From: Kutzneria buriramensis
Lineage (GTDB): Bacteria; Actinomycetota; Actinomycetes; Mycobacteriales; Pseudonocardiaceae
Assembly: GCF_003387475.1 (NCBI RefSeq)
Contig: NZ_QUNO01000025.1
Coordinates: forward strand, 1-64,000
Direction: 5' to 3'
Length of the DNA: 64,000 bases
Below, one piece after another: positions 1-64,000 of this stretch (the first letter of the stretch is position 1; each line of letters starts with the position of its first letter). The translations under genes and the position numbers were made by a program. The notes below the pieces were generated by a model that searched no databases, was not told the origin of the DNA, and was given only the letters and a program-made list of their open reading frames with translations.

Positions 1-177
1 AACTGTTTCGACGGGATGCTGCACCATCGGATCGACGATGTGCGGGAGGCGTTGACGATCGATCAGTCGGTGCCGATCGTGACGTGTGACGCGCGTAACC
101 GGGAGTCGACCAAGCAGACGCTGATCACGCTGGTCGAGCACTCGATGCGCAAGTGGATGTCGGTCCGCGCCGGCTAG
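1..177 (+). CDS. Ras-like GTP-binding protein (CvnD-type), C-terminal fragment
   Basis: Only the last 58 codons are in the window; the 5' end lies upstream. The fragment contains VPIVTCDARNRESTKQTLI followed by LVEHSMRKWM, matching the C-terminus of the small MglA/Ras-like GTPases that end actinobacterial conservons (roadblock protein, DUF742 protein, GTPase). In that family the CDAR stretch follows the last nucleotide-binding strand and the final helix closes the fold. The partner genes would be just outside the window. It converges on the helicase-associated gene, with a large hairpin element between. The fragment is short, but the family resemblance is clear. Confidence 0.75.
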   Translation, partial: NCFDGMLHHRIDDVREALTIDQSVPIVTCDARNRESTKQTLITLVEHSMRKWMSVRAG

Positions 178-190
178 TAGATCTACAGTG

Positions 191-339
191 TTTTGCCGCG
201 CGTTCCGCGCGGGGCGAGGTCGCTCGTGACCGGTCTCTTCCCTTGTCTCAGCTCGATCGATGACCAGTGTCTGATTTGCGCGTTCCGCGCGGGCATCGAT
301 CGAGCTGAGCCTGCGGTCCAGAGACCGGCGCGACCTCGC
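191..339 (+). repeat. Intergenic hairpin element, family 1, copy A
   Basis: Structured 149-bp element between two convergent genes. Order of parts: a block at 191-212 holding the mini-hairpin CGCGCG-TTC-CGCGCG; a TTCCC(T)TGTCTC block at 238-249; a perfect 16-bp stem (247-262 with 294-309); GAGCCTGCGGTCC at 307-319; CGGCGCGACCTCGC at 326-339. Two further stems nest outside: 230-237 with 321-328, and 214-222 with 331-339. The loop repeats the GCGCGTTCCGCGCGGG motif at 278-293. The same blocks recur inverted at 53120-53264 and in part at 13784-13824. It probably acts as a bidirectional terminator as well, but the dispersed conserved blocks suggest a mobile or functional element. Confidence 0.8.
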
Positions 340-345
340 GTCTCG

Positions 346-2580
346 TTACGGCGTCTCGACCAGTGCCGCCGACGTGATCAGGTGCACCGGGTAGCGGCGG
401 ATCTCGCCGCCGTCGACGCCCTCCAGGATGCCGCCGGCGACACTCACCGGCGTGATGACCCGCTGGGTCGCCACCCCTCGCGAGTCGACGAAACCCAGCC
501 ACACGCTGCGTCCCTCGCTCGCGGCCGCCCGCAGCAGCTCGAGCGTCGCGGCCACGGCGGTGCCGCGCGGGGTCGCGGCCGCCCGGTCGCCGGCCCGTAG
601 CTGGTCGACGAGCGCGCCGAGCTGGTCGTCGCCGACCTGGCCGGGGGCCTGTCCCCGCCGCGCCACCCGGGCCTTGGCCGGGATCCGGCGGCCCGGGGGC
701 CGCAGGTCCAGCACCGAGCCATCGGCGCTCTCGGCGGCCGGCGCGAAGCCGGCGGTGCGCAGCTCGTCCAGGACCTCGATCAGCGGCAGCGGGCTGACCA
801 GCACCGTCGGCGCGATGCGACGCAGCTCCAGCCGGGCCGCCGCCGGATTGGCCAGCACCTCGGTGATCAGCACCGCGTCGTCGCAGCGCAGGAACGAGCC
901 GGCCGCGCCGCCACGCAGCCGCCCGTGCCGCCGGGCCACGTCGTCGATCATGTACGTCAACGACTGCGGCACCGGCGTCCGCGACCGGCTGCGGAACAGT
1001 TCGTGCAGCTCATCGGCGGTGCGGCCGCCGTCCAGCGCGCGCCGCACCGACGCCTCGCTCACCCGGTACACGGTCGCGCCGCCGGCCGACTCGACGTCCG
1101 CCACCAGCGCCATCTCGGCCGCCAGCAGCGGTTCCAGTGGCCCGGGTGCGACCACCGTCAGGTCGGCCTGCACGAGGACGTGGTCAAGCGGCTCCGGCAT
1201 CGCGTCGGCCATCCGCTTGGCGGCCATCGCCGGCCCCTCGGCCAGCAGCGCCCGCGTCGCCGAGGTGACCGCGCCCAGCGCCATCACGCCCAGCGCCGCC
1301 GCCTCCGCGTACGTCCAGCGCACGACGTCGTCGCGCAGCTTCCCGCCCCGGCGCGGGGCCCGCCACGCCAGCAGCGCCGCCACCTCGTCGGCGTTCGGGG
1401 CGGACGTGCCCGCCGGCAGCTCGGCCAGCGCCTCCAACACCCGCCGACGCTCGCGCGGGGCCAGCGGCCGGCGCAGATCGTCGGTCAACGGGCCGATGGC
1501 CTTGTCACGTTCGTCACGGGTGCCGATCAGCGCGGGCAGCCGCGGCAGCTCCAGCCACGAGGCGGCGAGCGTCGCCCACCGCTGCTCCGGCGCGGCGACC
1601 AGCCAGCCGTCGGTCAGCGTCGTCGGCACCCACTCCGGCTCCACGCCCTCGCTGTCGCCGACCAGCCCGGCGCCGACCACCAGCTCCGCCAGCAGGCCGG
1701 CGCGGGCCTCGTCGACCTCCAGCGCCTTGGCGATCCGGCGCACCTCGCGCACGCCCAGGCCGCCGGAGCGCAGCACCGGCGCGGGCTCCTCCGACCACAG
1801 CCGCAGCAGCGCCTCGACGTGCCTGACCAGCTCCAACGCCTCGCCGGCGGCGGTCGTGTCCACAACGGACTGACTGCGCGCAATCGTTGTGAGGCTTGGC
1901 TCCTTGACCTGGACCGTCCCGAGTGGACGGCGGCCGCGGACCGCCATGCCGACCTCGCGCGGCAGCTCCACCGTCTCGTGGTCGCGGCGGGCGAGCAGCC
2001 CCATCGCCAGCAGCCGCTGCGTCGGCGTGGTCGCGCGCTCCAGCGGCACCACCACAGCGGCGTCGCGGGTCAGGCCGATCGGCGACTCGCCGGACAGCGC
2101 CGTCAGCAGCCGCCGCTCGGGCTCGGCCAGGCCGGTCAGCGTCTCGGTCAGGTCCTTGCCGACCAGGTGGGGTAACGAGCGGCCGAGGCCGCCCGGGAAC
2201 GGCGGGGCCACCTCGCGCGCCGCCGGCACGGCCGAGACCGCGCCGTCCTCGCCCCACACGATCGCGCGGGCCCGCAGCGCCGCGACCGCGCCGGCCACCC
2301 GGGTCAGGGTCGCGTCCGCGGTCAGCAGCTTGGCCACCTCGCGGACCGAGACCGGTGCGGTGTCGGCGTCCAGCACGAGCAGGGCTTCCAGCACGGTGAG
2401 GGTGAAGGTGTCCAGGTCCTCGCAGGCGCGGGCCACCGAGGCGCGGATGCCCGCCCGGGTCGCCAGCACGGTGCTGTCCGCGGGCGCCGGGGTCGCCAGG
2501 TCGGGGCGGGCGCGCAGCAGCGCGACGAGCGCGTCGTCGTCCAGCGCGCGGAACCAATCCGCGAGTGAGGGGCCGGCCAT
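346..2580 (-). CDS. Helicase-associated (XPB-linked) domain protein
   Basis: About 744 residues, starting at an ATG in the context [22 protein letters not shown]; the reading frame extends 20 codons upstream, but that part looks non-conserved. The N-terminal SLADWF...[11 protein letters not shown] pattern and overall length match the actinobacterial helicase-associated domain proteins (Helicase_C_3 type) encoded beside the XPB/Ssl2-like helicase, Rv0862c in M. tuberculosis. I see no Walker A motif, so it is probably not a helicase itself. A role with the XPB-like enzyme in DNA transactions is inferred. It is divergent from the small gene at 2676, leaving about 95 bp for promoters. Confidence 0.8.
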
Positions 2581-2675
2581 CATGCACCACGTTAGCCGGG
2601 CGGCACGCTGGATGTGCCGTTCGGGCGGCGTCGGGCACACTGTGCATGTAGGACCGTCCCGATCGAGGAGGAACC

Positions 2676-2858
2676 GTGGCGAAGGACCGCTCCGCGCGCA
2701 TCGACCCGGCGTGGCCGCACATCGAGGGTGAGAAGCACCCGGTCAGCGAGCTGGCCACCGACGTGCAGGGCGCGCTGTCCCCGTTCGGTGACGTGACTTT
2801 CCCGGTCGACCCGGAGTCGCTGCCGTACACGCACCCGGTCACCGAGATCAACCGCTGA
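2676..2858 (+). CDS. Small conserved actinobacterial protein
   Basis: 60 residues, GTG start preceded by a perfect AGGAGG at 2666-2671 with good spacing, which fixes the start. The sequence is hydrophilic and proline-containing ([22 protein letters not shown]) with no signal peptide or membrane segment. It lies between the helicase-associated gene and the malic enzyme gene. A small protein gene occupies the same relative place in mycobacteria (Rv0863), but I cannot confirm homology by eye. Function unknown. Confidence 0.7.
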
Positions 2859-2946
2859 GGCTTTTCGAGTCGTAGACGTTCCGGAATTCGACGCGGTTTA
2901 GGCTCGTTTCATCGGCCGTCGGCCGCGTCGAACCTGGAGGAAAGCC

Positions 2947-4332
2947 ATGCCGGTCCCCGGACCCGGATATTCGATCACCATTCGGGTCGAGGCGCCGCCC
3001 ACGGCGAGCGCCGCCGGCGACCTGACCAGCGCCGTCGGCCGGGTCGGGGGTGTGATCACGGCGTTCGACGTCGTCGAGTCGCACGCCGACCGGGTCGTGT
3101 TCGACATCACCTGCAACGCGATGTCGGCCAATCACGCGAAGGACATCACCGACGGGCTCGACGCGCTTCCGGGTGTTCGCGTCCGAAAGGTGTCCGACCG
3201 CACATTCCTGGTCCACCTCGGCGGCAAGATCGAGGTCACCTCCAAGGTCGCGCTGCGCAACCGTGACGACCTCTCCCGCGCCTACACGCCCGGCGTCGCG
3301 CGCATCTGCCAGGCCATCGCCGCCAACCCCGAGGACGCCCGCCGGCTCACCATCAAGCGCAACACCGTCGCCGTCGTCACCGACGGCACGGCCGTGCTCG
3401 GCCTGGGCAACATCGGCCCGGCCGCGGCGCTGCCGGTGATGGAGGGCAAGGCCGCGCTGTTCAAGAAGTTCGCCGGCGTCGACGCCTGGCCGGTGTGCCT
3501 GGACACCCAGGACACCGAGGAGATCATCCGCGCGGTCGAGCTCATCGCGCCGGTCTACGGCGGCATCAACCTGGAGGACATCGCCGCGCCGCGCTGCTTC
3601 GAGATCGAGGCCCGGCTGCGCGAGAAGCTCGACATCCCCGTCTTCCACGACGACCAGCACGGCACCGCCATCGTGGTCGTCGGCGCGCTGCGCAACGCGC
3701 TGCGGGTGGTCGGCAAGGACATCACCAAGTGCAAGGTCGTGGTGTGCGGCGTCGGCGCCGCCGGCTCGGCCATCATCCGGCTGCTCCAGCACCAGAAGCC
3801 CGGCGACATCCTGGCCGTCGACATCCACGGCATCGTGCACCCCAAGCGCGACAACCTTGATTCCAACCTGGAGCAGATCGCGGCGTCCACCAACGTGGAG
3901 GGCAAGGCCGGCACGCTGCACGACGCGCTGGTCGGGGCGGACGTGTTCATCGGCGTCTCCGCGCCCAACCTGTTCGGCGCGGCGCAGGTCGCCACGATGA
4001 GCTCCGACGCCATCGTGTTCGCGCTGGCCAACCCGGACCCGGAGATCGACCCGGTCGAGGCGCAGCAGCACGCGGCGATCGTGGCGACGGGTCGTAGCGA
4101 CTACCCGAACCAGATCAACAACGTGCTGGCGTTCCCGGGTGTCTTCCGCGGCCTGTTGGACGCGCACGCCACCTCTATTACGGACGCGATGCTGGTGGCC
4201 GCGGCGAACGCGATCGCGGATGTGGTGGAGCCGGAGCGGCTCAACGCCTCGTTCATCGTGCCCAGCGTGTTCGACAACGCGGTCGCCCCGGCGGTGGCAG
4301 AGGCCGTGAAGAACGCGGCACAGGCGAACTAG
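2947..4332 (+). CDS. NAD(P)-dependent malic enzyme with N-terminal ACT-like domain
   Basis: 461 residues; ATG preceded by TGGAGGAAAGCC. Converts L-malate to pyruvate and CO2 with NAD(P) reduction in the cytoplasm. The first ~85 residues look like an ACT regulatory domain ([27 protein letters not shown]). The catalytic part then shows [15 protein letters not shown], the Lys-bearing [17 protein letters not shown], the metal site [10 protein letters not shown], the Rossmann loop [10 protein letters not shown] and ALANPDPEI. There is no phosphotransacetylase tail, so this is the short form. It stands as a single gene with moaC 10 bp downstream, possibly co-transcribed. Confidence 0.93.
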
Positions 4333-4342
4333 GCTCGTTCCC

Positions 4343-4822
4343 GTGAGCGAGCTGAGTCACGTCGATTCCGCCGGCGCGGCCAGGATGGTCGACGTCTCCG
4401 CGAAGGACGTCAGCGCCCGGGTCGCCGTTGCGACCGGGGTGCTGCGTACGACGGCCGAGGTGGTCGGCCTGCTGCGGCGGGACGGGCTGCCCAAGGGCGA
4501 CGCGCTGGCGACCGCGCGGATCGCGGGAATCATGGGCGCGAAGCGCACGCCGGATCTGGTGCCGCTGTGCCATCCGATCGCCTTGACGGGCGTGAAGGTG
4601 GAGCTGGACCTCGGTGAGGATTCGGTGCGGATTTCGGCGACCGTCAAGACCACGGATCGGACCGGGGTGGAGATGGAGGCGCTGACTGCCGTTGCGGTGG
4701 CGGGGTTGACGCTGCACGACATGGTCAAGGCGGTGGATCCGGCGGCGGTGCTCGATGCGGTGCGGGTCGAGCGCAAGGACGGTGGGAAGACGGGTAGCTG
4801 GGTTCGACCGGAGGACCGATGA
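4343..4822 (+). CDS. moaC: Cyclic pyranopterin monophosphate synthase MoaC
   Basis: 159 residues, GTG start. MoaC converts 3',8-cyclo-7,8-dihydro-GTP (the MoaA product) to cyclic pyranopterin monophosphate, an early step of molybdenum cofactor synthesis. Visible family features: KRTPDLVPLCHPI at 67-79, TGVEMEAL around E110/E112, HDMVKAVD with D126 and K129, and K51 (PKGDAL), corresponding to the known active-site residues. Its stop overlaps the start of the mog-moaE gene (ATGA), so the two are translationally coupled. The moaA and moaD genes are 9 kb away on the other strand, as in mycobacteria. Confidence 0.95.
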   Translation: MSELSHVDSAGAARMVDVSAKDVSARVAVATGVLRTTAEVVGLLRRDGLPKGDALATARIAGIMGAKRTPDLVPLCHPIALTGVKVELDLGEDSVRISATVKTTDRTGVEMEALTAVAVAGLTLHDMVKAVDPAAVLDAVRVERKDGGKTGSWVRPEDR

Positions 4823-5772
4823 GCAAGTTCGCGCGGGTTGTCGTGGCGTCGAATCGGGCGGCGGCGGGGGTTTATCCGGATCGGACCGGGCCGGTGATCG
4901 TGGACTGGCTGCGGGAGCGGGGGTTTGAGGTTCCTGAGCCTGTGGTCGTGCCGGATGGGGATCCGGTGGCTGTTGCGTTGCGGGCGGCTGTTGCTGACGG
5001 CGTCGCGGTGGTGTTGACCACTGGGGGGACTGGGGTGACGCCGACGGATCGGACGCCTGAGGCGACGCGGTCGGTGCTGGACTACGAGATTCCAGGCATC
5101 GCTGACGCCGTTCGGGCGGCTGGTTTGCCGAAGGTGCCGACGGCGGTGCTGTCCAGGGGATTGTCCGGGGTGGCGGGGCGGACGTTGGTGGTGAATCTGC
5201 CGGGGTCGACCGGGGGCGTGAAGGACGGCTTGTCGGTGTTGGCCGGCGTGTTGGATCACGCCGTGGATCAGTTGGGTGGGGGAGACCACGTGCAGGCGGT
5301 TGAGCAGTCTTCGCTTCAGGCTGCGCCTGAGGAGGCTCTTTCCTCCTCAGCCGTCGTTCTTCGCGCCGAGATCAGTGAGACGCCGGTTTCGGCTGCGGAG
5401 CATGCGGCGTTGGTTTCGGATCGCACGGCCGGAGCGGTTGTCACGTTTGAAGGTGTGGTCCGGGATCACGATCATGGGCGTGGGGTTGTCGAGCTCGAGT
5501 ACTCGGGGCATCCCAGTGCCAAGGATGTGATTGCCGAGGTGGCGGCGGAGGTTGCGGCGCGGCATCCGGAGGTGCGGGCGCTGGCGGTGAGCCACCGGTT
5601 GGGGCATCTGGCTATTGGGGATGTTGCGCTCGCCTGTGCCGTGTCGGCTGCGCATCGGCGCGAGGCCTTCGTGGTGTGCGCCGAGCTGGTTGATGAGGTG
5701 AAGGCGAAGCTGCCGGTGTGGAAGCGGCAGGTGTTTGTGGACGGCACCGATGAGTGGGTGAACTGTCCCTGA
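4819..5772 (+). CDS. Mog/MoaB-MoaE fusion protein
   Basis: 317 residues joining two cofactor enzymes. Residues 1 to ~155 are a MogA/MoaB molybdopterin adenylyltransferase domain (TTGGTGVTPTDRTPEAT, then VVNLPGSTGGVKD). A short Gln/Ala/Ser linker (~160-180) follows. Residues ~185-317 are MoaE, the large molybdopterin synthase subunit (GAVVTFEGVVRDHDHG, HRLGHLAIGD, and DEVKAKLPVWKRQVF with the conserved Lys). In M. tuberculosis mog and moaE2 are separate neighbours. The frame is continuous with no internal stop or frameshift. Codon third positions use noticeably more G and T than neighbouring genes. MoaD, its partner subunit, is encoded at 13829. Confidence 0.92.
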   Translation: MSKFARVVVASNRAAAGVYPDRTGPVIVDWLRERGFEVPEPVVVPDGDPVAVALRAAVADGVAVVLTTGGTGVTPTDRTPEATRSVLDYEIPGIADAVRAAGLPKVPTAVLSRGLSGVAGRTLVVNLPGSTGGVKDGLSVLAGVLDHAVDQLGGGDHVQAVEQSSLQAAPEEALSSSAVVLRAEISETPVSAAEHAALVSDRTAGAVVTFEGVVRDHDHGRGVVELEYSGHPSAKDVIAEVAAEVAARHPEVRALAVSHRLGHLAIGDVALACAVSAAHRREAFVVCAELVDEVKAKLPVWKRQVFVDGTDEWVNCP

Positions 5773-5854
5773 ACCCGGCCGGGGGCGGCGGGCTGTGCGG
5801 ATGGTTCCTCGAGTTGTGTTGGGGGCAGTGGGTACTGGGGGTGCGCTGCAAAGG

Positions 5855-5968
5855 CGCGAGTCACGTTCTCGTGACGCAAGCGAGTCCCGCCCTCGGGCCA
5901 TTTCCAGCGTGGTGCTTTTTGCTGTTGGCCCGAGGACGGGACTCGCTGGCACGAGAACGTGACTCGCG
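5855..5968. terminator. Long nested hairpin, family 2, copy A
   Basis: Lies between the convergent mog-moaE and rpf genes. The outer stem is 19 bp and perfect (5855-5873 with 5950-5968). The inner stem is 22 bp with one mismatch (5879-5900 with 5926-5947). The loop, 5901-5925, contains GGTGCTTTTTGC. There is no U-tract at the base, so it is more likely a bidirectional stem-loop terminator or RNA-end stabiliser than a classical intrinsic terminator. The outer stem ends CGCGAGTC / GACTCGCGGGGG recur at 49254-49353. Confidence 0.75.
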
Positions 5969-6039
5969 GGGGCACGAACATGCCTGATGGGCGGAGCCGG
6001 TTATGGCTCCGCCCATCTAGGTTTTTGGTACCTAAGGCG

Positions 6040-6910
<871 letters not shown>

Positions 6911-6945
6911 GTACTGCCGGTCGGTTCGGGTCCGACCGAATAGCG

Positions 6946-6974
6946 ACCGTACGTAACCCCGGCGGGATCGCCAA
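6946..6974 (-). promoter_or_regulatory. Putative rpf promoter
   Basis: On the minus strand, TTGGCG (6974-6969) and TACGGT (6951-6946) are separated by 17 bp, a fair sigma-70-type promoter. Transcription would begin near 6939, just before the riboswitch. Predicted from sequence only. Confidence 0.45.
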
Positions 6975-6985
6975 ATGCTCCAGTG

Positions 6986-7001
6986 TGTGACCGTCATCAC
7001 A
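6986..7001. promoter_or_regulatory. CRP-type binding site upstream of rpf
   Basis: TGTGA-CCGTCA-TCACA is an exact match to the cAMP-receptor-protein consensus TGTGA-N6-TCACA. It is centred about 54 bp upstream of the predicted rpf transcription start. M. tuberculosis rpfA is a known CRP (Rv3676) target, so conserved control is likely. It could also affect the divergent SARP gene at 7258. Confidence 0.8.
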
Positions 7002-7257
7002 GTAACGCGACGCAACCCGCCTCGATCGGCCTTGTTTGTGCAGGTCAGAGCGTCGTTATCTGGCCGTTTCCAAGTCGAGATCGATCACCTAACGTGAGGT
7101 GTGGGTCACGTGGTTTAGGCCAAAAGCAAAGGGGTTGGCGCAACCGTAAAATTGCCCGGAATCCCCTTGCGCCGCCGTGACTGTATCGATACAGAGTTGG
7201 GTCGGGGCCCGCTAGGCTCACCTCGGACACGGACGGTCGACGGGGGGAGGGTGAGGC
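7002..7257 (+). promoter_or_regulatory. Upstream region of the first SARP gene, with palindrome
   Basis: Second half of the 564-bp divergent intergenic region between rpf and the SARP gene. It holds a perfect 14-bp palindrome CTGTATCGATACAG at 7181-7194 about 64 bp before the start, and a shorter dyad CACCT-N6-AGGTG at 7086-7101. A GGGGGGAGGG ribosome binding site precedes the ATG at 7258. The palindrome is operator-like; no regulator can be assigned. No short ORF here looks coding. Confidence 0.5.
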
Positions 7258-10200
7258 ATGCCGGCCGAGATCGACTTCCGGGTGCTCGGCCCGCTGGAGG
7301 TCCTCGTCGACGGTGCGCCGCGCCCGCTGCCGGCGGCCAAGCAGCGGCTGCTGCTCGGCGCGCTGCTGCTCCGGGCCAACCACGCGGTCTCGGCGGCGGA
7401 GCTGATCGACGTGCTGTGGGGCGAGCGGCCGCCGGCCGGCGCCCGCAACACGCTCCGCACCTACGTGATGCGCCTGCGTCAGCAGCTCGGCCCGGCCTGC
7501 ATGCTGCGCACCGCCCAGGACGGTTACGCGGTCCAGGTCCCGGCGGCCGCCCTCGACGCCGTCCGGTTCCGCGAACTGCTCACCGCCGCCCGCGCCGCCG
7601 AGGACCCGCCGGTGGTGTGGTCCCTGCTGACCGAGGCGCTGGCGCTCTGGCGCGGCCCGGTGCTCGCCGGCCTGCCGCTGGATCCATTGCGGCACAACGA
7701 GATCAACCGCCTCGACGCGGAGCGGCTGGACGCCCGCGAGCGGCGCATCGACGCCGGGCTCACCCTCGGCCGGCACGAGGAGCTGCTGGCCGAGCTGCGC
7801 GAACTGGCCGATGCGAACCCCGCTCGGGAACAGGTCTGGGCGCAGCTGATGGTCGCCCTCTACCGCGCCGGCCGGCGCGCCGACGCACTGCACGTATATA
7901 GAGAGGTGCACGAGTACCTCACCGGCGAGCTCGGCATGGACCCCGGAGCCGAACTGCTGCGCGTGCACCAGGCCGTGCTGTCGGACCATCCGAGCCTGCG
8001 GTCTCCCTTGGGCGCCAAGGCTTCCGTGCCGGCGCAGCTGCCGCCCGAGGTGATCAACTTCGTCGGGCGGGACGCCGCCGCGGCGGAGATCGCCGAGCGG
8101 CTCGCCCCCGTGCGCAAGCCGGCGGCGACGCCGGTGGTGGTGCTGACCGGCCCGCCCGGCACCGGAAAGACCGCGCTGGCCGTGCATGTCGCGCACCGGC
8201 TGCGCACCCGGTTCCCCGACGGCCAGCTGTTCGTGGACCTCCGCGGCCACGCCCGCGGCCCTGCGCTCGGCCCAGACCAGGTGCTGGCCCGGTTCCTGCG
8301 GGCGCTCGGCGTCGCGGTCGACGAGGTGCCCACCGAGATCGACGAGCAGTCGGCGACGCTGCGATCCCTGTTGGCCGGCAAACGAATGCTCATCGTGCTG
8401 GACAACGCCGCCCGGCCCGGGCAGGTCCGGGCGCTGCTGCCCGCCGACCCCGGCTGCGCGGTGCTGATCACGAGCCGGGACGCGCTGCTCGGGCTGGTCG
8501 AGCAGCCCGGCGCGAGCCGCGTGCACGTCGGCGGCCTCACCCCGGACGAGTCGAACACGTTGCTGCAACGGCTGCTCGGTCCCGAGACGGTCCGGGTCGA
8601 GCCGGCGGCCGCCGCCGAACTGGCCGAGCTGTGCACGCATCTCCCACTGGCGCTGCGGATCGCCGCCGCGAACATGATCGGCGACGGCCAGCCCCGGCTG
8701 GCCGACCAGCTCGGCCGGCTCCGCGAGGGCAACCGGCTGGCCGCGCTCGCCGCCGACGGGGACGAGACCGTCACCGTCCGAGCCGCGTTCGACCTTTCCT
8801 ATGAGGCGCTGGCGGAACCGGCCAAACGCGCGTTCCGGCTGGTCGGCCTCGCCCCGTGCCAGGACCTCACGCCGGAGGCGATGGGCGCGCTGGCCGACTG
8901 CCCGCCGGAGCGGGCCCGCCGGCTGCTCGACCAGCTGTCCACGGCGAACCTGGTGCAGCAGCTGGTGCCCGGCCGGTACCAGGCGTACGACCTGCTCCGC
9001 GTCTACGCGCACGAGAGGGCGCTGGCCGAGCCCGAGGACCAGGCGCTGGGCCGCCTGCACACCTATTACCTGCAAGCGGTCGCGGAGGCGGCGGCGCTGC
9101 TGGGCCCGGAGGTGCCGAGCCTGGTGCCGCTGCCGCCGCGGCTCGGGCCGGACCGGTTCGGCGACCGCGACGAGGCGCTGGAGTGGATGACCACCGAGCT
9201 GCCCAACCTGGTGCCGTTGATCCAGCAGGCCGGCGGCGAGATCGTCTGGCAGCTGGTGGACTCGCTGCGCGGCTTCTTCTACGCCCAGCGGCTGGCCACC
9301 GAGTGGCAGCTGGTGACCCGGGCCGGCCTGGCGGCGGCGATCGAGGCCGGGGCCGAGGTCGCCGAGGCCGCGATGCGCTACAACCGCGGTGCGCTGGACT
9401 GGAGCCGCGGCCGGGCCACCGAGGCCGCCGACAGCTACGCCCGCGCGCTGGAGGTGTTCCGCCGGGTCGGGCTGCGCATCGGCGAGTACTCGGCGCTGAC
9501 CAACCTGGCCATCGCGCTGTCCGAAATGGGCGACATGGACGGTGCGGCCACGCGGTTCGCCGACGCGCTGGAGATCGCCGTGGCCGACCGGTCGCCGGTC
9601 CGGCAGGCGCCGGTGCTGTTCAACCTGGGCCTGGTGCAGGTCAGCCTCGGCGAGACCGAGGAGGGCCTGGGCTACCTGGCCCGCGCCCGGGCGATCTGCG
9701 CCGAGCTCGGCATCGAGCACGGCGAGGTGACCTGTCTGAACAACCTGCTGCACTTCTCCCGGCACATGGGCCGGTTCGAGGCCGTCGAGGAGTACTTCGG
9801 GCACGGCGTCGCGCTGAGCCGGCGGCTGGGCAACCAGGAGAGCGAGTCCGGGCTGTTCAACGCGATGGCGCTGGTGCGGCTGGACTTCGGCCGGCAGGAG
9901 GAGGCCGACCGGATGGCGGTGACGGCGCTGGAGCTGGCCGCCTCGCCGAGCATGTTCCGGTCGAGGATCGACGCCCTGAACACCCTCGGCGATGTCGCGT
10001 TCGTCGGCGGCCGCGGCGCCGAGGCGATCGAGCACTACCACGAGTCGTTGCGTCTGAGCCGCCAGCAGGACCTGCGGTTCGGCGAGGTGGAGGCGCTCAT
10101 CGGGCTGGCGTACGCGGTCACCGACGCCGGCCAGGCGCTCGAGCACGCCGTCGAGGCCGTGGAGCTGACCGGACGCCATGAGCTCCGGCTGTGCCAGGGG

Positions 10201-10443
10201 CGGGCGCTGCTCGCGCAGGCGCACGTCCATCTGCGACGGGCCGAGCACGACGAGGCCGTCGACCTCGGCGAGCGGGCGGTGTCGCTGCTGCGCAAGACGG
10301 GCCTGCGGCTCTGGGAGGCGCACGCGTTGCGGCTTTTGTCCGACGCGTACCGCGCTTCCGGGGACCCGGTCACCGCCGGCGTGCACGACGCGGAGGCCGT
10401 GACACTGCTGTCCGGCATGGGACTCCTGCCGTCACCGAACTAG
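7258..10443 (+). CDS. AfsR/SARP-family transcriptional regulator (wHTH-BTAD-NB-ARC-TPR)
   Basis: 1061 residues. The N-terminal OmpR-like DNA-binding domain (~1-92: FRVLGPLEVLVDG, ELIDVLWGERPP, LRTYVMRLRQQLG) is followed by the bacterial transcriptional activation domain (~98-245). A STAND-type NTPase comes next, with P-loop GPPGTGKTA near residue 298 and Walker B RMLIVLDNAA near 376, then helical repeats resembling TPRs from ~640 to the end. Large SARPs activate secondary-metabolite or developmental genes in response to NTP-linked signals. No biosynthetic cluster adjoins, so the target is unknown. It is a tandem paralogue of the next gene and interrupts the mycobacterial-type rpf-moaD order. 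Confidence 0.93.
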   Translation: MPAEIDFRVLGPLEVLVDGAPRPLPAAKQRLLLGALLLRANHAVSAAELIDVLWGERPPAGARNTLRTYVMRLRQQLGPACMLRTAQDGYAVQVPAAALDAVRFRELLTAARAAEDPPVVWSLLTEALALWRGPVLAGLPLDPLRHNEINRLDAERLDARERRIDAGLTLGRHEELLAELRELADANPAREQVWAQLMVALYRAGRRADALHVYREVHEYLTGELGMDPGAELLRVHQAVLSDHPSLRSPLGAKASVPAQLPPEVINFVGRDAAAAEIAERLAPVRKPAATPVVVLTGPPGTGKTALAVHVAHRLRTRFPDGQLFVDLRGHARGPALGPDQVLARFLRALGVAVDEVPTEIDEQSATLRSLLAGKRMLIVLDNAARPGQVRALLPADPGCAVLITSRDALLGLVEQPGASRVHVGGLTPDESNTLLQRLLGPETVRVEPAAAAELAELCTHLPLALRIAAANMIGDGQPRLADQLGRLREGNRLAALAADGDETVTVRAAFDLSYEALAEPAKRAFRLVGLAPCQDLTPEAMGALADCPPERARRLLDQLSTANLVQQLVPGRYQAYDLLRVYAHERALAEPEDQALGRLHTYYLQAVAEAAALLGPEVPSLVPLPPRLGPDRFGDRDEALEWMTTELPNLVPLIQQAGGEIVWQLVDSLRGFFYAQRLATEWQLVTRAGLAAAIEAGAEVAEAAMRYNRGALDWSRGRATEAADSYARALEVFRRVGLRIGEYSALTNLAIALSEMGDMDGAATRFADALEIAVADRSPVRQAPVLFNLGLVQVSLGETEEGLGYLARARAICAELGIEHGEVTCLNNLLHFSRHMGRFEAVEEYFGHGVALSRRLGNQESESGLFNAMALVRLDFGRQEEADRMAVTALELAASPSMFRSRIDALNTLGDVAFVGGRGAEAIEHYHESLRLSRQQDLRFGEVEALIGLAYAVTDAGQALEHAVEAVELTGRHELRLCQGRALLAQAHVHLRRAEHDEAVDLGERAVSLLRKTGLRLWEAHALRLLSDAYRASGDPVTAGVHDAEAVTLLSGMGLLPSPN

Positions 10444-10542
10444 ACTGGACGATCACGTGCCGGAAGTTCGTTTTTCGCTAGTGGCCGCCGAAGGACGCTC
10501 CTAGGCTGGAAGCCACGCCCGCACGGTCGAGAGGAGGCTGGC

Positions 10543-13500
10543 GTGCCCGCTGACGTGCGCTTTCGCATCCTCGGCCCGCTCGAGGTCTCCCTGGCCGGGC
10601 GGTCGGTGCCGATCCGGGCCGCCAAGCACCGCGCCCTGCTGGCGAGCCTGCTGCTGCGGGCCAACCGGGTGGTTCCGGTGGACGCGCTCGTGGAGCGGCT
10701 GTGGGCCGGGAACCCGCCCGCGCGGGCCCGGGGCACGCTCCAGACGTACGTGCTGCGGCTGCGGCAGACCCTCGGCGACCCGGCGCTGGTGCGGACCGCG
10801 CCGGAGGGCTACTACATCGAGGTGCCGCCGGGATCGGTGGACCTGGAGCGGTTCCGCGAGCTGTCCGACGAAGGCACCCGCGCCGGCGACGCCGGCGACC
10901 TCACCGCGGCCGCCGCCGCGCTGGACGAGGCGCTCCAGCTGTGGCGCGGCGCCCCGCTGGCCGACGTGCCGTCGGATTCGTTGCAGCGCAACGTGGTTCC
11001 CCAGCTGGTGGAGCAGCACCTCCAGGTGCTCGAACGGCGTATCGACATCGACCTGCAACGCGGCCGGCACCAGACGCTGATCGCCGAACTCCAGGCCCTT
11101 ACGGCGAAACACCCGGCGCGCGAGCCGTTCTGGGGGCAGCTGATGCTGGCCCTGCACCGCAGTGGCCGGCAGGCCGACGCGCTCGCGGCGTACCAGGGCG
11201 TGGCCGGCTACCTGGCCGACGAGCTCGGCATCGACCCCGGCGAGCCGCTGCGCCGCCTGCACCAGGCGATGCTGCGCAACGACCCCGAGCTGCTCGCGCC
11301 CATCGCGTCCGACCCGACCCGGCTGGTGGTCGTGCCGTCCCAGCTGCCGGCCGACATCGCCGACTTCGTCGGCCGCGAGGAGCTGATCGAGGAGCTGGTG
11401 GCCCGGTTCGAAGCGGGCACACCGGACGGACCGGTCACCGTGATGGGGCCGCCGGGCGTCGGCAAGACCGCGTTCATCGTGCATCTCGCGCACCGGCTGC
11501 GGCCCCGCTTCCCCGACGGCCAGCTCTACGCCAACCTCCGCGGCTACGCCCTGGGCCCGGCGCTGAGCACCGCCCAGGTGCTGTCGCGGTTCCTGCGCGC
11601 GATGGGTGTCCCGCCGGAGCAGATCCCCCTCGATGTGGATCATCAGGCGGCCGCGTTCCGGTCCCTGGTCGACGGCAAGCGGATCCTGATCGTGCTGGAC
11701 AACGCCGCCGCGGCCGACCAGATCCGGCCGCTGCTGCCGCCGGCCGAGGGCTGCGCGGTGCTCGTGACCAGCCGCAACGACCTCCGGAGCCGGCTGCCCG
11801 ACCTCGACACCAGTCCCGTGCTGCTGGAGCCGCTGACGCCGGCCGAGTCCCGACAGCTGCTCAGCGCCGTGTTGGGGCCGGATCTCAAGGACCTGCCCGA
11901 GTCGACGGAGTTGGCGCGGCTGTGCGCGTACCTGCCGCTGGCGCTGCGGATCGCCGCCGCGAACCTGGCGAAGTCGCCGCCGTCCGGGCTCGCCGACTAC
12001 GTGGCCGAGCTGCGCAACGGCAACCGGCTCTCGGCGCTGAGCATCGCCGGCGACGAGGGCGCCGCCGTCCGCGCCGCCTTCGACCTCTCCTATACGACGT
12101 TGCAGCCGCGGGCCCGGGAACTGTTCTGCCTGCTGGGATTGGTGCCGGGGCCGGACTTCACGCCGCCGGCCGCCGCGGCGCTGCTGGCGACGGACGTCGA
12201 GGCCGCCGCCGAACTGCTCGACCAGCTCGCCGCCGTGCACCTCGTGCAGCAGGTGGTGCCGGGTCGGTACCAGTTCCACGACCTGATCCGGCTCTACGCG
12301 GCGCAGCGGGAGCACGAGGAGAACACCCGCACCGAGCGGGCCATCGTCGTCAAGCGGCTGCTCGACCACTACCTGGCCGGCGCGATCGGGGCCGCGCACA
12401 TGGCGTACCGGGATCTCGTGCGGCTGGTCGTCGGGCGGCAGCGGGGCCGCGAGTTCGTCACCGAGACCGACGCGCTGGCCTGGCTGGACGCCGAGCGCCT
12501 CAACCTGATCGCCGCCTTCGGCTACGCCGCCCGGCACCACCTGTCCGACCACGCCGTCGCCCTCGCCGATGCGCTGCGCGGGTATTTCCTTGCCCACCAG
12601 TACAACGTGGACTGGTTCGCCACTGCCTCCACCGCCGTCAGCGTCGCGCGGCGGGCCGGCGACCGGCGCGGCGAGGCGGCCATGCTGTTCAACCTCGGCA
12701 CCGCGCAGTGGAACATGGACCGCCAGGAGGAAGCGGTCGAGAGCTTCCTCGCCGCCGCCGACATCTTCCGCGAGCTCGGGGCCGACGACGGGGCTGCCGC
12801 CTCGCTGAACAACGCCGGCAACTCGCACCTCGAGCTGGGCCAGTTCGACGAGGCCGCGGCCTACTTCGACGAGGCGCTGGGGCTGGCCAAGCGGTCCGGG
12901 CTGCGCGACGTAGAGGTGATCGGGCAGGCCAACATGGGCTTCGTGCTGCTGGAGCTCGGCCGGCTCGGGGAGGCCATCGAGCACTGCCGGCGGTCCATCG
13001 AGCTGTGTCGGGAAGCCGGGCTGCGGCACTGCGAGGCGCACAGCGTCGCCAGCCTCGGGGCCGCGCTCCTGGAACGCGGCAACCCGGCCGAGGCCATCGA
13101 GCAGCTCACCACCGCGCTGGCGATGTTCCGTGCGCTGGGTGAGGTCAACGCCGGGCTGGAGGTGCTGCACCGGCTCGCCAACGCGTACCAGCTGACCGCC
13201 CGCGTCGAGCCCGCCCTGGAGCTGGCCCGCGAGGCGCTGGACAGCGCCCGCCGCACCGGCAACCGCCGGGCGCTGGCGATGAGCCTGTGCACGCTGGGGC
13301 TGACCCTGCACATGACGGGCCGGTTCGCCGAGGCCATGCGGTGCTTCGACGAGACCCTGACCATGATCGACGACATCCAGCACCTGCGGACCCGGCTGTG
13401 GGTGCTGATCGGCTCCTCGATGGCGATGATCCCCGTCGGGCGCATCGACGAGGCGCTGGCCACCGGCCGCCGCGCCCTGGAGCTCGCCGCCCCGCTGCCG

Positions 13501-13815
13501 CTGTACCGGGCCCGCGCGCTGCTGTTGCTGGCGCACCTGCTGATCGTTCGCGGCGGGACCCAGGACATGGCCGACGCGTACACGTTCGCCATGCAGTGCC
13601 GGGAGATCTACCGGGACGCCGGCAACCCGACCGGCAACGCCTGGTCCCTGCATGCGATGGCGAAGGTGCGGAAGTTCCGCGGCGAGTCGGAGGTCGCGGA
13701 CGCCCTGAACCGCGAGGCGCTGCGGGTCATCGAAGGCAACGCCATGGCCTGGGCGGAACGGATCCGCGCCGCGGTGTCTTCGCCGGGCGTTCCGCCCGGG
13801 GCGAGCCCGTCCTAA
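10543..13815 (+). CDS. AfsR/SARP-family transcriptional regulator, tandem paralogue
   Basis: 1090 residues; GTG start preceded by GAGGAGG. Same architecture as the gene 99 bp upstream: wHTH (FRILGPLEVSLAG), BTAD (~98-245), P-loop GPPGVGKTA near residue 302 with Walker B RILIVLDNAA near 380, and a long TPR tail (LNNAGNSHLELGQFDEAAAYF and similar). The block-by-block similarity points to tandem duplication followed by divergence. The last ~11 codons (PGVPPGASPS) are encoded by a partial copy of the family 1 hairpin element, so the natural C-terminus may have been altered. Targets unknown. Confidence 0.93.
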   Translation: MPADVRFRILGPLEVSLAGRSVPIRAAKHRALLASLLLRANRVVPVDALVERLWAGNPPARARGTLQTYVLRLRQTLGDPALVRTAPEGYYIEVPPGSVDLERFRELSDEGTRAGDAGDLTAAAAALDEALQLWRGAPLADVPSDSLQRNVVPQLVEQHLQVLERRIDIDLQRGRHQTLIAELQALTAKHPAREPFWGQLMLALHRSGRQADALAAYQGVAGYLADELGIDPGEPLRRLHQAMLRNDPELLAPIASDPTRLVVVPSQLPADIADFVGREELIEELVARFEAGTPDGPVTVMGPPGVGKTAFIVHLAHRLRPRFPDGQLYANLRGYALGPALSTAQVLSRFLRAMGVPPEQIPLDVDHQAAAFRSLVDGKRILIVLDNAAAADQIRPLLPPAEGCAVLVTSRNDLRSRLPDLDTSPVLLEPLTPAESRQLLSAVLGPDLKDLPESTELARLCAYLPLALRIAAANLAKSPPSGLADYVAELRNGNRLSALSIAGDEGAAVRAAFDLSYTTLQPRARELFCLLGLVPGPDFTPPAAAALLATDVEAAAELLDQLAAVHLVQQVVPGRYQFHDLIRLYAAQREHEENTRTERAIVVKRLLDHYLAGAIGAAHMAYRDLVRLVVGRQRGREFVTETDALAWLDAERLNLIAAFGYAARHHLSDHAVALADALRGYFLAHQYNVDWFATASTAVSVARRAGDRRGEAAMLFNLGTAQWNMDRQEEAVESFLAAADIFRELGADDGAAASLNNAGNSHLELGQFDEAAAYFDEALGLAKRSGLRDVEVIGQANMGFVLLELGRLGEAIEHCRRSIELCREAGLRHCEAHSVASLGAALLERGNPAEAIEQLTTALAMFRALGEVNAGLEVLHRLANAYQLTARVEPALELAREALDSARRTGNRRALAMSLCTLGLTLHMTGRFAEAMRCFDETLTMIDDIQHLRTRLWVLIGSSMAMIPVGRIDEALATGRRALELAAPLPLYRARALLLLAHLLIVRGGTQDMADAYTFAMQCREIYRDAGNPTGNAWSLHAMAKVRKFRGESEVADALNREALRVIEGNAMAWAERIRAAVSSPGVPPGASPS

Positions 13816-13824
13816 GCCGGTCTC
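13784..13824 (+). repeat. Family 1 hairpin element, partial copy at the SARP 3' end
   Basis: CGGGCGTTCCGCCCGGGGCGAG at 13784-13805, then 11 bp, then CCGGTCTC at 13817-13824. Copy A has the same two blocks (197-218 and 230-237) with the identical 11-bp gap. The mini-hairpin stem differs (CGGGCG versus CGCGCG) but remains complementary. The block overlaps the last codons and stop of the upstream SARP gene. An additional stem CTTCGCCGG/CCGGCGAAG flanks it (13779-13787 with about 13835-13843). Confidence 0.65.
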
Positions 13825-13828
13825 GCGC

Positions 13829-14080
13829 TTAACCGCCGGCGAAGGGCGGGAGCACGTCGAGCTCTGTCCCGCCGGCCAACGGGATCGTGGTGTCCCGCAC
13901 GGCAACGCCGTCCAGCAGCAGGCTGGACGCCGTGAGCACGCGGGCGAATCCCTCCCCGTGCCGGTCCCGGACCAGCCGCAGCGCATCGTCCACGGTGGAC
14001 TCCGGCGGCAGCGTCAGCTGCTCGTCGCCGACCCCGGCGGCCGCCTTGGCGCCGGCGAAGTAGCGGATCGTCACCACCAC
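13829..14080 (-). CDS. moaD: Molybdopterin synthase small subunit MoaD
   Basis: 83 residues, GTG start 4 bp after the moaA stop, so translationally coupled. A ubiquitin-like sulfur carrier: VTIRYFAGAKAAAGV at the N-terminus, TELDVLPPFAGG at the C-terminus. The terminal Gly-Gly is the site of adenylation and thiocarboxylation. It works with the MoaE domain of the fusion at 4819 to convert cyclic pyranopterin monophosphate to molybdopterin. Length and ending are typical. Confidence 0.93.
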   Translation of the reverse strand: MVVTIRYFAGAKAAAGVGDEQLTLPPESTVDDALRLVRDRHGEGFARVLTASSLLLDGVAVRDTTIPLAGGTELDVLPPFAGG

Positions 14081-14084
14081 GCGG

Positions 14085-15143
14085 TCAGCCCCCGATCGCG
14101 CTCATCGGACGGTCCGGCTGTGCGAACCCGTCGTCGTTGATGCCATGGCCCTTGGCCTTGCCCCACATCGCGGCCCGCCACAGCTGGGCCAGTTCCTCGT
14201 CGGAGGCCCCGGCGCGCAGCGGCCCGCGCAGGTCGGTCTCGGTGGTGGCGAACAGGCACGTGCGCAGCGCGCCGTCGGCGGTCAGCCGGGTCCGGTCGCA
14301 GGCGGCGCAGAACGGCCGGGTCACCGAGGCGATGACGCCGACGGTGGCGGGGCCGCCGTCGACCAGCCAGCGCTCGGCCGGCGCGGCGCCGCGGGCCACC
14401 GGCTCCGGCGTCAGGGTGAAGCGGGCGCTCAGGCGGTCCAGGATCTCCTCGGCGGTGATCATCTTCGCCCGGTCCCACTCGTGCTGGGCGTCCAGCGGCA
14501 TCTGCTCGATGAACCGCAGCTGGTAGCCGTGGTCCAGGCAGAACTGGAGCAGGTCCGGCGCCTCGTCCTCGTTCACGCCGCGCATCAGCACGGTGTTGAC
14601 CTTCACGGGCGTGAGGCCGGCCTCGTGCGCGGCGGCCAGGCCCGCGAAGACGTCGTCGAGGCGGTCCCGGCGGGTGATCGCCGCGAACCGGTCCGGCCGA
14701 AGTGTGTCGAGGGACACATTGATGCGGTCCAGGCCGGCCAGCGCCAGTCCCCGCGCCTTGCGGGCCAGTGACACGGCGTTGGTCGTCAACGACATGCGGG
14801 GCCGCGGGCGCAGTTCCGCCGAAGCCGCGAGGATTTGCGCCAAATCCTTACGCAGCAGCGGTTCCCCGCCGGTGAACCGGAGTTCGCGCACGCCCAGTCG
14901 GTCCACCGCGACCCGGATCAGCCGGATCAGTTCGGCGCCGGTCAGCAGGTCCTGCCCCGGCAGCCACTCCAGCCCCTCGGCCGGCATGCAGTACGTGCAC
15001 CGCAGATTGCATCGGTCGGTGAGCGAAACGCGCAGGTCGGTGGCCACGCGGCCGTAGGTGTCGATCAGGCCCGGCAGATCGGGGCGCGTCGAGACGTCAG
15101 GGGTGCTCCGCACGCCTGGGATGCCTAGCTCGACGGGTGCCAT
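14085..15143 (-). CDS. moaA: GTP 3',8-cyclase MoaA (radical SAM)
   Basis: About 352 residues; the ATG at 15143 is preferred over a GTG one codon earlier. It makes 3',8-cyclo-7,8-dihydro-GTP in the first step of molybdenum cofactor synthesis. The N-terminal radical SAM cluster motif is RCNLRCTYC (CxxxCxxC). The C-terminal cluster that binds GTP is in FCAACDRTRLTADGALRTC. The protein ends SAIGG, the double glycine needed for activity in this family. First gene of a moaA-moaD operon, divergent from a MarR gene. Confidence 0.95.
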   Translation of the reverse strand: MAPVELGIPGVRSTPDVSTRPDLPGLIDTYGRVATDLRVSLTDRCNLRCTYCMPAEGLEWLPGQDLLTGAELIRLIRVAVDRLGVRELRFTGGEPLLRKDLAQILAASAELRPRPRMSLTTNAVSLARKARGLALAGLDRINVSLDTLRPDRFAAITRRDRLDDVFAGLAAAHEAGLTPVKVNTVLMRGVNEDEAPDLLQFCLDHGYQLRFIEQMPLDAQHEWDRAKMITAEEILDRLSARFTLTPEPVARGAAPAERWLVDGGPATVGVIASVTRPFCAACDRTRLTADGALRTCLFATTETDLRGPLRAGASDEELAQLWRAAMWGKAKGHGINDDGFAQPDRPMSAIGG

Positions 15144-15213
15144 CACGATCAGCGTAGTCGGTGGACGCCCTAATCTTGACCGCCGCGGAACTGGCGTTCG
15201 GCGGTTATGATGT

Positions 15214-15242
15214 CTTGTGGACCAAGTGTCTTAGCAAGTAAG
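15214..15242. promoter_or_regulatory. Tandem dyads at the MarR gene promoter
   Basis: CTTG-N5-CAAG (15214-15226) is followed 3 bp later by CTTA-N5-TAAG (15230-15242), giving two similar inverted repeats spaced 16 bp apart. A TATGAT hexamer at 15206-15211 could be the -10 box, placing the dyads over the transcription start of the MarR gene. Candidate autoregulatory operator; the binding protein is inferred from position. Confidence 0.5.
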
Positions 15243-15260
15243 CAGGTTGAGGTGGTGGCG

Positions 15261-15761
15261 ATGTCGGAGGCGGCGGAGACCAGGGCGGTCTACCCGGTCG
15301 GCGACGAGGAACTGGAGCGGTTCTCCTGGCTGGGCCGGGACTCGAGCCTCGTGACGGTGATGTTCCATGCCCGCGTCGCCGAGCAGCTGGGGCTGTCCGC
15401 CACCGACCACAAGTGCCTGGACCTGGCCGCCCGCGGCGGCCAGCCGATGACCGCCGGCCGGATCGCCGAGCTGTCGGGGCTGTCCACCGGCGCGGTCACC
15501 GGCGTGATCGACCGGCTGGAGCGGGCCGGCTACGTGCGGCGCGTCCGCGACCCGCACGACCGGCGCAAGGTGCTGGTCGAGGTCACCCTCAACGACCAGG
15601 ACCCGGAGCGGTTCGGCGTGCTGTTCAAGGGGCTGACCGAGATGATGGCCCGGGTGCTCTCGCACTACACGCCCGAGCAGCGGGAGCTGCTGTACGAGTA
15701 CGGCAGCGAGGTGGTCGCCGAGATGCGCACGGAGATCGCCAAGATCGCCGCCAAGGACTGA
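15261..15761 (+). CDS. MarR-family transcriptional regulator
   Basis: 166 residues from the ATG of MSEAAETRAVYPVGDEELERF; an 18-codon upstream extension in frame looks non-coding because it contains the operator-like dyads. Winged helix: TDHKCLDLAARGGQPMTAGRIAELSGLSTGAVTGVIDRLE is the recognition-helix region, and RVRDPHDRRKVLVEVT is the wing. MarR proteins are ligand-responsive repressors, dimeric in the cytoplasm. Located between moaA (divergent) and the modABC operon, but a molybdenum link is only positional. Confidence 0.88.
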   Translation: MSEAAETRAVYPVGDEELERFSWLGRDSSLVTVMFHARVAEQLGLSATDHKCLDLAARGGQPMTAGRIAELSGLSTGAVTGVIDRLERAGYVRRVRDPHDRRKVLVEVTLNDQDPERFGVLFKGLTEMMARVLSHYTPEQRELLYEYGSEVVAEMRTEIAKIAAKD

Positions 15762-15837
15762 ACCGATCGGGTCGAGAATCCGCATCTGCGGGCTCTTTCG
15801 TCTGTTCTCGCCGCACCAGCGGAGTTAGGCTCGGCCG

Positions 15838-16257
15838 GTGACTCGACCCGACCCGCCCACCTACCGCGTCTCCGAGGCGGCCGTGCTGCTCGGCGTGAGC
15901 GACGACACGGTGCGCCGCTGGCTGGACTCCGGCCAGCTCACCGCGGGCGTCGACGCCGCCGGCCGCAAGGTCGTCGACGGCGCGGAGCTCGCCGCGTTCG
16001 CGCGCGCCCAGGCCAGCGCCGTGCCCGACCCGTCCGGGGTGGGCCGCTCGGCCCGCAACCGGTTCGTCGGCCTCGTCACCGAGATCGTCGAGGACAAGGT
16101 GATGGCGCAGGTGGAGATCCAGAGCGGGCCGCACCGCGTGGTGTCGCTGATGAGCACCGAGGCGGTCCGCGAGCTCGGCCTGACCCCCGGCATGCTCGCG
16201 GTGGCCGTGGTCAAGTCCACCCAGGTGATCATCGAAACGCCGGGAGGCATGTCGTGA
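15838..16257 (+). CDS. HTH and Mop/TOBE-domain molybdate-responsive regulator or binding protein
   Basis: 139 residues, GTG start. Residues ~5-60 are a MerR/excisionase-like helix-turn-helix (YRVSEAAVLLGVSDDTVRRWLDSGQL). Residues ~73-137 form a single Mop/TOBE domain (SARNRFVGLVTEIVEDKVMAQVEIQ, ALMSTEAV-like region, VKSTQVIIE) that binds molybdate in ModE and molbindins. Its stop overlaps the modA start (GTGA), so it heads the mod operon and is a likely molybdate sensor for it. Confidence 0.88.
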   Translation: MTRPDPPTYRVSEAAVLLGVSDDTVRRWLDSGQLTAGVDAAGRKVVDGAELAAFARAQASAVPDPSGVGRSARNRFVGLVTEIVEDKVMAQVEIQSGPHRVVSLMSTEAVRELGLTPGMLAVAVVKSTQVIIETPGGMS

Positions 16258-17042
16258 GGAAACTCGTCGTCGCCATCGGGTCGACCGCGCTGCTGCTGAC
16301 CGCGTGCGGTGGTGGGGCGTCGTCGGCGGCGGGCTCGTCGTCGACCGCCAGCTCGGCCCCCAAGGAGTCCGGTACCCTCACCGTGCTCGCCGCGGCGTCG
16401 CTCACCACCTCGTTCAACAAGCTCAAGACCGAGTTCGAGGCGGCGCACCCGGGCGTCACGGTGAAGCTCACCTACGACGGCTCGTCCACGCTGGTGCAGC
16501 AGATCACCAACGGCGCCGCCGCGGACGTGTTCGCCTCGGCCGACACCGCCAACATGACCAAGATCACCAAGGCCGGGCTCAACGCCGGCACGCCGCAGCT
16601 GTTCGCGCGGAACAAGCTGGAGATCGCGGTCCCGCCGAACAACCCCAAGAACATCGCCAGCTTCGCCGACCTGGCCAAGCCCGGCACCATCGTGGTGGTG
16701 TGCGCGGACGCCGTGCCGTGCGGCGCGGCGGCGTTGAAGGTCGAGCAGGCCGCCGGCGTGACGATCACCCCGGCCAGCAAGGAAACCGCCGTCACCGGCG
16801 TGCTGTCCAAGGTGGAGTCCGGTGACGCCGACGCCGGCCTGGTCTACATCACCGACGTCAACTCGGCCGGCGGCAAGGTCAAGGGCATCGGGTTCCCCGA
16901 GGCGGACAAGGCGATCAACGACTACCCGATCACCGTGCTGAAGAACGCGCCGCAGGCCGCGCTGGCCAAGGAGTTCATCGACTTCGTGCGCGGGGACGCG
17001 GGCCGCAAGGAGCTCGGCGCGGTCGGCTTCCAGATTCCGTGA
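16254..17042 (+). CDS. modA: Molybdate ABC transporter substrate-binding lipoprotein ModA
   Basis: 262 residues. N-terminal lipoprotein signal with lipobox LLLTAC (Cys near residue 18), then a Ser/Ala-rich spacer and the ModA fold: LTVLAAASLTTSFNKLKTEFE, TYDGSSTLVQQITNGAAADVFASAD, ARNKLEIAVPPNNP, and a C-terminal LAKEFIDFVRG. It would capture molybdate (or tungstate) at the outer membrane face for ModBC. GTGA overlaps at both ends tie it to the Mop-like gene and to modB. Confidence 0.94.
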   Translation: MRKLVVAIGSTALLLTACGGGASSAAGSSSTASSAPKESGTLTVLAAASLTTSFNKLKTEFEAAHPGVTVKLTYDGSSTLVQQITNGAAADVFASADTANMTKITKAGLNAGTPQLFARNKLEIAVPPNNPKNIASFADLAKPGTIVVVCADAVPCGAAALKVEQAAGVTITPASKETAVTGVLSKVESGDADAGLVYITDVNSAGGKVKGIGFPEADKAINDYPITVLKNAPQAALAKEFIDFVRGDAGRKELGAVGFQIP

Positions 17043-17821
17043 GACGGTCCGTCCCGGTCCTGCTCTGGGTGCCGGCGGCGCTGGCGCTGGCCCTGGTCGT
17101 CCTGCCCGTCATCGGACTGGTGACGCGCAGCGACCTGGGCCGGCTGCCGGAACTGGTGACCAGCCCGGCCGCGCTGGACGCCCTGTGGCTCTCGGTGCGG
17201 ACGGGCGCGGCCGCCACCGTGCTGTCGGCGCTGCTCGGCGGCCCGCTCGCGCTCGTGCTGGCCCGGGGGCGGTTGCCGGGGCTGCGGCTGCTGCGGGCGA
17301 TCGTGCTGCTGCCGTTGGTGCTGCCGCCGGTCGTCGGCGGCCTGGCGCTGCTGTACCTGTTGGGGCGTAACGGGTTCGGCGGTCAGGTGCTGGCCTTGTT
17401 CGACCTGCGGCTGCCGTTCACCACCGCCGCGGTGATCATCGCCCAGACGTTTGTCGCCATGCCGTTCCTGGTGATCGGGCTCGAGGGTGCCCTGCGGACC
17501 GCCGGCGAGCGCTACGAGGCCGTCGCCGCGACGCTGGGGGCCGCGCCCTGGACGGTGTTCCGGCGCGTCACCGTGCCGTTGTTGTTGCCGGCACTGGGTT
17601 CCTCGCTGGTACTGGCGTTCGCCCGGGCGCTCGGCGAGTTCGGCGCCACGATCACGTTCGCCGGCAACTTCGAAGGCACCACACAGACGCTGCCGCTGCT
17701 GGTGTACGAGCAGTCGCAGGCCGACGTGGACGCCGCCGTCGCGGTGTCGCTGCTGCTGGTTGTGCTGGCGATCGTGGTGATCGCCGTGGCCCGGCCCCGT
17801 TCGATCGAGGGCCGCCTGTGA
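17039..17821 (+). CDS. modB: Molybdate ABC transporter permease ModB
   Basis: 260 residues, GTG start overlapping the modA stop. Integral membrane protein with about five to six hydrophobic segments (for example VPAALALALVVLPVIGLV and LLRAIVLLPLVLPPVVGGLALLYLLG). The cytoplasmic EAA loop that contacts ModC is GERYEAVAATLGAAPWTVFRRVTVPLLLP. LAFARALGEFGATI is the typical ModB signature. Its stop overlaps a 26-codon mini-ORF that runs exactly to the modC start. Confidence 0.94.
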   Translation: MRRSVPVLLWVPAALALALVVLPVIGLVTRSDLGRLPELVTSPAALDALWLSVRTGAAATVLSALLGGPLALVLARGRLPGLRLLRAIVLLPLVLPPVVGGLALLYLLGRNGFGGQVLALFDLRLPFTTAAVIIAQTFVAMPFLVIGLEGALRTAGERYEAVAATLGAAPWTVFRRVTVPLLLPALGSSLVLAFARALGEFGATITFAGNFEGTTQTLPLLVYEQSQADVDAAVAVSLLLVVLAIVVIAVARPRSIEGRL

Positions 17822-17898
17822 CCGAGCTTGCGAGGGCACCAATGAACACCGAGACCCGGGTCGCAGACCCGCCGAGCGCGAGCGAGGTGGGACTGTGA
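17818..17898 (+). CDS. 26-codon mini-ORF linking modB and modC
   Basis: A GTG that overlaps the modB stop (GTGA) opens a 26-codon frame whose TGA overlaps the modC GTG start (GTGA). The predicted peptide begins MTELARAPMNTETRVADPP and ends in GL. The bracketing overlaps would allow ribosomes to pass from modB to modC by termination-reinitiation. The DNA also contains CGAGCTTGCGAGG and GCGCGAGCGAGG, reminiscent of intercistronic repeats I have seen in actinomycete genomes, so it may be a translated repeat and not a true gene. Confidence 0.4.
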   Translation: MTELARAPMNTETRVADPPSASEVGL

Positions 17899-18989
17899 CC
17901 CTGACCGTGGACATCGCCGTTCGTCGCGACGCCTTCGCCCTGTCGTTGCAGCTTTCCCTTGCGCAGGGGGAAGTCGTCGCGGTCCTTGGCCGTAACGGCG
18001 CGGGGAAGTCCACCTTGCTGTCGGCGCTGGCCGGGCTGCTGCGTCCGGACGAGGGGCGGATCGAGCTCGGCGGCCGTGTGCTGACCGACGCCGCCCGCGG
18101 CGTGCACGTGCCGTCCCATCTGCGTGGGGTCGGTCTGCTGGCTCAGGATCCGCTGCTGTTCCCGCACATGACCGTCGCCGCGAACGTCGCCTTCGGGCCG
18201 CGCTCCCGTGGTGTGTCCCGCCGAGAGGCCAACGCCCTGGTGGCGCAGTGGCTGTCCGATGTGGACGCCGCGGAGTTCGCTTCCCGACGGCCGGGCCAAC
18301 TTTCCGGCGGCCAGGCGCAGCGGGTCGCCGTCGCGCGGGCACTGGCGTCCGAGCCGGAGTTGTTGCTGCTCGACGAACCCTTTGCCGCCCTTGACGTCGA
18401 CGCCGCGCCGGCGTTGCGCACCATGCTCCGACGGGTGCTGCGCGACGCGTCCCGCACGGCCCTGCTCGTCACCCATGATCCGTTGGACGCCCTGGTCCTC
18501 GCCGACCGTGTTGTCGTGCTCGCCGACGGTGAGATCGTCGAACAGGGCGAGACACGGTCCGTGCTGAGCCGGCCCCGCACCGCCTTCACCGCCCGCATCG
18601 CCGGCCTCGACCTCGTCGGCGGCGTCTTCGGACCGTCCGGGCTGGTCGTCGACGACGTCGTGATCAGCGGCCACGCCCCGGAACCCATCGCCGACGGCGA
18701 GGCGGCGGTCGCCGTGTTCGCGCCGGCCGCCGTCGCCGTGCACACCGAGCCGCCCGGCGGCAGCCCGCGCAACGTGTTCGGCGCCGTCGTCGGCGGGCTG
18801 GAGCCGCACGGCGACATGATCCGGCTGCGGGCCGGTCGCAGCGTGGACGGTCCGTCCTGGGTGGACGGCCTGGCCGCCGACCTCACCGCCGCCGCCGTCG
18901 CCGACCTGCGGCTGGAGCCCGGCACCAGGGTTTGGCTTGCCGTCAAGGCGGCAGAGGTGGCCCTGCACCCCGTCGCCGGGGGATCATGA
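17895..18989 (+). CDS. modC: Molybdate ABC transporter ATPase ModC
   Basis: 364 residues, GTG start. Energises molybdate import. P-loop GRNGAGKSTLL near residues 34-44, Q-loop LAQDP, signature LSGGQAQRVAVARAL, Walker B LLLLDEPFAALD, and the switch His in LLVTHDPLDALVLADRVVVL. After ~230 residues comes a C-terminal regulatory region that should contain the Mop/TOBE fold (NVFGAVVGGLEPHGDMIRLR, LRLEPGTRVWLAVKAAEVAL). Last gene of the Mop-like/modABC operon; a HAD gene starts 4 bp later and may be co-transcribed. Confidence 0.94.
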   Translation: MTLTVDIAVRRDAFALSLQLSLAQGEVVAVLGRNGAGKSTLLSALAGLLRPDEGRIELGGRVLTDAARGVHVPSHLRGVGLLAQDPLLFPHMTVAANVAFGPRSRGVSRREANALVAQWLSDVDAAEFASRRPGQLSGGQAQRVAVARALASEPELLLLDEPFAALDVDAAPALRTMLRRVLRDASRTALLVTHDPLDALVLADRVVVLADGEIVEQGETRSVLSRPRTAFTARIAGLDLVGGVFGPSGLVVDDVVISGHAPEPIADGEAAVAVFAPAAVAVHTEPPGGSPRNVFGAVVGGLEPHGDMIRLRAGRSVDGPSWVDGLAADLTAAAVADLRLEPGTRVWLAVKAAEVALHPVAGGS

Positions 18990-18993
18990 GGTC

Positions 18994-19779
18994 ATGGTCT
19001 GGAACTACCTGATGGACATGGACGGCGTGCTCGTGCACGAGGAGCACATCATCGCCGGCGCCGACGAGTTCCTCGCCGAGCTGCGCGACCAGGGCATTCC
19101 GTTCATGCTGCTGACCAACAACTCCATCTACACCGCGCGCGACCTGCGGGCCCGGCTGCTGCGGACCGGCCTGGACGTGCCCGAGTCGTCGATCTGGACC
19201 TCCGCGCTGGCCACCGCCAAGTTCCTGGACACCCAGCGGCCCGGCGGCTCCGCGTACGTCATCGGCGAGGCCGGCCTGACCACCGCGCTGCACTCGATCG
19301 GGTACGTGCTCACCGACAGCGACCCGGACTACGTGGTGCTGGGCGAGACCCGGACGTACAGCTTCGAGGCCATCACCAAGGCCATTCGCCTGGTCGACGG
19401 CGGTGCGCGGTTCATCGCCACCAACCCCGACGAGACCGGCCCCAGCCGCGAGGGCCTGCTGCCCGCGACCGGCTCCGTCGCCGCGCTGATCGCCCGCGCC
19501 ACCGGGCGCGAGCCGTACTACGTGGGCAAGCCCAACCCGTTGATGATGCGGTCGGCGCTGCGGGCCATCGGCGCGCACTCCGAGAGCACGCTGATGATCG
19601 GCGACCGGATGGACACCGACGTCCGCTCCGGGCTGGAGGCCGGCTTGCAGACCATTCTGGTCCTTTCCGGCATTTCCGGCGCCGAGACGGCCGAACGCTT
19701 CCCGTACCGGCCGACCATGGTGATCGACTCCATCGCCGACCTCGTCGGGCGCTCCGGCGACCCGTTCAAGCGCGACTAG
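18994..19779 (+). CDS. NagD-like HAD-IIA phosphatase
   Basis: 261 residues from the ATG of MVWNYLMDMDGVLVHEE; the frame runs 19 codons further upstream into modC. HAD motif I is MDMDGVL, motif II LLTNNS, Lys motif YVGKPNPLMM, motif IV GDRMDTDVRSGLEAG. The capped IIA subclass acts on small phosphorylated metabolites such as nucleotides or sugar phosphates; the substrate cannot be read from sequence. Only 4 bp follow the modC stop. Confidence 0.9.
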   Translation: MVWNYLMDMDGVLVHEEHIIAGADEFLAELRDQGIPFMLLTNNSIYTARDLRARLLRTGLDVPESSIWTSALATAKFLDTQRPGGSAYVIGEAGLTTALHSIGYVLTDSDPDYVVLGETRTYSFEAITKAIRLVDGGARFIATNPDETGPSREGLLPATGSVAALIARATGREPYYVGKPNPLMMRSALRAIGAHSESTLMIGDRMDTDVRSGLEAGLQTILVLSGISGAETAERFPYRPTMVIDSIADLVGRSGDPFKRD

Positions 19780-19911
19780 CCACACACCGTGACCGCCCGC
19801 CTGCGGTCGGTTCACGAGGGTGAATCCGCAGCTCACGGAGATCATTTCGATACGGTCCGGTGACCGGCCTGCCCGGCGGCGGCCGGTCCGGACCACCTAT
19901 CGTCTCTCATC

Positions 19912-20709
19912 GTGGGCGATGACGAACGAGACGAGTCGGTGTTCGTGGTCGGCGACGTCCATGGCCACCTCTCCGAACTGATCACCGCACTGCACTCCGC
20001 CGGCCTGACCACCCCCGAGGGGCAGTGGTCCGGGGGGCGGCACCGGCTGTGGTTCCTCGGCGACTTCGTCGACCGCGGCCCCGACGGCATCGGCGTCATC
20101 GAGCTCGTGATGCGCCTGTCCGACCAGGCCGACCGCGCCGGCGGTTTCGTCGGATCGCTGCTGGGCAACCACGAGGTGCTGCTGCTGGGCATGCACCTGT
20201 TCGGCGACACCCCGGTGCCGTCCGACTACGGCTTCCGCAGCTTCGCCCGCAGCTGGCACCTCAACGGCGGGCAGCTCAGCGACCAGACCCGGCTCACCGA
20301 CCGGCACGTGCGGTGGCTCAGCGACCGTCCCGTCGCCACCGTCGTCGACGACCACCTGCTGCTGCACTCCGACACCACCGCGTACCTGTCGTGGGGCGAC
20401 ACCGTCGACGAGGTCAACGCCTCCGTCAAGGCGATCCTGCACGGCCGGGAGCTGGCCGACTGGTGGGACTGCTGGCACAAGATGACCACCCGCTTCGCCT
20501 TCCGCGGCGCCACCGGCGCGCAGACCGCCGACGAGCTGATGGGCAAGTTCGGCGGCAAGCGGATCGTGCACGGCCACAGCATCATCGCCGACCAGCTCGG
20601 CATCGAGCCGGACCAGGTGGACGGGCCCCTGTCGTACGCGGACGACAAGGTGCTGGCGGTGGACGGCGGCCTGTTCGACGGCGGTCCCTGCCTGGTCGTC
20701 GAGCTCTGA
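19912..20709 (+). CDS. PPP-type metallophosphoesterase
   Basis: 265 residues, GTG start. Calcineurin-like dinuclear metal motifs are in order: GDVHGH at ~12, [10 protein letters not shown] at ~46, GNHE at ~86, and a late HGHS. The Asp/His/Asn set supports an active serine/threonine phosphatase or a related phosphodiesterase such as an ApaH-like enzyme. No signal peptide, so cytoplasmic. It is a separate unit between the HAD gene and fadD-like gene. Confidence 0.88.
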
Positions 20710-20765
20710 CCGCCCACCCCCGCTCGGGGGTGGCAGTGGTGCGCGTCACAGGCGAGGATGGCCTC

Positions 20766-22385
20766 ATGGTCGCGCTGCCCGCTTACGCCTCTGGAACCTC
20801 GGACGTGCCGCTGCTCGGCGACACCATCGGCGACAACCTGGACCGCACGGTCGCCCGCTTCGGCGACCGCGACGCCCTCGTGGACTGCGCCTCGGGCCGC
20901 CGCTGGACGTACGCTGAGCTGGCCGGGGACGTGGACGCGGTGGCGCTGGGGCTGCGGGAACTGGGCGTGGGCAAGGGCGACCGGGTCGGCATCTGGGCGC
21001 CGAACTGCGCGGAGTGGGTGCTGGTCCAGTACGCGACGGCGAAGCTGGGCGCGATCCTGGTCAACATCAACCCGGCCTACCGCGTGCACGAGCTGGAGTT
21101 CGTGCTGAACCAGGCGGAGATCGGCACGCTGGTGGCGGCGCCGACGTTCAAGACCTCGGACTACGAGGCGATGATCAACGAGGTCCGGCCGAACTGTCCG
21201 CGGCTGGCCACGGTGCTGCTGATCGGGCGTCCGGAGTGGACGGACGTGGTGGCAGCCGGTCGGACAAAGGATGCCAAGGCGCTCAAGGAGATCCGGCTGT
21301 CGCCGGACGACCCGATCAACATCCAGTACACCTCGGGCACCACCGGTTTCCCCAAGGGTGCGACGCTGTCGCACCACAACATCCTCAACAACGGCTACTT
21401 CGTCGGCGAGCTCTGCGGGTACACCGAGCGGGACCGGGTCTGCATCCCGGTGCCCTTCTACCACTGCTTCGGCATGGTGATGGGCAACCTCGGCGCGACC
21501 ACGCACGGCGCGTGCATGGTGGTGCCGGCGCCGGCGTTCGACCCGAAGTCCACATTGGACGCGGTGCAGGCGGAGCGGTGCACCTCCCTGTACGGCGTTC
21601 CGACGATGTTCATCGCGGAGCTGTCGCTGCCGGACTTCGAGGACTACGACCTGTCCAGCCTGCGCACGGGGATCATGGCCGGCTCGCCGTGCCCGGTCGA
21701 GGTGATGAAGCAGGTCATCGACCGCATGGGCATGACCGAGGTGACGATCTGCTACGGCATGACGGAGACCTCGCCGGTGTCGACGCAGACCCGCGCCGAC
21801 GACTCGCTGGACCGGCGGGTGGCGACGGTCGGCCGCGTGCACCCGCACCTGGAGGTCAAGATCGTCGACCCGGTGACCGGCCTGACCGCCGGCCGGGGCG
21901 AGCAGGGCGAGCTGTGCACCCGCGGCTACTCGGTGATGCTCGGCTACTGGGCCCAGCCCGACAAGACGGCCGAGGTGATCGACGCGGCCCGCTGGATGCA
22001 CACGGGCGACCTGGCCGTGATGGACGACGACGGCTACGTGGCGATCACCGGCCGGATCAAGGACATGGTGATCCGCGGCGGCGAGAACATCTACCCGCGC
22101 GAGGTGGAGGAATTCCTCTACACCCACCCGGACGTGCTGGACGCGCAGGTGATCGGCGTGCCGGACGAGCGCTACGGCGAGGAGCTCATGGCGTGGATCC
22201 GGATGCGCCCGGGCGCTGAGCCGATCACCGCGGCGGCGGTCCGCGAGTACTGCGCGGGAAAGCTGGCGCACTACAAGATCCCGCGCTACGTGCACGTGGT
22301 CGACGAGTTCCCGATGACGGTCACCGGAAAGATCCGCAAGGTCGAGATGCGGGAGCGCGCGGCGGAAATCCTGCGCGGGGACTGA
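20766..22385 (+). CDS. Acyl-CoA synthetase (AMP-forming, ACSF2/FadD-like)
   Basis: 539 residues; ATG of [18 protein letters not shown] longer open frame upstream overlaps the phosphoesterase in another frame and is not used. Adenylate-forming motifs: [20 protein letters not shown] (P-loop), [53 protein letters not shown], and the catalytic Lys in [12 protein letters not shown]. It activates a fatty or related carboxylic acid to acyl-AMP and then acyl-CoA. Chain-length preference is not deducible. Single gene. Confidence 0.92.
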
Positions 22386-22493
22386 ACCGGCACAGTGTGA
22401 TCACCTTCGGGCGAACCAGACGAACGGCGGGTAGTCAGGCGCACACACCGTGTCGGTATGGTTACGCGGCGCCATCCGATGTGAGGAGCCGCC

Positions 22494-23810
22494 ATGAGGT
22501 CTCGCGCCCTGATCCGCATTGCCGCCGGAGTCGCCGCACTGCTGCTCGTCGGGACCGCCTCCGCGGCCGCCGGCGACGACACACCCGTGATGTGGCGGGT
22601 GCCCATCACCGGGAACCAGGCCGCCCAGCTGGTCGCCGCCGGCTTCGACGTGGCCGAGACCGGCAGCGACGGCGTCGCCTACGTCACCGGCACCAACACG
22701 ACCGCGCAGTCGCTGCGTGAACTCGGGTACCGGCCGACGAAGTTCGACACGATCTACAAGGATCTGCCGGAGCAGCGCAGCCTCGCGGCCGCCGCCGGCA
22801 CGTTCTACGGCGGCTACCGGACCGTGGCCGCCCAGGAGCAGCACCTGAGCCAGGTCGCGGGCGCCCACCCGGACCTGGCCACGGTGTACGACATCGGTGA
22901 CTCGTGGCTGAAGACCAAGGGCAAGGGCGGCCACGACATCGAGGCCGTCTGCCTGACCAAGAAGAAGTCGGGCGACTGCACGCTCAGCACCACCTCGCCC
23001 AAGCCCAAGTTCACGCTGATGGCGCAGATCCACGCCCGCGAGATCTCCACCGGCGAGCTGGCCTGGCGCTGGATCGACTACCTGGTCAACGGGTACGGCT
23101 CCGATGCGACGGCTACGTCCATTCTGGACACCACCGAGGTGTGGGTGATCCCGATCGCCAACCCGGACGGCGTGGACGCGGTGGCCTCCGGCGGCAACTC
23201 GCCGAAGATGCAGCGCAAGAACGAGGACAACAGCCGCGGCTCGTGCACCGGCACCAACGTGGGCGTCGACCTCAACCGCAACTCCACGTACAAGTGGGGC
23301 GGCGACTCCAACGCGCCCTGCGACGAGACCTACCAGGGGCCGTCCAAGGGCAGCGAGCCCGAGGTGACGGGGCTGGAGAAGTTCTTCCGGTCGATCTACC
23401 CGGTGCAGCGCGGCACCGGCGACGACGACCCGGCCCCGGTGACCGCCCGCGGCACGATGATCACGATGCACAGCTACGGCAACGACATCATCATTCCCTG
23501 GGGCTACACCGAGAAGACCTCGCCGAACGACCCGCAGCTGCGGGCGCTGGGCAAGAAGATGGCCGCCTCCAACGGATACACCGTCGACACCAACGGCGGC
23601 ACCGTCGGCTACGAGACGTCCGGCACCACCGACGACTTCACCTACGGCGTGCTCGGCGTCGCCAGCTTCACCATCGAGGTCGGCTCGGACAGCGGCGCCT
23701 GCGGCGGCTTCTTCCCGAAGTACTCGTGCGTGGACAGCACGTTCTGGCCGGACATGAAGGGCGCCTTCACCGTCGCGGCGCAGGCGGCCGCGGCCCCGTA
23801 CAAGCAGTAG
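22494..23810 (+). CDS. Secreted M14-family zinc carboxypeptidase
   Basis: 438 residues; ATG with GAGGAG upstream. Signal peptide at ~1-28 (IAAGVAALLLVGTASAAAG), then a propeptide-like region and the carboxypeptidase domain from ~115. Zinc ligands sit in IHAREISTGE (HxxE) and in MHSYGNDIIIPWGY (His). Other family marks are IPIANPDGVDAV, VGVDLNRNSTYKWGG, and the catalytic Glu in FTIEVGSDSGACGG. Would trim C-terminal residues from extracellular peptides. Ends 1 bp from the convergent methyltransferase gene. Confidence 0.93.
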   Translation: MRSRALIRIAAGVAALLLVGTASAAAGDDTPVMWRVPITGNQAAQLVAAGFDVAETGSDGVAYVTGTNTTAQSLRELGYRPTKFDTIYKDLPEQRSLAAAAGTFYGGYRTVAAQEQHLSQVAGAHPDLATVYDIGDSWLKTKGKGGHDIEAVCLTKKKSGDCTLSTTSPKPKFTLMAQIHAREISTGELAWRWIDYLVNGYGSDATATSILDTTEVWVIPIANPDGVDAVASGGNSPKMQRKNEDNSRGSCTGTNVGVDLNRNSTYKWGGDSNAPCDETYQGPSKGSEPEVTGLEKFFRSIYPVQRGTGDDDPAPVTARGTMITMHSYGNDIIIPWGYTEKTSPNDPQLRALGKKMAASNGYTVDTNGGTVGYETSGTTDDFTYGVLGVASFTIEVGSDSGACGGFFPKYSCVDSTFWPDMKGAFTVAAQAAAAPYKQ

Positions 23811-23811
23811 C

Positions 23812-24582
23812 TCAGGACCGGCGGGCGGTCACGGTCCACAGCGCCGGGCCGTGCAGGCGAAAAGCCGGATCCGCCAACCGCGTCAGCACGTGGTCGACAT
23901 CGGCCTCGGCCGCGCCGAAAGCCAGTAGGCGCGGCCGAAGTCGTTGGTAGGTCATGGCAAGAATGGTCGGCGCGGCCTCGCCGCCGTGTTGCACGTGCTG
24001 GTGACAGGTCGCGCGCGCGTCGGCGAGCCCGGCGGCGTCGACCATCGCCAGCAGCCGGGCGCCGAGATCGGGCTGCCACCCGGCATCCCGCACCGCCGCG
24101 TCGAAAGCCGTATGGACCTTGTCGAACGCCGGATCCGGTTCGGCCGGGCGCACCACCGTGAAGTCGATGTCGCCGAGCACGATGTGCCCGTTCGGGCGCA
24201 CGCTCGTCACGAGCCGGTCCAGCACCTCCGCCCGATCGGGCAGGTGCTGCAACACCAGTCGGGTGTGCACGAGGTCGAATTCGGCCGGTGGCAACGGATC
24301 CGTGCGCACGTCGTGGCGGCGTACGGTGAGGTTCGGACCGGTTTGCAACGCGGAGACGTCGAGGTCGGTGGCCAGCACCGAACCGGTCGACCCGACCTCG
24401 GCGGCGAGCCAGCGGGCGATCGAGCCGGCGCCCGCGCCGACGTCCAGGCAGCGCCAGCCGACGGCCACCGGCAGCGACCGCAGCGCCTCGACGGTGAGCG
24501 GATCCTGGTAGCCCTGGATCAGCGCCAGCCGGGCCGCCTCGTCGTCCGGCGCGGCCGACGCGTGCAGCACGTACTCGTCCAC
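23812..24582 (-). CDS. SAM-dependent methyltransferase (class I)
   Basis: 256 residues. Rossmann motif I WRCLDVGAGAGSIARWLA at ~43-60, acidic motif LATDLDVSAL, and post-motif VRPNGHIVLGDIDF. Resembles the UbiE/Methyltransf_25 type enzymes used on small molecules; the substrate is unknown. It is convergent with the carboxypeptidase gene and divergent from the Thr-rich protein gene, so probably monocistronic. Confidence 0.85.
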   Translation of the reverse strand: MDEYVLHASAAPDDEAARLALIQGYQDPLTVEALRSLPVAVGWRCLDVGAGAGSIARWLAAEVGSTGSVLATDLDVSALQTGPNLTVRRHDVRTDPLPPAEFDLVHTRLVLQHLPDRAEVLDRLVTSVRPNGHIVLGDIDFTVVRPAEPDPAFDKVHTAFDAAVRDAGWQPDLGARLLAMVDAAGLADARATCHQHVQHGGEAAPTILAMTYQRLRPRLLAFGAAEADVDHVLTRLADPAFRLHGPALWTVTARRS

Positions 24583-24714
24583 GGTCGCCGATGGTGAGCC
24601 GCGTCCTGCGCCCTGTCAACCGGAGACGGCGTCACTGTCCGAAGTGGAATGACCACCCGATCGAGCGATACAGACACAGCTGCCTTATCGGGCGGAGTAC
24701 ACCATGATCGCAGT

Positions 24715-25323
24715 GTGACTCATCGTGAACTGCCCGCCAGCGGTCGAGGATGCTTCGCCGCGGTGATGATCGCGCCCATCGCCGCGTTCGCCGGCCTGGT
24801 CGGGCTCACCACGCTGCTCAGCGGCCACGACGACCAGGCCGCCGCCCCGTCGCCCGAGCTGCCGCACGTGACGAGGGTCAGTGAGACCACGTCCATGGAG
24901 ACCGAGGTGACACCCGACACCGCCGAGACGACCGTCGTCGCCGAGCAGCCGCTCGCGCTCCGCAAGCCCGTGACCGGCGAGAGGTCCGCTCCGCGGGGCA
25001 CGTCCGTCACCGTTCCGTCGGCGGTCGTGGCGTCCTCGTCGACCACGGTCGCCAAGCCGCGGACGCCGTGCACGGGACGCACGACCCCGCCGGAGAAGCC
25101 GTCGGCGACGACCACCACCGAGCGGCCGACCACCACGACGTCGTCACCGAAGCCCACCACCACAACGCCGACGGCCGCGAGCACGACGACAACCGTTGCG
25201 TCGACGCCGAAAACGTCGACCGGTGACACCACTGCGCCGAAGAAGTCGGCAAGCGACACCAAGGCGCCGAAGAAGTCCGAGGCGCCGAAACCGTCACCGA
25301 GTGATGCCGGTGTGCCCAAGTGA
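24715..25323 (+). CDS. Thr/Ser/Pro/Lys-rich membrane-anchored protein
   Basis: About 202 residues from a GTG; an ATG 22 codons upstream (24649) is the alternative start. One hydrophobic segment near the N-terminus (FAAVMIAPIAAFAGLVGLTTLL) is followed by a low-complexity tail rich in Thr, Ser, Pro and late Lys (ATTTTERPTTTTSSPKPTTT, APKKSASDTKAPKKSEAPK). This suggests a single-pass protein with an extended extracytoplasmic, perhaps glycosylated, stalk. No domain is recognisable. The last 30 bp overlap the convergent propeller gene. Confidence 0.6.
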   Translation: MTHRELPASGRGCFAAVMIAPIAAFAGLVGLTTLLSGHDDQAAAPSPELPHVTRVSETTSMETEVTPDTAETTVVAEQPLALRKPVTGERSAPRGTSVTVPSAVVASSSTTVAKPRTPCTGRTTPPEKPSATTTTERPTTTTSSPKPTTTTPTAASTTTTVASTPKTSTGDTTAPKKSASDTKAPKKSEAPKPSPSDAGVPK

Positions 25324-26490
25324 GTAGCGACCCGGCTGCGGCCAGACGCACAGCCCGTGCGGCTGGTTGCCCACCGGGATCTTCTTCAGCAGTGAACCGT
25401 CCTTTGTGGACAACACGTAGACGACGCCGTTGTACCGTCCGGAAAGCCACAGCTGCGTGCCGTCCGCGGTCACGTTGCCCATGTCCGGGCTGCCGCCGCC
25501 GGGGATCTGCCACTTGGCCTGCACCGCGCCGGTGTAGGCGTCGAGCACACTGACCGAGCCCTCGTGCCGGTTGGTGACGTACAACTGCTTGGCGTCACGG
25601 GAAATGTAGAGTCCGTGCGCGCCGCCGCCGGTCGGGATGAAGCGCAGCACCTTCGTCGCAGCGCCGTCGAGCACCCACACGCCGTTGCCGTCCGAGTCGG
25701 CGATGTAGTACACCGAGCCGTCCGGTGCGAGCTTGATGTCCTGCGGCCCCATCACGGTGTGCCGCTGCGGCATGTCGATCATGCGTAGCAGCTTGTGCGA
25801 CGCGATGTCGATGACGGCCACCCGGCCGGCGAACTCGCAGGTGAACACCGCGATCCTGCCGTCCGGGCTGAAGTCGGCGTGGTCGATGCCGGCGCAGTCC
25901 GGCACGGCGGTCTCGCCTTTCTGCTGCCACGTCTGCGGGTCGTACCAGACGAGCTTGCGCAGTCGTTCCGCCACCGAGATGGCGAACTTCCCGTCGGGCG
26001 TGAAGTACATGTTGTACGGGTCGGTGACCGGGATCTGCTTGCCCGGCAAGCCCGTCCTCGGGTCGAACGGCAGCAGGTGATCGCCCATGTCGTCGGTGGC
26101 GTACAGGGTCTTCATGTCGTAGGACGGCACCACGTGCTGGAGTTCCCGGCCCGCCGGGTACTTCGCGATCACCTGGAACGTGGTCGGGTCGATCACCCAC
26201 ACGTCGCCGGAGCCGCTGTGCGGCACGTACACCAGCGGCCGGTCCTGTTTCACGTTGTCCTGCACCATGTTCGCGCCGGCGTCGGCGTAGACATCGTGCG
26301 GATCCGACACCGGCGGCATGCCGGTCAGACCATCCACAAGGGATCGTGGCGTGGTCGTCGTAGCCGGCGTGGGCTTGGTCGTCGTGGTGGTGGGAGCCGG
26401 CTTCGGTTCCTCGGCCGCGGGAGCCGACGAACACGCCGTCAGCGCGGCGGCGCAGGCGAGGGCGAGCAGCGCCCGTCCGGACTTGGGCAA
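25294..26490 (-). CDS. YVTN-type beta-propeller lipoprotein
   Basis: 398 residues. Lipobox ALTAC near residue 20, a Thr/Pro linker (TTTTTKPTPATTTTPR), then repeated propeller blades: VWVIDPTTFQVIAKYPAG, LLPFDPRTGLPGKQI, VAVIDIASHKLLRM, VWVLDGAATKVLRFIPTGG, VSVLDAYTGAVQAKWQIPGG, VYVLSTKDGSLLKKIPVGNQP. The YncE/YVTN fold is usually a binding scaffold at the cell surface. It starts 4 bp after the deacetylase-like gene and forms an operon with it. The last ~10 codons overlap the convergent gene. Confidence 0.88.
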   Translation of the reverse strand: MPKSGRALLALACAAALTACSSAPAAEEPKPAPTTTTTKPTPATTTTPRSLVDGLTGMPPVSDPHDVYADAGANMVQDNVKQDRPLVYVPHSGSGDVWVIDPTTFQVIAKYPAGRELQHVVPSYDMKTLYATDDMGDHLLPFDPRTGLPGKQIPVTDPYNMYFTPDGKFAISVAERLRKLVWYDPQTWQQKGETAVPDCAGIDHADFSPDGRIAVFTCEFAGRVAVIDIASHKLLRMIDMPQRHTVMGPQDIKLAPDGSVYYIADSDGNGVWVLDGAATKVLRFIPTGGGAHGLYISRDAKQLYVTNRHEGSVSVLDAYTGAVQAKWQIPGGGSPDMGNVTADGTQLWLSGRYNGVVYVLSTKDGSLLKKIPVGNQPHGLCVWPQPGRYSLGHTGITR

Positions 26491-26494
26491 CTTC

Positions 26495-27271
26495 TCACCT
26501 CAGCAGTTCGGTCGCGGTGACCGGGGTCAGGCCCCGGGCGGCGAGGTCGGTCAGGATGCCGGGCAGGGCCTGCACGGTGCCGGGATGGCCCAGGTGCATG
26601 CTCACCACGCTGCCCGCCGTGGCGGCGGTGACCGCCCGGCGGATCGCGGCCGCGCCGGGATCCGTCCAGTCCAGCGAGTCCACGTCGTAGGACAGGGTCC
26701 GGGTGTAGCCGGCCTGGCCGGCTGCCACCAGCTCGCGGGCCGTGGCGTGCTGACCCTGCGACTGCCGGAAGAAGGTGCCCGGTGTGCCAGCCACTGTGGA
26801 CAGTTCGTCCCGGCAGCGCTCGATCTCCGTGAGCATCGGACCGGGCTGGTAGGCCTCCAGGTCCGGGTGGCTCCAGGTGTGGTTGCCCAGCTCGTGGCCG
26901 CCGTCGCGGACCATGCGCGCGCCGTCCGGGGTGGCCTGCAGCCAGGTGCCGACGGCGAACACCGTGATCTTGGCGTTGTTCTTGGCCAGCAGCGCCAAAA
27001 CCTGGCGGGTGATGTCCAGCGGGCCGGCGCCGTGGAAGGTCAGCGCGACCTCGGGCCGGCCGCTCGTGGCGCGCACCACCTCGACCGCCGAGCCGCCGGG
27101 GGCGGCGGTGGTCGTGGTGGTTGTGGTCGGGGGTGTCGTGATCGGCGGCGTTGTCGTGGAACGCGACGTCGAGCTGGGAGGGGGAGCGGCGGTCGGCGGT
27201 CCAGCACATCCGGCCAGGGCGGTTGTCGCGGCGATTCCGAGCGCGGCTCGACGCGAGATACGCCGGGTCAC
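26495..27271 (-). CDS. Polysaccharide-deacetylase-fold lipoprotein with atypical active site
   Basis: 258 residues. Tat-like or lipoprotein leader (RRISRRAALGIAATTALAGC), Thr/Pro linker (PPITTPPTTTTTTTAAPGG), then a NodB fold. Motif 2 is intact (GNHTWSHPDLEAY), but the TFDDG motif 1, which supplies the catalytic and metal-binding Asp residues, is replaced by LTFHGAGPLD. The RxPYG motif 3 is FFRQSQGQ. So the fold is secure but ordinary deacetylase chemistry is doubtful. First gene of a two-gene operon with the propeller lipoprotein, sharing its lipid anchor and linker style. Confidence 0.85.
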   Translation of the reverse strand: MTRRISRRAALGIAATTALAGCAGPPTAAPPPSSTSRSTTTPPITTPPTTTTTTTAAPGGSAVEVVRATSGRPEVALTFHGAGPLDITRQVLALLAKNNAKITVFAVGTWLQATPDGARMVRDGGHELGNHTWSHPDLEAYQPGPMLTEIERCRDELSTVAGTPGTFFRQSQGQHATARELVAAGQAGYTRTLSYDVDSLDWTDPGAAAIRRAVTAATAGSVVSMHLGHPGTVQALPGILTDLAARGLTPVTATELLR

Positions 27272-27330
27272 ACCGTAAGTATGGCCAGTGCGGCGTCGCG
27301 GCTGATCACGACCCCGGCGATCGGAGTGCC

Positions 27331-27380
27331 CGGCGATCCCTTGGTCGTATCGGCCCCGTCGGCCGATACGACGATCGCCG
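27331..27380 (-). terminator. Hairpin downstream of the R2lox gene
   Basis: Perfect 12-bp stem GTCGTATCGGCC / GGCCGATACGAC (27344-27355 with 27361-27372) around a 5-bp loop. A further 8-bp stem, CGGCGATC / GATCGCCG (27331-27338 with 27373-27380), encloses it with a 5-nt bulge on one side. It sits about 26 bp past the R2lox stop and ahead of the deacetylase operon on the same strand. No U-tract. Confidence 0.7.
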
Positions 27381-27406
27381 GCAGCGGCGCGGCCGAACGC
27401 CGTCGG

Positions 27407-28348
27407 CTAGATCTTGGCCAGCTGTTCGGCGTCCTCGTCGCCGAACTGGTCCTCCAGCCGCTCCGGCGTGTAGTCCAGGTCGATCTTCGCCACGTCCGCG
27501 CCGCGCGCCGACTCGATCGCCCCCAGCCGGCGCTGCGCCCGATCGCCGGCGTAGCTGACGAACTCCGTCACCTCGAGGTCGAAGGCGGTCTGGTCGACGT
27601 GGTCGAGCACCCACTGGATGGCGCCGAGCGCGTGCGGCACCAACTCGCCCATGCGCTGCGTGACGGCGTCCCAGTTGCTGTCGTCAGCGGCGACGTGCCG
27701 GCGGCAGGTGAAGGTGCCCCACGCCATGTGCCGGCGCTCGTCGTCACCGATGCGGCGCACCAGTTCCTGCATGCCCGGCAGGATGCCGCGGCTCTTGCAG
27801 ACCTTGTTCCACGCGTAGTAGCCGGTCAGCGCCAGCGTGCCCTCGACGATGTGGTTGTACGTGACGCTGGCCCGGATCTGGGCCTGCGGGCTGTGATCGT
27901 CCTCGAGCCGGCGCAGTGATTCCGGCAGCTCCTCGTAGAAGATCTTGCGGTAGCCCGGGTTGTCCGCGACGTAGGCGTGCAGGTCCTCGGTCAGGCCGAC
28001 GGCGTCCATCCAGCGTCGGAACACCTCGGTGTGCCGGGCCTCCTCGAACGCGAACTGCGTGAGATACATCTCGTCGCCGATGCGGCCCTCGGCCGCCATC
28101 GCCTTCATGAACGGCTGGATGTCCTCGGTGACCGCCTCCTCGCCGGCGACGAACATCGCCACGAGATAGGTGGCGTTCTCCCGCTGGGCGTCGGTCAGCT
28201 CGGCCCAGTCGCGGGCGTCCTGGGTGAAGTCGATGTCGGCGGGGTTCCAGAACTTGACGTTGCCCTTGGCGAACAGGCGCAGCGGCAGGTGGTCCCAGTC
28301 GAAGCGGCCTTTGAGGGAGTGGAATCCGGTCCGGTGCAGCTCAGACAT
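27407..28348 (-). CDS. R2-like ligand-binding oxidase (R2lox, Mn/Fe)
   Basis: 313 residues. Ferritin-like four-helix protein related to ribonucleotide reductase R2, known to hold a Mn/Fe cofactor and a fatty-acid ligand; homologue of M. tuberculosis Rv0233. The six metal ligands are present: E70, E103, H106 (EEARH), E169, E204 and H207 (DERRH). The residues that form the Val-Tyr ether crosslink are also present (V73 in GEEAV, Y164 in VTYNHIVEG). The radical Tyr of true R2 is not implied. The gene overlaps the upstream tetR by 8 bp, the same pairing as Rv0232-Rv0233. Confidence 0.93.
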
Positions 28349-28937
28349 CGGGGGCCTCCGGGATCAGTCGACGCATCAGGGCGGTGATCGTGGCGACGGC
28401 CTCGTCGACCGCGCCGGTGGGCGTCAGCAGGTGGCTGACCGTCAGCCGCATGCCGGTCTCGGCGAGCAGCCGGATCTCGCTCTCGGGCAGTTCCGGCGCG
28501 CGGGGCTGCCAGAGCTGGGTGAGCAGGTCGACCGCCGGCAGCAGCACCGGCTGGCCCTTGGTGGTCAGCAGCGGCAGCAGGTCCTCCGCGTCGGCGCCGG
28601 TGAGGACGGCGTTGACCAGCCGGTTCTCGGTGGCGTGGAGGAGCGTGTGCCGGACCGCCGCCTCGATCGCGGTGTAGATGTCCGGCGCCTCGGCGAAGCG
28701 CTGCGCCACCCCCTCCAGGAAGTCGGCGAGCGTGTGCGCGGCGACCGCGGTGACCAGCGCTTCCTTCGTGCCGAACTCGTTGTGCACGGTCTGGCGGCTC
28801 ACGCCGGTCGCCGCCGCCACGTCCGCCACCTTCAGTCCGCGAAAACCCCGGTCGGCCAGCAGATCCGCCGCCGCGTCCAGCAGCTGCATCCGTAGCGACT
28901 CGCGTACCCGCTCCGTGAAGGGTGTGACCTGGTTCAC
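28341..28937 (-). CDS. TetR-family regulator of the R2lox operon
   Basis: 198 residues. N-terminal [46 protein letters not shown] (residues ~20-62); the rest is a helical ligand-binding and dimer domain. First gene of the tetR-R2lox pair, overlapping R2lox by 8 bp. A large dyad immediately upstream (28939-28982) is the expected autoregulatory operator. As R2lox binds a long-chain fatty acid, the inducer may be a lipid; that is inference. Confidence 0.9.
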
Positions 28938-28938
28938 G

Positions 28939-28982
28939 TGTCCAGCTTGACACTCCGATTGCCTGTGTCAAGTAATTGGACA
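28939..28982. promoter_or_regulatory. TetR operator-like double dyad
   Basis: Inner perfect repeat CTTGACAC (28946-28953) and GTGTCAAG (28965-28972) with an 11-bp spacer, flanked by TGTCCA (28939-28944) and TGGACA (28977-28982). Starts 2 bp before the tetR start codon and lies in the 82-bp tetR/HAD divergent region, so it could control both directions. Confidence 0.7.
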
Positions 28983-29019
28983 GGAAAACGCCTCGTGTCA
29001 ACGGTTAGGGTTGCTAACT

Positions 29020-29640
29020 GTGGCCCTGACTGTCGGTTTTGACCTGGACATGACCCTCATCGACGCCCGTCCCGGCGTGGCCGCGGCCATCGACCAGGTC
29101 GGCGTCGAGTTCGGCGTGGCGTTGGACGGCTCCGACTTCGCGTCCCGCCTCGGCCCGCCGCTCCAGGACATGTTCCGCGACGCCGGCATGGCCGAGGCGA
29201 TCATTCCCGCCCTGATGGACCGCTACCGGGCGCTGTACCCGACCGTCGTCATCGGCACCACCGTCGCCATGCCCGGAGCCGAGGAGGCCATGGCCGCCGT
29301 GCGTGATCTCGGCGGGCGGATCGTCGTGGTCACCGGCAAGTACGAGCCCAACGCCCGGCTGCACGTCGAAGCCCTCGGCTGGCACGTCGACCACCTTCGC
29401 GGCGAGCTCTGGTCGGCCGCGAAGGGCGCGGTGCTGCGGGAACAGGGGGCGTCGGTCTACGTAGGCGACCATGTCGGCGACGTGCGCGGGGCGCGGGAGG
29501 CCGACGCCGTGGCGGTGGCCGTCACGACCGGGCCGTGCGACGAGCGGGAGCTTGTGGACGCCGGCGCCGAGGTGGTGCTGACCAGCCTGGAGCAGTTCCC
29601 CGCCTGGCTGGCGGAGTACGTGGAACCGCTTGCCGGCTGA
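29020..29640 (+). CDS. HAD-family phosphatase (phosphoglycolate-phosphatase-like)
   Basis: 206 residues from the GTG of VALTVGFDLDMTLID; a TTG three codons upstream is less likely. Motif I GFDLDMTLID, motif II region VVVTGKYEPNA, and motif IV VYVGDHVGDVRGAREADAVAVAV are present with a small alpha-helical cap, giving the Gph/PpaX subclass. It would hydrolyse a small phosphometabolite. Divergent from tetR; a short intergenic gap follows with a GGGGCCGGCCCC palindrome near 29701. Confidence 0.88.
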   Translation: MALTVGFDLDMTLIDARPGVAAAIDQVGVEFGVALDGSDFASRLGPPLQDMFRDAGMAEAIIPALMDRYRALYPTVVIGTTVAMPGAEEAMAAVRDLGGRIVVVTGKYEPNARLHVEALGWHVDHLRGELWSAAKGAVLREQGASVYVGDHVGDVRGAREADAVAVAVTTGPCDERELVDAGAEVVLTSLEQFPAWLAEYVEPLAG

Positions 29641-29735
29641 GTTGTCCACAGGCGACGCCCGAACAAGATCGACAAGGGTCTCCCGCGGGTAGACTGGCAG
29701 CGGGGCCGGCCCCCAGGGATGGGCGGGGGCTGTGG

Positions 29736-29948
29736 TTAGGCGCGGCGGCGATTTTGCAGGAACACCGCGACCAGGCCCATGGCCAGGCCGATCGGGGTGA
29801 GCAGGACGCCGGACAGGTTGAGCCACAGCGGCAGGTCGTGGGCGCCGCTGGCGTACAGCGCGAAGATCACCGCCAGGGCCACCAGGCCGAGCGCGAAGAC
29901 CACCATGGACAGCGGCATCAGCTTGCCGCCGGGCACCGACCTCGTCAT
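29736..29948 (-). CDS. Small two-helix membrane protein
   Basis: 70 residues; ATG start. Two hydrophobic segments, [20 protein letters not shown] (~15-34) and [20 protein letters not shown] (~41-60), then a basic tail QNRRRA that should be cytoplasmic. Resembles small conserved actinobacterial membrane proteins of unknown function. Separate unit, divergent from the cold-shock gene. Confidence 0.65.
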
Positions 29949-30007
29949 GCCGTCAGCGTAACTCGACAGCGTCCCGGGTCGGCCGCCGATGGCCTACCCT
30001 TGAAGTT

Positions 30008-30036
30008 CGCGCCCTGGGCACGGTTGCCCGGGCGCG
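30008..30036. other. GC-rich hairpin upstream of the cold-shock gene
   Basis: CGCGCCCTGGGCA (30008-30020) pairs with TGCCCGGGCGCG (30025-30036) apart from one bulged T, with a 4-nt loop. It lies 32 bp before the cold-shock gene start, so it may be part of its 5' leader or a promoter-proximal structure. Confidence 0.5.
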
Positions 30037-30067
30037 TTCGTTGTGTGCGGCGGGAGAGGTGAGGACA

Positions 30068-30454
30068 GTGCCGACCGGCAGGGTCAAGTGGTACGACACG
30101 GAAAAGGGATTCGGCTTCGTCACCCAGGACGGTGGCGAGGACGTCTACGTTCGTGCGTCCGCACTGCCGCCCGGGATCGAGGGGCTCAAGACCGGTCAGC
30201 GCATCGAGTTCGGCATGGCCGAGGGCCGGCGCGGCCCGCAGGCGCTGTCGGTGCGGCTGGTCGACGCCCCGCCGTCGGTCGCGGAGGCCAAGCGCCGTCC
30301 CGCCGAGGAGCTGCACGGCCTGATCGAGGACATGATCAAGGTGCTGGAGGCCAAGATCCAGCCGGACCTGCGCCGCGGCCGCTACCCGGACCGCAAGACG
30401 GCGAAGCTGATCGCCGAGCTGGTCCGTGGCGTCGCGCGGGACCTCGACCCGTAA
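30068..30454 (+). CDS. Cold-shock-domain protein with C-terminal extension (CspB type)
   Basis: 128 residues from the GTG of [18 protein letters not shown], with GGGAGAGG upstream; nine in-frame upstream codons are not used. Residues 1-67 are a cold-shock domain with RNP1 KGFGFV and RNP2-like DVYVRASAL. The ~60-residue tail ([45 protein letters not shown]) is predicted helical and basic and is absent from 67-residue Csp proteins. Likely single-stranded nucleic-acid binding. Positional match to mycobacterial cspB (Rv0871). Confidence 0.88.
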
Positions 30455-30458
30455 ACCC

Positions 30459-30824
30459 GTGTCGGAACGGACGAGCCGAGCGCTCGCGATCGCCCGGCGG
30501 GAGGCCCGCGCTCAGGTGAGCAGCGGCCACCTTCTGCTGGGCGCACTCCACCCGGACGGCGGTGGCATCAAGATCGACGCCGATCTGGACGAGCTCCGCG
30601 AGCATGTCGCGAAGCTCACGGACGGGCCGTCGGACCCGCACGTCCGGCTCAGCGACCGGGTCAAGCGCGTGCTGACCGAGCACCGGTCCATTCGGGACGT
30701 CGTCACGGCACTGCTGGACGACCCCGAGTCCACGGCATCGCGGGCGCTCGCCCGCGCCGGCGTGGATCCGGCGCTACTGCGAGGAAAGACCGACAAGGTC
30801 TCCCGCGAGCTGAAGTACCGCTAG
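30459..30824 (+). CDS. Clp N-domain-like protein
   Basis: 121 residues from a GTG 4 bp after the cold-shock gene stop, so probably co-transcribed. Contains ALAIARREARAQVSSGHLLLGAL and a second half with SDRVKRVLTEHRSIRDVVTALLDDPESTASRALARAGVDPALLR, patterns typical of the ClpA/ClpC N-terminal repeat (HLLLALL, ...AARVLESLGVD). There is no ATPase module. Stand-alone Clp_N proteins can be adaptors or stress sensors; this role is inferred. Confidence 0.7.
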   Translation: MSERTSRALAIARREARAQVSSGHLLLGALHPDGGGIKIDADLDELREHVAKLTDGPSDPHVRLSDRVKRVLTEHRSIRDVVTALLDDPESTASRALARAGVDPALLRGKTDKVSRELKYR

Positions 30825-31297
30825 CTGGAGGCGTCCAGCAGCCACACGCCGCTGGCGTGGAAGCCGACCTGGCCGTCGTCGCCGAGGGTCATCACGGTGG
30901 CGATCTTCTCCACCGACGCGACGAGCAGCTGGTCGCCGGGCTCCGGCGGCTGGAGCGTGTACGCCCACTGGTCGCCGGCCGGGAAGAACTCGGTGCGGGC
31001 GTCGGCGGTCGACCCGTCGGGCTTGCGGTAGCTGAACGCGACGCACCACACGGCCTTGGCGACCTCGCCGGGCACCGAGATCTGCAGCGGCTTGTTCGAC
31101 GGCACATGCAGTTTCACGCCGGCCTGCCGCTGCACGGGGCACGAGCTGAGGTCCGAGGCGCAGTACTGGGCGGGGCCGGTGGACACGGTGGTACCGGCGG
31201 AGAAGAACGTCACCTCGGGCAGCGGCGGCGCGGAACACGCCGAGGCCAGCACACCGGCGCCGGCCAACACCAGCGGGACAAGGCGTTTCGCGCTCAC
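30821..31297 (-). CDS. DUF2771-type lipoprotein
   Basis: 158 residues from a GTG at 31297; the longer open frame upstream overlaps the MFS gene out of frame and is a shadow. Lipoprotein leader KRLVPLVLAGAGVLASAC with lipobox ASAC. Mature region contains GPAQYCASDLSSCPVQ (likely disulfide), LHVPSNKPLQISVP and AYTLQPPEPGDQLLVASVEKI. Matches the conserved exported protein next to the MFS gene in mycobacteria (Rv0875c with Rv0876c). It begins 11 bp after the MFS stop and its 3' end overlaps the convergent Clp-N-like gene by 4 bp. Function unknown. Confidence 0.8.
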   Translation of the reverse strand: MSAKRLVPLVLAGAGVLASACSAPPLPEVTFFSAGTTVSTGPAQYCASDLSSCPVQRQAGVKLHVPSNKPLQISVPGEVAKAVWCVAFSYRKPDGSTADARTEFFPAGDQWAYTLQPPEPGDQLLVASVEKIATVMTLGDDGQVGFHASGVWLLDASS

Positions 31298-31308
31298 ATC
31301 GGTCGAGC

Positions 31309-33006
31309 CTACGGTCCCGGCGCGGCGGCCCCGGGGGCGGGGCGGTGCTGGTTGGGTCGGGTGACCGGATCGGACTTCAGGGGCCGCCGCCGTCCCAGCC
31401 ACGGCAGCAGCGTCCGGTCCCGGTTGACCATCACGGTCTGCGCGAGCCCGGCGGCCAGCAGCAGCCCGACCACGGCGAAGCCGACCCAGTACTCCGCCGG
31501 CAGCAGCACGCCCAGCGCGCCGCCGAACACCCAGCCGAACTGGAGGATCGTCTCCGACCGCCCGAACGCGGACGCCCGCGACTGCTCGGGCAGGTCGTCC
31601 TGGATGGTGGCGTCGAGGCTGATCTTGGCCAGGGCGCTGGACACCGAGCCGACCAGGGCCAGCGCCACCACGGTCGGCACGCCGGGGATCAGCGCGGCGA
31701 TCACGGTCATGCCCAGCACGGCCGACAGGCAGCCGATGATCATCTGGTCCGGGCGGCCGAACTGGAGCCGCGCGCCGATGCCGTTGCCGAGGAAGTTGCC
31801 GAGGCCGGCGGCGGCACCGATCAGCCCGAGCAGCAGGATCTGCTCGAACGGGGCGTGGTCGCGCTCGGTCTGGGCCTTGATCACGAATGCCGCGAACAGC
31901 GTGAGGAAGCCGGTCAGCACCCGGATCGTGCCGTTGCCCCACAGCGCCACCACGACCTGCCGGCCCAGCGGCTGCCGGGTCTTCTGCCGCGGCTCCGCCC
32001 GCAGCGACGTCGGCACCTCGCCCTCGGTCACCTCGACCCAGGCCGGAATCCGCAGGCACAGCACGGCGGCGGCGATGCACAGGACGGCGGTGAACCACAG
32101 GGCGCCGGGGGAGTTGAACAGCTTGGCGAAGCCGGCCGCGACCGCGCCGAACACGCCGGCGGCGGCCAGGCCGAACACGGTGAGCCGGGCGTTGGTCTTG
32201 ACCAGGGTGATGTCCGGCGGCAGCACCCGTGGCGTGACGGCCGCCTTGAGCACGTTGAACGACTTGGACAGCACCATGGTGCCCAGCGCGGCCGGGTAGA
32301 GGCCCCAGTCGTCGAAGTGCAGGGCCATCACCACGGCCAGCAGCGCCTGCCCGAAGCACGACACGGCCAGCGCGAGCCGGCGGCCGTGCTGGATCCGGTC
32401 CAGCGCCGGGCCGATCACCGGCGCAATCACCGCGAACGGGGCCACGGTGATCAGCAGGTACAGCGCGACCTTGCCCTGGCTCTCGCCGGTCGCGGCCGAG
32501 AAGAACAGGGTGTTGGCCAGGGCGACCGCCAGCGTGGCGTCGGTCGCGTAGTTGAGCATGACGGCCCAGGTCAGCGCCGCGAGCCCGGACTGATCGGCCC
32601 CGTCGGCGTGCAGGGCCCGCCGGAACGCCTCGACGCCGCGCTGCCCCAGCTGCCGGCTGCGGAACACCGCGACCCGGGTCACGGTCAGCTTCTTGGGCGT
32701 ACGGGGACCACTGGTCGGCTGCTCGGGCGGCACGAACCGGTGTTCCTGCTGGTACGTGGGCGGCGGCGGGGGAGGAGCCGTGCGATACGTCGGCGGCTCC
32801 TCACGCGGCGGGGCCGTGCGATACGTCGGCGGCTCCTCGCGCTCCTCCTGCCACGGGTACCGCGGCATCGGCCGGGTCGGCGGCTTGGGCACGCGTGACC
32901 ACTCGGCGACCAGGTCCGGATCGTTCTGCGCGGATTCCTGGCGCCGTCGGCTGGCCCCGCTCCAGCCGCGACGAGCCCGGCCGGGGTCGGAGTGGTCGGC
33001 GGTCAC
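31309..33006 (-). CDS. MFS transporter with proline-rich cytoplasmic N-terminus
   Basis: 565 residues, GTG start. The first ~135 residues are hydrophilic, proline-rich and carry a near-perfect duplication of EEPPTYRTAPP, then PPPPPPTYQQ. About twelve membrane segments follow, with the MFS loop DRIQHGRRLALAV between helices 2 and 3. Similar in position and organisation to Rv0876c. Substrate unknown. In an operon with the DUF2771 lipoprotein, which may be an accessory surface partner. Confidence 0.88.
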   Translation of the reverse strand: MTADHSDPGRARRGWSGASRRRQESAQNDPDLVAEWSRVPKPPTRPMPRYPWQEEREEPPTYRTAPPREEPPTYRTAPPPPPPTYQQEHRFVPPEQPTSGPRTPKKLTVTRVAVFRSRQLGQRGVEAFRRALHADGADQSGLAALTWAVMLNYATDATLAVALANTLFFSAATGESQGKVALYLLITVAPFAVIAPVIGPALDRIQHGRRLALAVSCFGQALLAVVMALHFDDWGLYPAALGTMVLSKSFNVLKAAVTPRVLPPDITLVKTNARLTVFGLAAAGVFGAVAAGFAKLFNSPGALWFTAVLCIAAAVLCLRIPAWVEVTEGEVPTSLRAEPRQKTRQPLGRQVVVALWGNGTIRVLTGFLTLFAAFVIKAQTERDHAPFEQILLLGLIGAAAGLGNFLGNGIGARLQFGRPDQMIIGCLSAVLGMTVIAALIPGVPTVVALALVGSVSSALAKISLDATIQDDLPEQSRASAFGRSETILQFGWVFGGALGVLLPAEYWVGFAVVGLLLAAGLAQTVMVNRDRTLLPWLGRRRPLKSDPVTRPNQHRPAPGAAAPGP

Positions 33007-33023
33007 CCCTCAATCCTGCCGCA

Positions 33024-33773
33024 CTACGGGTCGGCGCGTACGAACCTCACCCGGTAAACAAGGGGCCAACGCTTGCCGGTGACGAGGAACTCACCCGGGT
33101 CCGGGGCCACCGAGATGCCGTTGAGCACGTCGTCGGGGGTGGTGTCGTCCTTCGGACCCAGCTCCGACAGGTCGGCGACGCCCAGCACGGAGCCGGTCGC
33201 CGGATCCACCCGAATGATCGTCTTCGTGGGGTACACGTTCGCCCAGACCGAGCCGTCCACGCATTCCAGCTCGTTCAGCTGGCCCTGGTAGTCGACCTGC
33301 ACGTGCCCGGTCACGGCGAACGTCGTCGGGTCGCGGAAGGTCAGCAGCGAGGTGCCGTCGCTCATCACCAGGCGTTTGCCGTCGTAGCAGAGGCCCCAGC
33401 CCTCGTCCTGGTACGAGGCGGTGCCGACCTGCTGGAGCGTGGCCCGGTCCCGGAGCATCGCGACGTCCTGCTGCCAGGTCAGCTGCCAGATCTTGTCGCC
33501 GACCACGGCGATGCCCTCGCCGAAGTAGTCCGCCGGCAGGTCCACGCGCCGCAGCTCACGGCCGGTGCGCGGGTCCTCGGCGCGCAGCGTGGAGGACCCC
33601 GCCAGCCCGGTGCCCTCGTACAGCACACCGTCGGCCAGTTCGTAACCTTCCGTGAACGCCGACGTGTCGTGCGTGACGGTGCCGAGCACCTCCACCCGCA
33701 GGTTCGGGGGTCCGTCCGGGGCAGCGCAGCCCGCCAGCAGCACCACGGGAAGTAACAGCATGGCTGCGCGCAT
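33024..33773 (-). CDS. Glutaminyl-peptide cyclotransferase, bacterial beta-propeller type
   Basis: 249 residues from the ATG of MRAAMLLLPVVLLAGCAAPD; the frame continues upstream without coding character. Lipobox LAGC. The propeller enzyme converts N-terminal Gln to pyroglutamate. Family sequence: HDTSAFTEGYELADGVLYEGTGLAGSSTLR, DYFGEGIAVVGDKIWQLTWQ, DEGWGLCYDGKRLVMSDGTS, LNELECVDGSVWANVYPT, and DVLNGISVAPDPGEFLVTGKRW. Located at the cell surface. Divergent from the DUF3027 gene by 55 bp. Confidence 0.9.
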   Translation of the reverse strand: MRAAMLLLPVVLLAGCAAPDGPPNLRVEVLGTVTHDTSAFTEGYELADGVLYEGTGLAGSSTLRAEDPRTGRELRRVDLPADYFGEGIAVVGDKIWQLTWQQDVAMLRDRATLQQVGTASYQDEGWGLCYDGKRLVMSDGTSLLTFRDPTTFAVTGHVQVDYQGQLNELECVDGSVWANVYPTKTIIRVDPATGSVLGVADLSELGPKDDTTPDDVLNGISVAPDPGEFLVTGKRWPLVYRVRFVRADP

Positions 33774-33828
33774 CTCAAGAGCGTGACACGTGTGCGGCGG
33801 CTTTCCTCGCGTGCGGCACAATCGTCGG

Positions 33829-34584
33829 GTGACCGCACCGACCACCAGTGAGCAGCCCCCGAACCCGGTCCTGGCATCGGTTGTCGAGCTGGCCAGGGCC
33901 GCCGCCCGGCAGGAGGCCGGCGACGAGCAGATCGGCGCGCACGCCGGCGTACTCGCCGAGGACGAGGCGTCGGTCACCCACCTCTTCGAGGCCGCGCACC
34001 CCGGCTACGACGGCTGGCGCTGGGCGGTGACCATCGCCACCACCGGCGGCGACGACGACCCGGTGACCATCAGCGAGGTCGTGCTGCTGCCCGGTCCCGA
34101 CTCGCTGGTCGCGCCGGACTGGGTGCCGTGGGGCGAGCGCGTCCGCGCCGGCGACCTGGGCGTCGGCGACCTGATGCCGACCGCGCAGGACGACGCCCGG
34201 CTGGCGCCCGGCTACCTGGAGTCCGACGACCCGGCGGTGGAGGAGGTCGCCCGCGAGGTCGGCCTCGGCCGCGTGCGGGTGCTGTCCCGCTTCGGCCGGC
34301 TGGACTCGGCCCGCCGCTGGGCCGACGGCGACTTCGGCCCGCGCAGCGACATGGCCCGTAGCGCGCCCGCCTACTGCGGCACCTGCGGCTTCTACCAGCA
34401 GATCGCCGGCAGCCTCGGCGCGGCGTTCGGCGTCTGCACCAACGAGATCACGCCCGCGGACGGCCACGTCGTGCACGTGGAGTACGGCTGCGGCGCGCAC
34501 TCCGAGGCCGAGGTGGACACAGGCTCGACAGTTCCGGTGGCCGAGTTGGTGTACGACGACACCGAACTCGAAGTCGAGCAGTGA
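33829..34584 (+). CDS. DUF3027 protein
   Basis: 251 residues from a GTG (VTAPTTSEQPPN). No signal or membrane segment. DGWRWAVTIA, SEVVLLPGPDSLVAPDWVPWGERV and LGRVRVLSRFGRLDSARRWADGDFGP are typical of the actinobacterial DUF3027 family. A Cys/His cluster, YCGTCGFYQQ...GVCTNE...YGCGAHSE, is a likely zinc-binding site. GTGA overlap couples it to the sacsin-like ATPase gene, implying a joint function. Biochemical role unknown. Confidence 0.85.
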   Translation: MTAPTTSEQPPNPVLASVVELARAAARQEAGDEQIGAHAGVLAEDEASVTHLFEAAHPGYDGWRWAVTIATTGGDDDPVTISEVVLLPGPDSLVAPDWVPWGERVRAGDLGVGDLMPTAQDDARLAPGYLESDDPAVEEVAREVGLGRVRVLSRFGRLDSARRWADGDFGPRSDMARSAPAYCGTCGFYQQIAGSLGAAFGVCTNEITPADGHVVHVEYGCGAHSEAEVDTGSTVPVAELVYDDTELEVEQ

Positions 34585-37532
34585 GCGATTTCGGCGTCAC
34601 CGACCTGCGCACCTCCGTCCTTCAGGCCTGGCGCGGCTCGCCGACCCGCTTTCGTGAGGACGCGAACGCCGAGGAGGACCTCCGGCTCGGCGGCTACCGC
34701 GACCGTCTGCTGGTCGAGCTGGCCCAGAACGCGGCCGACGCGGCGGGGTCCGGCGGCGTGCTGCGACTGTCCGTTGTGGACGGTGAGCTGCGTGCGGCCA
34801 ACACCGGCGCGCCGCTGACCGAGGCGGGGGTGGCGGCGCTCGCGTCGTTACGGGCCTCCGCCAAGCGCGGCGCCGCCACGGTCGGCCAGTTCGGCGTCGG
34901 CTTCGCGGCCGTGCTGGCGGTCACCGACGAGCCGCGAGTGGTGTCCACGACCGGCGGCGTGGCGTTCTCCGCCGCCCGTACCCGGGAGCTGGTCGGCGAC
35001 CTGCCCGAGGTGGCCGAGCGCGACGGCGCGGTGCCCGTGCTGCGGCTCGCCTGGCCGGTGCCGGACGACGAGCCGCCGGTGCCCGAGGGCTTCGACACCG
35101 AGGTGCGGCTGCCGCTGCGCCCGGAGGTCGACGCCGCCGAGCTGCTCGCCGAATGTGCCGCGGAGACCCCGGATCTGCTGATCGCCCTGCCCGGGCTGAG
35201 CCGGATCGAGGTCGGCGACCGCGCGTGGTGGCGTGAGGACGGCGACGACGGCACGGTGGTGCTGCACGGCCCGACCGGCCGCGTGCGGTGGCTGCTGCGG
35301 CGCGCCTCCGGCGAGCTGGACGGCGCTGTCGTCGAGGGTCTCGGCGTCGAGGCCCGGCAGCGGCCGGAGTGGTCGGTGTGCTGGGCGGTGCCGATCGACG
35401 ACGAGGGTGTGCCGCGTCCGTTGGACGAGGACGTGCTGCACGCGCCGACGCCGACCGACGAGCGGCTTTCCCTGCCGGCACGGCTGTTGGCGACGATTCC
35501 CGTCGAGGCCTCCCGCCGGCGGCTGATGCCCGGGCCGGCGACGGACGCGGTGCTGGCCGCCGCGGCGAGGGCGTATTCGGACCTGGTGCTGGCGGTGCGG
35601 CCGGAACATCGGACGCTGCTGGTGCCGCTGCCGGACTTCCCAAAGTCCGAAGTGGACGGACAGCTGCGCGCGCTGGTGACGTCCGAGCTGCGCACCGCGG
35701 TGTGGCTTCCCTTGCAGGAGGGCGGTTTCGGCACGCCGGCCCGGTCGCGCGTGCTGGACGTGCTGGCGCCGGATCTGGCCGACATGCTCGCCGACATCGT
35801 GGACGGCCTGGCCAAGGCGGAGCTCTCCGGCATGCAGCACGCCCGGCAGCTGGCCGCGCTGGAAGTCCCGCGCCTGCGGCTGTCCGAGATCGTGGCGATC
35901 GTCTCCGGTCAGGACCGCGAGCCGGCCTGGTGGGCCCGGTTCTACGCGGCGCTGGATCCCGTGGCGGAGGTGGATTCCACCGCTCGCGAGGAGCTCGGCG
36001 GCCTGCCCGTGCCGCTGATCGACGGCCGGACCGTCACCGGTCCGCGGGACGTGCTGTTGCCGGACTTCGACCAGGAGACGCTGGCCGAGCTGTCCACAAT
36101 GGACGTAACTGGGCTTCGGGTCGCGCATCCGGACGCCGTGCATCGGCTCCTGGAGCGGCTTGGCGCACGGTCGGCCGGGCCCGCGGATCTGTTGGACGCC
36201 ATGCAGACCGCCGTCGAGCGGAGCATGGACGACGCCGAGTCCGGCGTCGACACCACCGCGCTCGTCGACACCGTGTTGTGGCTGACGGAATCGACCGGTG
36301 CGCGGCGCGGCGAGCGGCCGTGGCTGGGCACGCTTGCGCTGCCCGACGCCGACGGCGAGTTCCGGCACGCCGACGAGCTGATCCTGCCGTCGAGCCCGCT
36401 GCGCGAGGTGTTCGCCGACGACGTGATCGGCAAGGACGCGCCGCTCGGCGTGCTCGCCGGCGAGCTGGCCTCGCGGTGGACGCCGGACGTGCTGGCCGCG
36501 GTCGGCGTGATCGACTCGTTCGTGGTCGTCTTCGACGACGCGCCCGGCGGTCCCGACCACGAGCTGGCCGACGAGGAGGCCTGGTGGGCCGCCGTCGACG
36601 GCGACCTCAACCCGCCGTCGACCTTCGCCGGCGTCCGCGACCTCGATCTCGTCGCCGACGACAAGTGGCCGGCCGCGCTGCGGCTGCTGGCCGCGGAACC
36701 CGAGACGTGGCAGGCGATTCTGCTGCCCGGCGGGTACACGTCGTGGTGGCTGGCCCGCAACGCGCGGCTGGCCGGCGCGTCGCCGCGGTCCTGGCGGCTG
36801 CCCGACGCCGACGCCCTGGTCGGCGTCTACGACCCGATCCCGGACGTCGGCGTGCGGACGGATCTGTTGGCCGCCATCGGCGTTCGCGCCTCGCTGGTGG
36901 TCACCGACGCCGCCGACGTGACCGATGTGTTGCAGCGCCTCGGTGATCCCGAAAGGGCCGTGCCGTCCGGCGTCGCGATGCGCGCCCACGGCGTGCTGGC
37001 CGCCGCCGTGCGGTCCGGCGACGTCGACGCCTCCGACGTCGAGCTCGACGACCGGGTCCGGGCCCTCAGCGGCGCCTCCGTGTCCGGTGAGCAGGCGGTC
37101 GTGCTGGATTCGCCGTGGCTGCTGGCCGCGTTCGCACCGGACCAGGTCGTCGCCGCCGATCCCGACGACGCCGAGCCGCTGGCCGAGCTGCTCGACCTGC
37201 CGCTCGCCGCCGACGAGGTCGACGCCGACGCCCTCATCGGCAACGGCCAGCCGGTCAGCTGGTCCGATCTCGGCGCCGTCGTCGCCGCCAGCGAGCTGCT
37301 CGACCGGGCCGTGCCCGACGGCCTCGTGGTCGTCTACGAGGAGCTGGCCGTCCGGCGCGGCGAGACGCGTTACCCCGTGGCGTGGTGGGTCACCGAGGAC
37401 GGTGTCGTGCACGCCGAGGACACCCCCGCCGGGCTGTCCCGGGCGCTCGCGTGGGCCGTCGACCGCTGGCACGACCGGCACCTGCTCGCCGCCCTCCTCG
37501 ACGACCCCACCGCCGCGACCTACCTGTCCTAG
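34581..37532 (+). CDS. Sacsin/Hsp90-like GHKL ATPase-domain protein
   Basis: 983 residues, GTG start overlapping the DUF3027 stop. Residues ~38-160 are a GHKL ATP-binding module as in sacsin and Hsp90: N-box LLVELAQNAADA (E46, N50), G1-like AANTGAPLT (73-80, lacking the usual Asp), and G2 GQFGVGF (102-108). The remaining ~800 residues are soluble, Asp/Glu-rich, alpha-beta in character and not assignable by eye. May be a chaperone-like or DNA/protein-remodelling ATPase. The last 4 bp overlap the convergent flavoprotein gene. Confidence 0.82.
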   Translation: MSDFGVTDLRTSVLQAWRGSPTRFREDANAEEDLRLGGYRDRLLVELAQNAADAAGSGGVLRLSVVDGELRAANTGAPLTEAGVAALASLRASAKRGAATVGQFGVGFAAVLAVTDEPRVVSTTGGVAFSAARTRELVGDLPEVAERDGAVPVLRLAWPVPDDEPPVPEGFDTEVRLPLRPEVDAAELLAECAAETPDLLIALPGLSRIEVGDRAWWREDGDDGTVVLHGPTGRVRWLLRRASGELDGAVVEGLGVEARQRPEWSVCWAVPIDDEGVPRPLDEDVLHAPTPTDERLSLPARLLATIPVEASRRRLMPGPATDAVLAAAARAYSDLVLAVRPEHRTLLVPLPDFPKSEVDGQLRALVTSELRTAVWLPLQEGGFGTPARSRVLDVLAPDLADMLADIVDGLAKAELSGMQHARQLAALEVPRLRLSEIVAIVSGQDREPAWWARFYAALDPVAEVDSTAREELGGLPVPLIDGRTVTGPRDVLLPDFDQETLAELSTMDVTGLRVAHPDAVHRLLERLGARSAGPADLLDAMQTAVERSMDDAESGVDTTALVDTVLWLTESTGARRGERPWLGTLALPDADGEFRHADELILPSSPLREVFADDVIGKDAPLGVLAGELASRWTPDVLAAVGVIDSFVVVFDDAPGGPDHELADEEAWWAAVDGDLNPPSTFAGVRDLDLVADDKWPAALRLLAAEPETWQAILLPGGYTSWWLARNARLAGASPRSWRLPDADALVGVYDPIPDVGVRTDLLAAIGVRASLVVTDAADVTDVLQRLGDPERAVPSGVAMRAHGVLAAAVRSGDVDASDVELDDRVRALSGASVSGEQAVVLDSPWLLAAFAPDQVVAADPDDAEPLAELLDLPLAADEVDADALIGNGQPVSWSDLGAVVAASELLDRAVPDGLVVVYEELAVRRGETRYPVAWWVTEDGVVHAEDTPAGLSRALAWAVDRWHDRHLLAALLDDPTAATYLS

Positions 37533-38458
37533 ACGTAGCCGACAGGGCCTCCCACGTAGTTGAAGGCCCTGTCGGCCACGGAAAGTTCCTGGTCGAGGGC
37601 GAAGCGGGTGACCAGGTCGGGGTTGGCGATGAAGTGGCGGGCGAAGGAGACGGCGTCGGCGATGCCGGACTCCACGGCGGCCTCGGCCGAGTCCAGGGCG
37701 AAGCCGTTGTTGGCGACGAGAAAGCCGTCGAACAGCTTGCGGTAGCGGGCGAAGGCGTCCAGTTCGAACGCGGCCGGACCGCGAAGGTGCAGGTACGACA
37801 GGGAATCCAGCTCGCGGACCACGTCGTCGTAGCGGGACAGCGTTTCCCCGTCGGGGATGTAGTCCGGGCAGGCAGGCGTGCTGTCGGTGGCGCACCAGTA
37901 CGGCGAGAGGCGGACGCCGACACGGCAGCCGGTGGTCAGCACGGTGTCGATGACGTCGAGCAGCAGCCGCGGGCCAACCCGATAGGCGTCGGTGCGGTGG
38001 TTGAGGCGGGGGTTGAGGGACTGCGCGATCAGGTACGTCCCGTTGGCGGCGATCTCGACGCCGTCGAACCCGGCGCGCAAGGCATTCGCCGCGGCGGAGC
38101 GGTAGTCGGCGACGGCGGTGGCGATCTCCGACGGCGTCATCGCGTCGGGCGGCGTGAGGCCGGCGTGCCAGAGCTGCACCATGATCCGGCCGCCGAGGGT
38201 GTGCACGAGATCGGTGACCCGACGCCAGCCCGCGACCTGTTCAGGAGTGAACAGCCCGGGCACCTGAGGGAAGGGGACGGGCTGGTCGCTCACCAGCGTG
38301 CCCTCGGTGACGATCAAGCCGGCGGAGGCCCGCCGCGCGTAGTACAGGACCCGTAGTTCCGGCGGTCGGCAGCGGGTGGTCGGTGCCATCACCACCCGGT
38401 TGGGTAACTTCAGGTCACCCAAGGTCACAGGGCGCAGCAGCGCGCTACCCTGGCTCAT
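37529..38458 (-). CDS. Old-Yellow-Enzyme-like flavin oxidoreductase, degenerate active site
   Basis: 309 residues, shorter than the ~360 usual for the family. TIM-barrel NADH:flavin oxidoreductase: LPNRVVMAPTTRCR, YYARRASAGLIVTEGTLVS, GRIMVQLWHAGL, AAANALRAGFDGVEIAANG, VGVRLSPY, and DAVSFARHFIANPDLV. The substrate-binding HxxN (family HGANGYL) is replaced by AANGTYL, and the loop after MAPTTRCR is shortened. FMN binding looks possible, but ordinary ene-reduction is doubtful. Divergent from an ECF sigma gene by 72 bp; a regulatory link is possible. Confidence 0.85.
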   Translation of the reverse strand: MSQGSALLRPVTLGDLKLPNRVVMAPTTRCRPPELRVLYYARRASAGLIVTEGTLVSDQPVPFPQVPGLFTPEQVAGWRRVTDLVHTLGGRIMVQLWHAGLTPPDAMTPSEIATAVADYRSAAANALRAGFDGVEIAANGTYLIAQSLNPRLNHRTDAYRVGPRLLLDVIDTVLTTGCRVGVRLSPYWCATDSTPACPDYIPDGETLSRYDDVVRELDSLSYLHLRGPAAFELDAFARYRKLFDGFLVANNGFALDSAEAAVESGIADAVSFARHFIANPDLVTRFALDQELSVADRAFNYVGGPVGYV

Positions 38459-38530
38459 CAGCCCACTCCTCATCGCATCGGTCGGTTCGGTGGCACGACA
38501 CAGACGGATCGCGACGGGGAAAGGTGACCG

Positions 38531-39376
38531 ATGCCCGACGACAACCTGCTCGCCGAGCGCTTCGAGGCGCACCGCCCGCTGCTGCGCGCGGTGGCCGGCC
38601 GGATGCTGGGCTCCACCGCCGAGGCGGACGACGCCGTGCAGGAGACCTGGCTGCGCCTGAGCAAGGCCGACGGCGTCGACAACCTGGAGAGCTGGCTGCG
38701 CACGGTCGTCTCCCGGATCAGCCTGGACATGCTGCGCAGCCGCAAGGCGAAACGCGAGGAGCCGATCGACTGGCACCCGCCGGCCGAGGTGGACGGTCCC
38801 GAGCGCGAGGCGGTCCTGGTGGACGAGGTCGGCCGGGCGATGCTGGTGGTGCTGGACCGGCTGGCCCCGGCCGAGCGGGTGGCGTTCGTGCTGCACGACA
38901 TGTTCGCGGTGCCGTTCGACGAGATCGCGTCGGTGGTGGACCGGACGCCCGTGACGACGAAGAAGCTGGCGAGCCGGGCCAGGCAGAAGGTGCGGGGCGC
39001 CGAGACCCTGACGACGCCGAACGACACTCAGGTCGTCGAGGCTTTCCTCCAGGCGTCACGCGAGGGGGACCTCGAGGCGCTGCTCGCGATCCTCGCGCCG
39101 GACGTGATGCGCCGGGCGGACGCTGCGGCTCTGCCGAAGGGACGCAGCACCGTCGTCCGCGGCCGCGATGCAGTGGCGCGAGAGATGCTCGTGTTGGGCA
39201 AACGGGCGAGGTTCGCCGAGCCGGCGCTGGTCAACGGCAAGTCGGGTGCCGTCGTCGCGCCGAACGGTCAGCTGCGGCTGGTGTTGGTGATCACGATCGT
39301 GAATCGGCTGGTGTCCGGCTACGAGGTGATCGCCGACCCGGAGTGCCTCGAAACCGTCGATATCGCGGTGCCCTAG
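38531..39376 (+). CDS. ECF sigma factor with C-terminal SnoaL-like domain (SigJ/ECF41 type)
   Basis: 281 residues. Region 2 (~8-75): FEAHRPLLRAVAGRMLGSTAEADDAVQETWLRLSK. Region 4 (~108-155): LDRLAPAERVAFVLHDMFAVPFDEIASVVDRTPVTTKKLASRARQKV. Residues ~165-278 form a SnoaL/NTF2-like extension (VVEAFLQASREGDLEALLAILAPDVMRRADA) that regulates activity in place of an anti-sigma factor. ECF41 factors often neighbour oxidoreductase genes, matching the divergent OYE-like gene. I saw no clear copy of the published ECF41 promoter in the 72-bp gap. Four-bp convergent overlap with DUF2530. Confidence 0.9.
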   Translation: MPDDNLLAERFEAHRPLLRAVAGRMLGSTAEADDAVQETWLRLSKADGVDNLESWLRTVVSRISLDMLRSRKAKREEPIDWHPPAEVDGPEREAVLVDEVGRAMLVVLDRLAPAERVAFVLHDMFAVPFDEIASVVDRTPVTTKKLASRARQKVRGAETLTTPNDTQVVEAFLQASREGDLEALLAILAPDVMRRADAAALPKGRSTVVRGRDAVAREMLVLGKRARFAEPALVNGKSGAVVAPNGQLRLVLVITIVNRLVSGYEVIADPECLETVDIAVP

Positions 39377-39654
39377 AGCAGGCCCTCCTGAGCGGTGCGG
39401 GAGCCGCGGCGGGCGGCCGAGCGCTGCCAGCGGAACACGCCGTAGCCGAAAAAGCCCAGGCCGAAGCCGGCCAGGCAGGACCAGGTCCACATCGGCGGCG
39501 CGCCGACCAGCAGCAGCACCACGAACGCCACCAGGAAGGCAAGGGTGCCGACGACGACCACCGGCACCGGGTCGGTCAGCGACCGGGGCAGCGGCGGCGG
39601 GGTGCGCGCGGTAACCAGGTCGTTACCGTGCTCCTCTTTGGACATCTCGGCCAC
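39373..39654 (-). CDS. DUF2530 membrane protein
   Basis: 93 residues from GTG (an ATG three codons in is an alternative). Two hydrophobic segments, VPVVVVGTLAFLVAFVVLLLVG (~30-51) and TWSCLAGFGLGFFGYGVFRW (~57-76), then a basic tail. Matches actinobacterial DUF2530 proteins such as Rv0879c, also located near a MarR gene. Function unknown. Divergent from the permease gene. Confidence 0.82.
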   Translation of the reverse strand: MAEMSKEEHGNDLVTARTPPPLPRSLTDPVPVVVVGTLAFLVAFVVLLLVGAPPMWTWSCLAGFGLGFFGYGVFRWQRSAARRGSRTAQEGLL

Positions 39655-39674
39655 GTCAGGCAGGCTACCGCGCC

Positions 39675-41126
39675 ATGAGGGCGAACGCGCTGGACCGGTT
39701 CTTCAAGATCAGCGAACGTGGCTCGTCGATCGGGCGGGAGGTCCGCGGCGGCTTGGTCACCTTCGTCGCGATGGCCTACATCGTGGTGCTCAATCCCCTG
39801 ATCATCGGCAGCTTCTCCGCGTCCGATCCGGGCGCGCACAAGGACGTGCTGGGCAACATCCTGCCCGTGCCGCAGGTCGCGGCGGTCACCGCGCTGGTCG
39901 CCGGCCTGATGACGATCCTGATGGGCCTGCTCGCGAACTACCCGTTCGCGCTGGCCACCGGCCTCGGCCTGAACAGCCTGGTCGCGGTCACCATCGCGCC
40001 GCAGGTGACCTGGCCCGAGGCGATGGGCCTGGTGCTGGTCGAGGGCCTGATCATCGTGCTGCTCGTGTTCACCGGCTTCCGCACGGCCGTGTTCAACGCG
40101 GTGCCGGCCGAGCTGAAGTCGGCGATCGCCGTCGGCATCGGCCTGTTCATTTCGCTGATCGGCCTGGTCGACGCCGGTTTCGTGCGCCGCCTGCCGGACG
40201 CCGACCACACCACGGTGCCGGTGGGCCTGGGCATCAACGGCTCGATCGCGTCCTGGCCGACGCTGGTGTTCGTGATCGGCCTGGTGATCACCGGCATCCT
40301 GGTCGCGCGCAAGGTCCGCGGCGCGATCCTGATCGGCGTGCTGGCCTCGACGGTGCTGGCCATCGTGGTGGAGGCGATCTTCCACGCCGGCCCGTCCATG
40401 GGCACCAACCCGAAGGGCTGGGACCTCGGCTACCCGGCGCTGCCGCAGCAGATCTTCGGCCTGCCGGACCTCTCGCTGGTCGGTCACGTCTCGTTCGGCG
40501 CCTGGACCCGGCTGCCGGCGATCACCGTGCTGCTGCTGGTGTTCACGCTGGTGCTGGCCGACTTCTTCGACGCCATGGGCACGATGACCGGTCTGGGCAA
40601 GGAGGCCGGCCTGCTGCGCGGGGACGGCCAGCTGCCCCAGGTCGGCCGGGCGCTGTTCGTGGAGGGCCTGGCCGGCGCGGCCGGCGGCCTCGGCTCGGCC
40701 AGCTCCAACACCGTCTTCGTCGAGTCGGCGTCCGGCATCGCCGAGGGGGCCCGCACCGGATTGGCCAACATCATCACCGGCGTGCTGTTCCTGCTGGCGA
40801 TGTTCCTGACGCCGCTCTACCAGGTGGTGCCGGTGGAGGCCGCCGCGCCGGCGCTGGTGATCGTCGGCGCGCTGATGATCCGGCAGGCCAGCGGCATCGA
40901 CTTCACCGACTTCCGGATCGCGCTGCCGGCCTTCCTCACCATCGTGGTGATGCCGTTCACGTACTCCATCGCCAACGGCATCGGCGCCGGCTTCATCAGC
41001 TACGTGCTGCTGGCGGTGGCCACCGGCAACGCCCGCAAGGTGCACCCGCTGATGTGGGCGGTTGCTGTGGCGTTCGTCGCGTATTTCGCGGTGGGCCCGA
41101 TCGAGGCCGCCCTGCTGGGTAGTTAG
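39675..41126 (+). CDS. NCS2-family purine permease (AzgA type)
   Basis: 483 residues, ATG start. About 12-14 membrane segments. Family marks: GSSIGREVRGGLVTFVAMAYIVVLNP at the N-terminus, ATGLGLNSLVA, GRALFVEGLAGAAGGLGSASSNTVFVESASGIAEGARTGLAN, and FTYSIANGIGAGFISYVLL. The AzgA/PbuG group imports hypoxanthine, guanine or adenine by proton symport. Its stop lies inside the dyad that precedes the marR gene, only 17 bp before it, so read-through or coupled control is plausible. Confidence 0.92.
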   Translation: MRANALDRFFKISERGSSIGREVRGGLVTFVAMAYIVVLNPLIIGSFSASDPGAHKDVLGNILPVPQVAAVTALVAGLMTILMGLLANYPFALATGLGLNSLVAVTIAPQVTWPEAMGLVLVEGLIIVLLVFTGFRTAVFNAVPAELKSAIAVGIGLFISLIGLVDAGFVRRLPDADHTTVPVGLGINGSIASWPTLVFVIGLVITGILVARKVRGAILIGVLASTVLAIVVEAIFHAGPSMGTNPKGWDLGYPALPQQIFGLPDLSLVGHVSFGAWTRLPAITVLLLVFTLVLADFFDAMGTMTGLGKEAGLLRGDGQLPQVGRALFVEGLAGAAGGLGSASSNTVFVESASGIAEGARTGLANIITGVLFLLAMFLTPLYQVVPVEAAAPALVIVGALMIRQASGIDFTDFRIALPAFLTIVVMPFTYSIANGIGAGFISYVLLAVATGNARKVHPLMWAVAVAFVAYFAVGPIEAALLGS

Positions 41127-41142
41127 TGAGGTATGCTAACTA
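41120..41142. promoter_or_regulatory. Operator-like dyad at the marR start
   Basis: TAGTTAG (41120-41126) and CTAACTA (41136-41142) form a perfect 7-bp inverted repeat with a 9-bp spacer. It overlaps the permease stop codon and ends 1 bp before the marR ATG. TATGCT at 41132-41137 could be a -10 box, giving a nearly leaderless marR transcript that the MarR protein would repress. Confidence 0.6.
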
Positions 41143-41143
41143 C

Positions 41144-41578
41144 ATGGCGGAACCCGAGTCGACCGAGCCGTCACTGGCCAGCCGCTTGCGGCTGGCGGTG
41201 GTTCGGCTCAACCGTCGGCTCCGGGCCCAACGCACCAACTCGTCGGTCACGCTGACCCAGGTGTCGGCGCTTTCCGCGCTGCGCAAGTGCGGCGCGCTGA
41301 CGCCGGGCGAGCTGGCCGCGAAGGAGGGTGTCCAGCCGCCGTCGATGACCAGGGTGATCTCGGCGCTCGAGGACTACGGCTTCGTGTCCCGGCGCCCGCA
41401 CCCCACCGACGGGCGGCAGGCCATCGTCGAGCTCACCGAACAGGGCACCGCCTATCTGCGGGCCGAGGTGTCGGCCAGGGAAGCCTGGCTGGACTCGCGC
41501 CTCGCGGAGTTGGACGACCACGATCGCGAGCTGCTCGCCAGGGCGGCCGAGATCATCGACCGGATGGCGGGCCAGTAA
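41144..41578 (+). CDS. MarR-family regulator (Rv0880-like)
   Basis: 144 residues from the ATG of MAEPESTEPSLASRLRLAVVRLNRRLR. Winged helix with LTQVSALSALRKCGALTPGELAAKEGVQPPSMTRVISALEDYG and wing VSRRPHPTDGRQAIVELTEQG. Positional homologue of mycobacterial Rv0880. A strong dyad touches its start. The MFS exporter gene starts 16 bp downstream and is probably co-transcribed, the classical MarR-efflux arrangement. Confidence 0.9.
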   Translation: MAEPESTEPSLASRLRLAVVRLNRRLRAQRTNSSVTLTQVSALSALRKCGALTPGELAAKEGVQPPSMTRVISALEDYGFVSRRPHPTDGRQAIVELTEQGTAYLRAEVSAREAWLDSRLAELDDHDRELLARAAEIIDRMAGQ

Positions 41579-41594
41579 AGGGGGCGGCGGACGA

Positions 41595-42911
41595 GTGCCG
41601 GCATACGCGGGGACCACCGGAACAGGACAGCAGCACACCTCGGCAACCCCGCGCACGACCGGAATGTTCGGTTCGCTGCGTGAACGGAACTACAGACTCT
41701 TCGCCTCCGGACAGATCGTCTCGCTGATCGGCACCTGGATGCAGCGCGTCGCCCAGGACTGGCTGGTCCTGGAGCTGTCCGGCCGGAATCCGATCGCGCT
41801 GGGCATCGCCGCCGCGCTCCAGTTCCTACCGACGCTCTTCCTGTCGTTATGGGCCGGCGTGCTCGCCGACCGGATGGACAAGCGCCGGCTGCTGATGCTG
41901 TTGCAGGGCTCGATGGGCCTGTGCGCGCTGGGCCTGGGGCTGCTCGACGTCACCGGCCTCGCGCAGCTGTGGCAGGTGTACGTCTTCTGCTTCGTGCTGG
42001 GCTGCTTCTCCGCGGTGGAGACGCCCGTGCGCCAGTCGTTCGTGGTCGAGATGGTCGGCAAGGCCCAGGTCACCAACGCCGTCGCGCTGAACTCGATGAC
42101 CTTCAACCTGGCCCGCATCGTCGGCCCGGCCATCGCCGGCGTGCTGATCACGCTGATCGGCACCGGCTGGGTGTTCCTCGGCAACTTCCTCAGCTTCGCC
42201 GCCGTGCTGACCGGGCTGGCGCTGATGGACCCCACCCGGCTGCACCGTGGCACACCCGCGCCGCGTGAGCGGGGCCAGCTGCTGGAGGGACTGCGCTACG
42301 TGCGCGGCCGTCCGGACCTGGTGATGTTGATGGTGCTGGTGTTCCTGGTCAGCACGTTCGGCATGACGTTCTTCACCACGCTCGCGGTCGCCGCCGCCAA
42401 CGTCTTCCACCAGGACGCCTCCGGCTACGGCCTGCTGTCCACGATGCTCGCCGTCGGGACACTGAGCGGGGCCACCCTCGCCGCCCGGCGCAGCACCCGC
42501 GGCCGGCCCCGGCTGCGGATGCTGTTCATCGGCGGCCTGGTGTTCGGCGCGCTGGAGATCATCCTCGGCGCGATGCCGACGTACCTGGCGTTCGGGCTGA
42601 TGCTGATCCCCATCGGCATGGCGCTGATGACCTTCACGACCACCGCCAACAGCACCGTGCAGCTGTCGGTGACGCCGCAGATGCGGGGCCGGGTGATGGG
42701 CCTGTACATGCTGGTCTTCCTCGGCGGCAACCCCATCGGCGGCCCCCTGACCGGGTGGCTCGCGGACGCCTTCGGCGGCCGGGCGCCGTTCATCGCCGGC
42801 GGCGTGGTGTCGGTGCTGGCGACCGCCGCGTGCGGGCTGATCCTGATGCGGCGGGCCGGCATCAGCCTGCGGTCGCTGCTCCGCAGGCGCACGGTTCCCG
42901 AAGCCGCTTAG
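41595..42911 (+). CDS. MFS exporter (MFS_3/EntS-like)
   Basis: 438 residues, GTG start. Twelve-helix MFS: RNYRLFASGQIVSLIGTWMQRVAQDWLVLELS at helix 1, the loop LADRMDKRRLLML between helices 2 and 3, and VETPVRQSFVVEMVGKAQVTNAVALNS, characteristic of the EntS-like drug and siderophore exporters. The gene follows marR by 16 bp and likely belongs to its regulon. Substrate unknown. Confidence 0.9.
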   Translation: MPAYAGTTGTGQQHTSATPRTTGMFGSLRERNYRLFASGQIVSLIGTWMQRVAQDWLVLELSGRNPIALGIAAALQFLPTLFLSLWAGVLADRMDKRRLLMLLQGSMGLCALGLGLLDVTGLAQLWQVYVFCFVLGCFSAVETPVRQSFVVEMVGKAQVTNAVALNSMTFNLARIVGPAIAGVLITLIGTGWVFLGNFLSFAAVLTGLALMDPTRLHRGTPAPRERGQLLEGLRYVRGRPDLVMLMVLVFLVSTFGMTFFTTLAVAAANVFHQDASGYGLLSTMLAVGTLSGATLAARRSTRGRPRLRMLFIGGLVFGALEIILGAMPTYLAFGLMLIPIGMALMTFTTTANSTVQLSVTPQMRGRVMGLYMLVFLGGNPIGGPLTGWLADAFGGRAPFIAGGVVSVLATAACGLILMRRAGISLRSLLRRRTVPEAA

Positions 42912-42912
42912 C

Positions 42913-42964
42913 GCAGGGAAGGGGGCTTTCCCTGCGTTGAATGCAGGGAAAGCCCCTTCCCTGC
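42913..42964. terminator. Hairpin with self-palindromic arms
   Basis: Left arm 42913-42935 pairs with right arm 42943-42964 over 22 bp with one extra G on the left. Each arm is itself palindromic (GCAGGGAA ... TTCCCTGC), so the RNA can fold as one long stem or two small ones. It immediately follows the MFS stop and lies 15 bp before the fetB-like start; no U-tract. Confidence 0.75.
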
Positions 42965-42978
42965 ATCAGGATGGGTCC

Positions 42979-43725
42979 GTGATCTCGAACTCGGCGGGAT
43001 GGCTGCCGCTGCTGATCGTGTGCCTGGTCTTCACGGCCGCGGCGGCGTTGATCGTGATGGCGGGCCGGCTGTGGGAGCCGTGGCCGATCCTGTTCGCCGC
43101 CGGCCGCGCGGTGCTGCAACTGGCGGTGGTCTCGGCGGTGATCACCGCGGTGCTGGCCTCGCTCGGCCTCACCGGCGGCTTCCTGCTGCTGATGGCGATC
43201 GTCGCGACGGCGACCTCCGCGGCCCGTACGGGGGTCGGCTGGCGCGGGGTCTGGGTGGGGCTGGCGATCGTGGCGGGCGTGATCCCGGCGCTGGCGCTGC
43301 TGCTCGGCACGGGCCTGCTGCCGACGTCCGGGGCGGCGCTGGTGCCGATGGGCGGCATCCTGATCGGCGGCGGCATGACGGCCACCACCCTGTCGGTACG
43401 CCGCGTGCTGGACACCCTCAAGCAGCGGCACGGCGAGTACGAGGCGGCGCTGGCGCTGGGGTTCATGGAGCCGGACGCGGTCCGCGAGCTGGTGCGCAAG
43501 CCGGCGGCCGACGCCCTGCTGCCGGCGCTGGACCAGACCCGCACGGTCGGCCTCGTCACCCTTCCGGGGGCTTTTGTCGGCATGTTGCTGGGCGGCGCGC
43601 CGGTGTGGCTGGCGGGGGCGTTGCAGCTGGTCGTGCTGCTCGGACTGCTGGCGGTGGAGTCGCTGGCCATCCTGATCGTCGTGGAGCTGGTGGCCCGCGG
43701 CCGGGTGCGCCGGGTTGACCGATAG
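42979..43725 (+). CDS. fetB: FetB/UPF0014-family iron-export permease
   Basis: 248 residues from a GTG; 14 in-frame upstream codons run through the hairpin and are rejected. About seven hydrophobic segments. Family blocks: RAVLQLAVVSAVITAVL, MAIVATATSAARTGVGWRGV, LVPMGGILIGGGMTATTLSVRRVLDTLKQRHGEYEAALALG, and LVTLPGAFVGMLLGGAPVWLAGALQLVVLL. In E. coli FetB works with the ATPase FetA in iron export under peroxide stress. No fetA neighbour is visible. An iron box lies immediately downstream. Confidence 0.88.
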   Translation: MISNSAGWLPLLIVCLVFTAAAALIVMAGRLWEPWPILFAAGRAVLQLAVVSAVITAVLASLGLTGGFLLLMAIVATATSAARTGVGWRGVWVGLAIVAGVIPALALLLGTGLLPTSGAALVPMGGILIGGGMTATTLSVRRVLDTLKQRHGEYEAALALGFMEPDAVRELVRKPAADALLPALDQTRTVGLVTLPGAFVGMLLGGAPVWLAGALQLVVLLGLLAVESLAILIVVELVARGRVRRVDR

Positions 43726-43726
43726 C

Positions 43727-43745
43727 GAAGGTAAGGCTAACCTAA
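43727..43745. promoter_or_regulatory. DtxR/IdeR iron box in an unusual place
   Basis: Read on the minus strand, TTAGGTTAGCCTTACCTTC matches the 19-bp iron-box consensus TTAGGTTAGSCTAACCTAA at 16 positions. It lies 1 bp after the fetB stop, between convergent fetB and esterase genes, so no protein start is downstream in either direction. A strong hairpin follows at 43789-43825. Confidence 0.7.
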
Positions 43746-43788
43746 TCTCGACCGCTTCGTGGTGGGAGCGGCAGTCAGTTCGGGAACA

Positions 43789-43825
43789 GAAGAGGCCCCG
43801 GGTCCGGCAGACCCGGGGCCTCTTC
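43789..43825. terminator. Bidirectional hairpin terminator
   Basis: Perfect 16-bp stem (43789-43804 with 43810-43825) around the 5-nt loop CGGCA, lying 5 bp beyond the esterase stop. It would terminate esterase transcripts and any transcript reading right from the iron box region. Confidence 0.85.
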
Positions 43826-43830
43826 GCGCG

Positions 43831-44760
43831 TCAGGCCAGCGCCTTGGCCAGCACGGCGGCGGCCTGGTCGATGGCGGCCTCGGCGGCGTTGGTGGCGCGC
43901 AGCGCGTTCAGCATCACGAAGTCGTGGATGATGCCCTGGTAGCGCACGGCGGTCACGGGCACGCCGGCCTCGCGCAGCTTGTTCGCGTACGCCTCGCCCT
44001 CGTCACGGAGCACGTCGGCCTCGCCGGTGATCACCAGCGCCGGCGGCAGGTCGCGCAGCTGCTCGACGGACGCCCGCAGCGGCGAAGCGGTGATCTCGGC
44101 GCGCTGCGCCTCGTCGGTCGTGTACTGGTCCCAGAACCACTGCATGGCGTCGCGGCGCAGGAAGTAGCCCTCGGCGAACTGGTGGTACGACTCGGTGTCG
44201 AACGAGGCGTCGGTGACCGGGTAGAACAGCACCTGCTGCTTGAACGCGAACTCGCCGGTCTGCTTGGCCATCAGCGTCAGCGCGGCGGTCATGTTGCCGC
44301 CGACCGAGTCGCCGGCCACCGCGACGCGGCTGCTGTCCAGGTTGTGCTCGGCGCCGTGCTCGAAGACCCACTTGGTCACGGCGTAGTTCTGGTTGATCGC
44401 GACCGGGTAGCGGGCCTCGGGCGACAGGCTGTAATCCGGGAACACCACCGCCGCGCCCGTCTTCACGGTCAGCTCGCGCACCAGGCGGTCGTGGGTGTGG
44501 GCGTTGCCGAACACCCAGCCGGCGCCGTGGATGTAGATGATCACCGGCAGCGGGCCGTCCGCGCCGACGGGCCGCGTGACCTGCACCGGCACGCCCTCGA
44601 CGGTGTACTGCTCGACGACGACGTCGGGCTTGTCGATCTCGCCGCCCTGCACCTCGTTCACGGCCTCGCGGCCCTTGTCGGGGCCCAGGTCGAACAGGTA
44701 CGGCGGGTTCGCGGTGGCTTCGGCGAAGTCCTTGGCGGCCGGCTCGAGCACGACGCTCAT
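43831..44760 (-). CDS. Alpha/beta hydrolase (HSL-family esterase)
   Basis: 309 residues from the ATG of MSVVLEPAAKDFAEATANPP, with AGGAGGAGAG upstream, which fixes the start. Oxyanion-hole motif YIHGAGWVFG (HGGG type), nucleophile elbow GDSVGGN, acid in EADVLRDEGEAYA, and His in IIHDFVM. Length and motifs suit esterases of the hormone-sensitive-lipase family. Divergent from ohrR with a shared palindrome between, so it is a likely target of that peroxide-sensing repressor. Confidence 0.92.
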   Translation of the reverse strand: MSVVLEPAAKDFAEATANPPYLFDLGPDKGREAVNEVQGGEIDKPDVVVEQYTVEGVPVQVTRPVGADGPLPVIIYIHGAGWVFGNAHTHDRLVRELTVKTGAAVVFPDYSLSPEARYPVAINQNYAVTKWVFEHGAEHNLDSSRVAVAGDSVGGNMTAALTLMAKQTGEFAFKQQVLFYPVTDASFDTESYHQFAEGYFLRRDAMQWFWDQYTTDEAQRAEITASPLRASVEQLRDLPPALVITGEADVLRDEGEAYANKLREAGVPVTAVRYQGIIHDFVMLNALRATNAAEAAIDQAAAVLAKALA

Positions 44761-44826
44761 GGCTCTCTCCTCCTGCTTGGTCCCTGACCTGACACCGAGA
44801 ACAATAGCGTCCAACTAGATCGTGCA

Positions 44827-44838
44827 CAACTTAAGTTG
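44827..44838. promoter_or_regulatory. Palindrome in the esterase/ohrR divergent promoter
   Basis: Perfect 12-bp palindrome CAACTTAAGTTG. It is followed by TATGAT (44845-44850), a probable -10 box only 6 bp before the ohrR ATG, implying a leaderless transcript. On the other strand TTGCCA, 17 bp and TCTAGT form a plausible esterase promoter that overlaps the palindrome. Likely OhrR operator. Confidence 0.6.
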
Positions 44839-44856
44839 GCAAGTTATGATTGTGGC

Positions 44857-45303
44857 ATGAACGACACGAGCAACCCGTTGCTGCTGCGGGACCAGTTGTG
44901 CTTCTCGCTCTACGCGGCCAGCCGGTCGGTCACCGCCCTGTACCGACCGCTGCTGGACGAGCTGGGGCTCACCTACCCGCAGTACCTGGTGCTGCTGGTG
45001 CTCTGGGAACACGGCGACAGTCCGGTCAAGGACCTCGGCGCCGCGCTACAGCTGGACTACGGCACGCTGTCGCCGCTGCTCAAGCGGCTGGAGGCGAACG
45101 GGCTGGTGCGCCGCGCCCGGCGCGCCGACGACGAGCGCTCGGTTTCCGTCGCCCTCACCGAGGAAGGCCTGGCGCTGCGCGACCGCGCGCTGTCGGTGCC
45201 GCCGGTGATCGGCACCGCGATGGGCCTGGACGACGCCGAGTTCGAGGTGCTGCGCGGGCTGCTGAGCAAGCTCACGACGTCGGTGCAGGCCTACACGGCG
45301 TGA
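44857..45303 (+). CDS. ohrR: OhrR-like organic-peroxide-sensing MarR regulator
   Basis: 148 residues. The N-terminal LLLRDQLCFSLYAASRSVTALYRPLLDELGLTYPQYLVLLVLWE is the OhrR signature, with the peroxide-sensing Cys at residue 15 followed by the Tyr residues that hydrogen-bond it. HTH region GAALQLDYGTLSPLLKRLEANGLV, then wing RRARRADDERSVSVAL. OhrR normally represses an adjacent ohr peroxidase gene, but none is present; the divergent esterase takes that place. Confidence 0.9.
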   Translation: MNDTSNPLLLRDQLCFSLYAASRSVTALYRPLLDELGLTYPQYLVLLVLWEHGDSPVKDLGAALQLDYGTLSPLLKRLEANGLVRRARRADDERSVSVALTEEGLALRDRALSVPPVIGTAMGLDDAEFEVLRGLLSKLTTSVQAYTA

Positions 45304-45308
45304 GAACA

Positions 45309-45347
45309 CGCCGAGACCCCGTCGATGTGACGGAGCCTCGGCGTTTT
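45309..45347 (+). terminator. Intrinsic terminator of ohrR
   Basis: CGCCGAG (45309-45315) pairs with CTCGGCG (45337-45343), extended inward by an imperfect stem ACCCCGTC / GACGGAGC, and followed by TTTT at 45344-45347. Six bp past the ohrR stop; a classical terminator by Actinobacterial standards. Confidence 0.75.
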
Positions 45348-45383
45348 CCGGCAGCTCGGCTTGTCGGAGCATCCACCGCCGGG

Positions 45384-46010
45384 TCAGGGGACCAGTCGCA
45401 GGCCGTTCTGGCCGGCCCGCGCGGCCTCGAAGCGCGCGTTCACGTCGGTCCAGTCCACGACGTTCCACAGCGCGCCGATGTAGTCCGCCTTGAGGTTGCG
45501 GTACTGCAAGTAGTAAGCGTGCTCCCAGATGTCGAACACCAGCAGCGGCGTGGTCGTGATCGACAGGTTCGAGTGGTGGTCCTTGAGCTGCATGGTGATC
45601 AGCCGTTGGCCCACCGGCTCCCAGGCCAGCACGCCCCAGCCCGAGCCCTGAATCGTGCCTGACGCCGCGCCCAGCTGCGCTCGCAGCCCGTCGAAGGAGC
45701 CGAAGTGCTCGTCGATCGCCGCGGCCAGCTCGCCGGTCGGCTTGTCGCCGCCGTCGGGGCTCAGGTTCTTCCACCACACCTGGTGCAGCGCGTGGCCGGC
45801 CAGGTGGAACGCGAGCGTGGTCTCCAGCCCGACGATCGAGCCGAAGGAGCCCTGGTCGCGGGCCTCGTCGATCTGCTCGAGGGTGTCGTTGGCGCCCTTG
45901 ACGTAGGCGAGGTGGTGCTTGCTGTGATGCAGCTCGTTGATCTCGCCGATGATCGACGGCTCGAGCGCGCCGTAGTCGTAGTCGAGGTCGGGCAGTACGT
46001 ACTGGGCCAT
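45384..46010 (-). CDS. Superoxide dismutase (Fe/Mn family)
   Basis: 208 residues from the ATG of [18 protein letters not shown]; a GTG three codons upstream is within the dyad. Metal and active-site motifs: [48 protein letters not shown], and [13 protein letters not shown] carrying the last Asp and His ligands. Mn versus Fe cannot be set with confidence. Cytoplasmic, though actinobacterial homologues are sometimes found outside cells. Preceded by a 36-bp dyad 1 bp from its ATG. Confidence 0.95.
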
Positions 46011-46011
46011 A

Positions 46012-46047
46012 GTTGCCACTATCTAGCAATTGCAAGATAGTGGCAAC
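46012..46047. promoter_or_regulatory. 36-bp dyad at the superoxide dismutase start
   Basis: Perfect 13-bp arms (46012-46024 with 46035-46047) around AGCAATTGCA, so the whole 36 bp is palindromic but for one A/A pair. The right end on the coding strand touches the sod ATG. TTGCCA and GATAGT 17 bp apart within it could be the promoter, making the message leaderless and the dyad a full-length operator. It could also be the terminator of the upstream gene. Confidence 0.65.
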
Positions 46048-46056
46048 TAGGAGATC

Positions 46057-47553
46057 TCACCAAACGGGCCAGGTATGCACCGGGTTGCCGGCGTGCATCA
46101 GGTCGATGTAGCGGCGCAGCATGCCGATCAGCGCCGCCTCCCGGTCCGCGCCGCGCTGCTCCAGCTGTGCGACCGTCTCGCGCTGCCACGACGAGCCGGT
46201 CCGCCGGGCCACGCAGCGCTGCTCGATGATGCCGAGGTAGCGCTCGCGGGCCGCGTCCGAGACGCCGAGCTCGCGCAGGCCCTCGTGGGCCATCGGCAGC
46301 AGCCGGCGCAGCACGAGCTCGTCCGGTGGCACCCAGCCGATGCCGGGCCAGTACAGCTGGGCGCCCATGCCGTGCCGCGCGCCCGAGTACAGGTTCTCCT
46401 CGGCCGCCTGGAACGACATTTGCGTCCACAGTGGACGTTCCTGGGTGGCCAGCGCCCGCTGCGCGCCGTAGAAGAACGCGGCGTTGGCCAGGATGTCCAC
46501 AATGGTCGGACCGGCCGGCAGCACCCGGTTCTCCACGCGCAGGTGCGGCACCCCGTCGACCAGGTCGTACACCGGCCGGTTCCACCGCCACACGGTTCCG
46601 TTGTGCAGTCGCAGTTCCGACAGCTGCGGCGCCCGCCCGGCGGCCAGCTCGGCGATCGGGTCCTCGTCGTCGATCACCGGCAGCAGGCCCTGGAAGTAGC
46701 GCACGTTCTCCTCGAACAGGTCGAATATCGAGGTGATCCAGCGCTCCCCGAACCACACCCGCGGCCGCACGCCCTGGTTCTGGAGCTCCTGCGGCCGGGT
46801 GTCGGTGGCCTGCTGGAACAGCGGGATCCGGGTCTCGTGCCACAGCGCCTTGCCCAGCAGGAACGGCGAGTTGGCGGCCAGCGCCACCTGCACGCCGGCC
46901 AGGCACTGCGCGGCGTTCCAGTGCGCGGCGAAATGATCCGGCTGCACCTGCAGATGCAGCTGCACGGAGGTGCAGGCGGCCTCCGGCAGAATGGATTCCG
47001 CGTAGCTGCGCAGGCGTTCCGGCTCGCCGCCCGGCATCGGCGAGCCCTCCATGTGCAGCACCATCTCCTCGCCGCGGGCGGCGAAGATCTCGTCGTTGAG
47101 CACCGTGTAGCGCCGGTTGCTGGTCAGCCAGCGCGGATCGAAGTGCTCGCGCCGCAGCGTCGGCAGCACCCCGATCAGCACGATCGCCGCGCCCGCGTCC
47201 TTCGCCTTGGTGTCGGCGTTGTCGAACGTGCGGCGCAGCTCCTGTTCCAGGTCAACGGCCTCGTTGCCGGCCAGCGGCCGGGGCGGCACGTTGATCTCCA
47301 GGTTGTGCTGGCTGAGCTCGGTGGTGAAGGAGGGATCGTCGATCTTCTCCAACACCTCGGAGTTCGCCATCGCCGGCCGCAGCTTCTGGTCGACCAGGTT
47401 CAGCTCGATCTCCAGCCCCATCTGTTGCTGGGGGAACGAGAACACGTCGTCCGTGAGCATTCTGGCCAACGCGTCCAGACAGCGCTGCACCTTCTCGCGG
47501 TAACGCTGGCGGTCCTCCCGGCTGAATGTTCGGTCGGACACGTCCTTGCCCAT
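46057..47553 (-). CDS. Glutamate-cysteine-ligase-like (GCS2) protein
   Basis: 498 residues from the ATG of MGKDVSDRTFSREDRQRYREKV, preceded by GGGAGGC; 28 upstream in-frame codons are rejected. Carboxylate-amine ligase fold: QQQMGLEIELNLVDQKLRPAMAN, FTTELSQHNLEINVPPRPL (metal-binding), TSVQLHLQVQPDHFAAHWNAAQ, and RVENRVLPAGPTIVDILANAAFFYG. Actinomycetes use mycothiol and not glutathione, so its product is uncertain; it could make a gamma-glutamyl compound. It runs into sod on the same strand with 46 bp between. Confidence 0.85.
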   Translation of the reverse strand: MGKDVSDRTFSREDRQRYREKVQRCLDALARMLTDDVFSFPQQQMGLEIELNLVDQKLRPAMANSEVLEKIDDPSFTTELSQHNLEINVPPRPLAGNEAVDLEQELRRTFDNADTKAKDAGAAIVLIGVLPTLRREHFDPRWLTSNRRYTVLNDEIFAARGEEMVLHMEGSPMPGGEPERLRSYAESILPEAACTSVQLHLQVQPDHFAAHWNAAQCLAGVQVALAANSPFLLGKALWHETRIPLFQQATDTRPQELQNQGVRPRVWFGERWITSIFDLFEENVRYFQGLLPVIDDEDPIAELAAGRAPQLSELRLHNGTVWRWNRPVYDLVDGVPHLRVENRVLPAGPTIVDILANAAFFYGAQRALATQERPLWTQMSFQAAEENLYSGARHGMGAQLYWPGIGWVPPDELVLRRLLPMAHEGLRELGVSDAARERYLGIIEQRCVARRTGSSWQRETVAQLEQRGADREAALIGMLRRYIDLMHAGNPVHTWPVW

Positions 47554-47766
47554 GCCGCCTCCCACTTCGGTCTGCCCGGTTCCTCGGGCGCCTGAAGCGA
47601 ATGCCCACCGTGACACAACGCCTTTGGCCCTGCCCATCGGCCAAATCGGTGCTCTCTGTCACATTGGCATAACTTCCGGTGAGAATGTGCAGGTAGGGGG
47701 CCTGGGATTACCACTCCTGGCGACGGAGAAACATGGTATGGCGCGAGCAGTGAGAGACTGCTCGGC

Positions 47767-48570
47767 GTGCCGCAGGTGATCGAGATCGACGACCCCTCGG
47801 ACACCAGGCTGGACGACTTCCGCGACCTGTCCACCGCCGACCGGCGGCCGGACCGGCCGGGCGGCCGCGGCCTGGTGATCGCCGAGGGCACCATCGTCGT
47901 GCGCAGGCTGCTGGACTCGCCGTACCCGCTGCGCGGCCTGCTCGGCGTGCCCCGGCGGATCGAGGAGCTGCTGCCCGACCTGCCCGACTTCGACGGGCCC
48001 GCCTACGCGGTGTCCGCGGACGTGATGGCTCGGGTCGTCGGATTTCACCTGAACCGGGGAGTGCTGGCGGCCGCGGACCGCGCCGTGCAACCGGATCCCT
48101 CGGAACTGGTTTCGGACGCGCGGATGCTGGCCGTGCTGGAGGGCGTCGGCGACCACGAGAACCTCGGGGCCCTGTTCCGCAACGCCGCCGCGCTGAGCGT
48201 GGACGGCGTGCTGCTCGGCGCAGGATGTTCGGATCCGCTGTACCGGCGCAGCGTGCGGGTGTCCATGGGGCACGTGCTGCGGGTGCCGTTCGCCGACCTG
48301 CGGCCGTGGCCGTCCGGTCTGGACCTGTTGCGCGCCAAAGGCTTCACCGTGGCGGCGCTGACGCCGCGCGCCGACGCCGTCGACCTGCGCGAATGCAAGC
48401 TGGCAGGGGAGAAGGTGGCCCTGCTGCTCGGGTCCGAGGGACCCGGCCTCACCGACGAGGCGATCGAGGCGGCGGACCTTGCCGTGAAGATCCCGATGGC
48501 CCAAGGTGTGGATTCCCTGAATGTCGCCACCGCGGGCGCGGTGGCGTTTCACGCGTTGGGGGTGTCGTGA
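47767..48570 (+). CDS. SpoU/TrmH-family RNA 2'-O-methyltransferase
   Basis: 267 residues, GTG start. The N-terminal substrate domain (LVIAEGTIVVRRLLDSPYPLRGLL) is followed by the trefoil-knot SPOUT domain: LAVLEGVGDHENLGALFRNAAALSVDGVLLG (motif 1), VALLLGSEGPGLTDEAI (motif 2), and IPMAQGVDSLNVATAGAVAFHAL (motif 3). It methylates ribose in rRNA or tRNA; the site is unknown. Equivalent to Rv0881. GTGA overlap with the DUF2537 gene. Confidence 0.92.
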   Translation: MPQVIEIDDPSDTRLDDFRDLSTADRRPDRPGGRGLVIAEGTIVVRRLLDSPYPLRGLLGVPRRIEELLPDLPDFDGPAYAVSADVMARVVGFHLNRGVLAAADRAVQPDPSELVSDARMLAVLEGVGDHENLGALFRNAAALSVDGVLLGAGCSDPLYRRSVRVSMGHVLRVPFADLRPWPSGLDLLRAKGFTVAALTPRADAVDLRECKLAGEKVALLLGSEGPGLTDEAIEAADLAVKIPMAQGVDSLNVATAGAVAFHALGVS

Positions 48571-49253
48571 GTACCGTCGACCAGGCAGGCGCCGACCGGT
48601 CCTCGGAGGAGACATCCGTGCAGCTACACGCCCGAGCCGGCCGTGCCGTGCTGGTCGGACACGACGGCAACCAGATGCGCGAGGTCGACCCCCGGTCGCT
48701 GGCGCTGCCGTCCGACCTGACGGCGGCGCTGCACGAGTGGGCGGAGGTCGCGCACGCGCTCGTGCCCAACGACCACGAGCCGGTCGGCGGCACCGCCGGT
48801 GACCTGGTCACCCGCCGCGGCCGGCAGCTGGCCGGGCGGCTGGCCACCGAGCTCGGGCTGCCCATCGCCTACGCCGACCCGGTGTCCGGCGAGGTGGTCG
48901 AGGTGGAGCCGTCGGTCGCGACCGAGGAACCGGTCGAGGAAGACTTCGCCGACGACCTGCCGGTCCGCGAGCCGACGCCGTGGGCGACCGGTCTGACGGT
49001 GACCGTCGTGGTCGCCGGCATGGTGGCCGTGGCGGTGGCGTCGCTGTCGTTCGCCCTGGCCCAGGCCAGCCTGTGGCTGGCGGTCATCGCCAACGTGGTC
49101 GTCATCGGCGGCCTGTCGCCGTCCGTCTGGCTGGCCCGCGACGTCCCCGTCTGGCGCTGGGTTGCCCTCGGAGTGGCCAGCGGCCTAGTCCTCGCCTGGG
49201 CGGCCTTGTTGCTGAGCCTCCTGGGCCCCGCCACCACCGTCCCCACCTCGTAA
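48567..49253 (+). CDS. DUF2537 membrane protein
   Basis: 228 residues from the GTG overlapping the SpoU stop; GTG at 48618 is an alternative. A soluble N-terminal part (~1-135; LHARAGRAVLVGHDGNQMREVDP) and an acidic stretch lead to three C-terminal membrane segments (TGLTVTVVVAGMVAVAVASL, LWLAVIANVVVIGGLSPSVW, WVALGVASGLVLAWAALLLS). Equivalent by position to Rv0882, though longer at the N-terminus. Function unknown. Confidence 0.8.
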   Translation: MSTVDQAGADRSSEETSVQLHARAGRAVLVGHDGNQMREVDPRSLALPSDLTAALHEWAEVAHALVPNDHEPVGGTAGDLVTRRGRQLAGRLATELGLPIAYADPVSGEVVEVEPSVATEEPVEEDFADDLPVREPTPWATGLTVTVVVAGMVAVAVASLSFALAQASLWLAVIANVVVIGGLSPSVWLARDVPVWRWVALGVASGLVLAWAALLLSLLGPATTVPTS

Positions 49254-49353
49254 AACCCCCGCGAGTCGCGCTCTCAAGCACACCGAATGTAGGTCCCAGG
49301 CACATGCCCGAGACCTACATTCGGTATGTCCCAGAGCGCGACTCGCGGGGGTT
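49254..49353. terminator. Long nested hairpin, family 2, copy B
   Basis: Between the convergent DUF2537 and ABC transporter genes. The outer stem is 21 bp and perfect (49254-49274 with 49333-49353); the inner stem is 14 bp and perfect (49282-49295 with 49312-49325). The outer stem ends match copy A at 5855-5968 (CGCGAGTC / GACTCGCGGGGG), while the inner stem is unrelated. Compared with copy A the outer stem has compensatory changes. Confidence 0.8.
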
Positions 49354-49358
49354 CGGTT

Positions 49359-51191
49359 CTAGGCGAGGGAGTCGAGCCAGGCCTGGTGGAGGCGGGCGAA
49401 GCGGCCGTGCTGGCCGATGAGGTCGGCGGGCGAGCCGTCCTCGACGATCCGGCCGCCGTCGACCACCAGCACGCGGTCGGCGATCAGCACCGTGGACAGC
49501 CGGTGGGCGATGATCACCGCCGTCCGGTCGGACAGCACCGTCTCCAGCGCCGCCTGCACCGCGCGCTCGGTCGGCACGTCCAGGCTGGACGTCGCCTCGT
49601 CGAGCACCAGCACCGACGGGTCGGCCAGCAGCGCCCGGGCGAACGCCACCAGCTGGCGCTGGCCCGCCGACAGCCGGCCGCCGCGCTTGCGGACGTCGGT
49701 GTCGTAGCCCTCGGGCAGGGCGGCGATGAACTCGTGCGCCCCGACCGCGGCGGCCACCCGCTGCACGTCCTCCCGGGTCGCGTCCGGCCGGCCCATCGCG
49801 ATGTTGTCCGCGACCGACCCGGCGAACAGGAAGTTCTCCTGCGTCACCATGGTCACCGCGGACCGCAGGTCGGCATCGGCCACGTCCCGCAGGTTCACGC
49901 CGTCCAGCGAGACGGTGCCGGTGGACGGGTCGTAGAACCGGGCCACCAGCTTGGCCAGCGTCGTCTTGCCGGCGCCGGTCGCGCCGACCACCGCGATGGT
50001 CTGCCCGGCCGGCACGTGCAGGTCGAACTCCGGCAGCACGATCGGCGAGTCCGCGGCGTAGCGGAACTCCACCCGCTCGAACCGCAGGTCCCCGCGCCGA
50101 CCCCGATGGGGCAGCGGCTTGGGCTCCGCCGGCTCGGCCACCGCCGGCTCCTCCTCCAGCACGCCGGAGATCTTCTCCAGCGCCGCCACGGCCGCCGAGT
50201 ACGAGTTGGCGAACATCGCCAGGTCGTCCAGCGGGTCGTAGAACCGGCGCAGGTACAGCGCGAACGCCGCCAGCACGCCGAGCTGGAGGCTGCCGTCGAC
50301 CACCCGTAGCGCGCCCCACGCCAGCACCACGGCCATGGTCACGTTGCCGACCAGCCGCACGGTCGACGTGAACCGGGCCATCACCTTCATCGCCTGGTTG
50401 TTGGCGTCCCGGTACTCGACGTTGACCTCGTGCAGGATCTCCTCGTTGCGGCCGTGCCGGCGGTAGGCCTGCACCGCGCGGATCCCGTTCATGGTCTCCA
50501 CGAACTGGACGATCACCTTGGCCACGGCGGTGGTCGTCGCCCGGTACGCCTTGTGCGACGCGCGCCGGAACCAGCGGGCCACGATGATCACCGGCACGAA
50601 ACCGAACAGCACCACCAGCGCCAGCCGCAGGTCCAGCACGAGCAGCGTGATCGCGATGCCCAGCACCGTGAACAGCGAGCTGAGCAGCCCGTCCAGGCCC
50701 ATGTCGAGCAGGTCGTCGATGGACTCCACGTCGGACGACAGCCGGGAGATGATCTTGCCCGAGGTGTACGTCTCGTGGAACGAGATCGACAGCCGCTGCA
50801 CGTGCCGGAACACGCGGTGCCGCAGGTCGAGCAGCAGGTCCTGGCCGATCCGGCCGGACAGCCGCACGAAGCCGCACTTCGCCGCCGCGCTGGCCAGGCC
50901 GCACACGGCGTAGCCCAGCACGCACCACACCAGCGTCGCCGGCTGGCCGGAGACCACGCCGGCCACGCCGCGGTCGATCGCCGCCGCGACCAGCAGCGGA
51001 CCGGCCAACTGCGCGCCGTTCTCCAGCAGCACGTACACCAGCGCCAGCGCCACGGACCACTTGTGCGGCCGCAGCAGCGAACCCAACAGCCGCCGCGACC
51101 GCGCCTGGAGCCGGGCGGTGACGACCTTGTCGACGTCCTCGATGTCCTCCGCGGCGACGCCGCGCCAGTCGGTAGCGGTCGGTGCGCTCAT
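49359..51191 (-). CDS. ABC exporter half-transporter, canonical ATPase site
   Basis: 610 residues from the ATG overlapping the upstream stop (ATGA). The long open frame above 51191 is a shadow of the partner gene. Type IV (MsbA-like) membrane domain of six helices in residues ~35-330, then the ATPase: Walker [19 protein letters not shown], signature [16 protein letters not shown], Walker [12 protein letters not shown] with the catalytic Glu, switch His in [10 protein letters not shown]. Pairs with the next gene to form a heterodimeric exporter, like Rv1272c-Rv1273c. Substrate unknown. Confidence 0.92.
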
Positions 51192-52981
51192 CAGACCGCC
51201 ACCTCCTCGTCCTCGTCTTCGTCCAAAGTGGACAGCAGTCGCCGGTACTCGGCGTTGCCGGCTATCAGCTCGGAATGCGTTCCCACGGCGGCGATCCGAC
51301 CGTCCACCAGCATCGCCACCCGGTCGGCCAGCTGCACGGTGCTCGACCGGTGCGCGACGACCAGCGCCGTCACGTCCCGCAGCACGCGCCGCAGCGCGCG
51401 CTCCACCTCGCCCTCGGTGTGCACGTCCAAGGCGGACAGCGGGTCGTCCAGCACCAACACCGCCGGTTTGCCCACCACCGCGCGGGCCAGCGCCAGCCGC
51501 TGCCGCTGACCGCCGGACAGCGACAGGCCCTGCTCGCCGACGCGGGTCGCGATGCCCCACGGCAGCTTCTGCACGAACTCCTCGGCCTGGGCGACCCGCA
51601 GCGCCTCGTGCACGTCCTCGTCGGACGCGTCCGGGGTGCCCAGCGCCACGTTCTCCCGCACGCTGGCCGAGAACAGCACCGGCTCCTCGAACGCCGTCGC
51701 CACCACCCGTCGCAGGTCGTCCATGCGCAGGTCGCGGACGTCGACGCCGTCCACCGTCACGCGGCCGCCGGTGACGTCGGCCAGCCGGGCCACCAGCGTG
51801 GTCAGCGCCGTCTTGCCCGAGCCGGTGCCGCCGACAAGCGCCACCGTCTCGCCGGGACGGACGTCGAGGTCGATGCCCCGGAGAACCTCGCCCGTGCCGC
51901 CCTCGTAGGCGAAGTGGACATCCTCGAATACCAGGTGTCCGCGGACGTGGTCCGGTAGCTCCCGAGGACGTTCCGGCTCGACAACAGTGTTGATCTCATC
52001 CCGGACCTCCCAGTACCGGTCGCAGGCCGAGGCGGCCATGTTGGTCTCGGCCAGCAGCCAGCCGATCGAGTCGAACGGCCAGCGCAGGAACGTGCTGACG
52101 GTGATCGCCGCGACCAGCGTGCCCACGGTGAGGGTGCCGTCGGCGATGCCGATGCCGCCGACCGCCACCTCGCCGGCGATCGCCAGCTCCGGCAGGCTCA
52201 CCAGCACCGCCCACAGCGCGGCCATCACGCGGACCTTGTTCAGCTCCGCGCCGCGCAGCGACCGGGCCTGCACCAGGAACGACCGGGTCATGTCCGGGCC
52301 GCGGCCGAACGCCTTGAGCACGCGAATGCCCAGCACCGACTCCTCGACGGTGCTGGCCAGGTCGCCCTGGAGGTCCTGGGCCCGGCGCGCGTAGATCTTG
52401 TACTTGGTCTCGAACAGGTAGGACAACACCATCAGCGGGGCGCCGCAGGCGATCACGATCAGACCCAGCAGCGGCGACAGCGTGAGCAGCACGCCCACGC
52501 CGACCACCAGCACGGTGCTGTTGACCACCAGGAAGATCGCCGCGAAGGCGATGAACCGGCGCAGCGTGCTCAGGTCGTTCACCGCGCGCGAGAGCAGCTG
52601 GCCGGTCTGCCAGCGGTCGTGGAACGCCACCGGCAGCCGTTGCAGGTGGTGGTAGACGTCCTCCCGCAGCCGCATCTCCACGGTCGTGCTCGGCCGCACG
52701 TTGAGCCGGCGTCGCAGGTAGAACAGGCCGGCCTCGATCACGCCGAGGACCAGCACCAGGGTCACCAGCCATGGCAGCTTCCACAGCTCGTGGTGGGCCA
52801 CCGGGCCGTCGATGATCTGCTGGATGACCAGCGGGATGGCCAGTCCGGCCAGCATCGCGACCAGTGCCGCCGCCAGCGAGGCGTACAGGTCGAACCGCAC
52901 CGGACGCACGTAGGGCCACAGTCTGCGTAGCGTGGCGAAGGATGAGCGGTGGGTGACGGTCTGGGCGCCGTCGTCACTCAT
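51191..52981 (-). CDS. ABC exporter half-transporter, degenerate ATPase site
   Basis: 596 residues. Six-helix membrane domain (~25-320), then Walker A VGGTGSGKTALTTLVARL, signature LSLSGGQRQRLALARAV, and Walker B VLVLDDPLSALDVHTE. The catalytic Glu after Walker B is Asp here, as in the non-canonical subunit of heterodimeric exporters such as TM287/288 and BmrCD. H-switch AHRSSTVQLADRVAML. First gene of the pair; upstream lies the 301-bp region with the family 1 element. Confidence 0.92.
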   Translation of the reverse strand: MSDDGAQTVTHRSSFATLRRLWPYVRPVRFDLYASLAAALVAMLAGLAIPLVIQQIIDGPVAHHELWKLPWLVTLVLVLGVIEAGLFYLRRRLNVRPSTTVEMRLREDVYHHLQRLPVAFHDRWQTGQLLSRAVNDLSTLRRFIAFAAIFLVVNSTVLVVGVGVLLTLSPLLGLIVIACGAPLMVLSYLFETKYKIYARRAQDLQGDLASTVEESVLGIRVLKAFGRGPDMTRSFLVQARSLRGAELNKVRVMAALWAVLVSLPELAIAGEVAVGGIGIADGTLTVGTLVAAITVSTFLRWPFDSIGWLLAETNMAASACDRYWEVRDEINTVVEPERPRELPDHVRGHLVFEDVHFAYEGGTGEVLRGIDLDVRPGETVALVGGTGSGKTALTTLVARLADVTGGRVTVDGVDVRDLRMDDLRRVVATAFEEPVLFSASVRENVALGTPDASDEDVHEALRVAQAEEFVQKLPWGIATRVGEQGLSLSGGQRQRLALARAVVGKPAVLVLDDPLSALDVHTEGEVERALRRVLRDVTALVVAHRSSTVQLADRVAMLVDGRIAAVGTHSELIAGNAEYRRLLSTLDEDEDEEVAV

Positions 52982-53282
52982 TCGACAATCCCCCTTCGAG
53001 TTTCACCTCGACCATACGTAGGACCCCTGACAAGGACGACCGAATTTCCGGGCCTGACGGGCAGCCTGCGAGTTCCAGCGCGGTGGAGGTCAAGGCGATG
53101 TGACGCGGCTTTCGGCCGGGCGAGGCCGCGCCGATGGCAGGACCGCAGGCTCGTTCGCATGCCGCGGGTGACGAACCCCCGCCCGAGTCTCGCGGCATGC
53201 GAACGAGACAGGGGAAGGCATTGGCTTGAAGGCGGCCGAGCTCCGCGCGGAACGCGCGGCAAAAGCAGAGCATGATGGGGCC
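52982..53282. other. Divergent intergenic region carrying the hairpin element
   Basis: The 301-bp gap between the ABC exporter (minus) and a small gene (plus). Nearly half is the family 1 element at 53120-53264, whose conserved edge lies 18 bp before the small gene. The remaining ~140 bp next to the ABC gene should hold its promoter; I see no clear dyad there. Confidence 0.6.
53120..53264 (-). repeat. Intergenic hairpin element, family 1, copy B
   Basis: On the minus strand: a 22-bp block at 53264-53243 identical to 191-212; TTCCCCTGTCTC at 53216-53205 (11 of 12 matching copy A); a perfect 17-bp stem (53150-53166 with 53191-53207) unrelated in sequence to that of copy A; GAGCCTGCGGTCC at 53152-53140, identical to copy A; six bases; then CGGCGCGGCCTCGC at 53133-53120 (13 of 14). 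Here the element sits between divergent genes, so it cannot simply be a terminator. Confidence 0.8.
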
Positions 53283-53510
53283 ATGACGCGACCCGAGTCG
53301 GTGCACTACCTGCGCACGGAGCCGACGATGGCGTTCCCGGAGGGGCGGCTGCTGGCCCGCCGGCAGCGCCAGCTCTACCTGCTGGCGCCGGACGGCTGGA
53401 CGCGGCTCGGCGACGACCGTCCGATCGACGCCAAGCCGCTGACCCGCCAGGAGGCGGAGGACTGGTGCGAGCGCGAAGGCATCGACTGGCAGGCCTTCGA
53501 ACAGCTCTGA
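53283..53510 (+). CDS. Small conserved hypothetical protein
   Basis: 75 residues from an ATG; the 19 in-frame upstream codons lie in the repeat element. Sequence is soluble and mixed (YLRTEPTMAFPEGRLLARRQRQLYLLAPDGWTRLGDD, then PLTRQEAEDWCEREGIDWQAFEQL). The C-terminal WCEREGI pattern is typical of a family of small actinobacterial proteins without known function. Converges on sepH, 9 bp apart. Confidence 0.7.
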   Translation: MTRPESVHYLRTEPTMAFPEGRLLARRQRQLYLLAPDGWTRLGDDRPIDAKPLTRQEAEDWCEREGIDWQAFEQL

Positions 53511-53519
53511 CCTAGTCGG

Positions 53520-54593
53520 TCACCGCTGCGAGCGCACCCCGAGCAGCACGTCCTCCCAGGACGGCACGATCGGGTGATTCTTCTTGCCGCGCCGTGGCGG
53601 GGCCTCCGCCTTGCGGGCGGCGGGCTGCGCCTCGGGCTGGGCCGCCGGCTGCTGCTTGGGCTGGGGCTGCTGCTTGGGCTGGGGCTGCTGCTTGGGCTGG
53701 GGCTGCTGCTTGGGCTGCGGCGCCTGGGCCGCGGGCGGCTGCTCCACCGGCTCCGGATCGGTGATCTCCGGGGCAGGGGCCGGCGCCGGCTGCGGCGGCT
53801 CGACGCGCGCGGTCTCCGGCTCCGGCGCCACCGGCTGGTGGGCGACGGGCTGGTGCACGACCGGCTGATGCGCGACGGGCTGGGCGGCCGCCGGCTCCGG
53901 CTGCTGCTCGGGCACCACCGGCGGGGCCGGCGGCGTCGGGGCGGCCTGGTGCTCCAGCTCCAGCGCCTGCCGGGCCAGCTCCGTGACCGGCCGCACGGTG
54001 CGCAGCGGCCGGTTCGGCGACGGGTCCAGCAGGTCGATGGCGTGGTCGTCGATCGGCGACACGGTGCCGCCGTGCGCGCCGGGGTGGAACGTCCAGTGCG
54101 CGCGGTTCTCCGACCGGCCGGCCTGCCAGTGCGCCTGGATGATCCACTTGCCGTCCTCGCCGCGCCACGAGTCCCAGCTGACCGCGGCGTAGTCCTGGCC
54201 GCGCAGCCCGAACGAGTGGGCGATGACCTCGCCGAGGGTCTGCACGTCCGGCCCGTCCTCGCGGATGGGGTGGGCGCGCTGGGCCAGCTCGGCGGTGCGG
54301 GAACGCTCCAGCAGCACGGGGTAGGCGAACCGCTCGATGCGGTGCGTCGGCATGTTGGCTGCGGCGGCGACCTGCTCCACCGACTCGCCGGCGCGGATGC
54401 GGGCCTGGATCTCGCGGGGACGCATCTGGACGTCGGACTCGGCGGCGATCTGGCCGAGGCGCGCGACATCGCCGCGCGCGGCGGCGCGCAGGCGCTCGTC
54501 GCAGGGGATCGTGTAACGCTCGCCGCGAACGGGGTCTTCGCAGATGACGGATGTGCCGTCGTCGTCGAGCCCGACGACTCGCAGCGCTCGCAT
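53520..54593 (-). CDS. sepH: Septation protein SepH
   Basis: 357 residues from the ATG of MRALRVVGLDDDGTSVICED, with GGGGAGG upstream. The N-terminal DUF3071 region (~1-170) includes RAAARGDVARLGQIAAESDVQMRPREIQARIRAGESVEQVAAAANMPTHRIERFAYPVLLER, a helix-turn-helix-like segment. SepH activates FtsZ assembly during division in actinobacteria. The C-terminal half is a disordered Pro/Gln/Ala region with about four tandem copies of QQPQPK (18-bp DNA repeats at ~53650-53715). A basic tail ends IVPSWEDVLLGVRSQR. Equivalent to Rv0883c, next to serC as there. Confidence 0.9.
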   Translation of the reverse strand: MRALRVVGLDDDGTSVICEDPVRGERYTIPCDERLRAAARGDVARLGQIAAESDVQMRPREIQARIRAGESVEQVAAAANMPTHRIERFAYPVLLERSRTAELAQRAHPIREDGPDVQTLGEVIAHSFGLRGQDYAAVSWDSWRGEDGKWIIQAHWQAGRSENRAHWTFHPGAHGGTVSPIDDHAIDLLDPSPNRPLRTVRPVTELARQALELEHQAAPTPPAPPVVPEQQPEPAAAQPVAHQPVVHQPVAHQPVAPEPETARVEPPQPAPAPAPEITDPEPVEQPPAAQAPQPKQQPQPKQQPQPKQQPQPKQQPAAQPEAQPAARKAEAPPRRGKKNHPIVPSWEDVLLGVRSQR

Positions 54594-54778
54594 CCCGGCC
54601 TCCCCGATCTGTCGCCTCGCCAACTGCCAACGGTAGTTCGGCGCGCCTACTTGACGACGTAGGCGCGCCGAGACTAACGCCATCCGACCATGATCCTGCC
54701 GGATTTACTAGCTAAGACGCATGATGAGCCGGAAAGGTTCACCGTTACGGACCGTGTTTCTCAGTCCGCTGCCAGGAA

Positions 54779-56035
<1,257 letters not shown>

Positions 56036-56578
56036 TCACGGATCGGTCAGATCGGCCAGCAGCACGGCCTGCGCGCTCAGCGTGATGTCGTCCCAGCCGT
56101 CCGGCGGCAGCTCCAGCAGGCGCCGCACCCGCTGCCGGTTGGTCAGCAGCTGCATCAGCGTGGCGTCGTCCACCGCGTCGGCGGTGTCGAAGCCGCGGTA
56201 GAACCGGCTCAGGCCCTCGCTGAACCAGGTCAGCGCCCCGTCCAGGTCGCCCGCCTCCTCCAGCACCTCGCCGCCGCTGACGTACGCGAACGGGTCGTCC
56301 GGGTGCGACCGCCGTAATTCCGCCAGCGCGCGCAGCGCCTCGTCCGGGCGGCCGGTGTCGAACAGGAATCCCGCGTAGTAGCTGCGGGCGTCGCCGACCA
56401 CGTGCCCGCCGTCCGCGATCGCCTCGGCGAACAGCTCCCCGGCGCGGTCCGACCGGCCCGCCGCCGCCCAGCTCTCCGCCGCCTCCACCAGATACTGCGC
56501 CCGCTCAGCCGGGACCAGCGCCGCCAGCCGCTCGGCCTCGACCGCCTCCGCAGCCCTCGCGGCCCTCCCGTCCCGCAT
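56036..56578 (-). CDS. TPR-like hypothetical protein
   Basis: 180 residues, largely helical with TPR-like units: RAQYLVEAAESWAAAGRSDRAGELFAEAIADGG, ARSYYAGFLFDTGRPDEALRALAELRRSHPDDP, and GEVLEEAGDLDGALTWFSEGLSRF. Probable protein-protein interaction scaffold; partners unknown. Stands alone on the minus strand between citrate synthase and serC. Confidence 0.75.
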   Translation of the reverse strand: MRDGRAARAAEAVEAERLAALVPAERAQYLVEAAESWAAAGRSDRAGELFAEAIADGGHVVGDARSYYAGFLFDTGRPDEALRALAELRRSHPDDPFAYVSGGEVLEEAGDLDGALTWFSEGLSRFYRGFDTADAVDDATLMQLLTNRQRVRRLLELPPDGWDDITLSAQAVLLADLTDP

Positions 56579-56679
56579 TTGTGGAGGCTAGCCGGTGAGA
56601 GCGCGCTCAAACGCCACCTCAGAGAGTGGTTCCGACCCCGTGACTCTTCGCCCCGTTCACCCGATCGGCTCAACTCCTT

Positions 56680-56734
56680 TGCCACATGCGCTTCGCACTT
56701 GCCTTCAGAAGCCACATGCGAAGCGCATGTGGCA
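56680..56734. terminator. Hairpin with three copies of a half-arm
   Basis: Perfect 18-bp stem, 56680-56697 with 56717-56734. The right arm overlaps a second palindrome, GCCACATGCG (56711-56720) with CGCATGTGGC (56724-56733), so the 10-mer occurs three times and two alternative stems compete. On the minus strand a run of T (complement of 56736-56740) precedes the stem. Lies ~36 bp downstream of the citrate synthase stop. Confidence 0.7.
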
Positions 56735-56769
56735 GAAAAAGGGTCGCTGGGGAGGGTGATGGCGACGGG

Positions 56770-57876
56770 TCAGTTGTGGGCGATGGTGTCCCAGCCCTCG
56801 ACCTCGTCCGGCTTGCGGGCGGCGGGGCCGATGTACTGGGCGGAGGGGCGGACCAGGCGGCCGGTGCGCTTCTGCTCCAGGATGTGCGCGCACCAGCCGG
56901 CGGTGCGGGCGCAGGTGAACATGGCCGGCATCATGTGCGGCGGGACCTCGGCGAAGTCGAGGATCACGGCCGCCCAGAACTCGACGTTGGTCTCGATGGC
57001 ACGGTCGGGTCGGCGCTCCCGGAGCTCGGCCAGCGCCGCCTGCTCCAGGGCGTTGGCGACCTCGTAGCGGGCGGCGCCGAGCTCTTGGCAGGTGCGGCGG
57101 AGCACCCGGGCCCGGGGGTCCTCGGCGCGGTAGACGCGGTGGCCGAAGCCCATCAGCCGCTCGCCCCGGTCGAGGATGCCGGCGACGACGGCGCGGGCAT
57201 CGCCGACCCGTTCGACCTCTTCGATCATCGGCAGCACCCGGGCGGGCGCGCCGCCGTGCAGCGGCCCGGACATGGCGCCGATGGCCCCGGACATTGAGGC
57301 GGCGACGTCGGCGCCGGTGGAGGCGATGACCCGCGCGGTGAAGGTGGAGGCGTTCATGCCGTGCTCGGCGGCGGAGACGAAGTAGGCGTCGATGGCCTTG
57401 ACGTGCGCCGGGTCGGGCTCGCCGCGCCACCGGGTCATGAACCGCTCGGTGATCGTCCGGCTCTCGTCGATACGCCGCTGCGACACCGCGGCCCGGCCGA
57501 TGCCGCGGGCGGACTGGGCCACATAGGACAGGGCCATCACGGACGCCCGGGCCAGCTGCTCGCGGGCCTGCTCGTCGGTGATGTCCAACAGCGGCTGGTA
57601 GCCCCAGATCGGCGCGAGCATGGCCAGGGCGGCCTGCACGTCGACCCGCACGTCCCCGGTGTGCACGGGGATCGGGAACGGCTCGGCGGGCGGCAGCCCG
57701 GGCCCGAACCGGCCGTCCACGAGCAGCGCCCACACGTTGCCGAACGTCACACGTCCGGCTAGATCCTCGATGTCCACGCCGCGATACCGCAGCGCGCCGC
57801 CGTCGCGGTCGGGCTCGGCGATCTCGGTGCGGAACGCGACGACGCCCTCGAGCCCTGGCCGGAATCCGTCCTCCAT
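56770..57876 (-). CDS. citA: Citrate synthase 2 (CitA type)
   Basis: 368 residues from the ATG of MEDGFRPGLEGVVAFRTEIAEPD; upstream codons in the frame are rejected. Condenses oxaloacetate and acetyl-CoA (or acts as a methylcitrate synthase). Catalytic motifs: GMNASTFTARVIASTGADVAASMSGAIGAMSGPLHGGAP (His), LMGFGHRVYRAEDPRA (His), and a C-terminal NVEFWAAVILDFAEVPPHMMPAMFTCARTAGWCAHILEQ with Asp and Arg. Equivalent to Rv0889c. Divergent from the urease operon. Confidence 0.93.
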   Translation of the reverse strand: MEDGFRPGLEGVVAFRTEIAEPDRDGGALRYRGVDIEDLAGRVTFGNVWALLVDGRFGPGLPPAEPFPIPVHTGDVRVDVQAALAMLAPIWGYQPLLDITDEQAREQLARASVMALSYVAQSARGIGRAAVSQRRIDESRTITERFMTRWRGEPDPAHVKAIDAYFVSAAEHGMNASTFTARVIASTGADVAASMSGAIGAMSGPLHGGAPARVLPMIEEVERVGDARAVVAGILDRGERLMGFGHRVYRAEDPRARVLRRTCQELGAARYEVANALEQAALAELRERRPDRAIETNVEFWAAVILDFAEVPPHMMPAMFTCARTAGWCAHILEQKRTGRLVRPSAQYIGPAARKPDEVEGWDTIAHN

Positions 57877-57973
57877 GGCGCAACCCTGCACCCCGAACGG
57901 CTGATCGGCAATCGCAGGTAAACATCGTGTTGCCGTCGCCACAGGGCGGTCACCGCGTGTTAGATCTCTTGCC

Positions 57974-58276
57974 ATGCACCTGACGCCGCACGAACGGGAC
58001 AAGCTGCTGGTGCACGTCGCCGCGGACGTGGCGCGCCGCCGGCTGGACCGTGGGGTGCTGCTGAACTACCCGGAGGCGGTCGCGCTGATCACCGACCACG
58101 TGCTGGAGGGCGCGCGGGACGGCGAGTCGGTGGCCGACCTGATGGCCAGCGGCCGGCAGGTGCTGCGCCGCGACCAGGTGCAGCCGGGCATTCCGGAGAT
58201 GCTGGACTCCGTGCAGGTGGAGGCCACCTTCCCGGACGGCACGAAGCTGGTCACCGTGCACGACCCGATCGCGTGA
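57974..58276 (+). CDS. ureA: Urease gamma subunit
   Basis: 100 residues. [23 protein letters not shown] start, [57 protein letters not shown] end, all typical. Smallest structural subunit of nickel urease, which hydrolyses urea to ammonia and carbamate. First of six collinear genes ureABCFGD with gaps of 7 bp or overlaps. No ureE, as is usual in actinobacteria, and no urea transporter is visible. Confidence 0.97.
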
Positions 58277-58283
58277 GGGGCCG

Positions 58284-58589
58284 ATGATTCCAGGCGAGAT
58301 CGTTCCCGGCGACGAGCCGGTGGAGCTGAACCCGGGCCGCGAGCGCACGGTGCTGACGGTGGTGAACGCGGCGGACCGGCCGGTGCAGGTCGGCTCGCAC
58401 TACCACTTCGCGGCGGCCAACCCGGGGCTGGAGTTCGACCGGAAAGCCGCCTGGGGCAAGCGATTGGACGTGCCGGCGGGCACGTCCGTCCGATTCGAGC
58501 CGGGCGTGGAGCGCGAGGTGACGCTGGTGCCGATCGCCGGCCACCGCGTGGTGCCGGGCCTGCGCAGGGAATGGTCGGGGGCACTGTGA
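58284..58589 (+). CDS. ureB: Urease beta subunit
   Basis: 101 residues. [53 protein letters not shown] and [35 protein letters not shown] are the canonical urease beta sequence. Structural subunit placed 7 bp after ureA. Its TGA overlaps the ureC GTG. Confidence 0.97.
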
Positions 58590-60289
58590 CGAGCATCGAC
58601 CGGCGCCGGTACGCGGAGCTGTTCGGCCCGACCACCGGCGACCGGATCCGGCTGGCCGACACGAACCTGCTGGTCGAGGTCACCGAGGACCGCAGCCGGG
58701 GCGCGGGTTCCGGCGACGAGGTGGTGTTCGGCGGCGGCAAGGTGATCCGCGAGTCGATGGGCCAGGGCATGGCGACCCGGGCCGACGGCGCGCCGGACGT
58801 GGTGATCACCGGCGCCGTGATCCTCGACCACTGGGGCGTGGTCAAGGCCGACGTGGGCATTCGCGACGGCCGGATCGTCGGCATCGGCAAGGCCGGCAAT
58901 CCGGACACCATGGACGGCGTGGACCCGGCGCTGGTGATCGGCCCGTCCACGGAGATCGTGGCCGGCAACGGGAAGATCCTCACCGCCGGCGGCATCGACT
59001 GCCACGTGCACTTCATCTGCCCGCAGCTGGTGGACCAGGCGCTGGCGGCCGGCCTGACCACGCTGATCGGCGGCGGCACCGGGCCGGCGGAGGGCACGAA
59101 GGCGACCACAGTGACACCGGGATCCTGGAACCTGGCGCGGATGCTGGCGTCGATGGACTACCAGCCGGTGAACGTCCTGTTGCTGGGCAAGGGAAACACC
59201 GTCAGCGAGGAGGGGCTCTGGGAGCAGCTTCGCGGCGGCGCGGGCGGGTTCAAGCTGCACGAGGACTGGGGCACCACGCCGGCGGTGATCGACGCGGCGC
59301 TGCGGGTGGCGGACGCTTCGGGCGTTCAGGTGGCGATCCACACCGACACGTTGAACGAGGCCGGCTTCGTCGAGTCCACAGTGGACGCCATCGGCGGCCG
59401 GTCGATCAACGCCTACCACACCGAGGGCGCCGGCGGCGGGCACGCGCCGGACATCATCAAGGTGGTCGGCGAGCCGAACGTGCTGCCCTCGTCGACGAAC
59501 CCGACGCGGCCGCACACCGTGAACACCCTCGACGAGCACCTGGACATGCTGGTGGTCTGCCACCACCTGAACCCGTCGGTGCCGGAGGACCTGGCGTTCG
59601 CGGAGAGCCGGATCCGACCGACCACCATCGCCGCCGAGGACCTGCTGCACGACATCGGCGCCATCTCGATGATCAGCTCCGACTCGCAGGCGATGGGCCG
59701 GATCGGCGAGGTGATCATCCGCACCTGGCAGACGGCGCACGTGATGAAGGAGCGCCGGGGTGTGTTGGGCGACAACGAGAGGGCGCAGCGGTACGTCGCC
59801 AAGTACACGATCAACCCGGCCATCGCGCACGGCATCGACCACGAGGTCGGGTCGGTGGAGGTCGGCAAGCTCGCGGATCTCGTGCTGTGGGAGCCGAAGT
59901 TCTTCGGCGTGCGGCCGCACATGGTGCTGAAGGGCGGCTTCGCGGCGTGGGCGGCGATGGGCGACGCGAACGCGTCCATCCCGACGCCGCAGCCGGTGCT
60001 GGCGCGGCCGATGTTCGGCGCGGCGCCACGGGTTGCGGCGGCGAGCAGCGTGCATTTCGTCTCGCAGGCGGCGATCGACGACGGCCTGGCGGAGAAGTTG
60101 GGGCTCTCAAGGCCCCTGCTGTCGGTCGCCGACACTCGTCGGCGCGGCAAGGCGGACATGGTTCTGAACGACACGCTGCCGCGGGTGACCGTCGACCCGG
60201 ACAGCTTCGCCGTGCACGTGGACGGCGAGCTCGTCGAGCCGCATCCGGTGACGGAACTGCCCATGTCCCAACGCTATTTCCTGTTCTGA
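58586..60289 (+). CDS. ureC: Urease alpha subunit (catalytic)
   Basis: 567 residues from the GTG overlapping the ureB stop; this matches the usual UreC start ([20 protein letters not shown]). Active-site motifs: HVHFICP (first Ni His pair), [10 protein letters not shown] with the Lys to be carbamylated, [10 protein letters not shown], and [12 protein letters not shown], which supply further Ni His residues, and [16 protein letters not shown] with the last Asp. The mobile flap lies at [21 protein letters not shown] with its His. Complete with no sign of decay. Confidence 0.97.
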
Positions 60290-60912
60290 TGACGTCCGTG
60301 CGGCTCGTGCTGGCCGATTCCCGGTTCCCGGGCGGCGGCCACGCGCATTCTGGCGGCGTCGAGGAGGCGGCGGCGCGCGGGTTGATCACCGACGAGACCA
60401 GCCTGAAGTCCTTTCTTTACGGCCGGTTGCGCACCAACGGCCTGGTGTCGGCGGCCTTCGCCGCCGCGGCCGTCGGCGGCGACTGGTTCACCTTGGACGT
60501 CGAGCTGGACGCTCGAACGCCGTCGCCGGCGCAGCGAGCGGCGTCGAGGGCCCAGGGCAGGAGCACCCTGAGGGCCGGCCGAGTGGCCTGGCCGTCGCCG
60601 CGACTCGACGCGCTTTCCCAGCCACACCATGCCATCGCCATCGGCGCGTTGGTCGATGTCGCCGGCGGCACACCCGAGGAGGCGGCCGAATGTGCCGCCT
60701 ACCTGTCGGTGAGCGGGCCGGCCAGCGCCGCGGTGCGGCTGCTCGGGCTGGATCCCTTCCGTGTCAACGCGATCGTGGCACAACTGGATATCGCCGCCGT
60801 CACGGAGGAGGCCCTGAGCGGCCTGCCGATGCTCGGCGCGCCCGCGCTGGACCTGTTCGCCGACTCCCACGCCCGGATCCACCAGCAGGAGGTGCGTCTC
60901 TTTGTCAGCTGA
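60289..60912 (+). CDS. ureF: Urease accessory protein UreF
   Basis: 207 residues; ATG overlaps the ureC stop (TGATG). All-helical GTPase-activating partner of UreG in nickel insertion. [30 protein letters not shown] (matching the family LxDSxFPxGxxxHSxGLE pattern), [52 protein letters not shown]. Typical length for the short actinobacterial type. Confidence 0.92.
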
Positions 60913-61582
60913 CCACGAGCACCCGGTCTCGTTCGACCCCACGGTCATCGCGCACGACCATCACGAGCAGCCGGCCGCCGCCGGCCGCGCGGTGCGCATC
61001 GGCATCGGCGGGCCGGTCGGCAGCGGCAAGACCGCGCTGGTCGCCGCGCTGTGCCGGGCGCTCGGCGACGAGATCGAGCTGGCCGTGGTGACCAACGACA
61101 TCTACACCACCGAGGACGCCGACTTCCTGCGGCGGGCCGGCGTGCTGGACCCGGCGCGGATCGAGGCGGTGCAGACCGGCTGCTGCCCGCACACCGCGAT
61201 CCGCGACGACATCAGCGCCAACCTCGACGCCGTCGAGGCGCTGGAAACACGGTTTCCGGGACTCGAACTCGTGATCATCGAGAGCGGCGGCGACAACCTC
61301 ACTGCCACCTTCAGCCGCGGGCTGGTGGACCGGCAGGTGTTCGTGGTGGACGTGGCCGGCGGCGACAAGGTCCCCCGAAAGGGTGGTCCTGGCGTCACCA
61401 CCGCGGACCTGTTGGTGATCAACAAGATCGACCTGGCCGAGCTGGTCGGCGCCGACCTGGACGTGATGACGTCCGACGCGCACCGGATGCGCAACCACCG
61501 GCTGCCGGTGATCGCCCAGTCCCTGACCCGCACGCCGGACGCCCCCGAGGTGGCCGACTGGGTGCGCAAGCAGTTGGCCTGA
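60902..61582 (+). CDS. ureG: Urease accessory GTPase UreG
   Basis: 226 residues from a TTG, which overlaps the end of ureF; no ATG or GTG lies between there and the P-loop region at a suitable position. A His-rich N-terminus ([19 protein letters not shown]) may bind nickel. P-loop [11 protein letters not shown], nickel-binding CPHTAIRDD (CPH motif), [12 protein letters not shown], and [16 protein letters not shown] base specificity. SIMIBI-class GTPase that drives urease metallation. Rare start codon may tune expression. Confidence 0.95.
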
Positions 61583-62394
61583 TGCGAGCCCGCTCGCGGC
61601 TGGTCGTCGAGCTCCGCGACGGCCGCAGCGTCCTCACGGAACTGCGGTCGGCCGCGCCGTGGACGCTGCTGCCACAGCGCGGGCGGGTGCGGTCCGTAAC
61701 CGGTACCGCAGTCGTTCACCTGGTCAGTTCCGCCACCGCGCCGCTCGGCGGCGACGATCTCGGGCTGGAAGTGTGTGTCGGCGCCGGGGCGCGGCTGCGT
61801 CTTTCCGGCATTGCCGCCACGCTCGCGCTGCCGGGTCATCGCGGCGAGCGAAGTCGCGCTTCCATTCGTTTCGACATCGATGTCAACGGGACGGTCGAAT
61901 TCCTTCCCGAGCCGACAGTCGTCACGTCGCGGGCGTCACACAGTTCGGTGTTCTCTGCGCAACTCGCCGACACGGCTCGGTTGCGCTACCGCGAGGTGCT
62001 GGTGCTCGGCCGTGTCGGCGAGCCGCCGGGAAGTCTGGACAGCACCGTCGAGGTCCTGCGGGGCGACGTCCCGCTGCTGCGGCAGCGCGTCGACATCGGC
62101 GATCCGGCGCTGACCGCGAGCGCCGCCTACCTTGCCGGACACCGCGTGCTGGCCTCTGAGCTGCTGGTCTGGGGCACGGACCCGGCGGCGGCGCACAGTG
62201 GCGACTGGTGGTCGCTCGCTCCGCTTGCGCGGGGCGGATCGTTGGCCACCGCGCTCGCCCGCGACGCCGTCGCCGCGCAGCGCCGGCTGGCCGAAGCGAT
62301 AGCAGGTCACCCGGGGTTTTCCACAGTGGACGCGGCTTCTGAATTGATCACTGTTTCGATCCCGAACCGCAGCGTGGCCAATTCCCGTTCGTGA
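61582..62394 (+). CDS. ureD: Urease accessory protein UreD (UreH)
   Basis: 270 residues; ATG overlaps the ureG stop (TGATG). Beta-rich scaffold that carries the UreFG complex to the apo-urease. Recognisable: RSRLVVELRDGRSVLTELRSAAPWTLLPQ, VHLVSSATAPLGGDDLGLEVCVGAGARLRLSGIAATLALPG, VEFLPEPTVVTSRASHSSVF, and FGRA-like region RLRYREVLVLGR. The family is poorly conserved, but position and length fit. Last gene of the urease operon. Confidence 0.9.
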   Translation: MRARSRLVVELRDGRSVLTELRSAAPWTLLPQRGRVRSVTGTAVVHLVSSATAPLGGDDLGLEVCVGAGARLRLSGIAATLALPGHRGERSRASIRFDIDVNGTVEFLPEPTVVTSRASHSSVFSAQLADTARLRYREVLVLGRVGEPPGSLDSTVEVLRGDVPLLRQRVDIGDPALTASAAYLAGHRVLASELLVWGTDPAAAHSGDWWSLAPLARGGSLATALARDAVAAQRRLAEAIAGHPGFSTVDAASELITVSIPNRSVANSRS

Positions 62395-62509
62395 TCACTT
62401 CGCCGGGTGTTCGCCGTCACCTCGCGAGCGGTTCCGGTTTGCCGGCAAACCCCGTACCTTCCGACGAACACGGTTGGTACCACGAGTGCTCTTCCGCGCG
62501 GAGGCCGCT

Positions 62510-63175
62510 ATGCCGGAAACCCAGTCCGAGACCAACATCGCGCTTCCCGCGATGCGCGTGTCCTACGAACAGGGCTCGCTCGCCGAGATCGACCTAGCCG
62601 GGAGCTGGCACGAGCAGTTGGGCCTGTGGCTGGACGAGGCGACCCGCGCCGGCCTGGCCGAGCCCAACGCCATGGTGCTGGCCACCGCCGACCCACAGGG
62701 CCGACCGTCCTCGCGGACGGTGCTGGCCAAGGGTCTGGACGCGCGCGGGCTGGTGTTCTTCACCAACTACACGTCCAACAAGAGCCACGACCTGAAGGCC
62801 ACCCGGTACGCGTCGGCCACCTTCCCGTGGCTGGCGATGCAGCGGCAGGCGACGGTCCGCGGCACCGTGGAGAAGGTCGACGCCGCCGAGACCGCCGAGT
62901 ACTGGCGCACCCGGCCGCGCGGCTCGCAGCTGGGGTCCTGGGCCTCGCCGCAGTCCCGCGTGGTGCGCGACCGGTCCGTGCTGGACAGTGCGCTGGCCAA
63001 CATCAACCGGCAGTTCGCCGACGCCGAGCGAGTACCGGTGCCGCCGCACTGGGGCGGCTGGCGGATCCGGCCGGAGATGGTCGAGTTCTGGCAGGGCCGG
63101 CAGGACCGCATGCACGACCGGCTGCGCTACCACCTGGTCGGCGACAACTGGCAGGTCGAGCGGCTGGCGCCGTAA
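62510..63175 (+). CDS. pdxH: Pyridoxamine/pyridoxine 5'-phosphate oxidase PdxH
   Basis: 221 residues from the ATG of MPETQSETNIALPAMRVSYEQG, with GGAGG upstream. FMN flavoprotein that forms pyridoxal phosphate. Signature sequence: LATADPQGRPSSRTVLAKGLDARGLVFFTNYTSNKSHDL (FMN contacts), YWRTRPRGSQLGSWASPQS, and PPHWGGWRIRPEMVEFWQGRQDRMHDRLRY (PNP binding at the C-terminus). Single gene after the urease operon. Confidence 0.95.
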   Translation: MPETQSETNIALPAMRVSYEQGSLAEIDLAGSWHEQLGLWLDEATRAGLAEPNAMVLATADPQGRPSSRTVLAKGLDARGLVFFTNYTSNKSHDLKATRYASATFPWLAMQRQATVRGTVEKVDAAETAEYWRTRPRGSQLGSWASPQSRVVRDRSVLDSALANINRQFADAERVPVPPHWGGWRIRPEMVEFWQGRQDRMHDRLRYHLVGDNWQVERLAP

Positions 63176-63190
63176 CAGATCACACCCGCA

Positions 63191-63222
63191 CGGGTCGTTA
63201 GTTATCCTAAACTAACGACCCG
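63191..63222. promoter_or_regulatory. Dyad overlapping the final MFS start
   Basis: Perfect 13-bp arms CGGGTCGTTAGTT (63191-63203) and AACTAACGACCCG (63210-63222) with a 6-bp spacer. The last base is the first of the GTG start. TATCCT in the middle (63203-63208) could be a -10 box, giving a leaderless message and an operator spanning the promoter. Confidence 0.65.
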
Positions 63223-64000
63223 TGACCGCTGCTGACACCGCTTCCGCGCGCCCGAAACGGGGGCTTCTCGCCAAGCTCGTGCTCGACACGAGGCCGTTGA
63301 AGGTGGTCGCGTACCGCCGGCTCTGGCTGTCCACTGTGATCACCGCCATCGGCAGTCAGCTGACCGCGGTCGCCGTGCCCAAGCAGGTCTACGACCTCAC
63401 CGGCTCGTCCGCGTACGTCGGCGTGGCCGGGGCCGTCGCGCTCGTGCCGCTGCTCGTGTTCGGGCTGTGGGGCGGTGCCGTCGCCGACGTGATGGACCGC
63501 CGCAAGCTGTTGCTGATCACCAACACCGGCATCGCCGTGGTGTCGGTGCTGCTGTGGCTGCAAGCGCTTTCCGGCATGGGATCGGTCACCGTCGTGCTGG
63601 TGCTGCTCGGCCTACAGCAGGCGTTCTTCGCCGTCAACATGCCCGCGCGCAGCGCGTCCATCGCCCGGCTGGTGCCCATCGAGCTGCTGCCGTCGGCCAA
63701 CGCCCTCGGCTCCACCGTGCAGTCCTTCGGCGCGGTGCTCGGGCCGATGCTGGCCGGCGCGCTGATTCCCGTGCTGGGCCTGCCGATGCTGTACCTGATC
63801 GACGCCATAGGCCTCACCGCCACGCTGTGGGCCGTGTGGCGGCTGCCCGCGTTGCCGCCGCTGGACGGCGTGCGGCGGACCGCCGGGCTCCGGTCGGTGA
63901 TCGACGGCTTCCGGTACATGTCGAGGCAGAGCGTGCTGCTGGCGTCGTTCGTCGCGGACATCATCGCCATGGTGTTCGGCATGCCGAGGGCGCTGTTCCC
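63222..64000 (+). CDS. MFS exporter, 5' part (runs off the window)
   Basis: GTG start; 259 codons visible with no stop before the window end. MFS_3/EntS-like pattern: LKVVAYRRLWLSTVITAIGSQLTAVAVPKQVYDLTGSSAYVGVAGAVALVPLLVFGLWGGAVADVMDRRKLLL (helices 1-3 with the family loop), and QQAFFAVNMPARSASIARLVPIELLPSANALGSTVQSFGAVLGPMLAGALI. Substrate unknown. Similar to the exporter at 41595 but not a recent copy. A strong dyad covers its start. Confidence 0.88.
   Translation, partial: MTAADTASARPKRGLLAKLVLDTRPLKVVAYRRLWLSTVITAIGSQLTAVAVPKQVYDLTGSSAYVGVAGAVALVPLLVFGLWGGAVADVMDRRKLLLITNTGIAVVSVLLWLQALSGMGSVTVVLVLLGLQQAFFAVNMPARSASIARLVPIELLPSANALGSTVQSFGAVLGPMLAGALIPVLGLPMLYLIDAIGLTATLWAVWRLPALPPLDGVRRTAGLRSVIDGFRYMSRQSVLLASFVADIIAMVFGMPRALF

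Follow-up and report, generated by a model that had tools for sequence, protein, structure and literature searches.

The window, i.e. the whole stretch of 64,000 nucleotides that was analysed, is part of the 12-Mb, 65-contig genome of Kutzneria buriramensis and carries two copies of a palindromic element. Copy 1 (184..339, + strand; approximate left boundary) lies between convergent genes and copy 2 (53120..53264, − strand) between divergent genes, the latter arrangement as described in a first-pass annotation of this DNA. When the sequence was read again, both copies and the four blocks that they share were found at the coordinates given in that annotation. Within the window, exactly two occurrences of the 22-bp block were counted, where 0.02 are expected with up to three mismatches; the block is itself a hairpin, HP1, and the outer stems P2 and P3 also pair. 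From 5' to 3', copy 1 consists of a tail beginning at about 184, HP1 (196..212, CCGCGCG-TTC-CGCGCGG), the 5' arm of P2 (214..223, partner 330-339), the 5' arm of P3 (230..238, partner 320-328), the 5' side of a conserved internal loop (TCCCTTG, 239..245), the 5' arm of the sequence-variable stem P4 (247..262), an apical loop (263..293), the 3' arm of P4 (294..309), the 3' side of the internal loop (CCTGCGGTCC, 310..319) and the 3' arms of P3 and P2 (320..339). HP1, P2 and P3 are defined by fold and covariation, the internal loop by column conservation (its 5' side has invariant or nearly invariant columns) and the 3' arm of P4 by sequence and fold. HP1 is further marked by 85 near-exact matches (at most one mismatch) in the genome, against one for the reversed control. 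Copy 2 has its HP1 at 53243..53260 (− strand), identified by sequence and by the HP1 search, and its P4 arms, placed by sequence and fold, at 53191..53207 (5') and 53150..53166 (3'), both on the − strand. The perfect stems noticed previously are present as described, with 16 bp in copy 1 (247-262/294-309) and 17 bp in copy 2 (53191-53207/53150-53166). Compared with shuffled sequences, copy 1 folds far better (z −6.6) and copy 2 moderately better (z −2.5). The apical loop of copy 1 (263-293) contains an extra HP1-like hairpin; a similar one is found in L163, a copy from another species, which suggests a subfamily.

The element is not confined to the window. The pattern TTCCCTTGN{24,54}GCGGTCC has 44 matches in the genome and its reversed form none; 42 of the 44 were judged real from their hairpins. 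The exact 13-base block is found at eight places, six of which are elements, including both window copies, and two of which (L001 and L002) are not. A union of the HP1 matches and the cores without such an HP1 nearby amounts to 103 matches in the genome, a figure that counts as two a pair of HP1 matches 48 bp apart and that includes truncated copies and other core types. A looser core pattern was applied to the genome itself (G000) and to six relatives (G001 to G006); it gave 44, 17, 15, 0, 23, 7 and 9 matches, respectively, against a single match of the reversed control across all seven. Hairpin inspection retained 42, 15, 13, 0, 22, 3 and 7 of these, 13 of the 115 being dropped. The small "same genus" genome G003 has no family member according to either the core pattern or the covariance model. 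At E ≤ 0.001, a covariance-model search found matches in 39 of 297 genomes of the taxonomic family, which represent 7 of 46 genera (Kutzneria among them), and in 7 of 394 genomes of the class, namely the source genome and six from one other taxonomic family (f31); these genome counts are lower bounds, as few candidates were scored per genome. Altogether, members were found in five other Kutzneria, six other genera of the same taxonomic family and one other family. This search of relatives, which the first-pass annotation had proposed, thus returned many copies that have the same shell and differing paired cores, and both outcomes that would have spoken against the element, i.e. no further copies or unpaired cores, were looked for and not encountered. 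Among genome contigs, the strict pattern is present in six stretches, five from Kutzneria sp. 744 and one (L061) from the metagenome contig JAUIBG010000173.1, labelled Actinomycetes bacterium. No strict-pattern match was found in viral contigs and no match to the element in plasmid and phage collections. The open-access literature searched yielded no report of such an element in these bacteria, and the part of the Kutzneria albida genome paper available here (PMC4210621) does not mention such a repeat.

Most of the comparisons below use a set of 102 copies (46 from G000, 15 from G001, 13 from G002, 17 from G004, 3 from G005 and 8 from G006), extracted by a scripted pattern from 100 retrieved stretches and the window; five G004 copies are outside this set, as are L121 and L164, which failed the pattern. 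All have the same general layout: a weakly conserved tail, HP1, P2, an unpaired strand, P3, an internal loop (CTTCCCTTG opposite CNGCGGTCCAG) and a long P4. The apical loop fits TGRANNGAN in 98 of the 102 copies, and the first seven bases of P4 occur in 55 forms. At the outermost position of P4, 43 of 98 distinct rows lack a pair, the mismatch being mostly T·C (44/102 copies). A conserved shell made of tail, HP1, P2, P3 and internal loop surrounds cores of several types, classed by eye: type A, to which copy 1 belongs, type B (L234, L242 and L245) and type C (L244, L251 and copy 2). The centres of the two window copies had been called unrelated; their sequences do differ, and part of the apparent unrelatedness comes from the two cores appearing, by eye, to be of different types. 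The f31 core has the sequence CTTCCCTCG ... CTCAGTCCAG or CTCGGTCCAG.

This family is mobile, as the first-pass annotation had suggested among other possibilities: it has many copies, empty sites, nested and truncated copies, and in-frame insertions. The site of copy 1 is devoid of the element in all five relatives compared (G001, G002, G004, G005 and G006), and that of copy 2 in the four relatives where it was recovered by sequence (G001, G002, G005 and G006); in G004, the flank matches of the copy 2 site are 31 bp apart, too close to accommodate the element. L118 is inserted in a D-serine deaminase-like gene, where it adds a net 123 bp (41 codons) in frame relative to five relatives; the site is empty in these five by sequence, and in four of them also by coordinates, and the additional segment is an insert relative to PDB 3gwq. 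L164 lies inside the KS-AT linker of a polyketide synthase, as judged by comparison with solved structures. These two are the only gene-internal copies found (L118 within the 102-copy set, L164 outside it), and the empty site is established for L118. At the L118 junction, the only clean one, no duplication of the target site was recognised, and although P2 forms an inverted repeat, HP1 and the tail are outside it. L141 and L128 lie at one common intergenic site, each oriented opposite to the other. Of the relatives compared at the L085 site, G001 and G006 have divergent members and three have other hairpins. Fifteen G000 copies have common longer ends, which looks like a recent burst. Several composite arrangements were also noticed. 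In G004, L167 contains three copies in direct tandem with a 136-bp spacing, two of them with identical P4, and several copies repeat their own 3' end (L170, L174, L178 and L179). L238, L243 and L248 each combine two 5' shells with one 3' end, as if a copy had entered or partly replaced another.

No protein recurs within about 1.3 to 1.5 kb of the copies, and no transposase or partner candidate was found there; the largest clusters of neighbours, ABC-transporter ATPases (9 loci) and regulators (6 loci, some sampled twice), are taken as common gene families. The same survey of neighbours, in which no protein family recurs, is the one that bears on a retron or group II intron RNA, a kind of element that would be expected to go with a reverse transcriptase. 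An asymmetric 5' hairpin joined to a palindromic body would suit a REP/BIME or IS200/IS605-like element moved by a Y1 (HUH) transposase. This origin is extremely improbable, since G000, G001 and G003 to G006 lack any Y1_Tnp match and G002 has a single 34-residue fragment; furthermore, Y1_Tnp matches occur in 8 of 39 element-positive genomes and in 53 of 258 others, if both 297-genome samples are taken as the same. REP/BIME sequences associated with RAYT are intergenic palindromes too. Unlike in these systems, the Kutzneria genome has no Y1 transposase match, and a REP/RAYT ancestry was rejected for want of a resident enzyme in the Y1_Tnp search.

The copies favour the 3' ends of genes. In the 102-copy set, 30 are located between convergent genes, 48 between tandem genes and 15 between divergent genes, 8 overlap a gene call and 1 is undetermined; these are raw counts, and they depend on uncurated gene calls from a codon-usage caller that was trained on the window. 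For copies between tandem genes, the upstream gene ends at a median of 18.5 nt from the copy and the next one starts at a median of 66 nt, and 37 of the 48 copies are nearer to the upstream 3' end (Wilcoxon p 6e-5). Twenty-nine of the 48 have the upstream stop no more than 25 nt away (15.6 on average under the null, with a maximum of 27 in 5000), and 53 of all 102 copies are within 25 nt of some gene end. At L086, L094, L096, L097, L102 and L123, a gene called on the opposite strand extends at its 3' end into the element, by which the C-terminus of its protein would be encoded.

Such positions raise the possibility, somewhat unlikely in our judgement but the most serious of the alternatives, that the element would be a portable two-way transcription terminator, which would have spread because hairpins are useful between convergent genes. 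The bias towards gene 3' ends agrees with it, as does the raw count of convergent and divergent arrangements (30 vs 15 among the 93 copies with two called neighbours and no overlap). Moreover, relatives that lack a family member at the copy 1 and L085 sites have other hairpins there, of 9 to 24 pairs. In Streptomyces clavuligerus, 353 of 535 structured transcript ends are U-poor and bidirectional ends are found as well, according to the available portion of PMC8269248; by analogy, a two-way role at transcript ends is plausible for the Kutzneria hairpins, but copy 2 does not fit. Indeed, 15 copies including copy 2 lie between divergent genes, and the empty sites of copy 2 show only 6 to 7 pairs, although the shortest of the other hairpins, with 9 pairs, come close to this. 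No terminator was called at either window copy, and this reading leaves the conserved internal loop and HP1 unexplained. A canonical intrinsic (U-tract) terminator is not supported, no T-run terminator having been called at the two window copies. Two other kinds of palindromes were seen at these sites. A second family, AGGGGCCC...GGGCCCCT, occupies the same convergent gene ends at the L085 site, sometimes beside a family member (L201 in G005, L202 in G006, L203 in G001 and a variant in L205 of G002), with arms of 20 pairs in G005 and 24 in G002. A third type, TG(G/T)CACATGCGGTCCGGA..., is found at the gene end orthologous to that of the copy 1 site in G002 and G005 (L215 and L217).

Pairing is maintained across the family with massive covariation. 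An alignment of 99 copies over 42 pairs, from which the three long-core copies (both window copies and L163) were left out, has standard pairs in 96.1% of cells, whereas slid controls pair at 30-42%. It contains 706 double-sided changes, against 193 in shuffled data, and double changes occur in 32 of the 42 pairs. When the outermost P4 position is set aside, the cells comprise 3860 Watson-Crick pairs, 24 G·T, 18 A·C and 100 others; G·T and A·C number 11 and 3 in HP1, 3 and 4 in P2, 5 and 7 in P3, and 5 and 4 in P4, respectively.

These data bear on whether the element could be a structured non-coding RNA, or an element of mRNA 3' untranslated regions, in which selection on the RNA fold would keep the stems and the loops would bind a protein. 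Covariation resembles that of textbook RNAs, copies are located at gene 3' ends, the core CTTCCCT...GTCCAG is kept in another taxonomic family, and change is scarcer in the loops (14/276 positions) than in basal P4 (26/96 pairs). Selection acting on one strand as RNA should clearly favour G·T. Only HP1 leans in this direction; outside HP1, G·T is no commoner than A·C (13 vs 15), and it makes up 0.6% of all cells, which lends RNA selection no specific support. Basal P4 has almost no one-sided changes (1 vs 25), some copies are inside genes, and copies have either orientation relative to the neighbouring gene. Searches of Rfam at gathering and relaxed thresholds gave only weak matches of the element, below the gathering score. 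An RNA function of this kind is therefore rated as distinctly unlikely. Of the earlier suggestion of a structured RNA or DNA under selection for pairing, the pairing itself stands, while RNA selection finds no support in the overall count of 24 G·T to 18 A·C or in any Rfam relative. Elsewhere in the window, positions 58750-59038 (− strand) match Rfam 5_ureB_sRNA with 57.9 bits (gathering score 40), possibly through coding-sequence similarity; an actinomycete is presumably far from the known host of that family.

Comparison of copies at shared sites indicates how P4 changes. In 12 ortholog comparisons, a small and non-independent set in which L134 and L155 are used twice and L091/L139 may be separate insertions, 25 double changes and 1 single change were counted in 96 pairs of basal P4 (21 and 1 of 88 without L091/L139). 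Four-fold sites in the flanks, labelled by the same gene caller, differ by 0.243 (1048/4305), and the rate of pair changes in basal P4 is approximately that of these sites. According to our calculation, arms that change independently at 0.24 per site would yield far more single changes than matched double ones, the opposite of what is seen in basal P4, whereas copying of one arm onto the other leads to a pair rate close to the single-site rate, as observed there. This basal half stays Watson-Crick while its sequence changes at fixed sites. Changes are few in the other stems (4/83 pairs in HP1, 4/120 in P2, 7/108 in P3 and 1/84 in distal P4) and mostly one-sided (12 of 16, the other 4 being double), and coupling is thus shown only for basal P4. 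The internal and apical loops changed at 14 of 276 positions.

The first-pass annotation had considered that the palindromic core is replaced. This holds in part: most shared sites change by one to a few coupled pairs and not as a block. Gene conversion or recombination between copies, which would swap whole cores and bring in matched arms by block replacement, could account for L091/L139, which differ in shell and core at one site, for the unusual mismatch that L147 (G001) and L160 (G006) have in common at different sites, and for the two 5' ends and single 3' end of L238, L243 and L248. Nevertheless, the double-changed pairs per ortholog comparison (1, 0, 1, 3, 4, 5, 0, 3, 2, 3, 1 and 2) look like independent single-pair events and the shells are otherwise mostly retained; exchange of whole cores is considered quite unlikely as the general cause, slightly more so than selection on an RNA. 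Copying between arms has its own difficulties. It should also mend the other stems, which mostly change one-sidedly; HP1 leans to G·T (11 vs 3 A·C); and selection in very large populations could fix compensatory pairs without visible intermediates. In two of the 25 double changes, one of the states is mismatched. Transitions account for 8 of the 25, where the four-fold spectrum predicts 15% or 6%; the spectrum of the non-coding flanks (214 transitions, 351 transversions) fits either one coupled event or two. In L105, P2 is 20 bp long (the next best of the 102 copies has 11); its additional 9 nt mirror the HP1 arm of L105 itself, down to a base absent from the other HP1 matches of the 85-match set. 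This one case is suggestive of a template-switch footprint. Loop inversion, the mark of one kind of template switch, was found in none of the 102 copies for the two loop forms looked for.

These observations, drawn from comparison of DNA sequences, are probably best explained, with moderate confidence, by a family of non-autonomous mobile palindromic DNA elements of about 120-150 bp, similar to MITEs or Rickettsia palindromic elements (RPEs), whose variable stem would be kept matched at the DNA level, probably by template switching. The following scheme may be proposed. The folded single strand would be the form recognised by the mobilising enzyme, which may account for the conservation of the loops, the tail and distal P4. 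In the free part of P4, a mutation of one arm would be copied to the other arm by template switching or snap-back synthesis during replication, to which some selection for pairing would perhaps add. At gene 3' ends, copies could act as two-way transcript-end hairpins and hence be tolerated or kept. A stricter version, in which a single event rewrites both variable arms at a roughly neutral rate, covariation arises without any RNA selection and the folded strand is the substrate of an undescribed enzyme reading the internal loop and the 5' hairpin, is put forward tentatively; its probability is rather low, between those of the terminator and of the RNA.

With respect to known systems, the mobile DNA family, marked by coupled evolution of its variable-stem arms, would be related in kind to MITEs and RPEs rather than a demonstrated member of either. 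The consulted part of PMC10969869 describes RPEs as palindromic, dispersed sequences of about 150 bp able to insert in frame in protein genes. The Kutzneria element is comparable in size, palindromic nature, dispersal and in-frame gene insertion, the latter for a small minority of copies (L118 and L164). It differs from RPEs, in a comparison by description, in being mostly intergenic, in its occurrence in high-G+C actinobacteria and in its conserved internal loop and HP1. According to the same portion of that source, bacterial MITEs and related repeats (QMITE2, ERIC, BOX and RUP) are short, non-autonomous, dispersed and strongly folding, and can be nested; the Kutzneria family shares these traits and has empty sites. 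In contrast to MITEs, no terminal repeats with target duplications were recognised, no parent transposase was found near the copies, and the 5' hairpin is asymmetric. The hairpins also resemble, in being stable and U-poor, the U-poor or bidirectional transcript ends of GC-rich bacteria described in the accessible text of PMC8269248; these ends are a functional class, whereas the Kutzneria element is one homologous family. Finally, template switching, in which one arm serves as the template of the other, is reported to yield perfectly paired stems and double changes that arise instantaneously (PMC8794818). Those cases concern RNA genes and 61% of their instantaneous changes are of the transition type, unlike the 8 of 25 found here.

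This family appears well suited, as a natural system, to the study of DNA palindromes, both of their movement and of how their symmetry is preserved; it also points to an undescribed mobilisation system that prefers gene 3' ends. It is common to regard covariation as proving that an RNA is functional; in this family, some hundred dispersed copies covary with little preference for wobble pairs. If copying from arm to arm is the cause, the family would offer a natural experiment on bacterial template switching, and it would also serve as a warning to those who screen for new RNAs.
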